From IMG/VR virus record IMGVR_UViG_3300020034_000020, positions 1 to 53,070 of that record: a stretch of DNA of 53,070 nucleotides; one strand, written 5' to 3'. The notes below the pieces were generated by a model. It saw only the letters and a program-made list of their open reading frames with translations. It was not told where the DNA came from and did no database searches. Source of the stretch: a virus. The translations under genes were made by a program, and so were the position numbers. This document shows positions 1-53,070 of the stretch, one piece after another (the first letter of the stretch is position 1; the number at the start of each line of letters is the position of its first letter).

Positions 1-79
1 GAAAACGTTTTGGTCTGCGGGCGCCCCACGCCTGGAAGAACCTCCTTAATCAGGAGCGCCCGCAGACCAAAACGTTTTC
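1..79. repeat. 24-bp perfect inverted repeat at the contig edge
   Basis: Bases 1-24 are the exact reverse complement of bases 56-79, with a 31-base spacer. The right arm lies in an open plus-strand frame that continues into the first gene. The left arm is the extreme end of the sequence, so it may be a fold-back assembly or amplification artefact rather than a real hairpin. No T-run follows, so it does not look like a terminator. Confidence 0.85.
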
Positions 80-869
80 CATTCCCGCGGCGATGAACGA
101 AATCACCGAGCGCGCCCTCCATGTGGGCTTTGAATTTCAGGTTCGGATTGTCCTCCGCGGCAAAGGAAAGATTTTCCGCACGGTCGTCTACGCCTCGATG
201 CTCGATGAGGAGCAATTTGCCGACCGCGACGAGACATTTTCGGAGTGTATCCAAAACGACATTACTGGAAACGAAATCCAGTATAAACTGGAGCCGTCGC
301 TATGTCCGCCGCCGCCGTCACTTTTCCTTTTGGATACCACGGGGATTCTCGACCTTTGGGAAATGATCCCAGCGGCCAGTGGCGGCTATAGCTATGACCC
401 GGACGCGGGCCACCAGCAGGTTTTTCGCGGGGTTGCCCTTTGGGTTTCCACGGGCGGAACGAGCCGCACCCTTCTCCATGTTTGGGAGGAGTCAGACTTC
501 ACCCCCGGAGACATTCTCGATTACTCAGCGATCATTAAGGGCTATTCGGCGCCCGGGGTGGCGCGGGAAATCTTCTTCACTCTTCTTTATTTAACCGGCA
601 ACGGCGGCGACCCGCTCCGCGAACTGCCTACCCAGCCTGTTATCGAGACCAGTAACGGCGTCATCGGGGTTTCGAACATTGGCGACATCGACGCGGCGAT
701 TGAAGACTACGAGTTCATCGCCCTCATTCACTCGCCTCCTTTTACCTTCATAAGCTGGGCCGACAACATGGGCACCCTCACGATTGGCGACGTGACCGCG
801 GACGCCGCAACGACTCGGCTGAATATTTTCATGGCGAGCCTACCGCCTCCCTCGCCTCCCGCTGGCTAG
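3..869 (+). CDS. C-terminal part of a tail protein (5'-partial)
   Basis: The frame is open from base 3 to the stop at 867-869. An ATG lies at 93, but no ribosome binding site precedes it and the codons upstream (H-A-W-K-N-L-L-N-Q-E-R-P-Q-T-K) look like genuine protein, so the gene probably enters from outside the window. The product is beta-rich, with a Pro-rich stretch and a Pro-rich C-terminus. It is followed after 4 bases by the glycosyltransferase-like gene. It most likely completes the tail gene that runs off the right end at 53070: 491 plus about 288 codons is close to the size of the T7 gp12 tail protein. That link is an inference from gene order and length. Confidence 0.6.
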   Translation, partial: KRFGLRAPHAWKNLLNQERPQTKTFSIPAAMNEITERALHVGFEFQVRIVLRGKGKIFRTVVYASMLDEEQFADRDETFSECIQNDITGNEIQYKLEPSLCPPPPSLFLLDTTGILDLWEMIPAASGGYSYDPDAGHQQVFRGVALWVSTGGTSRTLLHVWEESDFTPGDILDYSAIIKGYSAPGVAREIFFTLLYLTGNGGDPLRELPTQPVIETSNGVIGVSNIGDIDAAIEDYEFIALIHSPPFTFISWADNMGTLTIGDVTADAATTRLNIFMASLPPPSPPAG

Positions 870-873
870 TTTT

Positions 874-1467
874 ATGATTTGCTTTATCGTCAACGTCTAC
901 AACGAGCCCGAGGCGCAAGTGGTGGCCCTCTTGGACGGACTGCGCACGCATTATCCTTTAGATAAAATCATCGTCTTGGAAGACGGTGCCCACGAGTACC
1001 CGGGCCTGGGCGACGATTTCCACAAGCGGTTCAATCACCGCAAAACGCCTAAATGGGGTGGCTTCTGGACCCATCGTTATCTGGACCAGGCGCTCCGCGC
1101 GTATCCGACCGAGCATTATATCAAGGTCGACCCGGACACGGCCATCGTGAAGGCCGCGACCAAGCTACCGGATGGTGAGGCGGTCTTTAGCGCCGTCTAC
1201 GCTCACGACCTGGGGCCAAAGGGTAAATGGTATGTCCCGCACGGGGGCGCCCTGGGCTTCACTTACGCCATGGCACGGCGCATCGTGGACGAGCGACTTA
1301 TGCTGAGTCTGGCCTTCTGTAGTAGCGGCGCCTACTGGTCGCACCACGATTTGATGCTCGCAGACGCGATTAAATCGAACCACCTGACGCTTGTCTCTCG
1401 CCCGGACTTTGATTGCGGCAAAACGCGGGCATTGGGGCCGGACACCACCTTCGCCCATACACATTAG
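874..1467 (+). CDS. Glycosyltransferase-like protein (GT-A fold)
   Basis: The protein has 197 aa. It opens with a beta strand followed by V-N-V-Y-N-E-P-E, as in nucleotide-sugar-binding GT-A enzymes, and has an acidic D-P-D-T at residues 86-89 that fits a DxD metal and sugar-nucleotide site. His- and Trp-rich segments follow. It is shorter than usual family 2 enzymes, so it may be a minimal or diverged member. Its place between virion genes suggests it acts on a virion or host-surface glycan, but the substrate cannot be read from the sequence. Further glycosyltransferases lie at 36.8-40.2 kb. Confidence 0.6.
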   Translation: MICFIVNVYNEPEAQVVALLDGLRTHYPLDKIIVLEDGAHEYPGLGDDFHKRFNHRKTPKWGGFWTHRYLDQALRAYPTEHYIKVDPDTAIVKAATKLPDGEAVFSAVYAHDLGPKGKWYVPHGGALGFTYAMARRIVDERLMLSLAFCSSGAYWSHHDLMLADAIKSNHLTLVSRPDFDCGKTRALGPDTTFAHTH

Positions 1468-1475
1468 AGTTGCTC

Positions 1476-1514
1476 AAGGGTATACCCTTTAGATATTGCC
1501 AAAGGTATACCTTT
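1476..1514 (+). promoter_or_regulatory. Two late-gene palindromes ahead of the fibre gene
   Basis: AAGGGTATACCCTT at 1476-1489 and AAAGGTATACCTTT at 1501-1514 are both perfect palindromes. The second touches the ATG at 1515. The same element recurs before other late genes. It could bind a dimeric regulator as DNA, or fold as an RNA hairpin with a UAUA loop next to the start codon. Confidence 0.65.
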
Positions 1515-2327
1515 ATGGCGCTGAACGTTAATTTGCAGGCCCTATCCGTTCCGTTTGGAACGGAATTTCCGGGGACGGTCCAGGATTTCCTGGATTTGAT
1601 CGCCCAGTACATGGAGATCACGGGGCTGGAGGACTTCAACGGTGTCAACTATGGAAGCGTGGAGCCAGAGCCCGAGGACCGAGACAAAGCGTGGTTTAAG
1701 ACCGATGGGAGCGGGACCCCTTTAGGGTGGTATACGTGGAATGGGACGGCCTGGGTGGTTCTTCCGGCGAAAGCCACGGTGGGCACGATTGCCGAGCGGG
1801 ACCTCATTACCGCGCCCCAAGACGGGCAAATGTTTCAGGTCATCGGCACCGGCCTTTACGTGTGGAGCGAAAGTGAATCAGCCTGGGACCCGAGTTTCCC
1901 GGCCTCGATTGCGCCCCAGGCCTATGATCGGAGCTTCTTTTTCGACTCCTATCAGCAGCTAGCCGTCATCAGTGGCTCGGTCGCTGCTTGGACGGCCATC
2001 GACCTGACGGACTTTATCACGGCCGCGGGTCTCACGACGGTCAAGGGCGCCTATCTCTCAGTCGAGACGGCCTTCCCAGACCAGGGCTTTGGGGGACCAG
2101 CAAACTTTAACGTCACCTTGCGCGTGAGCCAAGACAACACCGTTTCGACGTCGTCCAACTCGCTCCTCAAGGCGGTTGCCCAAGGAACTCGCGACGACTC
2201 GCGGACGAGCGCCGCTGCGCAGAATTCGGGCGTCGTGCCACTGCCGACGAATAATGTCTACTATTGCTCTTCCTCCACGGCCTCGGGGGCGAGCGGAACG
2301 CTGTGGTTGGCAGGATTTGTATACTGA
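1515..2327 (+). CDS. Tail fibre or appendage protein
   Basis: The protein has 270 aa. The start at 1515 was preferred over an in-frame ATG at 1413 because that one overlaps the preceding gene and the recurring palindrome stands directly before 1515. An N-terminal helical stretch is followed by W-F-K-T-D-G-S-G-T-P-L-G-W-Y-T-W-N-G-T-A-W, a Trp/Gly motif common in phage fibres and neck appendages. A Ser/Thr/Gly-rich beta region makes up the rest. Its stop overlaps the next start (TGATG). A fibre role is inferred from composition and context. Confidence 0.6.
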   Translation: MALNVNLQALSVPFGTEFPGTVQDFLDLIAQYMEITGLEDFNGVNYGSVEPEPEDRDKAWFKTDGSGTPLGWYTWNGTAWVVLPAKATVGTIAERDLITAPQDGQMFQVIGTGLYVWSESESAWDPSFPASIAPQAYDRSFFFDSYQQLAVISGSVAAWTAIDLTDFITAAGLTTVKGAYLSVETAFPDQGFGGPANFNVTLRVSQDNTVSTSSNSLLKAVAQGTRDDSRTSAAAQNSGVVPLPTNNVYYCSSSTASGASGTLWLAGFVY

Positions 2328-2944
2328 TGCTTCCTTCCTTCCATGTCGTCGATGAGTTTTGCGAGCGGATAAACGACGTTCGCCAGTCCGCGCTGGACTC
2401 GGGCTTTGGTACTTGGGCGCCGAATAAAGGACTCGTCGGAAGTTCAGTTTATCAAGGAATGTCTTTTTGGGGTTCGCATGCTTTGATGCTCCACGCCCTG
2501 GCCGGCGCGGTTGGCGGGGCCGTCTTCCCCAACGCGATGTTCTTTCGCAATACGAATAAGGAAACCGAAAAAGCCTATATCCACTCTGACCGCCACAGCG
2601 GAAATCACACGTGCATCGCGTACCTTTCCAAACACGCCGAAAATACCGGCACCGCGTTTTGGCGCCACCGGCACACCGGACTCACGTTCATGCCGCCTTT
2701 CGAAGAGCAAAAGGCGAAGGGTATTTTCGAGGAGCTCAAGGAAGACATGGTGACCGGCGACCCGGACAAATGGGAGCAACTCGATTACGTGAGAGCGGTA
2801 TTCAATCGTGCACTACTGTTTCAGGCCCCTTTATTTCACTCACGTTGGCCTTTGAGTGGGTTTGGTGAGGGCGAACGAGGCGAAGACCGCCTCGTCTGGG
2901 CCGCGCACTACTTTAAAGTAAACTCTCAAGGGGGCCTCTACTAA
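2327..2944 (+). CDS. 2OG-Fe(II) oxygenase-like protein
   Basis: The protein has 205 aa. The start at 2327 overlaps the upstream stop. It shows H86-S-D88 and, about 80 residues later, H171 in P-L-F-H-S-R-W, followed by conserved-looking Arg residues. This matches the HxD...H iron triad plus 2-oxoglutarate-binding Arg of 2-oxoglutarate/Fe(II) oxygenases; the length resembles the phage DUF6445-type family. It is placed directly before a SET-domain gene and among virion genes. Hydroxylation of a protein or another phage component is possible; the substrate is unknown. Confidence 0.6.
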   Translation: MLPSFHVVDEFCERINDVRQSALDSGFGTWAPNKGLVGSSVYQGMSFWGSHALMLHALAGAVGGAVFPNAMFFRNTNKETEKAYIHSDRHSGNHTCIAYLSKHAENTGTAFWRHRHTGLTFMPPFEEQKAKGIFEELKEDMVTGDPDKWEQLDYVRAVFNRALLFQAPLFHSRWPLSGFGEGERGEDRLVWAAHYFKVNSQGGLY

Positions 2945-3327
2945 TGACCGACTTTGATAAATTTCTCGAAGAGGAGCGCCTGACGCCCGAGGCGCTGGAG
3001 CACGCGAAGGCCGTCGTTCATTTCGATAAATGGTTTCCCGCTAGTGAACTCCTCTTAGAAATTAAGCCGTCGCCGATCGAGGGCGTGGGTGTATTCGCCA
3101 AAGTTAATCTGGAGGAGGGGACCAACGTCGGCACGGGCCGAATTCTGGGACACTGGACGGAGCTCGGCCGCTTTATGAATCACGACGCAAACCCCAACTC
3201 CGTCCCGGTCATGACAGAGCCTGGGAAGATGGATTTTCTCACGACTAAATTTATCGGTGTGGGCGAAGAGCTCACTTGTGAATACCGCAACATCAAAGCC
3301 GTTCTCTTGGGAGGGCCACAACCATGA
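2944..3327 (+). CDS. SET-domain protein (putative protein-lysine methyltransferase)
   Basis: The protein has 127 aa, about the size of a bare SET domain. It shows the SET landmarks in order: G-V-G-V-F-A (47-52), G-R-F-M-N-H-D-A-N-P-N (75-85, with the N-H cofactor motif) and G-E-E-L-T-C-E-Y (107-114, with the catalytic Tyr). Known SET proteins transfer methyl from S-adenosylmethionine to lysine. It is embedded in the late operon with overlapping neighbours, which points to a virion or host-protein target late in infection. The family call is strong; the target is unknown. Confidence 0.75.
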   Translation: MTDFDKFLEEERLTPEALEHAKAVVHFDKWFPASELLLEIKPSPIEGVGVFAKVNLEEGTNVGTGRILGHWTELGRFMNHDANPNSVPVMTEPGKMDFLTTKFIGVGEELTCEYRNIKAVLLGGPQP

Positions 3328-4115
3328 GCGAAATCTGGGCCGCCGCCGCGGCAGTAGTCGCCGCCGGGGCGTCCGCGTATGGCACTTATCAATCCGGCCA
3401 GAATGCGAAAGCGGCAGCCGGAAAGCAAGCTCCTGGCCTCGATATAGCCCAAGTCACAAAGGACTCCGCCGTGGGCAATATCCAAGCTGAGCCGGACATC
3501 GAGGCCCTCATTCACTCCGCCAATAAGTTTAACGAAAAGGAAAACCTTTCCCTCCTCGAAAAAGCCATTCCTGGATACAGCAAAATCCAGGGCAATCTCT
3601 CCACCTTGGCGCAAAACGCTTCAGCCGACCCCTACGCGTTACCCCAGGGCGTTGCCGATAATCTCACCCGTCTCGCGGCGGAGCGCGGAATTTCTACCGG
3701 CGTGCGCGGGCAAGCCCAAGACTTCTCTCTTCTCCGTGACTTCGGCGTAAACGAGTTGGCCTACGGTCAGCAGAATATTGCCAATACCCAGTCCATCTTA
3801 GGCACGCTCGCGGGCCTGGGAAAAGTGAGCCCCCTTTCGCCCCTTTCGTTTTACTCGACTCCCGGGCAAGCCCTCGGGGCTAGTGCTACGAACATGAGTG
3901 CCAATCAGGCCGGGATCAACGCGCAGAATGCTGCGAGTCAGTACGCAACGGATAGCAGTTGGGCCGGGATATCGAAACTTGCGGGAGCGGCAGCGACCTA
4001 CGGGCAAAACTACAACGCCAACCAACAGACCCAGCAGCAGGCGTTAAACAATAGCTTCAGCCTCTCTAGCGCTAATCAGCCGTCCTTTAATTCCTCGATG
4101 TTCACGGGACCTTAA
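3324..4115 (+). CDS. Internal virion (ejection) protein, small
   Basis: The protein has 263 aa and its ATG overlaps the SET gene stop (ATGA). The N-terminus is a hydrophobic Ala/Val helix containing A-S-A-Y-G-T-Y-Q-S-G-Q-N-A, typical of podovirus internal proteins. Helical sequence follows, then an Asn/Gln/Ser-rich C-terminus. Position and size match the first of three ejection proteins in T7-like phages (compare gp14). The role is inferred from order and composition, not from a diagnostic motif. Confidence 0.55.
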   Translation: MSEIWAAAAAVVAAGASAYGTYQSGQNAKAAAGKQAPGLDIAQVTKDSAVGNIQAEPDIEALIHSANKFNEKENLSLLEKAIPGYSKIQGNLSTLAQNASADPYALPQGVADNLTRLAAERGISTGVRGQAQDFSLLRDFGVNELAYGQQNIANTQSILGTLAGLGKVSPLSPLSFYSTPGQALGASATNMSANQAGINAQNAASQYATDSSWAGISKLAGAAATYGQNYNANQQTQQQALNNSFSLSSANQPSFNSSMFTGP

Positions 4116-4121
4116 AACGCC

Positions 4122-5279
4122 ATGGCCGAAGCACAGTTTACTCCCTATCTTCCTCCTGGCGGCATTGTCGACGCCGCTTTCTCCGGGGCGAGTCAAATGC
4201 AGTCCTTGATGGCGCATGGTCAGCAAATGCGCGAGAGCGCCGAGCAAGCCCAACGCGCAAAGGAGATTTACGAAGTGGGCCGCCCCGTGATGGAGGCGAA
4301 GGCGCAGGCGGATTTAGCAGTCGCACAGGGCACACTCTACAACGCGCGCCAAGTACAACAGTTGCGTGCGCAGTTCGGGCAAGCCTCAAAAGACGCCGGA
4401 GCCGAATACCAGAAGGCCATGCAGCTCCCGACCTACGAACAGCAGGCCAATGCGCTTTCAGATGTCGCGCAGAAGTATTCCTATTTCGAACTTTTCCCTG
4501 AAGGTAAGGCGTTCATGGATACAATCCAAAACAAGGGACTTCAGCAGACCCATTACGGGATTTTAGATACCCAGAATCGCGCCGCCCTCGCCCGGGAACA
4601 ACAGCGCTTCGAGGACGAGACAGCCCTCACGATTACCAAGGGTGACGAAGCCCGCAAGACCAACGCCGCTTACGGCAAGGGTGAGAGCAAAAACGAGAAG
4701 GACATGCGTTTAGTTCAATCCCTCCGCGACCAGGGACGCACCGATGACGCCAACGCTTTAGTTAATGGGTTGAAGGGCGGAAGAGGTGGAAAGCCCAGTG
4801 CCGACATCCAGCTCGTGGACCGCATTGCCGAGGAGACTCGTAACCCAAATGGGGACCCCGAGGTTCTTGCGCTACTCAAGGCCCGATTGCGCAAAAGTGC
4901 TCAGTGGGCGCCCCACCTGGCAGAGTTCGAGGCGAATCAAAATGAGGTCGAAAAGGCGACGGCTGAAGGGAATATCCCTCGGGCTGATGCCTTCGAAGCC
5001 CGCAACCGAGCCCTCGCTTTCAAGGCCGAACTTCCCGACACGTATCCCACGCGCGACAAGCCCGAAGAGAAAAAAACCACCATACTCGAAGATGTGCTTG
5101 GCGGCGTGAAGAAAATCAAAGCGGCGTTTAGCTCTGACCCGATTCCCGCGCCGAGTCCTCCAGCCGCGCCCGCGAACACGAAAACCGTGAAGATCGAAGG
5201 CAAAGACTATCCCGTTTACACGGACGCCAAGGGCAACCGCGCCTATCACAAAGACGGGAAGTATTACCCGATTCCCTGA
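4122..5279 (+). CDS. Internal virion (ejection) protein, coiled coil
   Basis: The protein has 385 aa. Long charged, Ala/Gln/Glu-rich stretches (roughly residues 25-130 and 150-290) suggest extended coiled coil. A Pro/Ala linker near 340-350 leads to a small C-terminal module with Y-P-V-Y-T-D-A-K-G-N-R-A-Y. It lies between the small and the very large ejection-type proteins, and its stop overlaps the next ATG (TGATG). By position it would correspond to T7 gp15, although it is shorter. Function is inferred from context. Confidence 0.5.
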   Translation: MAEAQFTPYLPPGGIVDAAFSGASQMQSLMAHGQQMRESAEQAQRAKEIYEVGRPVMEAKAQADLAVAQGTLYNARQVQQLRAQFGQASKDAGAEYQKAMQLPTYEQQANALSDVAQKYSYFELFPEGKAFMDTIQNKGLQQTHYGILDTQNRAALAREQQRFEDETALTITKGDEARKTNAAYGKGESKNEKDMRLVQSLRDQGRTDDANALVNGLKGGRGGKPSADIQLVDRIAEETRNPNGDPEVLALLKARLRKSAQWAPHLAEFEANQNEVEKATAEGNIPRADAFEARNRALAFKAELPDTYPTRDKPEEKKTTILEDVLGGVKKIKAAFSSDPIPAPSPPAAPANTKTVKIEGKDYPVYTDAKGNRAYHKDGKYYPIP

Positions 5280-8200
5280 TGCCTTTCGACGCCTCAACCG
5301 CCACGTTGGAGGCCGAGCCTCAGGTGGCAGGCTTCGATCCTTCGACCGCAAAACCAGATACGTCCCAGGCTCAGGCCTTCGACCCTAAGACGGCCGCGCC
5401 GCTTAAAGAGGACGTTCCGGATACGGTTATCCGTTCCGCTCCATCGGAGGACGACCCGCTTAACCCGATGGGGGCGGGGCTGCGCGCAATTCGTAAAGCG
5501 CTTTCACCCCTTATCGGCAAAACCGAAGAAGAGCAATTGGTCGCGGGGGCCGAAAGACAGCGTCTCGAAAAACAGTTTCCACAAATCGCGCGTCACGCCG
5601 AGGAGACCGGCGGAAGCGAAATTGAGAAGAAGGGTTTTCTCGGCGGCGTGATGACCAATAAGAGCCCGTGGGCTTTGGCGGTGAACGATGGCGAGGCGGT
5701 CCGCGAAAAAGGAAACCCACTCGCCGAGGTACTCCTTGCGCCAAAAGAAAAAGATGACCCGACGTCGCTTAAGATCGCGAAGGCGCTCTACACCCCCATT
5801 GCGCATACGCTCAACGCGCTTTCTTCGCCGGCAGGCCTGGGCACGGCTGCGATTGGTGCGGGTGCCGAGGCGATCGCGGGCGCCAAATCAGGCCTCGCGG
5901 CCGTCGCTCCGGATTTTATTGGCGCGACTAAGTTGGGCGGTGAATCGGCCCCACTCCTTAAACAGGTTGAGGGCGCGGTTGCTGGGGTTTTCGCCTCGGA
6001 CATGGCGAGCGGGCTGGCGAGCAGTTTGCCGGGCGCCTATGCCAAATGGACCAACCCGGACGTTGACGCCCAGGAAAAAATCCAGGCCGGAGTGGAAATC
6101 ACCCTAAACGCAGCGATGGCCGGACTCGCGGGGGTTGGAGCCTATCGAGGATTAAAGCCCGCTGACGTGGCGGGAATGCGACCCACCGAGGCCGTGAAAG
6201 CGCTCGCTGAAACCTCGGGTAAAACCGTCGAGGAGGTTGCGACGGATGCGCATAAAAACTTTGAGGAGCTCATCGGCCCGAAACAGCCCGAGGAAAAGCA
6301 ATCGGAGTTCAATTTCGACCCCGGCACGGCCCTGCCGGATACGTCGTCGCCGGACGTCATGGCGCCGCCATCTTTCAAGTACGCCATTTGGCCCAAGGAA
6401 TATGGTGTAGCCCGCAGAGTCGACGTGACGCGCTACACTCCGGGTGAACAGCGTATTTCTGAGTCTCGTCTCCTAGAGGACTGGCAGAAGGAGCATCCCG
6501 ATTTGCCTATCCCTCACGAAGACCATCCGGAGGGCAATTTCACAGACGAGCAAGTCCGTGGTTTCGAACCGCGCGAAAAGGAAATCCTCGCCGAACAAGA
6601 CGCCGAATTTACTCCCGTTGGGCTAGGCGCCGCAACGCGCGAGGAGATGACGCCCAAGCCAAGTGTTACCGGCATTAAGAATGCCGACATTGACGCCGAC
6701 CGCGTGAGCCGGGGTCTACCCCCCTTGATGGACACGGCCCGCCGAGGCTGGGGTAAGGTCTGGGAGCAGGCCATGCAACGGATCGACGATTTCGCGAGCC
6801 GGGGCGAAGACGCCGCCAATGAGATTATTGCAAGCCAACTCGACAAGCCTTCGAATATTTCGGACGTCGAGCAGGCGATTCTCCTTCATCGACGGATCGA
6901 CCTAAAAAACCAATACGAGAAGGTCGCCGCGCGGCTGATCGAGGGACACGAAATTGGCAGCGAGGTAACTCTTGCCTCGGACCGTTTGCGAATCGCTCAA
7001 CTCGAAGACCAGCTCCAAGACCTCGAACAGGCCAACAAGGTTGGCGGTGCGGAGTCAGGCCGTGGACTCGCTGCCCGAAAGATGATGGCGCGGGAAGATT
7101 TTTCGCTCGTGAATATGCGGCTGCGAAGGCGTGCCAATAAAGGCGGGGCGCCTCTGACTGAGGCGGAGGGCGCGGAGGTTGAGGCGGCCCACAAGAAAAT
7201 CGTCAAGGCCCAGGAGGAACTCGACCTCCACGCCAAAGGCGGAACGGACACCGAGAGCGACGCGGCGGCAGACGAGGCCGTCGATCAAATTAAGAAGGAC
7301 GTGGGAAGTGAACCCGCCGAGAAAGCGAAGGATTTCGACCTCGATAAAGAGCGCGACCGGGCAATCGACAATATCAGAAAGCGAGTCGAGGACGACGCAT
7401 CGCCCGAGGACCTCACGGCCTTCATTCGCAAGCTCGCGGAGAATTTTGTCCGCCGTGGCGTCAATGAACGTAGTGCTTTAGTGGATGCAGTCCACGGCGT
7501 GATTAAAGATATCATTCCAGAGATGACGCCGCGCCAAGTCATGGATGCGATTTCTGGTTACGGCGATTTCAAGCCTCTCGACCAAGACGCGGTGAAGGTT
7601 CAGCTTCGCGACCTCAAGGGCCAAATGCAACAGGTCGCCAAGTTGGAGGACATGCAGAAGGGTCAAGCGCCGTCGAAAACCGGCGTGGAACGTCGCACCC
7701 CGAGCGACGAAGAGCGCCGCCTCATTAAGGAAGTAAACGAGATGAAGCGCAAAGGCGGCTTCAACGTCACGGACCCAGCGAAGCAATTAAAGAGCGCCCT
7801 GGACGGGATCAAAACTCGGCTCACAAATCAGATTGCGGACCTGACCCACCAAATCGAAACGCGCACGCGTATCGTTAAAACAAAAACGGCGGTGGCGCTC
7901 GATGCGGCGGCCGAAGCGCTCACAAAGCAACGCGACGCCCTAAAGGAGCAGTTCGATCAGATTTTCCAAAAGCCGGAGCTGACAGACGCGCAACGACTCG
8001 CCCTGGCCGAGAAAACGGCGGACCGTCAAATCACGGAGCTCGAAAGGCAGCTCCGAAACCGCGAGGTGTTTCCATCCGCGAAAACGCCGGAACTGGAAAG
8101 TGCGGCCCTCGAAGCGAAACGTGCCCGCATCGAAGCACTGAAAGAGGAACGAGAGAATATCCGCGATAGCATCCAGCCTGGGCGTCTCAACGAAGGGCGG

Positions 8201-9760
8201 CTCGGGGCATTGAAGTCGCGCCTGACAAATCGCATCGCCGAACTCCAGGAGCGTCTTGCTAATTCCGATTTCGGACCGCGCCCAAAACGCACGCCAATTG
8301 AAATGGACGCCGAAGCGGAACGGCTCCAAGCGGCGGCGACTCGCGCGAAACAGGAATTCGAAACAGCGCTCCTTAAAGACCGCTTAGCGAATCGTCCGAT
8401 GCTGCAAAAGATGAAGGATACCTTCGTCAAATGGCAGCGCGGTTTCCTTCTCTCTGGGCCAATCACGCTCTTTAAACTCACGGCCGCCGCCGGGGTCCGG
8501 ATGGCTTCGAGTGCGGCAGAGGAAGGGGTTGGCGGGGTGATTTCCAAGGCACTCCCGTCAGTGGCTGAACAGGCACCGCGCGAAGGCGGCCTCAGCCTGA
8601 AGGCCGAAGCGAAAGCTATTTCCTCAGCCCTCACCCAGGGCATGCGAGACGCGGCGCAAACGCTCAAAACCGGGAGGAGCGACCTCGATGTGAATTATGG
8701 GAAAGGCAAAGACGGCGCCGTTCGGGAAAGCGATGTTTTGCCGCGCTCGATGATCGACTTTTTTGGTGCTCTCCATGGCGCCCTCAAAGCCCCGGTGAAG
8801 CGCGCGGAATTTGAGCGTTCACTACAAAAGCGCATCGAGAGCTATCTAAAGAATAACGCCGATCTCACCGACCCGGCGGTCCAGGTAAAGGCCATGCTGG
8901 AGACCTTTAAGCAGGAGGCTTATAAAGACGCCTCTCGCTCGATTTTCCTCCAAGACAATGTCCTCGTTGACATGGTCAATAGCTTCATTGGGCGCGGCGA
9001 ACAACCGCTTAAAGCCACCGGCAAACCGAGCCCCGGAGGGACGGTGGCGGCAGGTGTAGCGCGCGGGCTGTTCCCGATTGTCCGCGTGCCGCTGAATATC
9101 GTTGCGGAGACCGTCCAGTATGCGACGGGGCTTTATACTGGCTCGGGGCGGCTTGGCCTGGCGTTCCGCCGCGGGATCGAAAACCTCTCTCCGGAACAAG
9201 CTGACTTGATAATGCGGGACCTAAAGAAGGGCATTATAGGAACTACCGCTTTGGTTCTTGGATACGCCTATGCCGACCAGGTGGGCGGCTATTATACAGG
9301 CGAGAAACCAAAGCTCACCGCTGCGAAATTCGGCACCATTAAATTTCTCGGCTACAATATTCCGAGTTTCCTTCTTCACAGTCCTCTTTTGGAAGCCGCC
9401 CAAATCGGTGCGACCATTCGCCACGTTCTCGATAAGAAGATTCGCGGAGCGGATCAAAGTCTGGGCTCTGCCGTCTGGATGTCTGCGCTCGGTCTCGCGG
9501 ACGAAACGCCCTTTGGACACAGTGCTTCGACGGTTGCACGGCTCCTCGACCCACGGGAGACCTCGAAGGCTGGGGGTGAAATCGCGAAGTCAACCCTCGT
9601 CCCTCAACTCGTTTCAAACATCGCCGAAGGGCTAGACCGCGACGCCAAAGGTGTAATTCCGCGAAAAACCGAGGGGCCGGTGACGGCCATCGAATCCGGT
9701 ATTCCCGGGCTCCGCGAAACCCTTCCCGTCGACCAGCGCCGCGCGAACCGCCGCCAATAA
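5279..9760 (+). CDS. Giant internal virion (ejection) protein, 1493 aa
   Basis: This is the largest gene in the window. The N-terminus is a disordered repeat (F-D-P-S-T-A, F-D-P-K-T-A). A Gly/Ala-rich hydrophobic region follows at about 170-290, then a very long charged coiled coil at about 500-1050, and hydrophobic helices near 1050-1100 and 1320-1350. Size and place match T7 gp16-type proteins, which enter the cell and help form the DNA-ejection channel. I see no clear lysozyme or transglycosylase motif, although such domains occur in this class. It could also carry a polyvalent-protein-type domain. Confidence 0.55.
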   Translation: MPFDASTATLEAEPQVAGFDPSTAKPDTSQAQAFDPKTAAPLKEDVPDTVIRSAPSEDDPLNPMGAGLRAIRKALSPLIGKTEEEQLVAGAERQRLEKQFPQIARHAEETGGSEIEKKGFLGGVMTNKSPWALAVNDGEAVREKGNPLAEVLLAPKEKDDPTSLKIAKALYTPIAHTLNALSSPAGLGTAAIGAGAEAIAGAKSGLAAVAPDFIGATKLGGESAPLLKQVEGAVAGVFASDMASGLASSLPGAYAKWTNPDVDAQEKIQAGVEITLNAAMAGLAGVGAYRGLKPADVAGMRPTEAVKALAETSGKTVEEVATDAHKNFEELIGPKQPEEKQSEFNFDPGTALPDTSSPDVMAPPSFKYAIWPKEYGVARRVDVTRYTPGEQRISESRLLEDWQKEHPDLPIPHEDHPEGNFTDEQVRGFEPREKEILAEQDAEFTPVGLGAATREEMTPKPSVTGIKNADIDADRVSRGLPPLMDTARRGWGKVWEQAMQRIDDFASRGEDAANEIIASQLDKPSNISDVEQAILLHRRIDLKNQYEKVAARLIEGHEIGSEVTLASDRLRIAQLEDQLQDLEQANKVGGAESGRGLAARKMMAREDFSLVNMRLRRRANKGGAPLTEAEGAEVEAAHKKIVKAQEELDLHAKGGTDTESDAAADEAVDQIKKDVGSEPAEKAKDFDLDKERDRAIDNIRKRVEDDASPEDLTAFIRKLAENFVRRGVNERSALVDAVHGVIKDIIPEMTPRQVMDAISGYGDFKPLDQDAVKVQLRDLKGQMQQVAKLEDMQKGQAPSKTGVERRTPSDEERRLIKEVNEMKRKGGFNVTDPAKQLKSALDGIKTRLTNQIADLTHQIETRTRIVKTKTAVALDAAAEALTKQRDALKEQFDQIFQKPELTDAQRLALAEKTADRQITELERQLRNREVFPSAKTPELESAALEAKRARIEALKEERENIRDSIQPGRLNEGRLGALKSRLTNRIAELQERLANSDFGPRPKRTPIEMDAEAERLQAAATRAKQEFETALLKDRLANRPMLQKMKDTFVKWQRGFLLSGPITLFKLTAAAGVRMASSAAEEGVGGVISKALPSVAEQAPREGGLSLKAEAKAISSALTQGMRDAAQTLKTGRSDLDVNYGKGKDGAVRESDVLPRSMIDFFGALHGALKAPVKRAEFERSLQKRIESYLKNNADLTDPAVQVKAMLETFKQEAYKDASRSIFLQDNVLVDMVNSFIGRGEQPLKATGKPSPGGTVAAGVARGLFPIVRVPLNIVAETVQYATGLYTGSGRLGLAFRRGIENLSPEQADLIMRDLKKGIIGTTALVLGYAYADQVGGYYTGEKPKLTAAKFGTIKFLGYNIPSFLLHSPLLEAAQIGATIRHVLDKKIRGADQSLGSAVWMSALGLADETPFGHSASTVARLLDPRETSKAGGEIAKSTLVPQLVSNIAEGLDRDAKGVIPRKTEGPVTAIESGIPGLRETLPVDQRRANRRQ

Positions 9761-9768
9761 TTTTCCTT

Positions 9769-9909
9769 ATGAGCTCAAATCAACAATCCAAACTATATTC
9801 GGGCAAAGGCAAGAAGCCTGCCGCCCTCGTTCGCAGTACCGCCAAATCCAAGGCCCTCCGTGCGAAAAACACGGACCCGATGTGTCTTATTAAGTGCAAA
9901 CAAAAATAA
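9769..9909 (+). CDS. Small basic protein, 46 aa
   Basis: ATG at 9769, eight bases after the giant protein stop; TAA at 9907-9909. The product is Lys-rich (S-G-K-G-K-K-P-A-A-L-V-R-S-T-A-K-S-K-A-L-R) with two Cys near the C-terminus. It fills the whole gap before the next gene, whose preferred ATG is 6 bases downstream. No family is recognised; the base composition fits a nucleic-acid-binding or virion protein. Confidence 0.5.
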   Translation: MSSNQQSKLYSGKGKKPAALVRSTAKSKALRAKNTDPMCLIKCKQK

Positions 9910-9914
9910 CCCCT

Positions 9915-10367
9915 ATGAAAACCTTCCGCGCTATCGCCTTCTGTCTGGCCTGGAGCTTCTTTTGCTCCGCCTGTTCAACTACTCCTATTAAGATCACCCC
10001 GGAGACCGGGGCGATGCTCGTGCGGATTTCGGTCATGGCCGGGGTCGCCCCGATGCTCAGTAATAACCCGAAGTATATCCCGGCCTCCGAAGCCTTGGCG
10101 ATGGGTATCGGGGCGGCGCTTCAGCAAAACATGACCATCACGCCGGAACTGATCTCCCAGTACGTGAACCGCGTTTGCAGGGAAAAGGGCGTATCCGAAA
10201 ATGACATACCGCTCTTCGTCACCCTAGCCGAAACGATTTACGACACTTACGTTGCGACCTATAAACCAACGGTGATTAACAGCACGGACCCCAACGCCCT
10301 TCTTTATATTAACGCTTTCCGTGATGGCCTGCTTGCCGCAGCGACCATCGCCAGTACCAGAAAATGA
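9915..10367 (+). CDS. Putative lipoprotein of the lysis region
   Basis: The protein has 150 aa from the ATG at 9915; a GTG at 9894 would overlap the preceding small gene. A signal-type N-terminus (M-K-T-F-R-A-I-A-F-C-L-A-W-S-F-F-C) is followed by S-A-C, a plausible though imperfect lipobox. The mature part has no recognised motif. It overlaps by ATGA with a gene for a one-membrane-segment protein, an arrangement often seen in lysis cassettes. It could be a spanin-like lipoprotein, but it is longer than Rz1. Confidence 0.5.
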   Translation: MKTFRAIAFCLAWSFFCSACSTTPIKITPETGAMLVRISVMAGVAPMLSNNPKYIPASEALAMGIGAALQQNMTITPELISQYVNRVCREKGVSENDIPLFVTLAETIYDTYVATYKPTVINSTDPNALLYINAFRDGLLAAATIASTRK

Positions 10368-10663
10368 TCCTCGCCGATATCATTACCCCGAACACGAGTG
10401 TCTCGGTCACGATCGCAGCATGCTTTACCATCGTGGTTGCACTCGTGGGTGGCACCTGGCGCATTTCGGCACTCCTTAATCGCCTGGACCGCCGCTTCGA
10501 CGACCTGGAGCGCAAGACGGGCGAGTCTTGGAGTCTGGATGATATGCGGGCCTGGGTTCGTTTGATCGACAAGGCCAACGCGACCCTCGTTGTCCCGGAC
10601 CCCGACATGGTGACGCGAGATCCGGTCTACCGGAAACACGGCACGACGCCCCCTCATGGATGA
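10364..10663 (+). CDS. Holin-like small membrane protein
   Basis: The protein has 99 aa. A single hydrophobic segment (about residues 13-33) is followed by W-R-I-S-A-L-L-N-R-L-D-R-R-F-D-D-L-E-R-K, an amphipathic charged helix, and then a hydrophilic tail. This resembles XhlA-type or class III holin partners. Start overlaps the upstream stop (ATGA). A lysis role is inferred from topology and neighbours. No endolysin is recognised nearby. Confidence 0.45.
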   Translation: MILADIITPNTSVSVTIAACFTIVVALVGGTWRISALLNRLDRRFDDLERKTGESWSLDDMRAWVRLIDKANATLVVPDPDMVTRDPVYRKHGTTPPHG

Positions 10664-10672
10664 GCATCACCC

Positions 10673-11053
10673 GTGAGCACCTCGCCCAAATCCTCGCTCG
10701 TAGTGGATACGCCCTCGAAGCTGAAGGTGTCTCTCTACGGGCACGGCAACGTCCGGTCATTCAAGAACACCAAGCAGATAGTCCCAGCCCGAAACGGAAA
10801 GCCGCCGTTCCTCGTAACTCATCCCGAAATCAAAAAGCAAATGGACGGGATCATCCGCGATTTGCTCTCACTCTTAATTTCCGCGTCTCAGACAATCGGC
10901 CACGAGACCTCGACGGGCTCCTCTCGACGATCCTTGATTGCCTCGTTACTGCCCGAGGACGATTCGCGGCAATGGATACCCCGAATCCTCGTGGAGTGCG
11001 CTGAGGTCGCGCCTGGCGAGGAGGGCGTCGATCTTACGATTGAGCGGCTCTAA
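10673..11053 (+). CDS. Conserved phage protein of unknown function
   Basis: The protein has 126 aa and uses a GTG start. It contains S-F-K-N-T-K-Q-I-V-P in the N-terminal third and S-L-I-A-S-L-L-P-E-D-D-S-R-Q-W-I-P near the end, followed by G-E-E-G-V-D-L-T-I-E-R-L. The first motif recalls the start of RusA-type resolvases, but the rest does not clearly fit. It is the last gene of the late block and its stop overlaps that of the convergent gene at 11050. A second frame over the same bases is judged a shadow. Confidence 0.55.
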   Translation: MSTSPKSSLVVDTPSKLKVSLYGHGNVRSFKNTKQIVPARNGKPPFLVTHPEIKKQMDGIIRDLLSLLISASQTIGHETSTGSSRRSLIASLLPEDDSRQWIPRILVECAEVAPGEEGVDLTIERL

Positions 11054-11361
11054 AGCTTCGGCATGGGCATCAATTTAACCGGTTTCCCAGGCTCAAACAC
11101 AAAGGACTTGGTCTCCGAGAAGACGTATAAGGTTCTAGCGTCCCAACGGTCGCTCAACTCCTGGTAAACGGTCAGCATCCAATTTAGATATTCCGTTTGA
11201 ATCGCCTTCACGAAGGCGCGATCAATCTCCGCGTCCGTGTTCCATTTAAGGATAGGTCGCGTGAAGCCCGGCTCTTTCGAGTCAGGAACGCGAAACTCGC
11301 AAGAAACGCCGTTCGCAAACGTTTTTTGGAAGAATAGCATTTTGGGTTCGTCGGTATTCAT
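11050..11361 (-). CDS. Hypothetical protein, end of the replication operon
   Basis: The protein has 103 aa from the ATG at 11361, 14 bases after the helicase stop; a longer frame from 11418 would overlap the helicase. It is a mixed alpha/beta protein with F-F-Q-K-T-F-A-N-G-V-S-C-E-F-R-V-P and several Trp residues, and no recognised family. It is the last gene of the minus-strand module and its stop overlaps the late-block stop. Confidence 0.5.
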   Translation of the reverse strand: MNTDEPKMLFFQKTFANGVSCEFRVPDSKEPGFTRPILKWNTDAEIDRAFVKAIQTEYLNWMLTVYQELSDRWDARTLYVFSETKSFVFEPGKPVKLMPMPKL

Positions 11362-11375
11362 GTAAAGGGATCGGT

Positions 11376-12704
11376 TCAGCGATTTATGGGCCGCGCGCCG
11401 AGTTCGAATCTTGCGCACTCCCTGCGAAAATACACTGAGCTAAAGGTCGTGCCGACATTGCGCCCCTTTTCCTGGAAAATATCTTGGAAGAACCGCGGTT
11501 GCTCACTGACATCCTCATGGGGTTTTTGCGTCATTTTCGTGATCGGGTCTTGGTCCGGCCGATGCAGCATAAGGACCCGGTCGGCATGGGCCTCGATGTC
11601 GCCAGAGTCTTTTAGGTCGATGAGTTTTGGCTCGCGATTCCCGTCTCTCATTTGGTCGCGGTTAAGCTGAACGCCAAGGAAGACGACACATCCCAGCTCC
11701 GTCGCGAGACGCTTGAAAGCCGCGGTCACCATTCCGGTATTTGAGGCCTTCGTGCCAAACCGCGATTGCTCGCAATCCCTAATTAGCCCGAGGTAGTCGA
11801 TTGCAATTGCATCAAGAAAGCCGGTTTCGTGAACACGCTGGCTCGCCGATAGGATAGGATCGAGCGAGGTGAGGTTATCTATGACCGTGATGGGTAGGGC
11901 GCGAAGGCCCCGCAGCGCCAAATGAAACTCCTTTTGGTCTCTGGGGTGTAGGTCCTTTAGCTTCGCCCAGGAATGCCCGCAGACCGCGGCTGCCATTAAG
12001 TTTGCAATGTCGCCTTGCGGAACCTCCAAGGAGATCATCAGCGTATTCAAATCTCGCGTCGCGGCGTGGTGGAGGAACTGCCGCATGAGAGACGATTTCC
12101 CAAGTGAGGGACTTCCCGCAACGATGCAGAGCTCACCCCGCCGAAAGTTTCCGTGTCGCTCACCCAGAGAAGGCCAGGGCCATTCAATCGTGCGAATTTC
12201 CTCGGGCTCTTCTTTCGCTATAATAGCATCAACCTTTTGCGCCTCGACTGTGATTGACTGCTGCCAGGTGAGAGGCGGTCGCGGGTCTGCGCTGAGGTCT
12301 GCCGCCTTGAGTTGAGCCAATGCCTTTTGCGCCGTCTCGTCGTCTTTACTATTCACGGCCTCCGAAAATTTCAGCGCGTTGAGCTGGGTGATGCGCTGCT
12401 GGTTTAAGCGCTTCAGCTCGTAGCACAGAGGCCTTAGCTCGCAGGAAATCATTCCTGGGTTCTCGCGGGTGACGCGCACATAATCCTCCGGTGACATATG
12501 CCCTTTTTCGAAAATCACCTCTCTCAGATACGAAACGAAGAGAAACCTTCTCGTCTTCAGGGTTTCGTGCGCTAGCTCGAAATATGCCCGGCAAGCCGAA
12601 TCGGTGAAGTGCTCGCCTGTGACACCAAGCTCGGCAATAACCTTCATTGCCTCCACTTCGCCGTAATGGATAAAAGCCGTTATGCGTTCTTCGAGAGCGT
12701 TCAT
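11376..12704 (-). CDS. dnaB: Replicative DNA helicase, DnaB type
   Basis: The protein has 442 aa. An N-terminal helical domain (1-140) is followed by a RecA-like helicase core. Walker A is G-S-P-S-L-G-K-S-S at 197-205 and Walker B is A-I-A-I-D-Y-L-G near 298-305. The Q-L-N-R motif and D-S-G-D-I-E-A-H-A-D-R are those of the DnaB C-terminal domain. It unwinds DNA ahead of the fork as a hexamer. The neighbouring replication protein may load it. No phage DNA polymerase or primase is seen, so synthesis probably relies on the host. Confidence 0.88.
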   Translation of the reverse strand: MNALEERITAFIHYGEVEAMKVIAELGVTGEHFTDSACRAYFELAHETLKTRRFLFVSYLREVIFEKGHMSPEDYVRVTRENPGMISCELRPLCYELKRLNQQRITQLNALKFSEAVNSKDDETAQKALAQLKAADLSADPRPPLTWQQSITVEAQKVDAIIAKEEPEEIRTIEWPWPSLGERHGNFRRGELCIVAGSPSLGKSSLMRQFLHHAATRDLNTLMISLEVPQGDIANLMAAAVCGHSWAKLKDLHPRDQKEFHLALRGLRALPITVIDNLTSLDPILSASQRVHETGFLDAIAIDYLGLIRDCEQSRFGTKASNTGMVTAAFKRLATELGCVVFLGVQLNRDQMRDGNREPKLIDLKDSGDIEAHADRVLMLHRPDQDPITKMTQKPHEDVSEQPRFFQDIFQEKGRNVGTTFSSVYFRRECARFELGARPINR

Positions 12705-13324
12705 TAGAAGCGGACCTCGCGTTTACGTTCTGGGGCGGCGTGGCCGTTTGCCGGAAGCGACTGCTCCGCCTTATTCAGCCAATTGAGGAAAAACTTCCGC
12801 GTCATCTGACGGCGGTTGTTTTGGCACCAAAGTGCTGCTTTCTCTCGTTCCCTGTCTACGTCGACCGATTTAAACAGCGGGTTGCTTTTAATATCAGCCA
12901 GCCATTCTTCGTTCGTCTGGATTGGTTTCTTAACCGGCTCAATCAAAGGAGTCCTCGTAGCTATGCTTGAGCTATCCTTAAGCTTAGCGTGAGCTATGCT
13001 TGAATTATTCACACGGGCAAGGCCTCCGACTTTGCCGCCCGCCCGCTTGGCACGCGCAGCCTCTTCTTGCTCGGTTGGGTAACCCAAGACGCGGATGTCT
13101 TCAGCGGTGGCCAGAAGTAGCCGCCCGGCGGACGGAAGGCACTCCTTGACCACGCCGAGCATTCCCCAGGCCTCGGACGACCATGAGGCCGCGCCCTTGA
13201 TGACGCCGCCGTTCTCCTGGTCTGCGCACCAAAGAAGGAGATTAAGCCAGGTGCCGCGCCCGGTCGCATTGGTCGCGATAAACGCGGGCTCGCCTGTGAG
13301 TTTCGGGTCCAGGGTGATTTTCAT
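12704..13324 (-). CDS. Replication-associated protein
   Basis: The protein has 206 aa. The start at 13324 was chosen because ATG there overlaps the upstream TGA (ATGA); longer frames reach 13408. The N-terminus (M-K-I-T-L-D-P-K-L, then W-L-N-L-L-L-W-C-A-D-Q-E-N-G-G-V-I) is alpha/beta and resembles the winged-helix DnaD/replication-initiator type seen next to phage DnaB genes. The C-terminal half is charged and helical. It sits directly before the helicase, so an initiator or helicase-loader role is plausible but unproven. Confidence 0.5.
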   Translation of the reverse strand: MKITLDPKLTGEPAFIATNATGRGTWLNLLLWCADQENGGVIKGAASWSSEAWGMLGVVKECLPSAGRLLLATAEDIRVLGYPTEQEEAARAKRAGGKVGGLARVNNSSIAHAKLKDSSSIATRTPLIEPVKKPIQTNEEWLADIKSNPLFKSVDVDREREKAALWCQNNRRQMTRKFFLNWLNKAEQSLPANGHAAPERKREVRF

Positions 13325-14196
13325 AATGCCTTTCGTGTTTTCCATTCCGGCAGCGATACGGGCGTCCCGCTCTCGCTCGAACCGGGCCAGGTGTTCAGGT
13401 CGTAGCACTCCTTTAAAAGCTTCAGGTCGCGGAGGACCTCGGTTGCGCCGATATCCAGCGACTCTAAATCGGGGTCGCGGCGTGCGCAGAGGTAGGGCGG
13501 TTTTGTCTCCACCACGGCGAAAGCGAACTGGACGAAGGCGGCGGGAATACCGAGGACCTTGGACACTACGAGGCGATAAAAGGCCGCCTGGCGGTAATAG
13601 TTGTATTTCTCGTATTGATAATCAAAGGACTCCAGGGACTCGATGGTCTTCACGTCGACGATAAAGGGGGCCGCCTCGGCCGTGCCGTCAAACCAGTCGA
13701 CGCGCGACTGAATCCCATAGCTCGCCATTTTGTGGCGAAAGGTAACCTCGGGATTTCCCGCTTTGAAGAGATCCGCCACGACAGGCTTTGCGCGGACCGA
13801 CTCCACCATTTTGGTAGCCTGGTCCCATTCGTTTTCATCGATCTGTTCGCGACCAGCGGCGGCGAGGTCGAAGTCGGCCCACCACTTCATTTGCGCCTTA
13901 GACTTAGGGGAAGGGCTTTCCGCCTCCAACTGCCGACTGGTCGGACGCGCGGGTGCGTAATTCGGGATCTTCACGTAGCGCTGACCAACGACTGTCTCAC
14001 CTTCCAGCGAGTAGGTATGGAAGAACCGCCCGAAGCGGAACGCGGGGGTATCGGCCCGCTCCGGGAGTTCCTTCGTTATATATCGCAGCTTATAGCGAAT
14101 CGGAAAGGGCGTGAGATCCTCCAAGCGATGCGAGCCGACGCAATCAGTTGCTCGATACTCGCCGAACGACTCACTCAGCAGTTTGCCGTAATTCAT
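13321..14196 (-). CDS. PD-(D/E)XK exonuclease (DUF3799/RecE-like)
   Basis: The protein has 291 aa. G-R-F-F-H (56-60), E150, Q-S-R-V-D167-W, I-V-D181-V-K183-T and Y-Y-R-Q203-A-A-F-Y give the order of PD-(D/E)XK nucleases of the DUF3799/exodeoxyribonuclease VIII type. Such enzymes resect [14 protein letters not shown] ends to leave 3' single strands. The RecT-like gene follows in the same operon, forming the usual exonuclease-annealase pair for phage recombination. Confidence 0.75.
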   Translation of the reverse strand: MNYGKLLSESFGEYRATDCVGSHRLEDLTPFPIRYKLRYITKELPERADTPAFRFGRFFHTYSLEGETVVGQRYVKIPNYAPARPTSRQLEAESPSPKSKAQMKWWADFDLAAAGREQIDENEWDQATKMVESVRAKPVVADLFKAGNPEVTFRHKMASYGIQSRVDWFDGTAEAAPFIVDVKTIESLESFDYQYEKYNYYRQAAFYRLVVSKVLGIPAAFVQFAFAVVETKPPYLCARRDPDLESLDIGATEVLRDLKLLKECYDLNTWPGSSESGTPVSLPEWKTRKAL

Positions 14197-14392
14197 GGGG
14201 TAGCGCGTGAATGGTTGAACAGTAGTTGCATGTTTTGCTGTTAGGCAGCGGAGCGCCGCAGGAGTCGCATTTCATCGCGCGAAGCTCGCGGGGTTTGGGT
14301 GCGGGCGCCTTGCTCGCCGCGAGATTGGCGGCGTTTTGGCCGTAGGCGCTCGCGGCTGCCCCGGCCACTGCTGCGGCTACTGCGCACCACAT
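14171..14392 (-). CDS. Small zinc-ribbon protein with hydrophobic N-terminus
   Basis: The protein has 73 aa. The N-terminus (A-V-A-A-A-V-A-G-A-A-A-S-A-Y-G-Q-N-A-A) is Ala-rich and hydrophobic. The C-terminal half carries C-D-S-C...C-N-Y-C, a four-Cys zinc ribbon. It overlaps the exonuclease start by 26 bases. The N-terminus looks like that of the ejection protein at 3324, which may be convergence. Function unknown. Confidence 0.55.
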   Translation of the reverse strand: MWCAVAAAVAGAAASAYGQNAANLAASKAPAPKPRELRAMKCDSCGAPLPNSKTCNYCSTIHALPHELRQTAE

Positions 14393-14396
14393 AAAG

Positions 14397-15074
14397 CTAT
14401 TCCTCTTTCGGGGCGTCGATGTCGTCGAGAGATTGGGTCACATTGCGCTCTGGCGGCCGTTCACGGGCCTCCTCGGTAGTTACAAGCCCGCGCATCGTCT
14501 CCGGGACCGCGTCCCGGTAGGCGAAGGTTCGAGCCCGCGCGAGGAGCATGCGATCGGGGTGCGTAACCCACGGAGTGGGCTGACCCTCTTTTCCGCGTTT
14601 TTGCCAGAGCCCAGCCTTCTTGGCGTCGCCCACCGTGAAGGTGCGGACAATCGGCTTCGCGCGGTCCTTGCGCTTAATCGTAACCCGATAACCCCAGGCG
14701 TCCGTTCCCTCAACCCCCACGGTTTCGTCCGCGTAGTCTTCGATTAGCCCGCTTGCGTTGGCGATACCGCCGACGGCGTCGCCCCAAACGGTAGGACGCC
14801 CCTGAATGACACAGATATTTTGCAGCGCAGCCATGGGCGGCAGGCCCAACTCAGCCCCGTATTGAATGGCAACGAGGATCGCCTGTTTAGTTTTGAAGGC
14901 CGCCGGAGCCAGGCCGGAGTCGAGGACAGCCCCGGCGAAAATAAACATTTCCTCCAGGGAATTGAAGGTGATGCCCCGGCTGCCCACTTTCATTAAACTG
15001 GATTTACTGGGACCTCCGGCGATTGGCGCAGTTGGCGGCGGAGTCGCCTGGATGTCGATTGCGTGCTCGCTCAT
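14397..15074 (-). CDS. recT: RecT-family single-strand annealing protein
   Basis: The protein has 225 aa. It carries the RecT hallmarks A-I-L-V-A-I-Q-Y-G-A-E-L-G-L-P-P-M-A-A-L and Q-N-I-C-V-I-Q-G-R-P-T-V-W-G-D-A, then a basic region and D-R-M-L-L-A-R-A-R-T-F-A. The family anneals complementary single strands left by the partner exonuclease encoded two genes downstream. It is slightly shorter than E. coli RecT (269 aa), as usual for phage versions. Confidence 0.8.
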   Translation of the reverse strand: MSEHAIDIQATPPPTAPIAGGPSKSSLMKVGSRGITFNSLEEMFIFAGAVLDSGLAPAAFKTKQAILVAIQYGAELGLPPMAALQNICVIQGRPTVWGDAVGGIANASGLIEDYADETVGVEGTDAWGYRVTIKRKDRAKPIVRTFTVGDAKKAGLWQKRGKEGQPTPWVTHPDRMLLARARTFAYRDAVPETMRGLVTTEEARERPPERNVTQSLDDIDAPKEE

Positions 15075-15427
15075 GCGTGAGTCCTCTCTTTGGCGCCAAC
15101 GAGGCGCTTGCGGGTGACGGGCTTAACAGGTTCCTCTTTGGCCGGAACCTCGCCCATGAAGTCAAAAAACGCGGCTGGCTCGGGCTCGCCCTTGTCCAGG
15201 GGCAGGAATGGGAAGTGCGGCGGGATCTCGTAATCAATCCACGCGGGCTCCATTTCAATGGTTCCCTGGCCGGTGTGGACGAAGTGGGTTTCCTTGTACC
15301 CGGAGTAGCATTCCCGAATCGTCGTGCCGGGAAAGCGTTCGAGCGCCTTTTGCATGGCGTCACTGGCGTCGAAGCCTTTGACCTCCACGCGCTCTCTAGA
15401 CGAAAGGAGCATTCTATAGGTCAACAT
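15071..15427 (-). CDS. Hypothetical early protein
   Basis: The protein has 118 aa from the ATG at 15427 (M-L-T-Y-R-M-L-L-S-S); a longer frame reaches 15502 but overlaps the upstream gene deeply. It overlaps the RecT start by ATGA. The N-terminal half looks alpha/beta (V-K-G-F-D-A-S-D-A-M-Q-K-A-L) and the C-terminus is Pro/Glu/Lys-rich. No family recognised. Confidence 0.5.
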   Translation of the reverse strand: MLTYRMLLSSRERVEVKGFDASDAMQKALERFPGTTIRECYSGYKETHFVHTGQGTIEMEPAWIDYEIPPHFPFLPLDKGEPEPAAFFDFMGEVPAKEEPVKPVTRKRLVGAKERTHA

Positions 15428-15656
15428 AGCGCCTCCCGTGGTTGATAATCGCGGGGAGGGCCTCAGAAACGCCCGCGGCGCGGCGCGCAACGCGTTCGTC
15501 AATCTCTTTGGTGCAAGCGCGGCGCGGCGGGGCGCCTCGCGTGGTGTGGCTCATTTCGTTTAGGTCGCTAATGGGTTCGTCGCAGAGCCAGCAAATAGGG
15601 GCCTCGACACCGGCCAAAAAGGCGGCGTGTTCCCCGGGGCAAATAGGTTTTCTCAT
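15414..15656 (-). CDS. Small Cys-containing early protein
   Basis: The protein has 80 aa. I-C-W-L-C near residue 22, with further Cys and His residues, suggests a possible small metal site. It overlaps neighbours by a few bases at both ends. No family recognised. Confidence 0.5.
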   Translation of the reverse strand: MRKPICPGEHAAFLAGVEAPICWLCDEPISDLNEMSHTTRGAPPRRACTKEIDERVARRAAGVSEALPAIINHGRRYVDL

Positions 15657-15883
15657 GAAATGTAAGTTCGAAGTTGATCGCGCGGAATACGCAGGCCGAT
15701 GCGTCGGATCTTTCCTTCGCGGACTTCGCGTTGAATGGTTCGCCGGGATTTCCCGGAGATTTTCGCGAACTCGGTGATAGTGAGGTTAGGCCTCCGGGCT
15801 TCGTGAGCCATTTCCTGGAGGCGAAGTAAGGTGTCTACCTTAGCCTCTAGAGAGGCCAAACGGGCTAACGCCTCGTCACTCAT
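15653..15883 (-). CDS. Excisionase/MerR-like DNA-binding protein
   Basis: The protein has 76 aa. A short coiled-coil N-terminus is followed by L-T-I-T-E-F-A-K-I-S-G-K-S-R-R-T-I-Q-R-E-V-R-E-G-K-I-R-R, a winged helix-turn-helix of the excisionase/helix-turn-helix-17 type. It lies 0.7 kb from the integrase on the opposite strand, so it could be the recombination directionality factor; a plain regulator is equally possible. An AAAGGGGTAACCCCCT palindrome stands directly before its ATG. Confidence 0.65.
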   Translation of the reverse strand: MSDEALARLASLEAKVDTLLRLQEMAHEARRPNLTITEFAKISGKSRRTIQREVREGKIRRIGLRIPRDQLRTYIS

Positions 15884-15899
15884 AGGGGGTTACCCCTTT
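15884..15899 (-). promoter_or_regulatory. Palindrome adjoining the excisionase-like start
   Basis: Read on the minus strand, AAAGGGGTAACCCCCT abuts the ATG at 15883. It resembles the late palindrome (GGGG-TAA-CCCC instead of GGG-TATA-CCC) and has the same placement. It could serve as an operator, an RNA hairpin, or in part as a ribosome binding site. Confidence 0.45.
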
Positions 15900-16114
15900 A
15901 GGAGGTGTTTATAGTGTTTTAGGATAATCCTCCGCATCACCTGACCGGGGGTTATATAATCAAGGGCCGCTTCCGCAGAAATGATGTCAATCACTTGTTG
16001 CGTAAGTGCGGTTGAGACAGTGTGTAACATCTCGTCTCTGGGTATCGCTTTTCGTTTATGGCTCCGAATAATCGTGGAGCCGGCTGCTTCTGGGGCATCG
16101 AGCATTGGTTTCAT
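15890..16114 (-). CDS. Small regulator-like protein (possible ribbon-helix-helix)
   Basis: The protein has 74 aa from the ATG at 16114, which has AAGGGAG eight bases upstream, one of the few clear ribosome binding sites; a longer frame to 16198 lacks this. The sequence S-T-A-L-T-Q-Q-V-I-D-I-I-S-A-E and I-T-P-G-Q-V-M-R-R-I-I-L could form a small helical DNA-binding fold. It is the first gene of the replication/recombination operon and sits beside an operator-like palindrome, so an autoregulator is plausible. Confidence 0.5.
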   Translation of the reverse strand: MKPMLDAPEAAGSTIIRSHKRKAIPRDEMLHTVSTALTQQVIDIISAEAALDYITPGQVMRRIILKHYKHLLKG

Positions 16115-16223
16115 TAAAACTCCCTTCGCTTGCGTTCCCGCTGCCTTTTTAAAAGGCGCGTAATGTTTTATAGGTGAACAATCTGCCCTATATGGCAAAG
16201 TGAGGTCAAAAACTTATTTCTCG

Positions 16224-16245
16224 TATGTTTCCTATTTGAAACATA
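16224..16245. promoter_or_regulatory. Operator-like palindrome at the lysogeny switch
   Basis: TATGTTTC and GAAACATA are perfect 8-base inverted arms with a 6-base spacer. It is an AT-rich operator shape in a GC-rich genome, placed in the divergent region beside the first early gene. It is the best candidate binding site for a lysogeny repressor. Confidence 0.6.
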
Positions 16246-16480
16246 TGACAGTGAATAACACCCTATCCCCTTGGGAGCCAATATGACCATTCCCGCTGTC
16301 TGTTTAACACGCCCGCTGAAAATACTTTCAGAGGAGCTTTTTTCGCCCATCGGCTTTGCGTCGGTTTTTGCCGGACCCCCCTCGAGTCACCCCTTGTGCC
16401 GCCAAAGCCTGGCACGGAGCGGCACATGGAACTGGTTTACCAGGGAAGGGTGGGCGCTCCTAGAGTCCATTCTTTTCCCT

Positions 16481-16506
16481 GCTACAGAGGTAAATCCCTC
16501 TGTAGC
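16481..16506 (+). promoter_or_regulatory. Hairpin just upstream of the integrase
   Basis: GCTACAGAGG and CCTCTGTAGC are perfect 10-base arms around a 6-base loop, ending 32 bases before the integrase ATG. No T-run follows. It could be an operator, a translational hairpin or an integrase arm site. Confidence 0.5.
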
Positions 16507-16538
16507 TTTGTGCCAAAAAGTGCTAAAAAAGGACAGAA

Positions 16539-17801
16539 ATGAGCACTAAACCGGCACAGGATCTTGGAGGCAGTGGCACGGACATGGCACAGAGCGAAAG
16601 CAAGGCGACCATCGCACTTCGAAAAAAACTCCCTCGCGGAATAAGGATCGGGACCTGGGGGGGCACCGCGCACCAAGCAAAGCCTTACTTCGTCCGTTAT
16701 GGCCCCCAGCGGACCGTCCAATCCTTCGAGGTCGAGTCGACCCGCAATAAGTTCGCCGAGGACCTGACGCTCCAGGCGAAACAGTTAGGCTCACCCTCCC
16801 TTGGAGTGAACCATACCGAGATTAAGGAATGGTTGCTTATTAAAGCCCAGACGGGCGCGACGGCGGCCGAGCTCTTGGAGGCATGGCAGAAGCATAAGAG
16901 CCGGATGAACCTGACTCTGACGGTCTCCGAGGCGGTCGGGAAGTATCTCGCCCTCCGGCGAAACGAGGACATTGCGGAAAAGTCCACCACCTACCGGCAA
17001 ATGAAACGCCACCTTGTGGATTTCCTCGTGGCGACCCACGGCGAGCGGCTACTCATCGACGTCACCGCAGAAGACTTGCGGACGCTCCTCACTACGGTGA
17101 TGGACCGGGACGGCGAAAAACCGGCCGCCGCCGTCACCAAAAAGAGCTACCGAAAGAACTGGATGACGTTCTTCAATCGAGCCTGTGCCGAAAAATGGCT
17201 CGAAGTTAATCCCTGTGCCGAAGTTGTGCCCCCTAAGGTACACGCCAAGGAGAAGGAGCTCTTCTCGATCGAGAAGGTGTTCCACTTCCTCCAGGCCAAT
17301 ATTAACGAGCCGGTCTTGCCCCGCGTGGCCCTGGAAATGTGGGGCTTTATGCGGGCCTCCAGTGCCGCCCGAATCCTCGAGGAGCATGTCAACTTTGAGG
17401 AAAAGGGCCTGAAAATGCCCGGCAAGCAGCATAAGGGCGGCAAGTGGAAATTTCGTCAGGGGCATGCCGAGGTGCTTTGGGATTGGCTTGCCTTGGCAAC
17501 CGAGGAAACTTGGGCTCTCGACGAAAAGATGTACGCCGTTCGCAAAGCTCAGGCCTTTATCCGCGCGGGCTTTAAGCTCAAAAAACGGGCGTTCCACAAC
17601 ATCCTACGCCACTCCTGCATTAGCTATCACCTCGCAGCGCTCAAAGAAATGTCTCGTACCAGCTACCTGGCCCAACACTCCAGCCTAACCATGACTGAGG
17701 AATACGAGGGGGTTGCCACCGAAAAGGACGGCAAGCTCTGGGCAAAACTAACTCCGAAGGCCGTTTCAAACGGCTCGTTTGAACAGTTCATCACCTCATG
17801 A
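16539..17801 (+). CDS. int: Tyrosine integrase
   Basis: The protein has 420 aa. An N-terminal arm-binding part is followed by a core-binding helical domain (about 125-230) and a catalytic domain (about 240-410). Catalytic residues are visible: R272 in M-R-A-S-S, H353-x-x-x-R357-H358, H380 and the nucleophile Y389 in T-E-E-Y-E-G-V-A. It would integrate and excise the genome at an attachment site. The C-terminus (E-K-D-G-K-L-W-A-K-L-T-P) looks like integrases of Verrucomicrobiota. It is co-translated (ATGA) with a winged-helix gene. Confidence 0.85.
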   Translation: MSTKPAQDLGGSGTDMAQSESKATIALRKKLPRGIRIGTWGGTAHQAKPYFVRYGPQRTVQSFEVESTRNKFAEDLTLQAKQLGSPSLGVNHTEIKEWLLIKAQTGATAAELLEAWQKHKSRMNLTLTVSEAVGKYLALRRNEDIAEKSTTYRQMKRHLVDFLVATHGERLLIDVTAEDLRTLLTTVMDRDGEKPAAAVTKKSYRKNWMTFFNRACAEKWLEVNPCAEVVPPKVHAKEKELFSIEKVFHFLQANINEPVLPRVALEMWGFMRASSAARILEEHVNFEEKGLKMPGKQHKGGKWKFRQGHAEVLWDWLALATEETWALDEKMYAVRKAQAFIRAGFKLKKRAFHNILRHSCISYHLAALKEMSRTSYLAQHSSLTMTEEYEGVATEKDGKLWAKLTPKAVSNGSFEQFITS

Positions 17802-18205
17802 ATGAAATCACCTACCAAAAAACACTCGAAGAAACCCTAAGGGAGATCGCGGAACTCGAAGCGCGACTCGAGCGGCTCAAAAGAACCGCGAAGGCTCTCC
17901 GAGAACTGACGAAATGGCCCACCGGGGCGTCGCGTCTTATCCTCCCGCCGGACCTAAAGATAACTGGCAAACGGGCGCCAAAATACTTCATGGAGGACAC
18001 CCTCCTTAAGAAGATATTCAAGGACGGGCTTTGGCTCTCCAACGCGAACGTTCGCGAGGCGTTGAGGGAGATGGATTACCCGTTCCTTATCGACAATCAC
18101 CAGCTCCGCAAAACCCTCTCCCGCCTGCGAGTCGCCGGGCAGCTCCAGGTCAAACACGAGCGAGGGTATGCGTTTTTCTCACTACCCCCCAAGAAAAAGA
18201 ATTGA
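17798..18205 (+). CDS. Coiled-coil winged-helix protein co-transcribed with integrase
   Basis: The protein has 135 aa and overlaps the integrase stop by ATGA. Residues 5-40 form a coiled coil (L-E-E-T-L-R-E-I-A-E-L-E-A-R-L-E-R-L). The C-terminal half (L-S-N-A-N-V-R-E-A-L-R-E-M ... L-R-K-T-L-S-R-L-R-V-A-G-Q-L-Q-V) reads as a winged helix. It may help integration or act as a lysogeny regulator. No specific family recognised. Confidence 0.55.
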   Translation: MNEITYQKTLEETLREIAELEARLERLKRTAKALRELTKWPTGASRLILPPDLKITGKRAPKYFMEDTLLKKIFKDGLWLSNANVREALREMDYPFLIDNHQLRKTLSRLRVAGQLQVKHERGYAFFSLPPKKKN

Positions 18206-18211
18206 CCCCAC

Positions 18212-18229
18212 CCAAGGGTATACCCTTGG
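18212..18229 (+). promoter_or_regulatory. Late-type palindrome before the candidate large RNA
   Basis: CCAAGGGTATACCCTTGG is a perfect 18-base palindrome. It is the only copy of the late element that is followed by no coding start; the candidate structured RNA lies downstream. A terminator-like hairpin lies between the two. Confidence 0.6.
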
Positions 18230-18300
18230 CTTGGCTTGCTTCCGTGAGTAAGACGAGCAAGCTGAGCACACTTTTGAGGGGGTCTGCCCTTCGCCTTTGT

Positions 18301-18339
18301 ACCCGGTTTCCCTGCTTACTCCAGGGAGCCGGGTTTTTT
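18301..18339 (+). terminator. Rho-independent terminator after the integrase pair
   Basis: ACCCGG at 18301-18306 pairs with CCGGGT at 18329-18334. The helix continues through TCCCTG/CAGGGA with a one-base bulge, and six T follow. It would end the integrase transcript. Confidence 0.75.
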
Positions 18340-19340
18340 CACGCCCGGATAACAGGTGAAAGATCCTGCCCCCGAGGCCTTGGCTTTCGCGGGAGAGTTT
18401 AGAACGGTGTCCGCGCTGTCGAACAGCAGGGCGGCACTGATGAGCATCGGCGTTGAAGGAAACGCATCTCTCCTACTTGTAGGTGCCCAAGCGAACGGAA
18501 CCTATCAGTGCCTCGGTCAACGAACCGACGCTGAACGACAACGACGACATTGGCGCCAGGCTAGAGGCCGAGCCACCGCAAGTGAAAACTCGGAGCCGGA
18601 ATCAAGCCCGGCATGCTCTTCAGTGCTGCCCGTAGGGCGGCACTGATGGACGAGAAATACCTCAAAGGTTAGGCGCTGCGGATTCTTGATGATAACGGAC
18701 TACGGTTGGAAATCCTGCCCCGTCGCTGAGACCTGGGTGCTAAAGTTTCGCGCAATCCTATAGGCCGAGATTGCCGTCCATCAGTGCTTCCCAACTCCAA
18801 GCGGGCTGAAATCTGTCTGGCCGCAAGGCCGTGAGGACCGTAGCAAGCTTTTGGTTTTCTAGCTTAACCAGCAGAGCGCTGGGGAGGCCTCCATAAAACG
18901 AGCTCCAGAGATCCGGGTTCAAGTCCCGGGGAAACCGCAAAGCACCCCCTGAAACGTGGACACGCCGTGAGGGTCTGAGCTACGGTCAAAAAGTATACCG
19001 GAAACCTCGCCTCTCTGTTATGCAAAGTTTCTTGATGCCCTCACCCGTTACTGGGTGAGGAGTACCCGTTTGCCTACATCTGTCAGCAAAGTATTCATGA
19101 AGACAGGCGCTCGTTGGCGCCGGAAAGACGATCGCTCAACAGTTAATCTATGACCCTCCAAACCAACCCCGTTAAAGAGTATCGCATTTGGTGCACTACC
19201 GACGAGTGCCTAAGCAATCGCGATTCGTTGTGCTTCCGGAGTCATGGTCTTAAATTAATCCAGGCGCCTCGCAGGTTTCCACCGAAACGCGGGACCACTA
19301 CGCAAGGCGCCCGAACCCGTATTCGAATGGTGGGCACACT
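18340..19340 (+). ncRNA. Candidate large structured non-coding RNA
   Basis: About 1 kb without a convincing gene, between convergent genes. It is dense in potential helices: 18416/18426 (CTGT/ACAG), 18433-18441 with 18504-18512, 18568-18593, 18595-18612, an 11-bp hairpin at 18621-18645, 18640-18650 with 18777-18787 (11 bp), 18752/18774, a GCAA tetraloop helix at 18819-18830, a tRNA-shaped element, an 8-bp hairpin at 19039-19060, 19106-19121, 19263-19311 with GTTTC/GAAAC inside. A 15-base repeat (18428-18442, 18634-18648) can pair with alternative partners. Size, phage setting and a tRNA-like part recall GOLLD and ROOL RNAs. Identity, ends and strand are unproven. Confidence 0.5.
18853..18937 (+). 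tRNA. tRNA-shaped element with abnormal anticodon loop
   Basis: Acceptor GGTTTTC (18853-18859) pairs with GGAAACC (18930-18936). TA and a D-arm GCTT/GAGC follow. A T-arm CCGGG-TTCAAGT-CCCGG lies at 18913-18929. The anticodon stem CTGGG/TCCAG (18879-18883, 18904-18908) closes a 20-base loop instead of 7, and no U33-type anticodon is evident. CCA is not encoded. It is therefore a tRNA-like domain of a larger RNA, a degenerate tRNA, or an attachment-site tRNA copy, rather than a normal decoder. Confidence 0.4.
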
Positions 19341-19351
19341 TAGTGTATTTC

Positions 19352-19753
19352 CTACACTGTCAAGCCAGGGAGCTTAATGAGAGCGTCCTCGCAACCCGGT
19401 TCTTTACTGGGCCTGTAACCGCGTTTTTCGATGAGGTGGCGCCAGAGCCCCGTGTTCCAAATGCTCCCGACGACCATAGGGAGGCCTGCTTGATGCGCAG
19501 TCTCTTCCAGAATAGTCATGAGCAAAGGAAACTGCCCGTTTCCAGGTGTGTCGTTACAAATCGCAACTACCGTCAGGGCTTTGATTGTAGGGCTAAAACA
19601 GAGAATGCCGTGTAACGTCACGAACCGATATCTCAGGATTTCGGGGTCGAGTTCCCCGATTGTGGGCTGGGCGAGGATCTCCGTTTGCCACGGCGAAAGA
19701 CGAAGCCCGTTCTTCATTAAAGCCGCTCGTAGATCAATGGGGAAGCGGATCAT
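19352..19753 (-). CDS. GNAT-like acetyltransferase
   Basis: The protein has 133 aa; the ATG at 19753 overlaps the upstream stop. After a beta strand (A-L-T-V-V-A-I-C-N-D) comes G-N-G-Q-F-P-L-L-M-T-I-L-E-E-T-A, in the place of the GNAT acyl-CoA loop and helix. V-V-G-S-I-W-N-T-G-L-W-R-H-L-I-E-K-R-G-Y-R matches the GNAT C-terminal strand-helix. Sequence before this is less typical. It is last in the operon. Substrate unknown. Confidence 0.5.
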   Translation of the reverse strand: MIRFPIDLRAALMKNGLRLSPWQTEILAQPTIGELDPEILRYRFVTLHGILCFSPTIKALTVVAICNDTPGNGQFPLLMTILEETAHQAGLPMVVGSIWNTGLWRHLIEKRGYRPSKEPGCEDALIKLPGLTV

Positions 19754-20025
19754 TTCCCCTTTTCGGCCTCCACCTTCGCCTCGTGAATCTTCTTTAGGAT
19801 CGTAGCGCACGCATCATGGAGCCCGATGAGTTCGCGCAGCGTGAGCTCGTAGGCGTGGCCTTGCAGCGTAAATAGGTGGACGTTTAATTTGATGATAGGC
19901 TCCTCGGTAAGATCGACCTTGCCGTCTTCGCCCCGGGCATAAAGGACCCCGAGCGCAAACGCAGCGAGTTCGTCGCCGGGGATTTCGAGCGGGCCTTCCG
20001 GTTTTTGTTTGGTTTCGTCTCTCAT
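19750..20025 (-). CDS. Small early protein, paralogue A
   Basis: The protein has 91 aa and overlaps both neighbours by 4 bases. The C-terminal half (Y-E-L-T-L-R-E-L-I-G-L-H-D-A-C-A-T-I-L-K-K-I) resembles the same part of the next gene upstream (H-E-L-T-I-G-E-T-L-E-L-K-E-L-F-H-K-V-L), so the two look like a tandem duplication. No family recognised. Confidence 0.6.
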   Translation of the reverse strand: MRDETKQKPEGPLEIPGDELAAFALGVLYARGEDGKVDLTEEPIIKLNVHLFTLQGHAYELTLRELIGLHDACATILKKIHEAKVEAEKGK

Positions 20026-20294
20026 GTTTCGTCCTCTCCTTTCTTTGCTGCGATATCGTTGAGTTCCGAAAGCACCTTGTGAAAGAGTTCCTTAAGTTCC
20101 AGGGTTTCGCCTATCGTGAGCTCATGGGTGATCATTTCGCCGCTCTCCTGAACGAAGCTCACGAGCACCCGGGTACTCCGTGAAAGCTCCTTGGTCGTGG
20201 CGTCGACCATAACATTACAAGTCACCCCGAAAGAGGCGATATCGCCGCTCTTGATGAGCGTGTGCCGGTCGTCTTTGGCGGTGTTGTCTCTCAT
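20022..20294 (-). CDS. Small early protein, paralogue B
   Basis: The protein has 90 aa. A beta-rich N-terminal part (V-T-C-N-V-M-V-D-A ... R-V-L-V-S-F-V-Q-E-S) is followed by the E-L-T-I-G-E helical tail shared with the 19750 gene. Overlapping starts and stops place it in one translationally coupled operon. Function unknown. Confidence 0.6.
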   Translation of the reverse strand: MRDNTAKDDRHTLIKSGDIASFGVTCNVMVDATTKELSRSTRVLVSFVQESGEMITHELTIGETLELKELFHKVLSELNDIAAKKGEDET

Positions 20295-20530
20295 GGTTTT
20301 GGGGCGTTATAGTCGATGATAATTTTCTCCATCCTCAAAGCATTGCTCTCGGCCTGTGCCTTCATGTCGAGGCAAAGCTTTGCCATCGCCGCGTTCTTCT
20401 CGACTTCGGTAAAAATGATTTCTGACAGCTTATACATACTCGCCATCTCCCTGGCGTCGTCTCTCCACTTAAGGATCAATTTGAGGGTCTTTTCTCGCAG
20501 GTCGTTATCCGTCGTTTTGTTTTCGGTCAT
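20291..20530 (-). CDS. Small helical early protein
   Basis: The protein has 79 aa and is almost entirely helical and charged (L-K-L-I-L-K-W-R-D-D-A-R-E-M-A-S-M-Y-K-L). It overlaps neighbours by 4 bases at each end. No family recognised. Confidence 0.55.
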   Translation of the reverse strand: MTENKTTDNDLREKTLKLILKWRDDAREMASMYKLSEIIFTEVEKNAAMAKLCLDMKAQAESNALRMEKIIIDYNAPKP

Positions 20531-20784
20531 AGGTGGGTTATTCCTTCGGGCGTGATGACGCTGAGTGTTTCCATGGTCGAAAAGCGCCGCACTTCGATCT
20601 TCATGCCGCTCTCTTTCGAGATGCCCTCAGCGATCGGGAAATAGTCTTTAAGGCGCTTCACGTCGGCCGCGACCATCGGCCAAAAGGTTCCACTTGGGCC
20701 GCGAAATCCGCAAACGCCTTCTTCGCCATTTTTGTCTTGCGAGACGAAGGCCCAGAGCTCGGTGATTTTGAAAGGCTCGTTCAT
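20527..20784 (-). CDS. Hypothetical early protein
   Basis: The protein has 85 aa, mixed alpha/beta, with E-L-W-A-F-V-S-Q-D-K-N-G-E-E-G-V-C-G-F near the N-terminus. This pattern occurs in small phage proteins of unknown role. Four-base overlaps on both sides. Confidence 0.55.
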   Translation of the reverse strand: MNEPFKITELWAFVSQDKNGEEGVCGFRGPSGTFWPMVAADVKRLKDYFPIAEGISKESGMKIEVRRFSTMETLSVITPEGITHL

Positions 20785-21191
20785 TTTGTATGCGATGTTT
20801 CACTACCTTTCCACTTCTCCATAACGCGCTCTTGCGCGGCGAAGATTCGCTCTAATTCCTGGCGTGCTTCCTCGGCCGCGCCGGGGTTCCCATCCTGAAG
20901 GGCTTTGATTTGGCGCGTCATGATGGCGTCGATTTGCATCGTCAGGGCGACAAGCTCCAAGCGGCATTGCTTTTCTATTATTTCGGCCTGGGCGTCCCTT
21001 TTTAGAATCGCGTTCACCCTGAGCGCGTAGCGGACGCTCTGGCCGATGCAAAGCCCGATAAAAATAAGCGTGAGCGACGTGCCCCACGGCTCCGGGTAGC
21101 GCGGCAGAATAAGACTCACGGGCATAAGGACGAGAATCGGCCAGCGCCCCAGCGTGCCGCGAACCTGCTTCAGAGCGCTAGCCCAGGTCAT
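20781..21191 (-). CDS. Membrane protein with coiled-coil tail
   Basis: The protein has 136 aa. Two hydrophobic segments (about 17-30 and 40-53, the second T-L-I-F-I-G-L-C-I-G) suggest a membrane hairpin. A long charged helix follows (about 60-125). It is an early gene, so a holin role is less likely than host-envelope modification or superinfection exclusion; this is speculation from topology. Confidence 0.55.
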   Translation of the reverse strand: MTWASALKQVRGTLGRWPILVLMPVSLILPRYPEPWGTSLTLIFIGLCIGQSVRYALRVNAILKRDAQAEIIEKQCRLELVALTMQIDAIMTRQIKALQDGNPGAAEEARQELERIFAAQERVMEKWKGSETSHTK

Positions 21192-21817
21192 ACCCCAGCC
21201 TCCGCAAACTCCGCTATAAAGTCATGCCCGGCCGCGCTGCGCTCGGTCTTCCCGAGGAGAATATGGCCGAGCCAGACCCCGAGATAATCCACTTGGTAGA
21301 GATAACGCGAAGCGCCGTCGGCAAGAAGGGAGACCGCATTCGCCTCCACTTGCGCTTGCTCCTGAGTGGACATATAGATTTGCGACGGCCGCTCAGTGTC
21401 GACCCGGCATTTGCGGGGAGCTCCGATTGCATTGTGAAAGCGGCAGCTTGTGGGCCGACCGGCATATAGTGAACAAAGACCTTTCTCTAAAATCGGGCAC
21501 CATAGGTTTTCGGCGCGGTAGTTGAGAATGTAATCAAAACCCGTTCCTTTTCTTGGCATAGGCATTTGGTCGAGTCCACTGGCGAGAAAGTTATCCCACC
21601 AAATTCTCGTTTTCTCGGTCACACGGTCCCGGTGCGCTGGATCGGTCAAGGAGTCGACTAGGTGTTGAGCCTCTTCCCGGAGTGCTTGAACGGGCTCCTT
21701 GCAGCAATGGAAGCAACCTAGGTGACAGGTGACGGGGCCACCTTGGGCGGCGGACTTACGCACCGATTGTTTTATAAAGCGGTCGACGTAAGCGAATGAT
21801 TTTTCAATCGAGGTCAT
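21188..21817 (-). CDS. YkgJ-family cysteine cluster protein
   Basis: The protein has 209 aa. C-H-L-G-C-F-H-C-C near residues 31-39 and C-P-I-L-E-K-G-L-C-S-L-Y-A-G-R-P-T-S-C-R further on give the CxxxCxxC ... C..RP..CR pattern of YkgJ-type proteins, thought to bind zinc or an iron-sulfur cluster. The biochemical role of the family is not established. It sits in an operon of otherwise unknown genes. Confidence 0.7.
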   Translation of the reverse strand: MTSIEKSFAYVDRFIKQSVRKSAAQGGPVTCHLGCFHCCKEPVQALREEAQHLVDSLTDPAHRDRVTEKTRIWWDNFLASGLDQMPMPRKGTGFDYILNYRAENLWCPILEKGLCSLYAGRPTSCRFHNAIGAPRKCRVDTERPSQIYMSTQEQAQVEANAVSLLADGASRYLYQVDYLGVWLGHILLGKTERSAAGHDFIAEFAEAGV

Positions 21818-22035
21818 ATCCAGGTCTCCACAAGGGTAGGATGATCGCCGGGCATAGGGAACATCGGGAAAAGCCCATCCGGAAGAAACTGGCGAACGAG
21901 TTCCAGGGTCTCGGCGGCATAGGCTTCATCCGTTGGCGTCTCGCCATCGAAGCGCCGCAAAATGAATTTGCCGGGCGCGTCCGCTGGATTCTTAAAGACG
22001 GCCCAGACCTGCAAATTGTCGTGCTCGCCGCTCAT
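21814..22035 (-). CDS. Small early protein
   Basis: The protein has 73 aa. V-W-A-V-F-K-N-P-A-D-A-P-G-K-F-I-L-R-R-F recalls small phage proteins that describe nothing known. It overlaps both neighbours by 4 bases. No function can be given. Confidence 0.55.
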   Translation of the reverse strand: MSGEHDNLQVWAVFKNPADAPGKFILRRFDGETPTDEAYAAETLELVRQFLPDGLFPMFPMPGDHPTLVETWI

Positions 22036-22223
22036 GCCTCGTCCTTCTTTGGCGTGATGCGCACCATGTATCTATGGAGAGCTAGAAGCGTGTACGGCTC
22101 CAGCGCGATGGCTTCCGACTCGCGCACGCCGTTACTCGTCCAAATCCAGATTTGAAACCCGTCGAAGCCGCAATAGACGCCGTCACCTAAATAGTCTTTT
22201 TCTTTGAGGTCTTCTATGTTCAC
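22032..22223 (-). CDS. Small early protein
   Basis: The protein has 63 aa, with a beta-rich core (Y-C-G-F-D-G-F-Q-I-W-I-W-T-S) and a helical end (L-E-P-Y-T-L-L-A-L-H-R-Y-M). Coupled to both neighbours by 4-base overlaps. No family recognised. Confidence 0.55.
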   Translation of the reverse strand: MNIEDLKEKDYLGDGVYCGFDGFQIWIWTSNGVRESEAIALEPYTLLALHRYMVRITPKKDEA

Positions 22224-22534
22224 AGGTATTTTTTCAAGTGCTTGACGAATTGCGCGTCGGCCACCTGGCGGACTTGTCCTAAGACGATATTCGCCATGGG
22301 GCTAGTTCCGTTGCGAAAATCCGAGCGGCTCGCGTGGTTCTCCGTCGTCAGCCCTGCTTTCTTTAGGCGATAGGTGACTTGGGAGGGGCTAAGATCGGTC
22401 CTCTCGCAGATATAACGCGTGGAGAAGCCAAGGGAGGCCAGGAGGACGCACGTGTGGTCGTCGACGTCGTCCCAGAAATCAACCCGCCGATGCGCGACCG
22501 GCGCGCCGTTGCCATTACTTTGAGCGTTACTCAT
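22220..22534 (-). CDS. Helix-turn-helix early protein
   Basis: The protein has 104 aa. L-G-F-S-T-R-Y-I-C-E-R-T-D-L-S-P-S-Q-V-T (about 34-53) reads as a resolvase-type helix-turn-helix. It is directly downstream of another gene with the same kind of motif. A regulator or a DNA-organising role is plausible. Confidence 0.6.
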   Translation of the reverse strand: MSNAQSNGNGAPVAHRRVDFWDDVDDHTCVLLASLGFSTRYICERTDLSPSQVTYRLKKAGLTTENHASRSDFRNGTSPMANIVLGQVRQVADAQFVKHLKKYL

Positions 22535-23067
22535 GCGGCGGCCTCCGTTCCGGGCTTAGGCTTTTTATAAATAATCGGGCCGACTGTGCCGATTTTAAAA
22601 CCCATCGACTGGGCAATATGCGCAATGCTTTCGCCTGCGGCTTTGCGGCGGCGCATCTCATCGCGTTGCGCGGGCGTAATTGTCCCGGAGGGTAGCGCCT
22701 CACGCTTCAGTTTGGGTTTTGGTAGAGCGGTGCGCACCGCGTTTGCTTTCATGGTGGCCTTGGTTAGCGCGGCTCTCATGTGCTCCGCTTCCACCTTCTT
22801 GCGATGTTGGTAAATGGCGGTTTCGGAAAGGCCCATTTCCGCCATAATCTCTTTGATTTTTCGGCCCTGGGCTCGCCCCTCGTTCACCCGCCGGACAATC
22901 TCCGCGGAAGAGAGTTTAGGCTTTTTGGTTTTTGGCTCCGGTTCGCGTTCCCGCTCGGGGGGCCTGGGGATTTGCGGCATCGTCAGTTCCAGGGCGCGAG
23001 CAATCACGCCGATATTACAGCCGCACTGAGGGCAAAATGAAATGCCCGTTTGGATTGGTTTATTCAT
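22531..23067 (-). CDS. Zinc-ribbon protein with two helix-turn-helix motifs
   Basis: The protein has 178 aa from the ATG at 23067; a longer frame to 23178 crosses the control region. It has an N-terminal C-P-Q-C-G-C, then I-K-E-I-M-A-E-M-G-L-S-E-T-A-I-Y-Q-H-R and, near the end, S-I-A-H-I-A-Q-S-M-G-F-K-I-G-T-V. Both repeat the resolvase/Hin helix-turn-helix pattern. As first gene after a terminator and beside a perfect palindrome (23143-23163), it may regulate its own operon. Confidence 0.6.
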   Translation of the reverse strand: MNKPIQTGISFCPQCGCNIGVIARALELTMPQIPRPPEREREPEPKTKKPKLSSAEIVRRVNEGRAQGRKIKEIMAEMGLSETAIYQHRKKVEAEHMRAALTKATMKANAVRTALPKPKLKREALPSGTITPAQRDEMRRRKAAGESIAHIAQSMGFKIGTVGPIIYKKPKPGTEAAA

Positions 23068-23142
23068 GAGGGAAAAATGTATTCCGAGGGGCACCCCTTT
23101 AAACCCTCTCCCGGGTCTTTCATGGTCAAGGGCATACCTTAT

Positions 23143-23163
23143 TGTTCCGTTGTAAACGGAACA
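23143..23163. promoter_or_regulatory. Operator-like perfect palindrome
   Basis: TGTTCCGTT and AACGGAACA are exact 9-base arms separated by GTA. The site lies between a minus-strand terminator and the first gene of the next minus operon, where a promoter is expected. AAAGGGGTGCCCCT stands nearer the start codon at about 23088-23101. Confidence 0.6.
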
Positions 23164-23202
23164 CCTTAGCGTGTTCAATCCCTAATTTGGCACAGAGGGC
23201 AC

Positions 23203-23234
23203 AAAAAAGCCCCGGCCTACTCAAAGGACGGGGC
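23203..23234 (-). terminator. Rho-independent terminator, minus strand
   Basis: On the minus strand GCCCCG pairs with CGGGGC (23209-23214, 23229-23234), with an inner TCCTT/AAGGA-like extension (AGG/CCT), and is followed by six T. It ends the transcript of the 26757-23259 gene group. Confidence 0.75.
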
Positions 23235-23258
23235 GGGAGGAGGTGTTTGAAGGGAGTC

Positions 23259-23447
23259 TTACTTCGCTTTGCCCGGCGGACGGCCGCCTTTGGCGCCGTT
23301 GCGCCGCGCGGTTTCAGCTTTAGTTTCCGAGGTGGAAGCGCCGCCTTTGGCTCCGATGCGCGCAAAATGGGCTTTCGCTGCCGGGGTTTGGAAGGGCGAG
23401 AGGATCTTGCGCGCCTGCTTACGGGCCTGGGCGTCGTCGGAGTTCAT
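23259..23447 (-). CDS. Small basic KGG-repeat protein
   Basis: The protein has 62 aa. A-K-G-G occurs twice, the second followed by R-P-P-G-K-A-K, which resembles an AT-hook. This composition suggests a small DNA- or RNA-binding protein. It is last before the terminator. Confidence 0.6.
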   Translation of the reverse strand: MNSDDAQARKQARKILSPFQTPAAKAHFARIGAKGGASTSETKAETARRNGAKGGRPPGKAK

Positions 23448-23707
23448 GCGGCTTTTCGTTTGCGGGTGGCCTTGGTGGCAACGTGGGCAATCTGGGACGC
23501 GTGAACGATGGCCAGACTGCCGTCGGCGCCGTCGATATAGACCCGAGAACCCATGATGGAAACCTGGACGTATTCCGGGTGAGGAACGGCAAAGGTTTTG
23601 CCGCCGGTCGTGGCGATTTCGAAGGGCCGAAATGGCTCCGCGGCGAGAAGTGATTGCACGCTGGCAATCGCCTCAATTTTTGAGTGCATGTTATGGTCGG
23701 ACGTCAT
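23444..23707 (-). CDS. Conserved small protein (F-R-P-F-E-I type)
   Basis: The protein has 87 aa, or 81 aa from the second ATG at 23689. F-R-P-F-E-I-A-T-T-G-G-K-T-F-A-V-P-H-P-E-Y is a pattern common in uncharacterised proteins of Planctomycetota and Verrucomicrobiota. A basic tail follows. Function unknown; the family supports the host-phylum inference. Confidence 0.6.
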   Translation of the reverse strand: MTSDHNMHSKIEAIASVQSLLAAEPFRPFEIATTGGKTFAVPHPEYVQVSIMGSRVYIDGADGSLAIVHASQIAHVATKATRKRKAA

Positions 23708-23751
23708 GAGGAATGCAAGTTAGCTGCTTGGGTTATGGTTGGCAAGGGAGA

Positions 23752-23994
23752 TTAAGACGCGGCACGGATCGCGGCGTGTAAACGGTCCCAGGCTTGCGCT
23801 TTCGTTTTGGTGGGCTCCGCGTCCAGGTAAGCGGAAGATAATGCGCTGGCGGCGGCCAGGAGCTCGGCAAAGCCGCTTTCCTGGTCGATAGTCAGGGCGA
23901 TTTCGCGCTCTCCTTGGATGTCGTCCTGGCCTAGGGTCTCTTCGAGGATGGCGATTGCGGCGCGCAAGGCGGCCGGCGTTGGGTTGGCGTTCAT
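23752..23994 (-). CDS. Small acidic helical protein
   Basis: The protein has 80 aa, mostly helical (A-A-L-R-A-A-I-A-I-L-E-E-T-L-G). No family recognised; ordinary early gene. Confidence 0.5.
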   Translation of the reverse strand: MNANPTPAALRAAIAILEETLGQDDIQGEREIALTIDQESGFAELLAAASALSSAYLDAEPTKTKAQAWDRLHAAIRAAS

Positions 23995-24037
23995 GGTTTT
24001 TCGTCTTTAAGGTCGATGAGGGGCGAACTATTAAGAA

Positions 24038-24379
24038 TCACTTAATAGTTGCGGTGGCTTTGGCGATTGCTTCGCGAGCCTGCTTGAGTCGATGCGCAGT
24101 CTCGGGGATAAACTTTGACGCATCAATTCCGGCCATTGGCTCAATGATGTCGATTAGTGCCGCCAAAAGCTCAGGCGCAGCCGCGATTAGGCGCGCGTTG
24201 GCAACGTTCCTGGCCTCTAGGCTCTTACCGCTATTAGGTATCCTTGCGAGGACTACGCCGCTACTTTCATGCTCGATTTGATGGGATGGACTCTGCTTTT
24301 CGCCATAGTGCGAAGCCTGGCTTTTTACCAGGCGGTTAAGCCAAGGGCCTGGCGTGTGTTTTGATTGAGTAGTATTCAT
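24038..24379 (-). CDS. Conserved phage early protein with H-T-P-G-P-W motif
   Basis: The protein has 113 aa. It starts with H-T-P-G-P-W and contains N-A-R-L-I-A-A-A-P-E-L-L-A-A-L. The two motifs together define a family widespread among phage early genes with no assigned role. Confidence 0.65.
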   Translation of the reverse strand: MNTTQSKHTPGPWLNRLVKSQASHYGEKQSPSHQIEHESSGVVLARIPNSGKSLEARNVANARLIAAAPELLAALIDIIEPMAGIDASKFIPETAHRLKQAREAIAKATATIK

Positions 24380-24452
24380 GAGAGGAGTGTTCAGCCAAAA
24401 GCCCCGCGACTCCGGAGAGTTCGCAGGGCGAAGGGTTGGGTGTGCGGCTTAT

Positions 24453-24968
24453 TTAGACGCGGTTCGCTTTCTTGCGTTGGCGGACGAGTTCCATGAGGGA
24501 AACCACGTTCGGTTGCGGTGCACGCTTGTCGAAGCGGTCAAAGTCGCTCCATTTGGCTTCCTCGTAGCCGGGCAGCGAACCAATGGCGGCATTCTTGATT
24601 TTTTCGACCAGGGCACACGCAAGCGAGGCTTCCCAACCTTTATCTTCGCAAGCCTGGTAGGCGTAGCTCTGACAGGCCTTGAGCGCTTCCACGGCAGTGA
24701 GCGGCTTTACGCCGATGTCGAAATGATACTGCGACTCGAAAAACGGGTTCGGCTCGTCCTTATAGCGCGCCTGCAAACTGACTTGGTTCGCGTCGAAAAG
24801 GAGTTTCATGGCCTTGACCCATGTTTCGTCATGGTGCCAGGGGCCGAGGTTATCCCCGGCTTGCCCAGTGGCGTAAAGGCGGAGCTCGTTTTCACGAGTG
24901 GCGGAGTTAATGCGAAGGAAATGAAGGATCGCGAGAAGGTGAGCGTCAGAGCATTGGAAGGCGGACAT
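24453..24968 (-). CDS. Conserved early protein of unknown function
   Basis: The protein has 171 aa. M-S-A-F-Q-C-S-D-A-H-L at the N-terminus, D-A-N-Q-V-S-L-Q-A-R-Y-K-D-E and a segment with Q-S-Y-A-Y-Q-A-C-E match a family common in phages and conjugative elements. Its role is not known. A plus-strand frame of 312 codons overlaps this region and is rejected as a shadow. Confidence 0.65.
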   Translation of the reverse strand: MSAFQCSDAHLLAILHFLRINSATRENELRLYATGQAGDNLGPWHHDETWVKAMKLLFDANQVSLQARYKDEPNPFFESQYHFDIGVKPLTAVEALKACQSYAYQACEDKGWEASLACALVEKIKNAAIGSLPGYEEAKWSDFDRFDKRAPQPNVVSLMELVRQRKKANRV

Positions 24969-25013
24969 ATTTGTGTATTCGTTAGTTGGTTACTGAGCGG
25001 GAAAACGGGAGTG

Positions 25014-25289
25014 TTAGGCCTTGGCGTCTTTGATGGCCTTGCGGGCGAGTTTGAGAAACGCAGCCCAAGCTTTGCCCGCGTCTTGCATGGAGAGATCAGG
25101 CGCGAAACGGTTTTTGCTGTCCGTTCGGCCGACGATGAATTCAAGCGCGGCGAGGAGATCGGGCGAGGTAGCGAACAAAGGACCGACCTTGCGCTCATGT
25201 CCCTCCTTGGTGAGGGTCGCAAGACGCGGGGCGAATTCGCTCCCTTTGTCGTTAATTCCTTGGCCGTCGTAAGTGAATTGATTAGGCAT
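25014..25289 (-). CDS. Small early protein
   Basis: The protein has 91 aa from the ATG at 25289. L-F-A-T-S-P-D-L-L-A-A-L-E-F-I-V-G-R resembles the A-P-E-L-L-A-A-L part of the 24038 gene, so it may be a shorter relative. Function unknown. Confidence 0.55.
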   Translation of the reverse strand: MPNQFTYDGQGINDKGSEFAPRLATLTKEGHERKVGPLFATSPDLLAALEFIVGRTDSKNRFAPDLSMQDAGKAWAAFLKLARKAIKDAKA

Positions 25290-25323
25290 ATAGTTGAAGC
25301 TGAAGTGAGAAAGTGAATACAGG

Positions 25324-25803
25324 TTAACGGCAAAGGAGCTCGCTGGCATAGCCGGCGAAGTAGTTCCCGCGAACGCATCCGAGCAAATCAGCGAAGTCGT
25401 GAAACGAGAATTGCGAGCGATACTTGCGGATATAGGCCACGCGCTCCGCTACGTCGTAACAGTTTTTCCACGTCTCGTTTGCGTCCTCGCTTTCCAGTTC
25501 GGAGAAATCGTTTTCGTCTAAAACGGGGTAATTCTCTAAGCGCTCCTGTTGTTCGGTCGCCTTGGTGATGAGCTCCGCTTGCGCGGGGTTAATCGTGAGA
25601 TATTCGATCCACCCGCAAGCCCAGTGAGAGGAACGTGAGATTTCCACGTGTTCGCCTTCGCCTCCTAAGAGCGCAAGGAATGAGCGAAAGTTAGACCGCG
25701 CTAAACAGTCAGAATCGCGGTTTTGAGTGTAAACGATAAGCCAGTCCGGTTTGTCACCATAATAGACGGCAGAGAACGAGTGAGCTTGCTTTAGTGTTTT
25801 CAT
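25324..25803 (-). CDS. Hypothetical early protein
   Basis: The protein has 159 aa from the ATG at 25803. The N-terminus (F-S-A-V-Y-Y-G-D-K-P-D-W-L-I-V-Y-T-Q-N-R-D-S-D) looks like a small beta domain. The middle is acidic (E-L-E-S-E-D-A-N-E) and the C-terminus contains a tyrosine/arginine-rich helix. Proteins of this composition are common in gut and soil phages, without assigned function. Confidence 0.55.
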   Translation of the reverse strand: MKTLKQAHSFSAVYYGDKPDWLIVYTQNRDSDCLARSNFRSFLALLGGEGEHVEISRSSHWACGWIEYLTINPAQAELITKATEQQERLENYPVLDENDFSELESEDANETWKNCYDVAERVAYIRKYRSQFSFHDFADLLGCVRGNYFAGYASELLCR

Positions 25804-25867
25804 GAGGAGAAATGAGTTTGTGCTTTGCAGCATGGAGCCCGGGCTAAACGGGCTGTGGTGCTGGAAA

Positions 25868-26113
25868 TCAGAGAGAATAGGAGCGAAGCGCGAACGGTTC
25901 GGCGGTGTAGCTATCGGGAGAAAAAACCGAGTAGGTTTGCGGAATGAAGGGAGCGCGGAACTGAGCGCAGAATTCGCGTTGCTCGGCATTGTGCCGTGCG
26001 ATCTCGGCGCATTCGGAGGCGTTCAGTTCAGAGGCGAATTGCGTTGCGGCTTGGCGAGTGGCGAACAAGGCAACGCTTGCGCCGTTAAAGGGGGAAAGGA
26101 CGAGGTAGTTCAT
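25868..26113 (-). CDS. Small early protein
   Basis: The protein has 81 aa. It overlaps the upstream gene by ATGA. F-A-T-R-Q-A-A-T-Q-F-A-S-E-L-N-A-S-E suggests a short helix after a beta hairpin. No family recognised. Confidence 0.5.
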   Translation of the reverse strand: MNYLVLSPFNGASVALFATRQAATQFASELNASECAEIARHNAEQREFCAQFRAPFIPQTYSVFSPDSYTAEPFALRSYSL

Positions 26114-26757
26114 TTGCCGGGGAAGCGAAAACCTTTGATCGGGAAGCGAAACCAGAGGCAGTCACCCGCGAGAGTTCCCGCGTCGTTATGCGTGCGGAAT
26201 TCCTTTTCCTCTGAACACCCGCAACAGGAGAGGAGTTTGCCGGCAAGGGCATCAAACCAGGCGTCAACCTGGTTTTGCTCCGCGTCGTTTAGCCCGCTCG
26301 CATCCCCGTTTATGAGGTAGGATGCCCAGTATTCCGGCAAGCGATAGTCAAGAAACCCATCAGGAGGGTTTCCCCATGAGGGTATGCCGTAGTCCTCATC
26401 TGAATACGTGGCAAGGTCGGCGGAAATGGCATCAGAAGCGCCTTGCTCGAACGCCTCCCAGAGCTCTTCTGAGTTTTCTTCGGCTGAATTGAATTCGTGG
26501 GCGATGAACTCGAAAGGGGAGAAATCCCGCGAGTTACTTTCCGCAGCGTGGCAGGCGTCTGCATGCACTTCGCGGATGTTTTCCGCGTCGACGGTTACCC
26601 GGCCGAGTGAGTCAGAATTAACCTTGTCACCAAGGGTCGGCACGTTGTGACAGGCGAAACCGTGGCCATGGTTCCAGCCTTTGCGGTAGGCGTTAGACAG
26701 AGGCTCGCTCGCATCGAAAGGAGCGGGAATGGATTCGGGAGAGGATTGGCTTTTCAT
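26110..26757 (-). CDS. Hypothetical early protein, first in its operon
   Basis: The protein has 215 aa from the ATG at 26757. A-Y-R-K-G-W-N-H-G-H-G-F-A-C-H and E-A-F-E-Q-G-A-S-D-A-I are helical repeats seen in some phage proteins. The C-terminal half is acidic with C-C-G-C-S. Function unknown. It follows a control region that shares a 15-base element with the 16.2 kb switch. Confidence 0.55.
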   Translation of the reverse strand: MKSQSSPESIPAPFDASEPLSNAYRKGWNHGHGFACHNVPTLGDKVNSDSLGRVTVDAENIREVHADACHAAESNSRDFSPFEFIAHEFNSAEENSEELWEAFEQGASDAISADLATYSDEDYGIPSWGNPPDGFLDYRLPEYWASYLINGDASGLNDAEQNQVDAWFDALAGKLLSCCGCSEEKEFRTHNDAGTLAGDCLWFRFPIKGFRFPGK

Positions 26758-27153
26758 GATGCCCACAGAATAACCCAACCATGCTTAGGTTGTCTTTAAG
26801 TATTTCTCTCAACACCCTATCCCCTCGCAGTAACAACGGGATACCCTCGAAGATTTTTCAAAGGGGCTAGCCCAACCCCCTAGCGCTCCGAGGGCTCAGC
26901 ATTACGGTAATGTAACGCAAACGCCTGCCCCTCAACGCTCCGTCCCAAGCCAAAGCATTACGGTTTACATTACTGTCAAGTAAAGCATGGCTTGACGGAG
27001 CTCCGAACGAGGCAAAACCTCGCGCGCTATGGGTTTCGGAGGTTTCGAGCGAGTGGTGCGAGCGCCCAAGAAACCGGAGAATCTGCCCCATCCGAGGTAA
27101 GCGGCAGCGTAGGCTTTGCGGAGCGTTAGCGCACCGAGCATCCGCTAGGGGGG
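26758..27153. promoter_or_regulatory. Repeat-rich divergent control region
   Basis: About 400 bases without a gene between minus operons and a plus gene. It holds CAACC/GGTTG arms at 26776-26792, the shared element AACACCCTATCCCCT at 26811-26825, the repeat cluster at 26898-26973, GTCAAG/CTTGAC arms at 26975-26996 and a CGAGG/CCTCG hairpin at 27008-27022. It may combine promoters with operator sites, or with a replication or packaging site near the candidate small terminase. Confidence 0.5.
26898..26973. repeat. Direct and inverted repeat cluster
   Basis: AGCATTACGGT occurs at 26898-26908 and 26954-26964. CATTACGGTAATG (26900-26912) is a 13-base palindrome. GTAATGTAA (26907-26915) and TTACATTAC (26965-26973) form an inverted pair. 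An iteron-like or operator array is possible. Confidence 0.6.
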
Positions 27154-27735
27154 TTGAGTGGGGGTTTGACTGTGCCGCAAGTTGTTAGCTATGCGTTGGG
27201 TGTGATCGCACCAAAAACTGAGCCTAAGGGACGTGTCCGCTACAGCGCAGCAACGATGGCCAAATGCAAGGCGCTATACGTAGTCAAGGGGATGGGGCCA
27301 ACCGATATATCCAAGGAAACCGGAGTGGCCAATCAAACGGTGCGCCATTGGATCTCGAAAGGCCAATGGATGAGTGAACAGAAAGCACGGCTCACTCGAC
27401 TGGAGAACGTTGCTGTAGCACGTGCAACGGATCAAAATGCAGCGTTTCTGGAGTCTATGGCGGCCCAGAGCGAAGACTTAGCCGAAAGCGGTATGGAAAT
27501 GGCCCGCAAGCACGTTGCGAGCGCAGACGATTACGCAGCACGCAACTTCCAGAGCGCAACCCAAGGGATTAAGAACGTGGTTGACGTGTATTTTAGGGCG
27601 CGAGGTATCGACGGAAAGACTACAGGTTCAACGCTGAACATCGGCTCGGTATACGTGAACAACGTGCCCATCGAACGGGCACTGAAACCCGTTGTGGACC
27701 TAGGGAAGGTCCAACTCCCGGAGGGAAAGGCGTAG
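27154..27735 (+). CDS. Candidate terminase small subunit
   Basis: The protein has 193 aa from TTG at 27154; a GTG at 27172 is an alternative with GTGGGGG upstream. An N-terminal helix-turn-helix (K-C-K-A-L-Y-V-V-K-G-M-G-P-T-D-I-S-K-E-T) is followed by V-A-N-Q-T-V-R-H-W-I-S-K-G-Q-W, the layout of many phage small terminases. Helical sequence and a beta-type C-terminus follow. It is the only plus-strand gene between early operons, 5.4 kb from the large subunit. Other helix-turn-helix proteins cannot be excluded. Confidence 0.5.
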   Translation: MSGGLTVPQVVSYALGVIAPKTEPKGRVRYSAATMAKCKALYVVKGMGPTDISKETGVANQTVRHWISKGQWMSEQKARLTRLENVAVARATDQNAAFLESMAAQSEDLAESGMEMARKHVASADDYAARNFQSATQGIKNVVDVYFRARGIDGKTTGSTLNIGSVYVNNVPIERALKPVVDLGKVQLPEGKA

Positions 27736-27954
27736 TCCGTGCCGTGCCGCGCCGCTTTGGGTGAGGTGTGAGCGACGAGCGACGGCTCAGTGTAGGGCTA
27801 GAGCGGATACGTAGCTTGACCCTCCGGGGGAGGGGGGTGGCCCCCGCCAGCGGAGCCCCGGCCTTCCTGCGCAAACCCCTAACCACAGTGTTGGCTACAC
27901 GTACGGCCCCTTATTTATAGACGCAGTCCAACTCCTCCCCTGTGTCGATATCGA

Positions 27955-28101
27955 TCAGTCGCGCGTAGGGTCTGTGAAACCGCGAAGCCTCACGTCTGCC
28001 TCGACGCAAGCGTCTCCTAGGTTCCTGTGGCCGGTGGGCTTCTCCTGAAGCAAGGTGCCGAAGCCGTCCTCGATGCGGATTTTGATGTTATACTCGTTCA
28101 T
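27955..28101 (-). CDS. Small early protein, 48 aa, probably frameshifted
   Basis: ATG at 28101 with AAAGGGGTGAC upstream; TGA at 27957-27955. It begins M-N-E-Y-N-I-K-I-R-I-E-D-G-F. Where this frame ends, another frame continues as P-Y-A-R-L-I-D-I-D-T-G-E-E-L-D-C-V-Y-K to a stop at 27911, which reads like a natural C-terminus. One extra C in the CCC run near 27968 would join them into 63 aa. It may be a base-call error, a mutation, or a true short protein. Confidence 0.5.
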   Translation of the reverse strand: MNEYNIKIRIEDGFGTLLQEKPTGHRNLGDACVEADVRLRGFTDPTRD

Positions 28102-28193
28102 AAAGTCACCCCTTTCCACACTGCCGACCCTCACGTACGGCGTTTCCGAATACGCGACGCGTGTTCTGCGCCGACCAAATTAGACAAGCGCTC

Positions 28194-28412
28194 CTAGATA
28201 GTTTCCTCCAACTGTTTTTCCAGGTCCTCAATCCAGGCAATCGTAGAATCGCGGTGCACCCGGCAAATCGTAATCGTGTTGGGCGAGTGGAGGCCGCTTT
28301 TCTGGAGGTCTGAGAGCATCGCATTAAGCTCCGCCAAGACCTCTTTTTTGCGGGCGAGGACGGCCTTCGTGATTTCGAGTTGTTGATTGCTCATAAAAAG
28401 GTGGTTTTTCAT
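28194..28412 (-). CDS. Small coiled-coil early protein
   Basis: The protein has 72 aa, nearly all helical (I-T-K-A-V-L-A-R-K-K-E-V-L-A-E-L-N-A-M-L). Start at 28412 overlaps the upstream stop; a second Met lies at 28394. No family recognised. Confidence 0.55.
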   Translation of the reverse strand: MKNHLFMSNQQLEITKAVLARKKEVLAELNAMLSDLQKSGLHSPNTITICRVHRDSTIAWIEDLEKQLEETI

Positions 28413-28612
28413 CGGCTATACGTAACCCGTTTCCGAATCCCCAGTTTCTCAGCGCAGGCCTTGCAGTAGTCTTTTGCTCGCTGTTGCACCCAGCCTTCCT
28501 TTTTTGCGCTGAGGCGTTGGGCTTTACCGGGCTGGTATTTCGCGTCGCCCTCCGCGTAGGTCATTCCGCAAGGGCCGTCGCAGCCTAGGATGGTTTCGAT
28601 TTTGATGCTCAT
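28409..28612 (-). CDS. Small Cys-rich early protein
   Basis: The protein has 67 aa. C-D-G-P-C and C-K-A-C pairs suggest a zinc ribbon. Overlaps the next gene by ATGA. Function unknown. Confidence 0.55.
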   Translation of the reverse strand: MSIKIETILGCDGPCGMTYAEGDAKYQPGKAQRLSAKKEGWVQQRAKDYCKACAEKLGIRKRVTYSR

Positions 28613-28618
28613 TAAAAT

Positions 28619-28810
28619 TCACTGTTTCAAAATCCGCTCCATATTCTCGCGGAGCGGAAAGCGCACCGCCGACCCAAGTTTGACTGCGCGCAAAACCCCT
28701 CGCGCTCGAAGCACGTGAACAAACCGTGGCGAAATATTGAGCACTGCCGCCAATTCCGTGTCTTTCACCAGGCGCTCAAAAGCTGGGTCTGGATTGGGCT
28801 TATTCTTCAT
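28619..28810 (-). CDS. Excisionase-type helix-turn-helix protein
   Basis: The protein has 63 aa. L-A-A-V-L-N-I-S-P-R-F-V-H-V-L-R-A-R-G-V and A-V-R-F-P-L-R form the helix and wing of an excisionase-like DNA-binding domain. It is a second candidate directionality factor or a local regulator. Confidence 0.6.
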   Translation of the reverse strand: MKNKPNPDPAFERLVKDTELAAVLNISPRFVHVLRARGVLRAVKLGSAVRFPLRENMERILKQ

Positions 28811-29099
28811 CGCTTCCGAGATCCGCTGGTAGGCTGTGTAAATATTCGAGGAGCGACGCCAAGTGAATAAGACGCCTGCCCTTTGCGGTTCCCGGCCGCC
28901 GAAGGTTTATGCTCTTCACTAGCGGCTTGTATCCGTTTTCCTTACACGGAAGAACCAGGATGTTTAACGAGGATCGTCCAAGCGAAGTATAAGGACAAGG
29001 CGTGCCGGGTTTTGGCAGGCCGATAAACTCGGGCCGCGGTGGAGCGCCGCCGACTTTGATTTGGGCGGTCGTGTAAAGCGTCTTTTTCAGCTTTGGCAT
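28800..29099 (-). CDS. Small DNA-binding-like early protein
   Basis: The protein has 99 aa from the ATG at 29099 (M-P-K-L-K-K-T-L-Y-T-T). It is basic, with G-L-P-K-P-G-T-P-C-P-Y-T-S-L-G-R-S-S-L and N-L-R-R-P-G-T-A-K-G-R-R-L-I-H. The middle and end resemble the helix-turn-helix-17 type seen in transposase and excisionase accessory proteins. It overlaps the 28619 gene by 11 bases. Confidence 0.5.
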   Translation of the reverse strand: MPKLKKTLYTTAQIKVGGAPPRPEFIGLPKPGTPCPYTSLGRSSLNILVLPCKENGYKPLVKSINLRRPGTAKGRRLIHLASLLEYLHSLPADLGSDEE

Positions 29100-29145
29100 A
29101 AAAGTCAGTCTTCCTCCGCCGCGGCCGTTTTCGTGTCCATAAAAT

Positions 29146-29544
29146 TCACCCAACCCAGGGTTGCGGGGCGGGCCTCGGTCCATCCTCGCCATTCAGCCGT
29201 GCCCGGACGAGTCCCAGGATCTCCAGCGCTTGCCCCACCTCCTGGAAAATCTGCACGCGTTTCAGTTCGTCCCGAGGCAAGTTGTGGAGTTTGTCGAGTT
29301 CCTCTCGTGCCTTCGTCAGTTTGAGGCGGAGCGAGGTTTCGCTGCCCTTGGAAATCGCCAGTTGGGAGTAGAGCTCGCTATGCTTTTTTTCCAGCTCACG
29401 GATGCGCCCTCTTTGCGTTTGGAGTTCGCGTTCGAGGGCTTCACGCATTTCAAGCACCTCGCGGGCGTGGGCCGTCCTCATTTCGATAAGGTCTTTTTTC
29501 AGTTGGTCGGCGAGTCGGTTTCGCACTGGGGGTTTTCGCTTCAT
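29146..29544 (-). CDS. Coiled-coil early protein
   Basis: The protein has 132 aa and long heptad-like stretches from about residue 15 to 95 (R-E-L-E-K-K-H-S-E-L-Y-S-Q-L). No domain recognised; it could be an oligomerising accessory protein. Confidence 0.55.
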   Translation of the reverse strand: MKRKPPVRNRLADQLKKDLIEMRTAHAREVLEMREALERELQTQRGRIRELEKKHSELYSQLAISKGSETSLRLKLTKAREELDKLHNLPRDELKRVQIFQEVGQALEILGLVRARLNGEDGPRPAPQPWVG

Positions 29545-29768
29545 AAAGTCAATCCTCCTTCGTATGGGTCCGTCCCCTCAAATGACGGGTCGTCCACCGC
29601 CCCACAGGTGTTTTTCGCCCAGGCGTCGCACGTATAGCCGCCCGTGGTGTAACGCGAGTTCTGTGGAGAACTCCGGCTTAGACAGAGGGCATTTAGCGGT
29701 CCGCCTCCCTCGCAGAAGGCCACCCGTTCCGACCAATAACGGCAGGTCTCGCAGATTTTCGGGGTCAT
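29541..29768 (-). CDS. Cys-rich small early protein
   Basis: The protein has 75 aa from the ATG at 29768. C-E-T-C-R-Y-W at the start, then further Cys at C-E-G-G, A-L-C-L and Y-T-C-D-A-W match small phage zinc proteins of the C-x-x-C-R-Y-W type. Role unknown. Confidence 0.6.
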   Translation of the reverse strand: MTPKICETCRYWSERVAFCEGGGPLNALCLSRSSPQNSRYTTGGYTCDAWAKNTCGAVDDPSFEGTDPYEGGLTL

Positions 29769-30145
29769 GGTTTCTCTTCCCGCTTTATATCCACCGCGTC
29801 CCGGATCGTCCGTTTGCGGTCGGTGTCGCCATCCCACAGGCCGAGGCCCCAATCGACCGCCCACTCAGTGCCCTCGGTTTTCTCCAGCCAGTCCATTCGC
29901 GCGGTGTCCTCCGCGACGATCGCCACGCTTTTCGCGAGTTCGTTGATTCGCTCTGCGTGCCGGTCGACGAGCGCGGTCAAACGCTCCAGGGCGGCTTCTA
30001 ACTCAGAATTCCTCGCCCGTAGGGCGCGCAACCCCTGGGTGGCCTGCGCGAAATCTCGGTCACAGGTCTCACTCCATGCCTCGCCGCATTTGATGACCGA
30101 ACGGAAAAAGGCTAAACAGTTTTCGGGTGTAGTGGAGTCATTCAT
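29765..30145 (-). CDS. Helical early protein with conserved-type C-terminus
   Basis: The protein has 126 aa from the ATG at 30145. A helical, coiled-coil body is followed by D-T-A-R-M-D-W-L-E-K and T-I-R-D-A-V-D, a motif frequent in phage proteins of unknown function. It overlaps both neighbours by 4 bases. Confidence 0.6.
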   Translation of the reverse strand: MNDSTTPENCLAFFRSVIKCGEAWSETCDRDFAQATQGLRALRARNSELEAALERLTALVDRHAERINELAKSVAIVAEDTARMDWLEKTEGTEWAVDWGLGLWDGDTDRKRTIRDAVDIKREEKP

Positions 30146-30579
30146 GGTTTCAAAGCTTTCTCCGCCCACGCGGCTAAATTCGCGGCGCAATCGGCATCAC
30201 TCGTGAACAATTCAGACCGGGCCTCGTAGGATTCTTTTATTTTCAATAGCGCGGCCTCCGCTTCCTCCGCCCGATCATTCACCCACTTCCCATTCCACGA
30301 CATGCCGGGGGCGAGATAGGCGTCAATCATGGGCTGCATCTTTTTGATATAAGCCTCCAGCTCGGCGATGCGAACCTTCGCCTTGTCCGCGCGCTCGGCC
30401 TCGAATTCGATGTTCTCCTCCGCGAGCACGAGTAGGGCGCGAAGTTCCTCGGCGTTGAGTTCTTCCTTTGGTTTCGCGAGCCAGACATAGCGGCACTGCG
30501 GACACCGCCAGCCAAAGAGCGGGGCGCCCGTAGCTTCGACTTTTGCGCCGCACGCCGGGCATGGGTCCATGTCACTCAT
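30142..30579 (-). CDS. Zinc-ribbon and coiled-coil early protein
   Basis: The protein has 145 aa from the ATG at 30579. C-P-A-C-G ... C-P-Q-C-R-Y is a zinc ribbon at residues 5-30. A coiled coil follows (A-R-I-A-E-L-E-like repeats around 55-80). Function unknown; the ribbon suggests nucleic-acid contact. Confidence 0.6.
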   Translation of the reverse strand: MSDMDPCPACGAKVEATGAPLFGWRCPQCRYVWLAKPKEELNAEELRALLVLAEENIEFEAERADKAKVRIAELEAYIKKMQPMIDAYLAPGMSWNGKWVNDRAEEAEAALLKIKESYEARSELFTSDADCAANLAAWAEKALKP

Positions 30580-30785
30580 GGCCGTTTCTCCTCGGGCTTC
30601 CAGCTCGTCCACGTCACCCGAACATTTCGGCAGCACTTGAACTCCTGCTCGCATTTGCCGCACGTGTGCTCGATTTCGTCGCCGTCATCGCCCTTTAACT
30701 CCCAAGCGTCCCGGACCTTGTGGGCACAGAAAGGGCAAACGGGTTCCCGTGTGTAGTCGCAGTCGATTGGCTCCGGCTCACTCAT
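30576..30785 (-). CDS. Zinc-ribbon early protein
   Basis: The protein has 69 aa. C-P-F-C and C-G-K-C separated by about 25 residues give a zinc ribbon; C-C follows. It is adjacent to another zinc-ribbon gene. Role unknown. Confidence 0.6.
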   Translation of the reverse strand: MSEPEPIDCDYTREPVCPFCAHKVRDAWELKGDDGDEIEHTCGKCEQEFKCCRNVRVTWTSWKPEEKRP

Positions 30786-31006
30786 GGCGTCACCGGCAAT
30801 TCTGCTTGAACTTCCAGCCCTTCCACCCCGGCCTTTTTGGCCTCGGCTTCGGCGGCGGTCTTAAATTTCCAGAGGCCTGTATCGTCGCCACCAATACGCC
30901 ACTTGCGGTTATGGAGAACTTCCACGACGTGGTATTGCTCGACTTTGATGCCCTTATCCTGGCCGGTTAGGTAGAGCTGGGTTTTAATTCGGGCTTTTAG
31001 TTTCAT
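30782..31006 (-). CDS. Small basic early protein
   Basis: The protein has 74 aa: beta strands (Q-Y-H-V-V-E-V-L-H-N-R-K-W-R-I-G) and a C-terminal helix (F-K-T-A-A-E-A-E-A-K-K-A). No family recognised. Confidence 0.5.
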   Translation of the reverse strand: MKLKARIKTQLYLTGQDKGIKVEQYHVVEVLHNRKWRIGGDDTGLWKFKTAAEAEAKKAGVEGLEVQAELPVTP

Positions 31007-31169
31007 GGGGCGTCTTGGTTTTCTTGGACTTGATTTGAATAGTGATGGTGGATTCAGGGGCCAGGGCCGCGATCAGATACACGGACTTTAACTCCGGCCA
31101 GACGTTCGCGAGCGCCTCAAGTTGCTCCAAGGTGAGCGGGATTTTCTTCGTTTCCCAGGTGGGCTTCAT
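30984..31169 (-). CDS. Small early protein
   Basis: The protein has 61 aa: L-T-L-E-Q-L-E-A-L-A-N-V-W-P-E-L helix, then a beta strand and a Lys/Thr-rich tail. It overlaps the following gene by 23 bases. No family recognised. Confidence 0.5.
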   Translation of the reverse strand: MKPTWETKKIPLTLEQLEALANVWPELKSVYLIAALAPESTITIQIKSKKTKTPHETKSPN

Positions 31170-31483
31170 GATCGCTCTTTGATAATCCGGTCTAGTTCCG
31201 CGCGGCTTAATATGAGCTTGGGTTCACGCGCAGCGTTGGGGTCTCCGTGGTCGACAATAAGGAGGTCGGTTTGGTCACTGAAAACATAGTCTAGGCGGCG
31301 CTTGTCGGCCTCCGCCGAATCCTTGACGCGCATCGACCCCGCCATAAAAACAACCAGGTTTCCGGCCTGGAGGGTGACTTCGTCGTTGGGTCCTTGGGTT
31401 AGGGCGAGCTTCGCTTTAACAATCTCCATCACCTCCTCGAACTCGGCTTTCGATGGCTTAAAAGGATCTACGGTTTCGTTCAT
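31166..31483 (-). CDS. Hypothetical early protein
   Basis: The protein has 105 aa, acidic. D-K-R-R-L-D-Y-V-F-S-D and I-L-S-R-A-E-L-D-R-I-I recall short phage proteins with an R-x-L-D-Y motif. Coupled to neighbours by 4-base overlap downstream. Confidence 0.55.
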   Translation of the reverse strand: MNETVDPFKPSKAEFEEVMEIVKAKLALTQGPNDEVTLQAGNLVVFMAGSMRVKDSAEADKRRLDYVFSDQTDLLIVDHGDPNAAREPKLILSRAELDRIIKERS

Positions 31484-31486
31484 AGT

Positions 31487-31660
31487 TTACTCCACTGATT
31501 TCCCATCTTCCGCGTAGGCCTTCTGGAAATGCGCCTCGGCGGCCTTCAGGTTTTCTAAAAGAACGAATTCCGGTGTATCCACAGAAGGATTACGTTTCTC
31601 CAGTGACTCGATTAGCCGGCGAATGGCCGTCAGGAGGTAACTGGGGTCGGGGTCGGTCAT
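31487..31660 (-). CDS. Small helical early protein, 57 aa
   Basis: ATG at 31660 overlaps the upstream stop; TAA at 31489-31487 lies 3 bases before the next gene. The product (Y-L-L-T-A-I-R-R-L-I-E-S-L-E-K and L-E-N-L-K-A-A-E-A-H-F) is helical and fills the gap in an otherwise tight operon, which supports it as real. Confidence 0.6.
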   Translation of the reverse strand: MTDPDPSYLLTAIRRLIESLEKRNPSVDTPEFVLLENLKAAEAHFQKAYAEDGKSVE

Positions 31661-31854
31661 GGCCTCTCCTTCGCAAGGTTAATCATGACGTCTTCGAAGT
31701 GGCCTCTGGCTTTCACGTCGTCGACTAAGGCCCGCCAGACTTCATTTAGGAGGGCCACCTCCTCCGCGTCCAAGGTGACGCCGGTCTTTTTTTCGACACA
31801 GTAGCCCACTTTAAACATCAGGTCGCGCAAGCGGATTTGCCGGGAAATCGTCAC
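31657..31854 (-). CDS. Small early protein
   Basis: The protein has 65 aa. L-M-F-K-V-G-Y-C-V-E-K-K-T-G-V and A-L-L-N-E-V-W-R-A-L-V form helices. Four-base overlaps with both neighbours. No family recognised. Confidence 0.55.
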   Translation of the reverse strand: MTISRQIRLRDLMFKVGYCVEKKTGVTLDAEEVALLNEVWRALVDDVKARGHFEDVMINLAKERP

Positions 31855-32276
31855 GTCAAAACCAGTTCCTTTTCTGCTTCGGTTTCAGGCAGCCAGCTGT
31901 CAGAGGCGATTTCCAACAGGGCGTCCACTTCTATCTCGGCCAAGAGTTGCGCCGAACGCTCCTCGATCTTTTGAAAAGTGTCCAAGGCCCACTTCATGCA
32001 GCCCCGGACATCGTCGGCGTCAGCCTCGGCGTAATGCCGCCACGCCCGGCTAATCTCGGTATAGAACCGTGCCCCCAGTTCCGCCAGTTCGTCGTCCATC
32101 GGCGCCCCGACATTTGTTCGCGGCAGGCTGGCGCACTGGTTTCCACAAGCACAGGTCGGCCAGACTTCGGAGAGGAGGAGCGCTTCATGCAAATCGAGCG
32201 CCGTCCAATAATTCCGCCGCAAAAATTCCAGCCAGTTAAACGGCTTTTGGCCGATACTCTCCGCATAGGTTTTCAT
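31851..32276 (-). CDS. Hypothetical early protein
   Basis: The protein has 141 aa, acidic and helical, with C-A-C-G-N-Q-C in the N-terminal third, a possible metal site. Function unknown. Confidence 0.55.
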   Translation of the reverse strand: MKTYAESIGQKPFNWLEFLRRNYWTALDLHEALLLSEVWPTCACGNQCASLPRTNVGAPMDDELAELGARFYTEISRAWRHYAEADADDVRGCMKWALDTFQKIEERSAQLLAEIEVDALLEIASDSWLPETEAEKELVLT

Positions 32277-32278
32277 GG

Positions 32279-32470
32279 TTAGTTTTCGTTTTCTTTTTTG
32301 TTCAGTCGGATCAAAATATTCAGCGCCCGGAGCACCGTCACGCCGTCCAAAAAACGCACCGTCACGGTGTGCTCCTTCAAGTCATAGGCCCGGTCTAATT
32401 CTCGTTCGAACCGCTCCACGGCTTCCATCAGTTCGCGCGAGTCGAGTTTGTCTGCGGAGTCGTGGGACAT
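32279..32470 (-). CDS. Small early protein
   Basis: The protein has 63 aa. An acidic helix (L-M-E-A-V-E-R-F-E-R-E-L-D) is followed by a beta hairpin (T-V-T-V-R-F-L-D-G-V-T-V-L) and a final helix. No family recognised. A long plus frame overlapping it is a shadow. Confidence 0.5.
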   Translation of the reverse strand: MSHDSADKLDSRELMEAVERFERELDRAYDLKEHTVTVRFLDGVTVLRALNILIRLNKKENEN

Positions 32471-32625
32471 TTTCCATTCAAAGTTCTGCGGGCAAGGTCG
32501 CCCCGCTCAAAATTAAAGTCATTGGTGGTCGCGCGGGCGTAGAATTCCAAGGCCCTGCGCAGACGGCTGTTTTCCTCGGCCAGGTTTGGGCGCTCCTCCG
32601 CTTTTTCGTCACTTTCGGTATCCAT
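32428..32625 (-). CDS. Small early protein, first in its operon
   Basis: The protein has 65 aa. A-E-E-N-S-R-L-R-R-A-L-E-F-Y-A is a coiled-coil motif common in small phage proteins. It overlaps the following gene by 43 bases. The promoter region lies at 32630-32770. Confidence 0.5.
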   Translation of the reverse strand: MDTESDEKAEERPNLAEENSRLRRALEFYARATTNDFNFERGDLARRTLNGKCPTTPQTNSTRAN

Positions 32626-32702
32626 AAATATAACACGTCGTTAAATCGGGTGGGGCTTGGCGGGCGCCGTCTTTTTTCTCCGCAGGCCTTAACGTCACTT
32701 TC

Positions 32703-32736
32703 CGCATATGCGAGACATGTGCGCAAGTTCTCGCAT
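32703..32736. promoter_or_regulatory. Operator-like palindromes between early and late blocks
   Basis: CGCATATGCG (32703-32712) is a perfect palindrome. ATGCGAGA (32708-32715) and TCTCGCAT (32729-32736) are exact arms with a 13-base spacer. TTTTTTATAAGGGAGG (32750-32765) could supply a -10 box and a ribosome binding site for plus-strand transcription. The site separates the minus early operon from the late block. Confidence 0.55.
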
Positions 32737-32874
32737 TTGTCTAGCCCGATTTTTTATAAGGGAGGATTAAAGTGGGGGTTAGCGTGTACCGTTTACTTCA
32801 AAAAGAAAGACCGGGTGGTATTGGTTTCGCCTGGGGAGTTGCGTCTCCCCAGGCCTTCCCTTTGGCTGGGAACC

Positions 32875-33078
32875 ATGAAGTGGTATTTCCGGCTGAAAGG
32901 TGTTCATATGCAGGTCAGGGTTTTCATGAATGGAGCCCACTGCGGCAACCTCACTTTCCGAGAGGAAGAATTTCGCGTCCTCTTAGGTCTCCTCCGGGGC
33001 CGGGTCCTTTTCTACGCGGAGGACGAAGAGCCCAAAGAAAACCTTCCGCCGGAAACCCCCGTCCCCGGTTCCACGTAG
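32875..33078 (+). CDS. Small phage protein ahead of terminase
   Basis: The protein has 67 aa from ATG at 32875; M-Q-V-R-V-F at 32908 is an alternative start. M-N-G-A-H-C-G-N-L-T-F-R-E-E-E-F matches a pattern common in small phage proteins, where a beta hairpin is followed by L-R-x-E-E. Its stop is followed by a palindrome. It is the first gene of the late block. Role unknown. Confidence 0.5.
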   Translation: MKWYFRLKGVHMQVRVFMNGAHCGNLTFREEEFRVLLGLLRGRVLFYAEDEEPKENLPPETPVPGST

Positions 33079-33081
33079 AAC

Positions 33082-33165
33082 AAGGGGTTACCCTTTAGAT
33101 TGCCATAAGAATGGCATTCTTATAGCCGTGGCCCATGCGCGAACGGCCTCCAAGGGGTAACCTGG
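33082..33165 (+). promoter_or_regulatory. Late control sites upstream of terminase
   Basis: AAGGGGTTACCCTT (33082-33095) is a variant of the late palindrome. ATAAGAATG and CATTCTTAT (33105-33113, 33115-33123) are perfect 9-base arms around one base. AAGGGGTAACCTGG (33152-33165) ends one base before the terminase ATG. Confidence 0.6.
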
Positions 33166-33166
33166 T

Positions 33167-34954
33167 ATGAGTGACGGCTGGAAAAAGCCGCCGCCGGGGC
33201 ACGACCTAATTTACGGGAGCTTTTGGCCCAAGGGCGCTTCGCTCCTGGCCTTGGAACTGGCCTGCTACCGTGAAAACCGTCAGCCGGTGGACGGCGGCCT
33301 CGGGGCCTATAAACATTTTCGCAACGCCTGGCGGATCGTCTGGCCGCACTTCGAGTGGAACGACTGGGCGAAAATCATCGTGGAGGCGTGGTGCGAATAT
33401 TCGCGGATTTCGATCATGGGACACGGCGCGGCCGGGAAGACCTACGTCGTCGCCTTCTGCAGTTACCTCGATTGGCTGGCCGAACCCTTCACGACCATGA
33501 CTAGTTTAACCACAGTCACGGCGGACGGCCTTAGGCTGCGGATGTGGGGCGACTTGATGCGCGCCCATGAGTCGGTGCAACCCGAAGTGCGGCAAATGCT
33601 CAAGGTCTACTCCTCGTCCAATCGCATGAACGTCATGTTCGACGTCGAGGCGGCCGGAGGGATGAAAACCCACGAATTCGATAAATACATTATCGAGGGG
33701 ATGGCCACCAGTCGGACGGCCGACGCCAGTGGAAGAATTCGCGGAAAGCACGCCCCGCGCAAGCGGCTCGTGTTAGACGAGGCCGACGACATGCCGACGG
33801 TCATTTACGAGACGTTTGCCAACGTCATGACCGATCCGGATTGGAAGATCGTGGACATGAGTAACGCGATCGACCGCTACACCGACTTCGGCAAAGCCTG
33901 TGAGCCGGTCGGAGGATGGGGCGCGATTCACGACACGGATTTATTTTGGAAGACCAAGGCAGGCGGAATTTGCATTCACTTGGACGGATTGCAAAACCCG
34001 AACGTTAAGGTGGGGCTAATCGACGGGAAAAAGCGCTACGCCTATATGCTGGGGCCCACGGAAATCGAGGACATCCGTAAGCAATTCGGCGAACAGTCCA
34101 AAGAGTGGTGGAGTTACGTGCGGGGATTTTTCCCACCGGACGGGATTGTGGCCCGGGTCTGGCCCTCGGCGTCCATTGAGCGAGCCCGCCAAATCTTGGA
34201 GTTCGACTTTGCCCCCGAAGGGTGCGCCGCGCTTGACCCGGCATTTTCTTACGACGATTGCGTGCTTCACCGTGGCGAAAAAGGAAAACTCCGCGACGGC
34301 CGGATGGCGATCAATGGCTGCGAGTCGGTCCGCATCCAGGTGAAGCAAGGCCCAGGAATGGAGCCCGAGGACTACCAGGTGGCCCATGAAGTCATGCGTC
34401 TATGCGCCCTCTGGGGGGTAACCCCCAGGAATTTCATCCAGGATAAAACCGGCAACGCGCGCGGGGTCTACGCGATTCTCCAGAAGGAATGGTCCCCGGA
34501 CGTCGTGGGCATTAACTACGGGGGCGAGGCGACCGAACGCCCGCTCCGCGCCGGCCAAACCGACAAGGCCAACGACGTCGTCCGCTACTTCGTTTCCGAA
34601 CTGTGGTTCCGCGCCTCGTATTTGGCTTACGATGGGCTTCTCGGCGGACTCGACCGGCTGAACAAAAAGACCCTCGATGACCTCCACGTTCGCCGCTACG
34701 AGAATAAGCAATTCACCAAGGGCAAACTTTCCCAGGTCGAGACCAAGGACGAACTAAAAAAGCGGCTCGGCCGCTCGCCCGACAATGGCGACGCCTATTG
34801 CCAATTTTCGGAACTCCTCGTGATGGATTTCGCTCTCCAGGCGAAGAAGGACGCGAACTTGCCGGTCAGCCAAAAGTGGCACGCCCAGCGGCTCCGCGCG
34901 CAAAAGGCGGCTCGGATATACGAGCGGGAGTATGTCGACGTGGAAACGTGGTAG
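33167..34954 (+). CDS. terL: Terminase large subunit
   Basis: The protein has 595 aa. Walker A is G-H-G-A-A-G-K-T at 85-92 and Walker B L-V-L-D-E-A-D at 201-207, giving the packaging ATPase. A C-terminal nuclease region has A-L-D-P-A-F-S-Y-D-D near 355 and S-P-D-N-G-D-A-Y near 540, as expected for an RNase-H-like fold with acidic metal ligands. It cuts and translocates DNA into the prohead through the portal encoded at 41452. Palindromes related to the late motif lie just upstream. Confidence 0.85.
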   Translation: MSDGWKKPPPGHDLIYGSFWPKGASLLALELACYRENRQPVDGGLGAYKHFRNAWRIVWPHFEWNDWAKIIVEAWCEYSRISIMGHGAAGKTYVVAFCSYLDWLAEPFTTMTSLTTVTADGLRLRMWGDLMRAHESVQPEVRQMLKVYSSSNRMNVMFDVEAAGGMKTHEFDKYIIEGMATSRTADASGRIRGKHAPRKRLVLDEADDMPTVIYETFANVMTDPDWKIVDMSNAIDRYTDFGKACEPVGGWGAIHDTDLFWKTKAGGICIHLDGLQNPNVKVGLIDGKKRYAYMLGPTEIEDIRKQFGEQSKEWWSYVRGFFPPDGIVARVWPSASIERARQILEFDFAPEGCAALDPAFSYDDCVLHRGEKGKLRDGRMAINGCESVRIQVKQGPGMEPEDYQVAHEVMRLCALWGVTPRNFIQDKTGNARGVYAILQKEWSPDVVGINYGGEATERPLRAGQTDKANDVVRYFVSELWFRASYLAYDGLLGGLDRLNKKTLDDLHVRRYENKQFTKGKLSQVETKDELKKRLGRSPDNGDAYCQFSELLVMDFALQAKKDANLPVSQKWHAQRLRAQKAARIYEREYVDVETW

Positions 34955-34974
34955 GTGTTCTGTTTTTTCTTGAA

Positions 34975-34994
34975 CACAAGGGTATACCCTTGTG
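34975..34994 (+). promoter_or_regulatory. Longest copy of the late palindrome
   Basis: CACAAGGGTATACCCTTGTG is a perfect 20-base palindrome, 10 bases before the ATG at 35005. As RNA it could form an 8-bp hairpin with a UAUA loop. Confidence 0.7.
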
Positions 34995-35004
34995 AGTTAA
35001 GGCC

Positions 35005-35496
35005 ATGGTCGAAATGGCTGCTATGTCCACCGCCTTTTGCGGGCTCGCGAATAAGTATGGTGCTGGTGGGACTATTGCGCCGGTAGGCGCCCATGGCCTC
35101 TTAGCGAAGCCGAAAGATTGGGACCAGCGAATGGGCCAAAACCTCATGCAGCTCGCGCGCGGCGGCTACCAGCCCGTCGATACCAGCGCCGGAATTTCCA
35201 TCCTCACCCAAAAATCTATGTCCAAACGTCTCGTCCGTGTTTTCCTCGTCGACCCCAACGAAAGCGTTCCGCTCGACTCCTCGATGCTCTATAAGTCCGA
35301 TGAGAAATTGACCGATCTCACCGACCAGGAGCTTTTCTTCGAAATCCCCGTCCAGGAGTTGCTCACGAAACACAACGCGCTGCGCGTGACCCTCGTCGAC
35401 AAGGCGGGCTCGAAGCGCAGCAATAAAGACGTGATGCTGGAGCCCGCGAAAATTCGCGACCTCACCATGACGGTCCTCGTTCTTGAGACGTGGTAA
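35005..35496 (+). CDS. Hypothetical late protein
   Basis: The protein has 163 aa, or 156 aa from the ATG at 35026. It is beta-rich in its second half (V-R-V-F-L-V-D-P ... L-R-V-T-L-V-D-K). Lies between terminase and an XRE gene, preceded by the 20-base palindrome. A structural role is possible. No family recognised. Confidence 0.5.
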   Translation: MVEMAAMSTAFCGLANKYGAGGTIAPVGAHGLLAKPKDWDQRMGQNLMQLARGGYQPVDTSAGISILTQKSMSKRLVRVFLVDPNESVPLDSSMLYKSDEKLTDLTDQELFFEIPVQELLTKHNALRVTLVDKAGSKRSNKDVMLEPAKIRDLTMTVLVLETW

Positions 35497-35769
35497 ATGA
35501 ACCTCCAGGAGCGCATCGACAGCCATTTTCAGGGGCGAGCGACCATTGAATCTCAGGAGTTGGAGTGGCATAAAGAGTTCGGGATTCTGATGCGCGCCCA
35601 GCGGATCGCTTGCGGCATGAGTATTCGCTCGATGGCCATCCTCCTCGAACTGGCTCCCTCCGGCCTCTGCGACTACGAAAACGGCAAGCGCCGCTGGACC
35701 CCGGAACTGGCCAAGACCTACCTCTCGATCGTGGAGTATAAGGCCAATATTCTTCATGGCGTATCTTAA
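35497..35769 (+). CDS. XRE-type helix-turn-helix protein in the late operon
   Basis: The protein has 90 aa. L-M-R-A-Q-R-I-A-C-G-M-S-I-R-S-M-A-I-L-L and A-P-S-G-L-C-D-Y-E-N-G-K-R-R-W-T match the Cro/CI helix-turn-helix with the Y-E-N-G-x-R-x-W signature. It starts right after the preceding stop. Its position in the late block is unusual for a lysogeny repressor; a late regulator that reads the palindromes is a plausible alternative. Confidence 0.7.
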   Translation: MNLQERIDSHFQGRATIESQELEWHKEFGILMRAQRIACGMSIRSMAILLELAPSGLCDYENGKRRWTPELAKTYLSIVEYKANILHGVS

Positions 35770-36388
35770 AGTCCCCAGTCAGCAGCCCCCCGGCGGTTGG
35801 ATCTATTTTCAATCCGAAACCCGCAAATGGTTTAATGGCGACCAGGGTTTAAAAGAAATGGCCGAAGAGATCGCCGAGCATCGCCGTTACCGGGGGTTGC
35901 CGCGCGCAACGCCCGACGAAGCCCTAGAGGATATTCACGAGCAAATCTGTAACCGGATTGGGCCGGAGCACTGCCGCCCGAATAAAGGCGAGGACTGGCA
36001 GCCGATCCGGCGCGACTACACGCGGAACTTGGATTCGGAAATGGCGCTGGGCTTTACGCGTGGGTTTCTCGAATTCGTGAAGGGCCACGGTGAAATGGTG
36101 GCCGAACCCGAGCTTACCCGCCGCGCCAATATTTGCCTCTCCTGCCCTCTGAATATGAAGGCGGAAGGCTGCGCGGGTTGCACGACCCTCTATCACCTGA
36201 TTAACGCGGCGATTCCGTCCCGGCGCCAAGTGGGGGGCCTGGAAATCTGTGCGGTTTGTGGGTGCGGACTCAAGGCCAAGACTAACATGCCACGCGCAGT
36301 TATCGACGCGGCGGACCAAGGCCGGGATTTGGTTTTTCCCGCGTGGTGCTGGAATAATAAAGAGAGCGAAAACTATCTGCCCTATTGA
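35756..36388 (+). CDS. Cys-rich protein of the late operon
   Basis: The protein has 210 aa and overlaps the XRE gene by 14 bases. The N-terminal half has a helical region with N-R-I-G-P-E-H-C. The C-terminal half carries C-L-S-C-P, C-A-G-C-T and C-A-V-C-G-C-G, about seven Cys able to bind zinc or an iron-sulfur cluster. Function unknown; phages often carry similar proteins near terminase. Confidence 0.55.
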
Positions 36389-36393
36389 TCTCC

Positions 36394-36873
36394 ATGAATC
36401 TCGTCTCGACATATCGCCATGGGTTTATGCGGCGAGGGGCAATTCACCCTCTCGTAATAGTGTGGAATGGCATGCGCAACCGCTGCAAAAATCCGAACAC
36501 GATCAATTATGCCAACTACGGCGGGAGAGGAATTATCGTCTGCGAGAGATGGAGCGACGTTGCGAATTTTATCGAGGACGTAGGGCCGACCTATCGCCCC
36601 AGCCTGACCCTCGACCGAATTGATAATGATGGCCCTTACTCTCCCGAGAATTGCCGTTGGGCTACGCGTCGCGAACAATGCGAAAACTCCAGGAGGGCAC
36701 GGCTGATGGAATTTCGCGGAGAGAAGCATTGCGTCGCGGAGTGGGCGCGTCGTCTCGCGATGCCCCGTTATGCAATTAACGACCGGATTCACAGGCTCGG
36801 ATGGACTGATGAAGAAGCGCTTTCAACCCCCGTAAAACCACGTGCACCTATTAAAATCCCTAGAAGGAATTGA
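36394..36873 (+). CDS. HNH/AP2-like putative homing endonuclease
   Basis: The protein has 159 aa from the ATG at 36394. [33 protein letters not shown] and N-C-R-W-A-T form the pattern of the widespread phage HNH/AP2 DNA-binding family, often mobile. A C-terminal helix-turn-helix-like part follows. It overlaps the next gene by 32 bases. A second relative lies on the minus strand at 46542. Confidence 0.65.
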
Positions 36874-37939
36874 CCTGGGCGCACGGGGCGCTTGGCCGCC
36901 CGCGACCTATTTAGTCGAAGACATGGCCGGAGCTACTTACCTCCAGGTCGGGCATCGCGGCATGACTCAGATGACCTATTTGGACGGCAACCCGCGCCCG
37001 TTCGACGAAAAGGAAGACTGGAACGGCAAAAAGATCCTCATCATTCGCCCGGGTGGATTCGGCGATCTGCTTTTTTGCACACCCTCCATTCACGAGATCA
37101 AGCGCCGCTGGCCCTTAAGCGAAATTCACGTCTGCGTATATTCAATGTTTCAAGACATCCTCTTCGCTAACCCGGAGGTGGATAAAATCGTTTCGTACCC
37201 CATAGCCCTGGCCGACGCGGAGGACTATCACGCCTGGGTTTTCCTAGAAAACGTCATCGAGGGTAACCCCGAGGCCGAGCGTATCCATGCAGTGGATATC
37301 GTGGCCAAGCGGATTGGGCTCTCCGAGGTGGCCGATAAAGAGATGCGCTACGCCTTGACCGAAGAGGAACGGGCTTGGGCGCTCGAGCGCTACCCGCGTA
37401 CGCAAAAAGGGGCACTATTTAGGCCCCGCATCGCCATCCAAGTAGAGGCGAGCGGCAAGGCGCGCACTTATCCAGGCAACTTGATGACCGAAGTGATTAT
37501 CCGCCTCGCCCAGAAAGACTGGGAGGTCTTCCTCTTAGGTTCGCCTTTCAAGGTCAAAGCCAAGTCCACGCCGCTCGTTCGAAATCTGATGATTGAGAAC
37601 CTCTCCTTTCGGCAATCGGTCGCCGCGATGACGACCTGTAGCCTCGTCCTCGGGCCGGACTCGGTTATGATCCATATTGCCGGAGCGATTAACATGGGTG
37701 CCCTCGGGCTCTACGGCTCCTTCCCCTGGAATTTGCGCACGGCCTACGCCCCGAGCGTCCAGGCAATCCAGGGCCACGGGGGCTGTGATTTAGCCCCCTG
37801 CTTTTATCACGGTAGCCAACAGGCGCCGCACTTCCCTTTTAATGGCCCCTGCAACAAGAGCCAGCGCTGTGAGCCTCTGGCCAATATCACCCCCGAAAGG
37901 ATCATCGCAAAGTTAGAGGCGATGCTTGGAAGACTATGA
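36842..37939 (+). CDS. Glycosyltransferase family 9-like protein
   Basis: The protein has 365 aa. [19 protein letters not shown] near residues 60-78 is the N-terminal GT-B motif of heptosyltransferase-type (GT9) enzymes. [14 protein letters not shown] and G-L-Y-G-S-F-P-W-N fit the C-terminal donor-binding half. Such enzymes add sugars such as heptose; the substrate here is unknown. It starts a five-gene cassette of sugar and methyl transfer enzymes and overlaps the next gene by ATGA. Confidence 0.7.
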
Positions 37940-39459
37940 AATTCACCGTCTCGATTCTTTGCTTTAAGGCGCTCTCCCTGGCCCGGGGTTGCATCCGCAG
38001 CGTCCTCGAAAATTCCCCCGGCGACACCAAGCTCATCCTCACGGATAATGGCTCGCCCGTGGACGTGGGCGGTTTTTTTGAAGAGGTGGCGCTGGCTTAC
38101 CCCGGGCGCGTGACGGTGATTCACAACCTGAAAAACGAAGGCTTTATCGAGCCTAACCGGCGGGCCTTGGCTCTCTGCGACACCGAGTTTTTCGTTTTAC
38201 TCAATGACGACACCGTGGTTCCGCCGGGCTGGCTAGAGGCGATGGAGAAACCCTTTCGCGACTTCCCGAGGGCGGCGCTCTCCGGCCTTTCCGGCGGTTG
38301 CCAAATGCTCACCAACGATTTTCACGGGCGGCAGGGAGGCAACTTCGAATACCTGGAGGGCTCGTGTCTGATGTGCAAAGCCGAGATCGTTAAACGCGAG
38401 GGGCTTTTCTCGCCGTATTTGGAATTCGCCTACGGGGAGGACTCCGACCTTAGCCTACGGATGCGCAAACTCGGCTACACTCTCCACAAGGTGGATTTGC
38501 CGCTCCGCCATCAGCGGGCCGCGACCTCGGCTCACATTCCCAATATCAATCAAATCCAGGCGAAAAACCACGCGGTCCTTCGCAAGAAGTGGAACCATTA
38601 TTTGCGGATTCGAAAGTTCGATTACCCGATTCTCGTCCGGCGCTGGGCCGCCCGGGGCGACGTGGTCCTCGTGACCGCGATTCTCGAACAACTCGCAAAA
38701 GAAAATCCCCTCTCGCCAATCCTTGTGGAGACGGCCTTTCCGGAGACCTTCGCCCACAACCCGCACGTCAAGCATGCCGCGACCAAGATCGAACGCAACC
38801 ACGAGATGCGGGTGATTAATCTCGATATGAGTTACGAGAGTAAGATCCGCACCCATATTGTGGCGGCCTACGCGGGCGCGGCGGACTTGGCTCTGGAGAA
38901 GTACGTGACACGGCTCTACCCAAACGAACTCCATCACAAGTACGGCGCCTCGCTGCTAAAAAAGGGGGATTGGTGCGCGGTTCACGCTGGCCCCACGACC
39001 TGGCCCGGGAAAAATTGGCCGAAGGAGCGTTGGAACGACGTCATTTCCCACGTGAAAAGGGAGCACGACATGAAAGTGGTTTTGGTGGGCCACTCCGATT
39101 TAACCCCGCTCCTCAACGACCGGGACTTGCGCGGGCTAACGGACACACTGCAACTGGCGGCCGTCCTCGCCCGGTGCCAACTCTTTATCGGCCTGGATAG
39201 TTTCCCTCTTCACGTCTCCCAGGCGATGGGAACCCCTACGGTGGGGCTTTTTGGTTGCACACTCCCAGAGTATATTATGACGGACGGGAGTCCCAAGGCC
39301 TCCGTCCAAGGCGACCCGCGGATTGCCGAGTCGGGAGCGCGCCATTTCACCGCGGCTTTAACCTCTCTGCCCACGACCGGAGAATCCATGCTGTCCATCA
39401 AAAGTGAATACGTGACGAGCGTCGTCGACAATATCCTGGAGGCCGCGACCGTCAAATGA
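37936..39459 (+). CDS. Glycosyltransferase fusion: GT2 plus GT9-like
   Basis: The protein has 507 aa. The N-terminal half (1-235) is a GT-A enzyme of family 2: L-T-D-N-G-S, L-N-D-D-T-V-V-P-P-G-W as metal site, and E-F-A-Y-G-E-D-S-D-L-S-L-R. The C-terminal half resembles GT9: H-A-G-P-T-T-W-P-G-K-N-W, F-I-G-L-D-S-F-P-L-H-V-S-Q-A and G-L-F-G-C. Two transferases in one chain would add successive sugars. It is coupled to both neighbours by 4-base overlaps. Confidence 0.75.
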   Translation: MKFTVSILCFKALSLARGCIRSVLENSPGDTKLILTDNGSPVDVGGFFEEVALAYPGRVTVIHNLKNEGFIEPNRRALALCDTEFFVLLNDDTVVPPGWLEAMEKPFRDFPRAALSGLSGGCQMLTNDFHGRQGGNFEYLEGSCLMCKAEIVKREGLFSPYLEFAYGEDSDLSLRMRKLGYTLHKVDLPLRHQRAATSAHIPNINQIQAKNHAVLRKKWNHYLRIRKFDYPILVRRWAARGDVVLVTAILEQLAKENPLSPILVETAFPETFAHNPHVKHAATKIERNHEMRVINLDMSYESKIRTHIVAAYAGAADLALEKYVTRLYPNELHHKYGASLLKKGDWCAVHAGPTTWPGKNWPKERWNDVISHVKREHDMKVVLVGHSDLTPLLNDRDLRGLTDTLQLAAVLARCQLFIGLDSFPLHVSQAMGTPTVGLFGCTLPEYIMTDGSPKASVQGDPRIAESGARHFTAALTSLPTTGESMLSIKSEYVTSVVDNILEAATVK

Positions 39460-40217
39460 AGCTCTTTGGCTTGGTCGTTACCCGCAACCATCGCTCGCTT
39501 GATTATATGCCGGTCGAGGCGGCGCGTTCCCTTTTCAGTATTTGCGACACCGTGGTGGTGAGTGATATGGAGTCAGATGACGGCTCTTGGGAGGACCTGA
39601 ACGAAAAACTAGGAACGACCCGTCACGTGAGGCTCCTCCGGCAACCCTGGGAAAAGCCGCACAATGATCCGCAGTGGTGGGTCAAAGCGCTTAACTACGC
39701 CCGCGAGCGGCTTGACCCCGACGCCTGGGTGCTCCAACTCGATGCCGACGAGGTTCTGGGGTCAGAGAGTTACTCGTCAATCAAACTCGCGATCCAAGAC
39801 GAGACGCCGGGCCTCTTTCGCCGCTACACCTTTTGGCGCGACCCGCACCACCTGGTCCCCTGGAATAAATGCTGTGGGGAAATGGTGGCGCGCTTGGGTC
39901 CCTGTAACCTCTATTTGCCCTCCGACGAACCGAACCCGGCGGTCCATCCCAATATTCGCGACCGGGCGGAGGTTTACTCGGGGCTGCATATTTATCACTA
40001 CGGGATGATCCGCTACCCGGAGGCCTTCGTTGCGAAAAGTAGGGTCGTCCAAAACTGCTTTTTTGGAGGCTTGGATCCACGCATCCCAGCGGCTCAGGAG
40101 AAATACGCGCGGTGGGACGAGCACGACTTTTTTGACGGTGAACCTTTGCGCGACTTTACCGGGCAACACCCGGAGGTCGCCCGCCCATGGCTTCTCGAAA
40201 GAGGCTACCAACCATGA
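39456..40217 (+). CDS. Glycosyltransferase family 2-like protein
   Basis: The protein has 253 aa. V-V-V-S-D-M-E-S-D-D-G-S replaces the usual sugar-nucleotide loop. L-Q-L-D-A-D-E-V-L is the DxD metal motif. H-I-Y-H-Y-G-M-I-R lies near the end, as in GT2-type enzymes with a late His. It belongs to the modification cassette; its substrate is unknown. Confidence 0.7.
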   Translation: MKLFGLVVTRNHRSLDYMPVEAARSLFSICDTVVVSDMESDDGSWEDLNEKLGTTRHVRLLRQPWEKPHNDPQWWVKALNYARERLDPDAWVLQLDADEVLGSESYSSIKLAIQDETPGLFRRYTFWRDPHHLVPWNKCCGEMVARLGPCNLYLPSDEPNPAVHPNIRDRAEVYSGLHIYHYGMIRYPEAFVAKSRVVQNCFFGGLDPRIPAAQEKYARWDEHDFFDGEPLRDFTGQHPEVARPWLLERGYQP

Positions 40218-40831
40218 CGCCCGAACCTTGGATGATGGAGCGAGTATTCCTCCGGACGCACCGCGACGATGCCCTCTTTGAAAAGTGGACTCGCGATTTG
40301 CCCAAGCGACTCGACACGACCCCCTTTCACTCGGGGCCGCACTCAATTCGCCAAATGCGCGGTGCTCTCCACTTAGTGGGGCGAGACAACGGTTTTTTTA
40401 ACGTCCTAGAGACGGGCTTTTGCCTGGGCCACAGTGCGCGAATTTTCCTTGGGCTAGGGGTGGATACCGTTACCTCAATCGACAACTCCCAGCGGCAGCA
40501 AACCAAGGCGGCGGCGGCTATCCTGCAGTCGACCCATAAAGATGCTTTCGAATTTATTTACGGCGATGCGATCAAGGACCCGGAGCCCATTTTCCTTCAT
40601 TTGAAGGGGCGGCGCTTCGACCTCATGTTTGTCGACGGGAACCACAACCTGGACGGGGTCGTGGCCGACATCGCCCTCGGGCTAAAACTCAAGGTGATAC
40701 ATTTTCTCTTTGACGACTTCTATCCCCACTGGGGCCCCGGGGTTTTGCCCGCCATCGATGAGGCTAAACTCGTCCCCCTGGCCTCCTTTGGAACCATGAT
40801 GCTCTGCGCCACCCCGGAACTCTATTACTGA
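40214..40831 (+). CDS. Class I SAM-dependent methyltransferase
   Basis: The protein has 205 aa from the ATG at 40214, overlapping the upstream stop. V-L-E-T-G-F-C-L-G-H-S-A is the SAM-binding loop, T-S-I-D-N-S the acidic residue after strand 2, and F-D-L-M-F-V-D-G-N-H the strand 4 motif of methyltransferase-24-type enzymes that act on sugars or small molecules. With the glycosyltransferases it probably tailors a glycan. Confidence 0.75.
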   Translation: MTPEPWMMERVFLRTHRDDALFEKWTRDLPKRLDTTPFHSGPHSIRQMRGALHLVGRDNGFFNVLETGFCLGHSARIFLGLGVDTVTSIDNSQRQQTKAAAAILQSTHKDAFEFIYGDAIKDPEPIFLHLKGRRFDLMFVDGNHNLDGVVADIALGLKLKVIHFLFDDFYPHWGPGVLPAIDEAKLVPLASFGTMMLCATPELYY

Positions 40832-41403
40832 TGAGCTACAAGGAATACTATAAACCGACGCCCAAGGGCTTTGCTGCTTGTGATTCGGAAACGGAGCGCT
40901 ACCGCTACTTCACCGCGCCATTCTGCGAGGGCGTCGGAGTTGATATTGCCTCGCAGGGCGCCCCGGTTGTCCCGTGGGCCATTAGTTACGACCTGCCCGA
41001 AAAAGAATTTATAGCCTACTCGAATGGGCGGCCGCCAAAGGGGCCGATTCACCTTCGAGGGTTTGCCGACCAATTACCGTTCGAAGATAGGTCCCTGGAC
41101 TTCGTCTACTCCTCTCATTTCCTTGAGGATGTGTTCGATTGGGTTCCGATGCTTAAAGAATGGGACAGGGTCCTAAGCGTCGGAGGGCACATGATTATCT
41201 TAGTGCCGGATAAAGACCGGTGGGCGGTAGCCCTACAGAAGGGTCAGAGCCCAAATTGTAGCCATAGGCATGAGTCTTATCCCGGCGAATTAACCGAGGT
41301 CTTCGGGAAGTATTTTGGACACTATAAGGTAATCAAGGACGAATTCACGGACGTGACACCGGACGACTACACCGTGGCCTTCGTGGCCAAGCGCCTTCGA
41401 TAA
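40831..41403 (+). CDS. Class I SAM-dependent methyltransferase (type 11)
   Basis: The protein has 190 aa. G-V-G-V-D-I-A-S starts the SAM fold. L-P-F-E-D-R-S-L-D-F-V-Y-S-S-H-F-L-E-D is the hallmark of methyltransferase type 11, followed by L-K-E-W-D-R-V-L-S-V-G-G-H. It ends the modification cassette; the following gap holds two late palindromes before the portal gene. Confidence 0.75.
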   Translation: MSYKEYYKPTPKGFAACDSETERYRYFTAPFCEGVGVDIASQGAPVVPWAISYDLPEKEFIAYSNGRPPKGPIHLRGFADQLPFEDRSLDFVYSSHFLEDVFDWVPMLKEWDRVLSVGGHMIILVPDKDRWAVALQKGQSPNCSHRHESYPGELTEVFGKYFGHYKVIKDEFTDVTPDDYTVAFVAKRLR

Positions 41404-41411
41404 AGGTTTGC

Positions 41412-41445
41412 GGTATACCCTTTGGGGTTCTAAAGGGTATACCCC
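41412..41445 (+). promoter_or_regulatory. Two late palindromes before the portal gene
   Basis: GGTATACC at 41412-41419 and GGGTATACCC at 41435-41444 fill the 48-base gap before the portal ATG at 41452. The paired arrangement matches 1476-1514. Confidence 0.65.
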
Positions 41446-41451
41446 GGTAAT

Positions 41452-43527
41452 ATGGATACTTTAATTGATTCCCAGAAATTCGACGATGTCGCGGAGGAAC
41501 GGCGAATCAAAGACGTCGAGTCCGCGCGCAGTCTTTACGAGACCTTCGTTTACTACAATTCCCAGCGGGCGAACACCTACGTTCAGACCCGAAACCAACT
41601 CGAAGGCGGGCGACCCTACAACCAACACGACTGGGAGACGCAGGGCAATAACTGGCAAACCAACGTCAACTTTGGAGACGCCCAGGCCTCCCGCGATCGG
41701 ACTCTTTTGCCCTACTGGCGGGCGGTCCACGGTGCACCCCACGCGGCAAGTTTTGCGATTGACTCGCGCGCTCCCGACTCCTCGCGCTGGGAGGTCAGTA
41801 TGGCGGAGTGCTTCGACCAGTGGATTGCCGACTACGGGCAAAGTTACTTCGTCAACTATATGCGGTTCGCGAAGAACTTCGTGGATTTTGGCCCGGGCAT
41901 GGTGGCCTGGCCCGACCCAGATAATCCCCGCTTCGAGGCGATCAATGTTCAGCGGGTCTATTTCCCGAAGAACTGCCATATGGACCAAGACAAGTGGGAG
42001 TGCGTGGCGGTCGTGCGCGAGATGAGTGGGGCCGAACTCTATAATAAAATTCGCACCAAAAAAAACCAGAAGAACGCGGAGTATTTAGGTTGGAATTCGA
42101 AGGCGGTAAAAGCCGCTCTGGTGTATGGGAAAGACGGGACTTCCTGGGATGGCCGCGACTTCACGAAGTACCAGGACATGCTGGTCAATAATGATATTTC
42201 AGTCACGAGCAAGTTTCAGCCCCTCGAAGTCGTTTACCTCTATGTAAAGCAGTTTAATGGAAAGATTGGCTGTTACGTTTTTACGGTGACGGGGACGGGC
42301 AACGAGTTTCTGTATCGAAAGGAAGCCTACGCCGACCACTTTAAGGAATTCTTAGGGGTCGTTTGGTACGATACCGGGACCGACGCGATGGTTCATTCGA
42401 TCAAAGGCTTTGGGATTAAGAATTATCATTTCTCGGTCCTCGTGAACCGGATGAAGTCCCGGGTTTGCGACGGGGCTTCCATGGCCATGTCGATGAATTT
42501 TACGCGCACCCCGGATATGCCGGACGAGGCTCCGCCGATCGAGAATTACGGGCCGGTCAATGTCTTTCCCCAAGGCCTGCAACAGATGGAGACCTATCCC
42601 CAGTTTAGCCAGGGGTTATCGATTATCGAAATGCTGGAGCAAAACCAGGCCGGGAATAACGCCCTTTACCGAGAACAGCAGCAGCAAATCCAAGAAACGG
42701 ATACGGCCACCCAAGCAAAGATTTTGTCCGCCATGCAGGGCGACGTGACCGAGAGTTCAATGGCGATTTATTTGTCCCAGGTGGGCGAGAATATTTTTGC
42801 CCAGTGTTTTGCAAGACTGCGCCGCAGTGGCAACACCAACGAGGACGCGAAAAAGTTCGTCAAGCGACTGATTGAACGCGGCGTCCCTAAAGCGATTATT
42901 CACGACGGCGATATTGTCGTCCGCACGGGGACCTCCGCCGGGATGAGTAACCCTGCCGCCCGCGCGATGAAGTTTCAACAGGTCATGCCCATGACTAGCC
43001 GCGCCGGGTGGAATACCCGTTGGTTTGATGAGCAATTTATCGCCAACGAATTTGGCGCCAACGCCGTGGGCAAAGCCCTCCTCCCTGAAGGGCAAGAAAG
43101 TAAACCAATGCAACGACGCCAAGCCATGATGGAGAACGGCGACTTTAGCCAGGGCATGCCGCTGCCGGTTGATCCGTCCGATGCACACGCCGAGCATATT
43201 GACGAGCACTTGAAGCCCTTGGAGGCGATCCTTCAGCAGTACCAGCAAAACGGCGGGCAGATTGATAAAGAGAAGGTGCCCGCGATGGTCATCACAATGG
43301 AGCACACCGGGAAGCACTTCGGTTTCATGGTTAACGACGAAACCCAGAAAGCCGCCTACCAGCAGCTCTGGCCGCGCTTCTCTCAGGTCAAATCCATGGT
43401 CACGGGTATTCTCACGCGGCTCCAGAAAGAGCAGCAGGCCCAGCAACAAAATGGCGCCATGGGCGGCCCGCCCAACGTCCTCCCTTACCAGAATCCCTCG
43501 CAGCCACAGGCGATGCCCGGACGCTAG
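41452..43527 (+). CDS. Portal protein
   Basis: The protein has 691 aa, the size of P22-type portals. N-terminal helical and wing parts are followed by a mixed core and a Gln-rich C-terminal helix (E-Q-Q-Q-Q-I-Q-E around 405, Q-Q-A-Q-Q-Q-N near 665) that fits a portal barrel. Scaffold and capsid genes follow in the expected order after terminase. The portal forms the DNA gate at one capsid vertex. Assignment rests mainly on size and order. Confidence 0.7.
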   Translation: MDTLIDSQKFDDVAEERRIKDVESARSLYETFVYYNSQRANTYVQTRNQLEGGRPYNQHDWETQGNNWQTNVNFGDAQASRDRTLLPYWRAVHGAPHAASFAIDSRAPDSSRWEVSMAECFDQWIADYGQSYFVNYMRFAKNFVDFGPGMVAWPDPDNPRFEAINVQRVYFPKNCHMDQDKWECVAVVREMSGAELYNKIRTKKNQKNAEYLGWNSKAVKAALVYGKDGTSWDGRDFTKYQDMLVNNDISVTSKFQPLEVVYLYVKQFNGKIGCYVFTVTGTGNEFLYRKEAYADHFKEFLGVVWYDTGTDAMVHSIKGFGIKNYHFSVLVNRMKSRVCDGASMAMSMNFTRTPDMPDEAPPIENYGPVNVFPQGLQQMETYPQFSQGLSIIEMLEQNQAGNNALYREQQQQIQETDTATQAKILSAMQGDVTESSMAIYLSQVGENIFAQCFARLRRSGNTNEDAKKFVKRLIERGVPKAIIHDGDIVVRTGTSAGMSNPAARAMKFQQVMPMTSRAGWNTRWFDEQFIANEFGANAVGKALLPEGQESKPMQRRQAMMENGDFSQGMPLPVDPSDAHAEHIDEHLKPLEAILQQYQQNGGQIDKEKVPAMVITMEHTGKHFGFMVNDETQKAAYQQLWPRFSQVKSMVTGILTRLQKEQQAQQQNGAMGGPPNVLPYQNPSQPQAMPGR

Positions 43528-43530
43528 CCT

Positions 43531-43872
43531 ATGACCAAAAAGAAGACTTTAGCCAAACCCACTTACGAAAGGCCGCTCGCCTTTCCGGTTTATACTTACA
43601 TGCCCTTGGACCTGAAAGAGCGAGAAAAACTCCGGGGGATTATTAGTGACCCGGTATTTCAGAAGGTCATACGTAACGCCCACAGTAAAAAGCCAGGCGT
43701 CAACCCCTCGGGCACGGGGGTCGCTCCAACGGAGCGGTGTGAGTTGATTGCCAATAACCGCCTCCATCAGCTCCAGGGCTGGGAAATGTTAGAGGCCGCG
43801 ATTTTTGCCCAGGCCGAAGAGACCGTGCCGCGCGCCTTCGTGCCCCTTAAAGAAACTTATCCAACCGAATAA
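43531..43872 (+). CDS. Hypothetical head-module protein
   Basis: The protein has 113 aa and lies between portal and scaffold with gaps of 3 bases. A basic N-terminus and a helical C-terminal half (R-L-H-Q-L-Q-G-W-E-M-L-E-A-A) are visible. Position suggests an assembly or minor head role. No family recognised. Confidence 0.55.
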   Translation: MTKKKTLAKPTYERPLAFPVYTYMPLDLKEREKLRGIISDPVFQKVIRNAHSKKPGVNPSGTGVAPTERCELIANNRLHQLQGWEMLEAAIFAQAEETVPRAFVPLKETYPTE

Positions 43873-43875
43873 ATC

Positions 43876-45114
43876 ATGAAAACATTCCTCTATAGTCCCG
43901 AAGGTGAGCCAGGTGGCGGTGGCGGCAATACAGGTGTGGTTGACGCACCGCCGCCCGGAGGCGAGCCAGATATTTCCGACATGTCGATGAGCGACGCAAT
44001 CTCCAGCGTCTTTAAAGTGGAGCCGAAGGCGCCCGCGCCCAAGCGCGAGCCCAAGAAAGATCCGAAGACTGACCAGAAGCCTCCCGAGAAAAAGGTCGAG
44101 GAGAAGCCTCCCGAGACCAAACCGGAAGTTAAGACGGAGCAAAAGCGCACGAGTATTTTCGATACTCCGCCCGAGACTAAAACCGAACCCCCTACTCCTT
44201 CGCTCGACGAGGACGGCGTGGCGGAGGGCGATTGGAAGACCGCCAAGGCCCAGCGTAAACAGCTCCTCCTCGATTTAGATAAAGCAAAAAAAGAGCTCGC
44301 GACCTATCATCAGGTAGCTCCCGACACCGCCGAAATAGAGAGGCTTCGCACCGAACATAAAGCGTTTTCGGAAAAGGTGGCACTCCTCGATTATCAGAAT
44401 CACCCCGAGTTTCAAAAGCAGTTCGTGGAGCCGAAGCAAAAACTAAACGCCGAGATTAAAACGATTTTGGCGGACAACGCCATCGAGGGGTTTGATCTCC
44501 AGCGCGTCATGGGGCTGCCGCGCGCCGAACAGGCGAAGGAGCTCTCCAGCGTCATGGAGAAAATGAACGACTTTGATAAAGGCGAATTCCGCATGCAACT
44601 GCGCGAATATCAAAAGTTGTCCGCCGCCGAACAGGCCGCCCTAGGGACGCATAAAGAAGCGCTCGCCACGCTGGCCCAGCGTAACCAGGCGAAACAACGC
44701 ACGGCCTTCGAGGGCAAATGGAAAACGACCTCCTTGGCCACCTTTGCGCAAAAATTAGACCCTCCCCAAGGGTCTACCCCTGAAGACGTCGCCCGGATCA
44801 CCGCGTTAAATACCGGGATCGACGGGATTCGCAACACGGCGGAGAAATACGCCTTCGCTTTAGGCGACGAACACCAGGCGGCAGACGTAGCGATTAAGGC
44901 CGCCAATTACGATTTCGTCGTCAACCACGCGTTCCCCAGTATGCAGGCCGATTATAAGAAACTTCGAGGGGACTACCAGGCGGTAATAACGAAACTCCAG
45001 GAGCTAGCGGCCCATAAACCCGGCACCGATTTCGACGGAGGCTCCGGGCCTAAGCAAACTTCAGAAGAGGACTTGCCAATCAGCGACCAAATCAAGAAGG
45101 TATTTAGAACCTGA
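43876..45114 (+). CDS. Capsid scaffolding protein
   Basis: The protein has 412 aa. An acidic Gly/Pro N-terminus leads to a long Pro/Lys/Glu linker (about 50-110). Long charged helices follow (about 120-330) and the protein has almost no aromatic core. Its place directly before the major capsid gene is typical of scaffolds, which guide shell assembly and then leave. A terminator follows 29 bases after the stop. Confidence 0.7.
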   Translation: MKTFLYSPEGEPGGGGGNTGVVDAPPPGGEPDISDMSMSDAISSVFKVEPKAPAPKREPKKDPKTDQKPPEKKVEEKPPETKPEVKTEQKRTSIFDTPPETKTEPPTPSLDEDGVAEGDWKTAKAQRKQLLLDLDKAKKELATYHQVAPDTAEIERLRTEHKAFSEKVALLDYQNHPEFQKQFVEPKQKLNAEIKTILADNAIEGFDLQRVMGLPRAEQAKELSSVMEKMNDFDKGEFRMQLREYQKLSAAEQAALGTHKEALATLAQRNQAKQRTAFEGKWKTTSLATFAQKLDPPQGSTPEDVARITALNTGIDGIRNTAEKYAFALGDEHQAADVAIKAANYDFVVNHAFPSMQADYKKLRGDYQAVITKLQELAAHKPGTDFDGGSGPKQTSEEDLPISDQIKKVFRT

Positions 45115-45142
45115 TTCAGTCTGGTTGAACTTATTCATGAGA

Positions 45143-45174
45143 AAGCGGTCGCCCCTTGGGGTGGCCGCTTTTTT
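45143..45174 (+). terminator. Rho-independent terminator between scaffold and capsid genes
   Basis: AAGCGGTCGCCC pairs with GGGTGGCCGCTT (45143-45154, 45159-45170, two GU pairs), followed by T residues to 45174. It would insulate the capsid gene from upstream transcripts or set their ratio. Confidence 0.8.
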
Positions 45175-45176
45175 AT

Positions 45177-45352
45177 TGCCTTAAGGCAAAGGGTATACCA
45201 TTGGGAGGGTAGCTCAACCGGGATTGGCTATCCGGAAACATAAAACGTCCCAGAGCAAGGTTGACGGCCTTGTGACCGAGAAAAAGGAGCGCCTAGCGCC
45301 CCCTCAGTCGACTCCACGTTGGCACTTTCACTCTGGTTAGCGTTTTCCCGTC
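45177..45352 (+). promoter_or_regulatory. Structured leader of the major capsid gene
   Basis: TTGCCTTAAGGCAA (45177-45190) is a palindrome, then GGTATACC at 45192-45199. GGGTAGC/GCTATCC (45207-45213, 45227-45233) forms a 7-bp stem and CAAGG/CCTTG (45256-45260, 45268-45272) a second with a 7-base loop. CATAAAACG (45239-45247) also occurs in the tRNA-shaped element at 18892-18900. No ribosome binding site precedes the ATG. A capsid-specific promoter and an RNA control element are plausible. Confidence 0.5.
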
Positions 45353-46534
45353 ATGGCCTATTGCCCAACCCTCCAGGATCTTAACTCTTTGATGGCAAAG
45401 ACTAAGAACCAGTTCGACAAACAGATGTACGTCAAATTCTGGCAAGAAAACATCTACACGTCGATGTTTCCGCGGCTCGAATACGATCTCTCCGAAGGTC
45501 AGACGCCCTCGGTGATTTCCACCACTTACGAAATGCCCACCGAGGAACCCATTGGCACCGCCATGGGCTCGATCACTCTTTCCGGCGGCACCGGCAATGC
45601 CTGCTTGGTCGACGCGACCGTAGTGAAGTCTGGATACACGACGCGCGACTACAGTTTGATGACGAAGGCCTTCGAGTCCGAAGTCATTTGCTTGACCGAT
45701 CTGCAATTTAGCTACCAGGCCGAGCAGCAGATCGCCAATAAGCAGCGCGGTCTCTCCGAGTTCACGACTCGCTGGTGGGCCTCCTGGTACATGGCCCAAA
45801 ATATTGGCATGATCGACACCAAGTTGTCCACTCAGGCGGGCGGCACGTTCGACGAGGACGTCAACGCGGGTTACGATCCCTTTGCTGGTAATTCGCTGCC
45901 CACGGTGCAACTGGAATGGGATCACCTTGACCCTCTCTACGACCGGCTCGCCCGCGTCGGTGGCGTTGAATACGCCGTAGGCCAGGCGGGTGGCATGCCC
46001 GCTTACGCCCTCAACGTGGGTCCCGGCTACAAGCGCAAGCTTTGGCAGGTTGACCAAGGGGTGCGCGACACCGTCAACTGGGGCGACGCCTTCGAGAATT
46101 TCACGCCTCGCGGTATCAATATGGCCGTCTACGGCTATATCCCGAACGTGGAGTTGTATCCATATCGGTATGACGGCGCCCAACGGTGGATTCCGCCTTT
46201 CCTCAACACGGATGCGACCAAGGGCCGCAAGAGCATTCCGAACCCCGCCTATCGCACGACGGCGTCGCCCGGCGGGGCGGCGGTTTACGAGCTCATCTCA
46301 GTCACGGCGCGAAACATTTACGAGGTCCGGGTTCGTCCGACTTCGCCGACCAGTTTCTCGAAGGCGCGTTTTGACCCCACGAGTTACGCGGGCGACGTTC
46401 GCTGGATTAACAATCCGGACATGTGCTACAACAAGCTCGGTAATATGGGCTTCTTCCGCTTCGACATCCAAGTCGCGGCCAAGCCCATCTTCCCGGACAA
46501 CGGCTTCTCGATAATTACGCTCGCCATTGATTGA
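45353..46534 (+). CDS. Major capsid protein
   Basis: The protein has 393 aa, right after scaffold and terminator. N-terminal helical arm (F-D-K-Q-M-Y-V-K-F-W-Q), Y-E-M-P-T-E-E-P-I-G-T and long beta-rich stretches fit an HK97-fold shell protein of podovirus type, although no single motif proves it. It has its own leader, and a terminator follows, consistent with high separate expression. It forms the icosahedral shell. Confidence 0.75.
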   Translation: MAYCPTLQDLNSLMAKTKNQFDKQMYVKFWQENIYTSMFPRLEYDLSEGQTPSVISTTYEMPTEEPIGTAMGSITLSGGTGNACLVDATVVKSGYTTRDYSLMTKAFESEVICLTDLQFSYQAEQQIANKQRGLSEFTTRWWASWYMAQNIGMIDTKLSTQAGGTFDEDVNAGYDPFAGNSLPTVQLEWDHLDPLYDRLARVGGVEYAVGQAGGMPAYALNVGPGYKRKLWQVDQGVRDTVNWGDAFENFTPRGINMAVYGYIPNVELYPYRYDGAQRWIPPFLNTDATKGRKSIPNPAYRTTASPGGAAVYELISVTARNIYEVRVRPTSPTSFSKARFDPTSYAGDVRWINNPDMCYNKLGNMGFFRFDIQVAAKPIFPDNGFSIITLAID

Positions 46535-46541
46535 TAGGTAC

Positions 46542-47231
46542 TTATGTAAATAAAGCCATACGTCTTTTCCGGCGTATGGCAATTTCTTTTTCTGGCTCCG
46601 TCATCGCGCGGTCAAGATCCCAGCCGGAGACAATTCGATTTCGGAGCGTCATTTTTCTGAACCCAAGACGCTCTGTCCACTCGGATAATGTCAGGCTCTC
46701 CCCGTGATATTCCACGCGATGATTATTCCTTTTATTGCGGCACTGCTCTTTTTGGGTAGCCCAGCGGCAATTGTCTTTGCAGTAGCCTTTGTCGTTGTCC
46801 TTTCGGTCGAGGGAGTGCTTGGGAGATGGTCGTTCTCCCATGTCGCCGAGGAACGTTTCGAAAGAATCTCGCCACTCCGGACAAACGGTGATTCCTCGGC
46901 CTCCGTATTGGTCGTAGTTATGGATTTTTGGGTTTTCCGTGCGCTGAATAATTTGAGCCCAAATCCGGAATTCGTCCGTGTCGGTTTTTCCGTGGGTCAA
47001 AACTCGCTCTCGCGAACGCTCGCTTTGAAGGCATCCGCAACTTCTGGTTGCTCCCTTGATGAGGTAAGTCCCTCGCGAAATCTTCTCTTTGCCGCAATCG
47101 CACAAGCACCTCCATTGCGCATGGTGCATCTCCGTTACTCCGACGAATTCTTGGACCACGAGCCGACCAAATCTTTGGCCGCGAATATCTTTAACCTCCG
47201 TATTAAACGGGATTTCTTGAGTTTCGTTCAT
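46542..47231 (-). CDS. HNH/AP2-like putative homing endonuclease on the opposite strand
   Basis: The protein has 229 aa. The N-terminal part (G-Q-R-F-G-R-L-V-V-Q-E-F, C-L-C-D-C-G, S-C-G-C-L) is the zinc-ribbon module of this family. Y-G-G-R-G-I-T-V-C-P-E-W and N-C-R-W-A-T-Q-K-E-Q-C follow, closely like the gene at 36394. It is the only minus-strand gene in the late block and sits directly after the capsid gene, as expected for a mobile insertion. A late palindrome stands 12 bases before its ATG. Confidence 0.75.
   Translation of the reverse strand: MNETQEIPFNTEVKDIRGQRFGRLVVQEFVGVTEMHHAQWRCLCDCGKEKISRGTYLIKGATRSCGCLQSERSRERVLTHGKTDTDEFRIWAQIIQRTENPKIHNYDQYGGRGITVCPEWRDSFETFLGDMGERPSPKHSLDRKDNDKGYCKDNCRWATQKEQCRNKRNNHRVEYHGESLTLSEWTERLGFRKMTLRNRIVSGWDLDRAMTEPEKEIAIRRKRRMALFT
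46555..46595 (+). terminator. Terminator after the capsid gene
   Basis: GCCATACG (46555-46562) pairs with CGTATGGC (46573-46580), followed by AATTTCTTTTTC. It lies inside the last codons of the opposite-strand HNH gene. Confidence 0.55.
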
Positions 47232-47243
47232 TGCCTTTTCTTA

Positions 47244-47257
47244 AAGGGTATACCCTT
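47244..47257. promoter_or_regulatory. Late palindrome between divergent genes
   Basis: AAGGGTATACCCTT lies 19 bases before the plus ATG at 47277 and 12 bases before the minus ATG at 47231. TTGCCTT and AAGGCAA flank it. The site is symmetric and could serve both directions. Confidence 0.65.
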
Positions 47258-47276
47258 GACTAAGGCAAATCCGTAA

Positions 47277-48644
47277 ATGCCACTCTTTAAATTAGGCGGT
47301 GCCACAGCCGGAGTAACAAGTGTGGGGCTCACGGCCCCGCCAATTTTCGCCGTCACGGGAAGTCCCGTCACGACGGCGGGGGTTCTTGCGCTGGCCTTGG
47401 TGACCCAGGCGGCTAATCTCGTTTGGGCAGGTCCGGCCACGGGAGCGGCGGCCAATCCGACTTTTCGCGCCCTAGTCGCGGCGGACATCCCGGACCTCTC
47501 GGGTGTTTACCAGCCGCTTAATACGGAACTGACAGCCATTGCGGCACTCGCCAATGCGAGTGGGGCGCTCACGAATAATGGAAGCGGAGGCTTTTCATAT
47601 GTCATTCCCACGACCGGCACGGTGACGAGCGTGGCCCTCACCGTGCCCAGTTTCCTTTCGGTTGCAGGGTCCCCGGTGACGAGCTCCGGAACCTTGGCGG
47701 TGACTCTCGCCACGCAAACCGCGAACCGGATTTTTGCCGGGCCAACCACCGGGGCAGCAGCAACGCCGACTTTTCGGGCACTCGTGGCCGCCGACTTTGC
47801 GAGCATTCCCGCGACAACCTTTACGATGGCGACGGCCCGGCTCCTGGGGCGGACGACGGCCGCAACGGGAACCGTTGAGGAACTCACGGCAGGAACCTCG
47901 CTTTCGCTGAGTAGTGGTTCACTGAATACGATTCAGGATATTCGGACAAGCGCGACGCCAACTTTTATTGGAGTGAATGGGGCTAGCGGTCTAATACTAA
48001 AGAATGGGGGAACCCAGGCTGTTCTAATCGACGCCTCGTCGAATGTTATCGTAGGAAATCAGGCAGTGGCTGGAGCCATGCTCGACGTTCAAACCGCAAG
48101 CGGTGCGGCCTCGACGATGAGGCTTTTCCAGAACGGAATTTCAAATTGGGTATTTAGCGTACCGGCGAGCACGGACGCCTTAATATTCTCGCAATACGGA
48201 ACCACGGAAAGAGCACGCTTTAGTTCGGTGGGAGACTTTGGGGTAGGTGGTACTCCAGCCGTTCGGCTTCATGTCAAAGCGCCGGCCCCCACCCGCGGAA
48301 TTATCTCGAAAGTCGAAAACTCCTCTTCGGGAACAACTGGAGCGTTTCAGTCATTGGTTGCTGTTGGCGCGAACGTTTGGAGCTTCGGGCTTCCAGCGGG
48401 ATCCGCAGACCTCGTCTTTTACACCGGGAGGGACGAGTCTACCGATGGAACTGAGACCGTCCGATTTTCATCGGGCGGGAATTCGACGTTCGCCGGATCA
48501 ATCAAAACCAACAATCCATCCGGCGGGACCGCCGCGCCTTGCAAAATCGGCTCCGTCACGAGCATCGTCTCGGCCGTCCTTTCACTCAATTACCTCCAGT
48601 TCGACAGTAACGGAACGGCCTATAAAATCGCTCTTCTCACCTGA
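47277..48644 (+). CDS. Tail fibre with internal repeats
   Basis: The protein has 455 aa. Two repeat units (about 14-72 and 113-175) share V-T-S-V-x-L-T ... G-S-P-V-T-x-x-G and F-R-A-L-V-A-A-D, a pattern common in phage and prophage fibre proteins. Beta-rich sequence with G-T-T-E-R-A-R-F-S follows, as in fibre shafts. No chaperone motif is evident at the C-terminus. It is likely to bind host surface glycans. Confidence 0.65.
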   Translation: MPLFKLGGATAGVTSVGLTAPPIFAVTGSPVTTAGVLALALVTQAANLVWAGPATGAAANPTFRALVAADIPDLSGVYQPLNTELTAIAALANASGALTNNGSGGFSYVIPTTGTVTSVALTVPSFLSVAGSPVTSSGTLAVTLATQTANRIFAGPTTGAAATPTFRALVAADFASIPATTFTMATARLLGRTTAATGTVEELTAGTSLSLSSGSLNTIQDIRTSATPTFIGVNGASGLILKNGGTQAVLIDASSNVIVGNQAVAGAMLDVQTASGAASTMRLFQNGISNWVFSVPASTDALIFSQYGTTERARFSSVGDFGVGGTPAVRLHVKAPAPTRGIISKVENSSSGTTGAFQSLVAVGANVWSFGLPAGSADLVFYTGRDESTDGTETVRFSSGGNSTFAGSIKTNNPSGGTAAPCKIGSVTSIVSAVLSLNYLQFDSNGTAYKIALLT

Positions 48645-48648
48645 ACCC

Positions 48649-48915
48649 ATGGCAAAGATTCTCGATCCTACCCCCATTTCGGTTACCCGCATTCGGCGCT
48701 CGATGCGTATTGAGATTCTCTATGATGAATCCGGAGCGGTGACTCAGGTGGTGGCCCATCGCTGGGCCGTCGCGCAGCAAGCGGGACTTGACGTGACGCC
48801 GCCGGTTTATGTGGGGCCGACCCTATTTCTCTCCGCCGTCATTCCCGCCGCGGTCAAAACCCAGCTCCTCGCCCTGGCGACCCTAATCGACAACGCGGAC
48901 ACGGGGCCGGTATAG
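48649..48915 (+). CDS. Small late protein, 88 aa
   Basis: ATG at 48649, four bases after the fibre stop. A beta strand pattern (R-R-S-M-R-I-E-I-L-Y-D-E-S-G) precedes a helical C-terminus (V-K-T-Q-L-L-A-L-A-T-L-I-D). Context suggests a small structural or connector protein. Confidence 0.55.
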   Translation: MAKILDPTPISVTRIRRSMRIEILYDESGAVTQVVAHRWAVAQQAGLDVTPPVYVGPTLFLSAVIPAAVKTQLLALATLIDNADTGPV

Positions 48916-48928
48916 AATTGCCCATTGC

Positions 48929-48942
48929 AAGGGTATACCCTT
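48929..48942 (+). promoter_or_regulatory. Late palindrome before the 48953 gene
   Basis: AAGGGTATACCCTT, ten bases before the ATG at 48953, in a 37-base gap. Confidence 0.65.
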
Positions 48943-48952
48943 TAAAAAGCTC

Positions 48953-49270
48953 ATGGCGCTCCTGAAATTCACCCAACCCCAGGTCAACGTGCTCCGCACC
49001 CTTCTTGGCCAAGAGGGATACGCCAAGGATTTCGGTGACTTCTACGACGCGGGCAAAGCGTTAAGCGAATGGCCAAAAGAGAAATACCTTCCGCAGACCG
49101 CCAACATAGAGCAGTTCGAGGCTCTCATTGCCGCCGCCCATGAGTTCGAGGTGGACGATAAGGCCAAGGCTATCGTGAAAAAAGCGTTCGACCATTATAT
49201 TTCGAAAGCGGGGGCGCCCACGGACGTTCATTTTCAAGTTTTAACAATTCTGGAAATCGGCCGCTCATGA
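48953..49270 (+). CDS. Small late protein
   Basis: The protein has 105 aa, helical (V-L-R-T-L-L-G-Q-E-G-Y, F-E-A-L-I-A-A-A-H-E-F), overlapping the next gene by ATGA. It could be an assembly factor. No family recognised. Confidence 0.55.
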   Translation: MALLKFTQPQVNVLRTLLGQEGYAKDFGDFYDAGKALSEWPKEKYLPQTANIEQFEALIAAAHEFEVDDKAKAIVKKAFDHYISKAGAPTDVHFQVLTILEIGRS

Positions 49271-50295
49271 TTCGCCGCACTCTAGGACAAGCCCGCGCCA
49301 AACTCGCCCGCATCGCCGGGACGAGTGGCTTTAAGATGAACGACCCGCGCATCGTGGACCGAATCAACGACGCGACCGAGGAACTCATGAATGAGGGCGA
49401 TTGGCCCGGCGTAGTCGACCGCTACCTCTTTCAGTCGAATACCGGCGACATCATTTTGCCTTCGTTTCTGGACCGGATAATGGGGGTTGCGCTCAACAAT
49501 ATCCCCTACGCGATGCGCTCGCCCTGGTATGAGTTTGTTGAATACGGTCCCGGCCCCCAGGCGGGATGCAACTGGATTGACACCGTCATCGACCGGGACG
49601 AAACCCCGCTCCAAGTCGCTTTCCCAGGGACGGGCGGCCCTTACTCCCTTTATACGAAATGTGAGCTGGATGAGACGGTTGACGGCGAGACGCCCACCAT
49701 GCTGGTCACAGGATTTCTTGCCAATAGTCGGCGCGAGGTTCGCTCCTTTTTTGGCACGAGTTATATCGACGGCGAACAACTCGACCTCTCCACCCAATTT
49801 TTCGGCACGGCCCAGTTTAGCGAAATTACCGGGGTGGTGAAGCCCGAGACTAACGGCTACGTGGAACTCTGGGCTACGAACGGTTCCTCGTCTCAGGATG
49901 TCCTTCTGGCGAGCTACGCGCCCCAGGAGACGACCCCCAGTTATCACGCCTACTTTATTCCGGCCCTTAAAACCGAGTGGATTGGCCGGGCAATCTGTCC
50001 ACCGTGCGCCCCGGGCTCACGCAATATGCAGATTTTGGTGCGCGGGCGCCGCCGGTTCGTGCCGGTCGAAAACGATAACGACCTCCTCATTATTTCGAAC
50101 CTCCCGGCGATGATAGCCATGATAATGGCCATCCAAAAGCGCGAGATTTCCGACATCGAGGGCTACGGCCAATACAAGGGTGCGGCGGTGGATATTCTGC
50201 GCAAAGAAGCCTTCAGTTACCGCGGCAAAGTAAAGGCGCCTGCGATTACCTTCGATTCGGGCGCCTCGATGGGTGACATGATCTATGTGCGATGA
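49267..50295 (+). CDS. Head-tail connector-type protein (gp11-like candidate)
   Basis: The protein has 342 aa. N-terminal helices (I-V-D-R-I-N-D-A-T-E-E-L-M-N-E-G-D-W) resemble podovirus tail adaptors, then a long beta-rich middle and a helical end. Position before the tailspike and the large tail gene fits a T7 gp11-like adaptor. The family cannot be confirmed from motifs alone. Confidence 0.55.
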   Translation: MIRRTLGQARAKLARIAGTSGFKMNDPRIVDRINDATEELMNEGDWPGVVDRYLFQSNTGDIILPSFLDRIMGVALNNIPYAMRSPWYEFVEYGPGPQAGCNWIDTVIDRDETPLQVAFPGTGGPYSLYTKCELDETVDGETPTMLVTGFLANSRREVRSFFGTSYIDGEQLDLSTQFFGTAQFSEITGVVKPETNGYVELWATNGSSSQDVLLASYAPQETTPSYHAYFIPALKTEWIGRAICPPCAPGSRNMQILVRGRRRFVPVENDNDLLIISNLPAMIAMIMAIQKREISDIEGYGQYKGAAVDILRKEAFSYRGKVKAPAITFDSGASMGDMIYVR

Positions 50296-51587
50296 ACCGC
50301 ATCCCCTTAGCCGACTGGGCCGCGCAAGTTCCTTGGGCAGGCGTAACGAATAAGCCTGAATGGGTCGGCACGTCGGGCCCCTTGGTTGATCTTTCGGGAG
50401 TGACTTGGGACGGCGTGGCCCCGGGCTTCATTTATTGGAATGGCCAGCGGTTCCTCTCGGTAACGGTCGCCACAGGTCCCGGGGGCGGCGGAACCAAGAT
50501 TAAAGACGGCGACCAGCCCGCGCTTGCGGTGCGCCGCCGACCCCCGGCCAACCCTTCAGGAGAATTCGAAGACGTTTGGGCTCGCTTCGTTTTCAATGTG
50601 AAACTCTACGGCGCCACCGGCACCGGAGTAGACGATCTCCAGGCGATCAATGCGGCTATCTTCGACTTAAACGCCGCCGGAATGGGGATGCTCTATTTCC
50701 CAGCGGGCCGTTATGCGTGCTCCGCACCTCCCGACCGGATTACCGGCTTCTCGCTGGTGAAAGGCGATGGGGTAGGGGTAACGACCCTTATTTTCGAGGG
50801 CGGAAACGGGCTCACCTTTGAGCCCAGTTCGGATGGGTGGAACGCCGCCCAAGGCTTCGCCGTCGAGCAAGTGGGGACGGCGCTAAATTTCCTCTCGGGG
50901 AAAGCGCGGGTTAGTTCGGTTGCCATTAGCTGTTCGGAGGTGGGGTTGTTCCTTGGGGCCGCCTCATCTCCGCTCAGTGGGGCCAGTGTCTCCGACGCTC
51001 AGTTTCTGAGCGCAGGCACGCATGCGACTGCGATCTTGGCCTACGGCACCTCGATCGACCTTGCCGACGTGGAAATATTAGGTACGGGCGAAGCCTGGCT
51101 CCACGGGGTTTCCCTGGAGGAAGGGCTCAACGCGGCTTTTCATGACCTCTATATTTCCAATTGTTTAGAGGAGGCGATTTTCGTTGGCACGAGTGTCACT
51201 CATTCGCGGATCCATGACATCGCTTTTGCCGGTATTCAGGGCGCCCGGGCGGTGAGTGACACCGGGACGAGTAACTACGTGAATGAACTTTTCGGACTGG
51301 GTAGTAACACAGATACCCGGTTCGATCACCGGAAAGAGCTGTATACGGTTTTTGGTTGGGGTCCGGGGACGGTCGCGCCTGGTTACGGGTTTTATGACGA
51401 TTTCGCTGTGCCGGGCGCGGCTTTGGGAGACCAATGTGTGCTCGGTGCGCCTTACTCCTTTTATGAGGGCGTCTCTTCGGAGATTCGCGTCGTCGCAGCC
51501 GACAGTGTCCGCGCGACCCTTTTTAACCTGGGGACGGCCCTAGCCAATTTCCCTTTAGGGAACTGGAAAATGAGAATCTTTAACTAA
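50292..51587 (+). CDS. Tailspike with pectate-lyase-type beta helix
   Basis: The protein has 431 aa. A particle-binding N-terminus (1-95) is followed by L-Y-G-A-T-G-T-G-V-D-D-L-Q-A-I-N-A-A-I, the entry of the pectate-lyase-3 superfamily beta helix. Many rungs follow, with V-S-S-V-A-I-S and I-S-N-C-L-E-E-A. Such spikes bind and often cleave host surface polysaccharide. Catalytic residues cannot be picked with confidence. Confidence 0.75.
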   Translation: MNRIPLADWAAQVPWAGVTNKPEWVGTSGPLVDLSGVTWDGVAPGFIYWNGQRFLSVTVATGPGGGGTKIKDGDQPALAVRRRPPANPSGEFEDVWARFVFNVKLYGATGTGVDDLQAINAAIFDLNAAGMGMLYFPAGRYACSAPPDRITGFSLVKGDGVGVTTLIFEGGNGLTFEPSSDGWNAAQGFAVEQVGTALNFLSGKARVSSVAISCSEVGLFLGAASSPLSGASVSDAQFLSAGTHATAILAYGTSIDLADVEILGTGEAWLHGVSLEEGLNAAFHDLYISNCLEEAIFVGTSVTHSRIHDIAFAGIQGARAVSDTGTSNYVNELFGLGSNTDTRFDHRKELYTVFGWGPGTVAPGYGFYDDFAVPGAALGDQCVLGAPYSFYEGVSSEIRVVAADSVRATLFNLGTALANFPLGNWKMRIFN

Positions 51588-51595
51588 CCCCCTTC

Positions 51596-53070
51596 ATGCA
51601 ACCTGGTTGGACTCCACTGATTTTTGAGACGTGCGAACTCGGCGTCTCCACGGCCTTTGAGCCTGAACTCATCCCTGACAATCAACTCGTCTGGATGAAA
51701 AACGGCGTGGCTCGGGGCGGCAAGGCCTCCAATCGACCATTCCTTAAGCAACGGATGATTCTGCCCACCGGCAAAGTCCAGGGCGTATCTTATTTCTCGA
51801 TACAAAAGGGCATGCTCATCATGCAGATTGCGGGCCGGGAACACCGGATTCGAATTGCCAATAAAAGTTTCTCCTCCGAAGAAATCCCCCTTTCCTTCCT
51901 TAACTCCTCGGCCCTGCCAGAAGTTTGGATGCAGGAGACGGTCGGTTCAATCGTGATTCAAGACGGCCAGTCCTACGCCATTATTTACGATGGCTCCACG
52001 GCCCGCAGAAGTGACCCGACGAAAAGCGAGGTCCCCATGGGGCGCATGATGGCCTACGGCAACGGGCGCCTTTGGATTGCCATTAACGACAACGAACTCA
52101 TTGCGGGCGACATCAAGACGCGCACGTTTCAAAGCGAATTGAAATTCACCGAGGGCCAATACTTCCTTGGTGGCGGGGCTTTCTACTTTCCTTTTGCCCA
52201 GCGGGGGCTCGCCTTTATTCCGGCCTCGGGCGCGGCGGGCTATGGCTCCCTGATGGTTTTCGGCGAGGCCCAGATGCAGGGCGTTCGGGCCGACATCGCC
52301 TCCCGGGATCTCTGGGCCACCTTCCCGGGGTTTATTCAACCGATTCTTTTGTCGAGTGGTGCCATTAGCCATTTCTCCATCGTCGAAGCCAATCAGGATC
52401 TCTTTTGGCGCGACGGGACCGGCGGCATTCGTTCGGTGCGTAGCTCCGCCTCCGCCGAAATCCAAGGTCCGGGAAATTCGCCGCTCTCCCGTGAGGTCTC
52501 CCGGATTACCGACTACGAATCGGTTCACCGCTTAAGCCAGTGTTCGGCGATCCAATTTAACAACCGCCTTCTCATGACGGCGTCGCCTTTTATCAACATG
52601 TATGGGACGACCTCCTACCGAAATCTGATCTCGATGGACTTCGCCCCCATGTCGAGTTTGCGCGGGAAGGCGCCCCCAGCCTATGACGGACAGTGGGAGG
52701 GGATCAATTTCGTTCGCCTTGTCCAAGGGCAATTTCAAAACGTTCGCCGGGCCTTTGCGGTCTCGACCGATGACGACGGGCTGAACCGCCTGTGGGAAAT
52801 CGTCGATTCAGGGCAGGCGGATCTCTACGAGGCCTGCGACGGTTCGGAAGTCGTAACGGTTAATTCGCCGGTCCCGATGGTCATCGAATACCCGGCCCGG
52901 TCTTTTGGCGACCCCAAGCGCCGCAAAAGGCTGGAGCGGTGCGACGTCTTTCTCGCTGGATTGGACGGCCAGAGTGAACTCAGCGTTTATTGGCGGGCTG
53001 ACAATTACCAGAAGTGGAGCGCTTGGGACGACGTCAGCGCGTGCGCCAAGACGACAGACCCGGCGACCAA
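51596..53070 (+). CDS. N-terminal part of a T7 gp12-like tail protein (3'-partial)
   Basis: 491 codons, open at the right edge. Beta-rich throughout, with propeller-like repeats (D-G-Q-S-Y-A-I-I-Y-D-G, N-G-R-L-W-I-A-I, Q-D-L-F-W-R-D-G) and L-W-E-I-V-D-S-G. These repeats and the position after the tailspike suit the nozzle-type tail protein of podoviruses (T7 gp12, 794 aa). The rest is probably the open frame at 3-869. Joined base to base, this frame would stop at 47-49, while a one-base offset would reach the 3-869 frame. Confidence 0.65.
   Translation, partial: MQPGWTPLIFETCELGVSTAFEPELIPDNQLVWMKNGVARGGKASNRPFLKQRMILPTGKVQGVSYFSIQKGMLIMQIAGREHRIRIANKSFSSEEIPLSFLNSSALPEVWMQETVGSIVIQDGQSYAIIYDGSTARRSDPTKSEVPMGRMMAYGNGRLWIAINDNELIAGDIKTRTFQSELKFTEGQYFLGGGAFYFPFAQRGLAFIPASGAAGYGSLMVFGEAQMQGVRADIASRDLWATFPGFIQPILLSSGAISHFSIVEANQDLFWRDGTGGIRSVRSSASAEIQGPGNSPLSREVSRITDYESVHRLSQCSAIQFNNRLLMTASPFINMYGTTSYRNLISMDFAPMSSLRGKAPPAYDGQWEGINFVRLVQGQFQNVRRAFAVSTDDDGLNRLWEIVDSGQADLYEACDGSEVVTVNSPVPMVIEYPARSFGDPKRRKRLERCDVFLAGLDGQSELSVYWRADNYQKWSAWDDVSACAKTTDPAT

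Follow-up and report, generated by a model that had tools for sequence, protein, structure and literature searches.

A large structured RNA with an embedded tRNA-like domain, most likely of a new family, beside a phage integrase operon

The window, that is, the whole stretch of 53,070 nucleotides of viral DNA analyzed here, carries an integrase gene (16539-17801) and a companion gene (17798-18205) that form an operon upstream of a non-coding stretch, which is bounded on the far side by a convergent gene on the minus strand (19352-19810). An intrinsic terminator of the operon, consisting of a stem-loop and a T run, is located on the plus strand at 18301-18340 and is shared with two related phages (L001 and L002). 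The region 18348-19256 contains no convincing gene: the longest open frame within the part assigned below to an RNA has 97 codons, and no open frame common to the window and its relatives was found. The preliminary description of this sequence, which had seen no gene between the integrase pair and the convergent operon, is borne out in this respect. A conserved reading frame was looked for among the relatives and is absent, and a coding explanation is rejected because the relatives have no frame in common. The same description proposed a large structured RNA for the interval 18206-19351. This is retained for a segment of about 760 bases on the plus strand, from about 18348, past the integrase-operon terminator and immediately 3′ of it, to about 19110 (ends approximate), but the 3′ end of the interval lies in a different block, conserved at the DNA level. 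Neither a plus-strand promoter nor a terminator after the RNA was recognized in the window. Elsewhere in the window, two free-standing look-alikes of HNH-type homing endonucleases, judged by eye, occur at 36385-36873 (plus strand) and 46542-47231 (minus strand), with relatives in the genome G002.

L001 and L002, both from IMG/VR, encode integrases that are 78-80% identical to that of the window in protein. DNA similarity to them extends over the integrase and the terminator as far as about 18279-18354, breaks off, and starts again at 19257; the slot in between is filled with other sequences in both phages. The RNA is absent from L001 and L002 and thus is dispensable, since two close relatives of the window do without it. 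The similarity beyond the slot begins with a non-coding block of 108 bp (19257-19364, no strand assigned), with counterparts from about 7863 onwards in L001 and from about 8259 onwards in L002. This block has about 5 variable sites in 108 among the three phages and is far better conserved than the adjacent genes (about 76% DNA identity). The nested stem at 19263-19311, which had been counted among the helices of the RNA, does exist, but it sits in this block, outside the RNA; the changes in it do not preserve pairing, and one pair is lost in L002. We take 19257-19364 for a probable DNA site, such as attP, that lies outside the RNA. The slot adjoining the attachment site of temperate phages is the usual place of accessory prophage genes; if the block is attP, the RNA would sit in such an accessory-gene slot. 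In L001 (6830-7036) and L002 (6825-7030), the slot opens with another conserved non-coding element of about 207 nt, 72% identical between the two, in which an invariant CGAAGCTGTTGGGACTGAATA lies between stems that appear to change together; this element has no match in Rfam.

Relatives of the RNA were reached through a short motif. BLASTN of the region against 50,697 phage and 72,556 plasmid records yielded no useful hit, and neither did BLASTN of L064 and L029 against the phages or of L029 against the plasmids. A 15-mer, AGGGCGGCACTGATG, occurs twice inside the region as a direct repeat (18428-18442 and 18634-18648). IMG/VR was scanned for this 15-mer and each returned locus was aligned to the region, yielding two true relatives, L064 and L029; a second motif scan yielded a third, L258, and a stricter two-motif scan of IMG/VR gave zero matches. 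When about 85,000 genomes were scanned for a 17-mer, no relative was among the 119 matches listed, and a 26-mer with 3 mismatches allowed had no match in two phyla, represented by 392 and 398 genomes. L064 aligns with the window in blocks of 66, 51, and 26 nt at 94-96% identity (E down to 5e-25), and L029 in 49 nt at 92% and 24 nt at 96% identity. The family therefore comprises four members, including L029 and L258, which are nearly identical to each other: they agree at about 97% outside the tRNA interior, the linker that follows it, and the arm tip, and their differences are confined to these three places. The record holding L064 (G001) has no detectable protein match to the frames of the window, except to those overlapping the RNA. 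By sequence comparison, then, conservation is stronger in the RNA than in the surrounding genes, and transfer of the RNA between phages is probable. Two other genomes, G002 and G005, have distant terminase, helicase, and other proteins in common with the window. In L029, a 60-residue open frame on the minus strand (3278-3460) lies between the tRNA-like domain and the core and is missing in L258. The phage holding L064 also contains a low-complexity repeat (L262, 9588-9854): one strand reads (MALAMA)n, and the opposite strand gives repeats of A, I, and R.

All four phages contain an almost invariant core, GGTGTCCGYGCTGTCGAACAGCAGGGCGGCACTGATGAG, followed by a hypervariable arm and then by CTTCAGTGCTTCYCRAYTCCAAGCGG. 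The order of elements is the same in each: CGGTGTCCG(C/T), a hairpin GCTG-TCGAA-CAGC (its loop is TGAA in L258 instead of TCGAA), an arm helix starting with GGGCGGCACTGATG, and a hypervariable tip, followed by the returning strand, TCAGTGCTTCCC or similar, and by ACTCCAAGCGG. On the plus strand of the window, the nearly invariant 5′ half of the core (18405-18447) comprises CGGTGTCCGC, the hairpin, and the 5′ strand of arm A (18429-18447), which pairs with the 3′ strand at 18613-18631 to form the covarying helix described below. The apical part of arm A (18448-18612) is hypervariable and dissimilar to the relatives, and even L029 and L258 have different tips. The window has in addition an arm B, absent from the relatives: its 5′ strand (18635-18652) is a second copy of GGGCGGCACTGATG, corresponding to the direct repeat given above, and is matched by an inverted repeat at 18775-18792. 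The 3′ half of the core, AACTCCAAGCGG (18793-18806), is kept in all four phages, and GCGG at 18801-18804, within the ACTCCAAGCGG element, can pair with CCGC at 18411-18414 to close the core. A 12-bp hairpin at 18620-18646 (TCAGTGCTGCCC-GTA-GGGCGGCACTGA, with one G-U pair) competes with the longer arms A and B, so that a switch of the window RNA between two arm arrangements is conceivable.

Compensatory change among relatives, proposed in the preliminary description as a check on the RNA, is found in the arm helix of the core. Both sides change with pairing kept at 5 of the 19 pairs, and 90.5% of the cells pair across five copies (arms A and B of the window, L029, L258, and L064). The covariation score of 0.253, from these few rows in an alignment set by hand around the helix, where arms A and B belong to a single molecule and L029 is closely related to L258, compares with 0.116 ± 0.031 in shuffled alignments, none of 500 reaching it, and with at most 0.131 in slid controls. 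Independent folds of L064, L029, and L258 each give the arm helix a probability of about 0.95-1.0. One G-U pair is present in five of five rows; the opposite strand would have an A-C there. Since this pair is kept and the sense strand folds better in every member, the RNA is the plus strand of the window.

Folding energies agree with this orientation. The plus strand at 18355-19256 folds better than its shuffles (z = -3.6), and the RNA itself (18348-19110) has z = -3.15, as against +0.34 to +1.34 for four control stretches of the same window. The other three family RNAs have z-scores of -1.68, -4.44, and -7.95; that of L064 is weak, and each of the four beats its own antisense strand. Members span 550-1060 nt of low folding energy, all in virus records. 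When 300-nt windows were slid over the whole record, the region was unremarkable except for the terminator, so local folding energy alone is insufficient as proof. Among the helices that had been picked out by eye, GGCC-GCAA-GGCC (18819-18830), an 8-bp hairpin (19039-19060), the 12-bp hairpin at 18620-18646, and the tRNA shape are all present.

These data bear on two explanations that involve no functional RNA. The inverted and direct repeats adjoin an integrase gene and a likely attP block (19257-19364), and five copies of GGCACTGATG in alternating orientation could be protein sites of a DNA element, be it attP arms, a replication origin, or a protein-binding array. However, the repeats are missing from phages whose integrases are 78-80% identical, pairing persists where the arm sequence outside the motif changes, one G-U pair is kept throughout, and in four of four members folding is better on the sense strand. 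A DNA element is accordingly very improbable; covariation rejects it for the RNA part, and it is retained for 19257-19364. Still less credible are remnants of a decayed tRNA or gene in which hairpins arose by chance. The pseudo-tRNA indeed does not look chargeable, but blocks are 92-96% conserved across phages, divergence is limited to tips and linkers, and the covariation of the arm helix contradicts a remnant. That the segment represents a real structured RNA family is, by this comparison, hardly in doubt, and relative to Rfam and the open-access literature the family is most likely new.

The 3′ half comes in two unrelated-looking types, one in the window and L064 and the other in L029 and L258. 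The former type has in common GGCC-GNRA-GGCC, CCGTAGC/GCTACGG, GAAACGTGGACACGCCGTG, and a CCT(C/T)ACCC hairpin. In the window, the first of these is the plus-strand hairpin at 18819-18830, whose GCAA loop is GAAA in L064, so that GNRA is kept. A helix of GACCGTAGC (18836-18844) with GCTACGGTC (18979-18987), 7 of whose 9 pairs can form in L064, encloses the tRNA-like domain, and the hairpin CCTCACCC-GTTACT-GGGTGAGG (19039-19060) recurs in L064 with an altered loop and a G-U pair. The consensus fold of the two 3′ domains has 14 double changes and no broken pair, a weak result in that it comes from two sequences judged against their own consensus.

The tRNA-shaped element mentioned in the preliminary description is real: 18853-18937 (plus strand) matches the Rfam tRNA model RF00005 with 46 bits (E = 2.4e-10, cut-off 29 bits). 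ARAGORN and cmscan missed it on larger stretches, including the whole window; it was found by a dedicated search or by scanning a short stretch. The acceptor (GGTTTTC/GGAAACC) and the D and T arms are canonical, and the acceptor is prolonged by GCTTT (18847-18851) pairing with AAAGC (18939-18943). Between the anticodon stem halves CTGG and CCAG there are 22 nt, not a 7-nt loop with a readable anticodon. In an unconstrained fold of the window, an alternative middle is favored over the cloverleaf in this domain (-31.9 vs. -22.7 kcal/mol). The tRNA-like domain is present in one relative as well: at about 360 nt 5′ of the core, L029 has a domain resembling tRNA-Leu (38.7 bits), whose anticodon loop is enlarged and which stands on a long acceptor helix. 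In L258, a T arm is found on a similarly long acceptor helix with a different interior, and L064 has a plain long hairpin at the corresponding position, without a tRNA-like domain. The anticodon loop region includes a perfect palindrome in the window (GGAGGCCTCC, 10 nt, 18883-18892) and in L029 (AGGTTGCAACCT, 12 nt), a feature noticed after the fact in two members and seen in neither L258 nor L064.

Such a domain invites a reading as a tRNA decoy or sponge, the main rival to a scaffold: an arm with an altered anticodon loop would mop up or block a host enzyme, e.g., an anticodon nuclease or another tRNA-acting defense. Consistent with a decoy, the window and L029 both retain the T arm and acceptor around an altered anticodon loop, and L029 and L258, nearly identical elsewhere, have a hypervariable tRNA interior. 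L064, however, lacks the domain altogether, and a long conserved core and a body of up to 1 kb would be superfluous for this purpose. We consider a decoy unlikely.

The explanation that we prefer, somewhat favored when taken as a whole, is a large phage RNA of a new family working as a scaffold in the manner of GOLLD; for the scaffold function itself, which is argued by analogy, the chances appear evenly balanced. In this model, the hypervariable tips are carried by a conserved core that consists of a short hairpin, the long arm helix, and a closing helix of 4 bp, and the tRNA-like domain is built in on its lengthened acceptor stem. The RNA would be transcribed during the phage cycle and would fold by itself into a scaffold; self-complementary loops may join copies into an oligomer, and the tRNA-like and variable arms would be held or presented to host or phage partners. 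The pattern of exchange, in which the body is kept and replacement is limited to the tips, one linker, and the tRNA interior, fits a display scaffold with fast-changing targets. A bolder version, for which we would give a modest minority chance, sees a horizontally moving new class of giant phage RNA that assembles itself into a scaffold whose subunits bear exchangeable arms, copies being linked by the self-complementary replacement of the anticodon loop in the tRNA-like arm. To our knowledge, few giant ornate RNAs have been described from phages, and what they do is poorly understood. A conserved body with defined variable tips would offer a clean experimental handle on what such RNAs hold or bind.

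GOLLD forms a closed RNA-only oligomer, a 14-mer cage; its expression rises during phage lysis, and its 3′ region is described as universally conserved. The covariance model of this conserved 3′ region (RF02032, 416 positions) has no match at E ≤ 10 in the window, G001, or G002, and because the model fails in these three records, an identification as GOLLD is not supported. The preliminary description had pointed to GOLLD or ROOL or else a new class, and proposed the Rfam models as a check. A cmscan of window 18150-19400 and L029 2690-3760 at E ≤ 10 returned neither GOLLD nor ROOL (presumably RF03087), with the same speed filters on that hid the tRNA and could let a very weak ROOL match escape. 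As neither model matches, it is the new class that holds from that proposal. GOLLD examples were also sought in 101 genomes of one phylum, where none was found; the control genomes had no match either. A highly diverged GOLLD, whose conserved 3′ region has changed beyond the reach of the Rfam model, would account for a tRNA-like domain about 500 nt into an RNA of about 760 nt in a phage setting. It is nevertheless improbable: the region described as universally conserved gives no match, conservation here is highest in the 5′ core, and two types of 3′ half exist.

As a new family, the RNA can be set against several known systems. From ROOL it differs in that the covariance model does not match and the tRNA-like domain lies inside the RNA. 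We know of no internal tRNA-like domain described for ROOL. The likeness lies in a large ornate phage RNA of unknown function, in the case of ROOL often near tRNAs (PMC12286853). With tRNA (RF00005) it shares the acceptor, D, and T arms at 46 bits, but the 22 nt between the anticodon stem halves and the extension of the acceptor into the surrounding RNA set it apart, and ARAGORN makes no call. Like tmRNA, it has a tRNA-like domain within a larger RNA, but this domain is internal rather than built from both RNA ends, and tmRNA was found neither as a model match by cmscan nor as an ARAGORN call. In kind, it resembles GOLLD, a large phage or prophage RNA of about 0.8 kb with an elaborate fold, which forms an RNA-only cage and sometimes has tRNAs or a pseudo-tRNA in a linker (PMC12286853, PMC6582537); a mycobacterial GOLLD gene contains a pseudo-tRNA without detectable expression of its own (PMC6582537). 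Phage setting, length class (several hundred to more than 800 nt), and a pseudo-tRNA in a linker are all found here. In contrast, it is the 5′ core and not the 3′ region that is common to all members, and the arm is duplicated in the window, a distinction drawn from the covariance model and the published description rather than from GOLLD sequences set side by side. A family that matches neither GOLLD nor ROOL and yet carries a broken tRNA-like arm suggests that the combination of a large phage RNA with an embedded piece of tRNA recurs.
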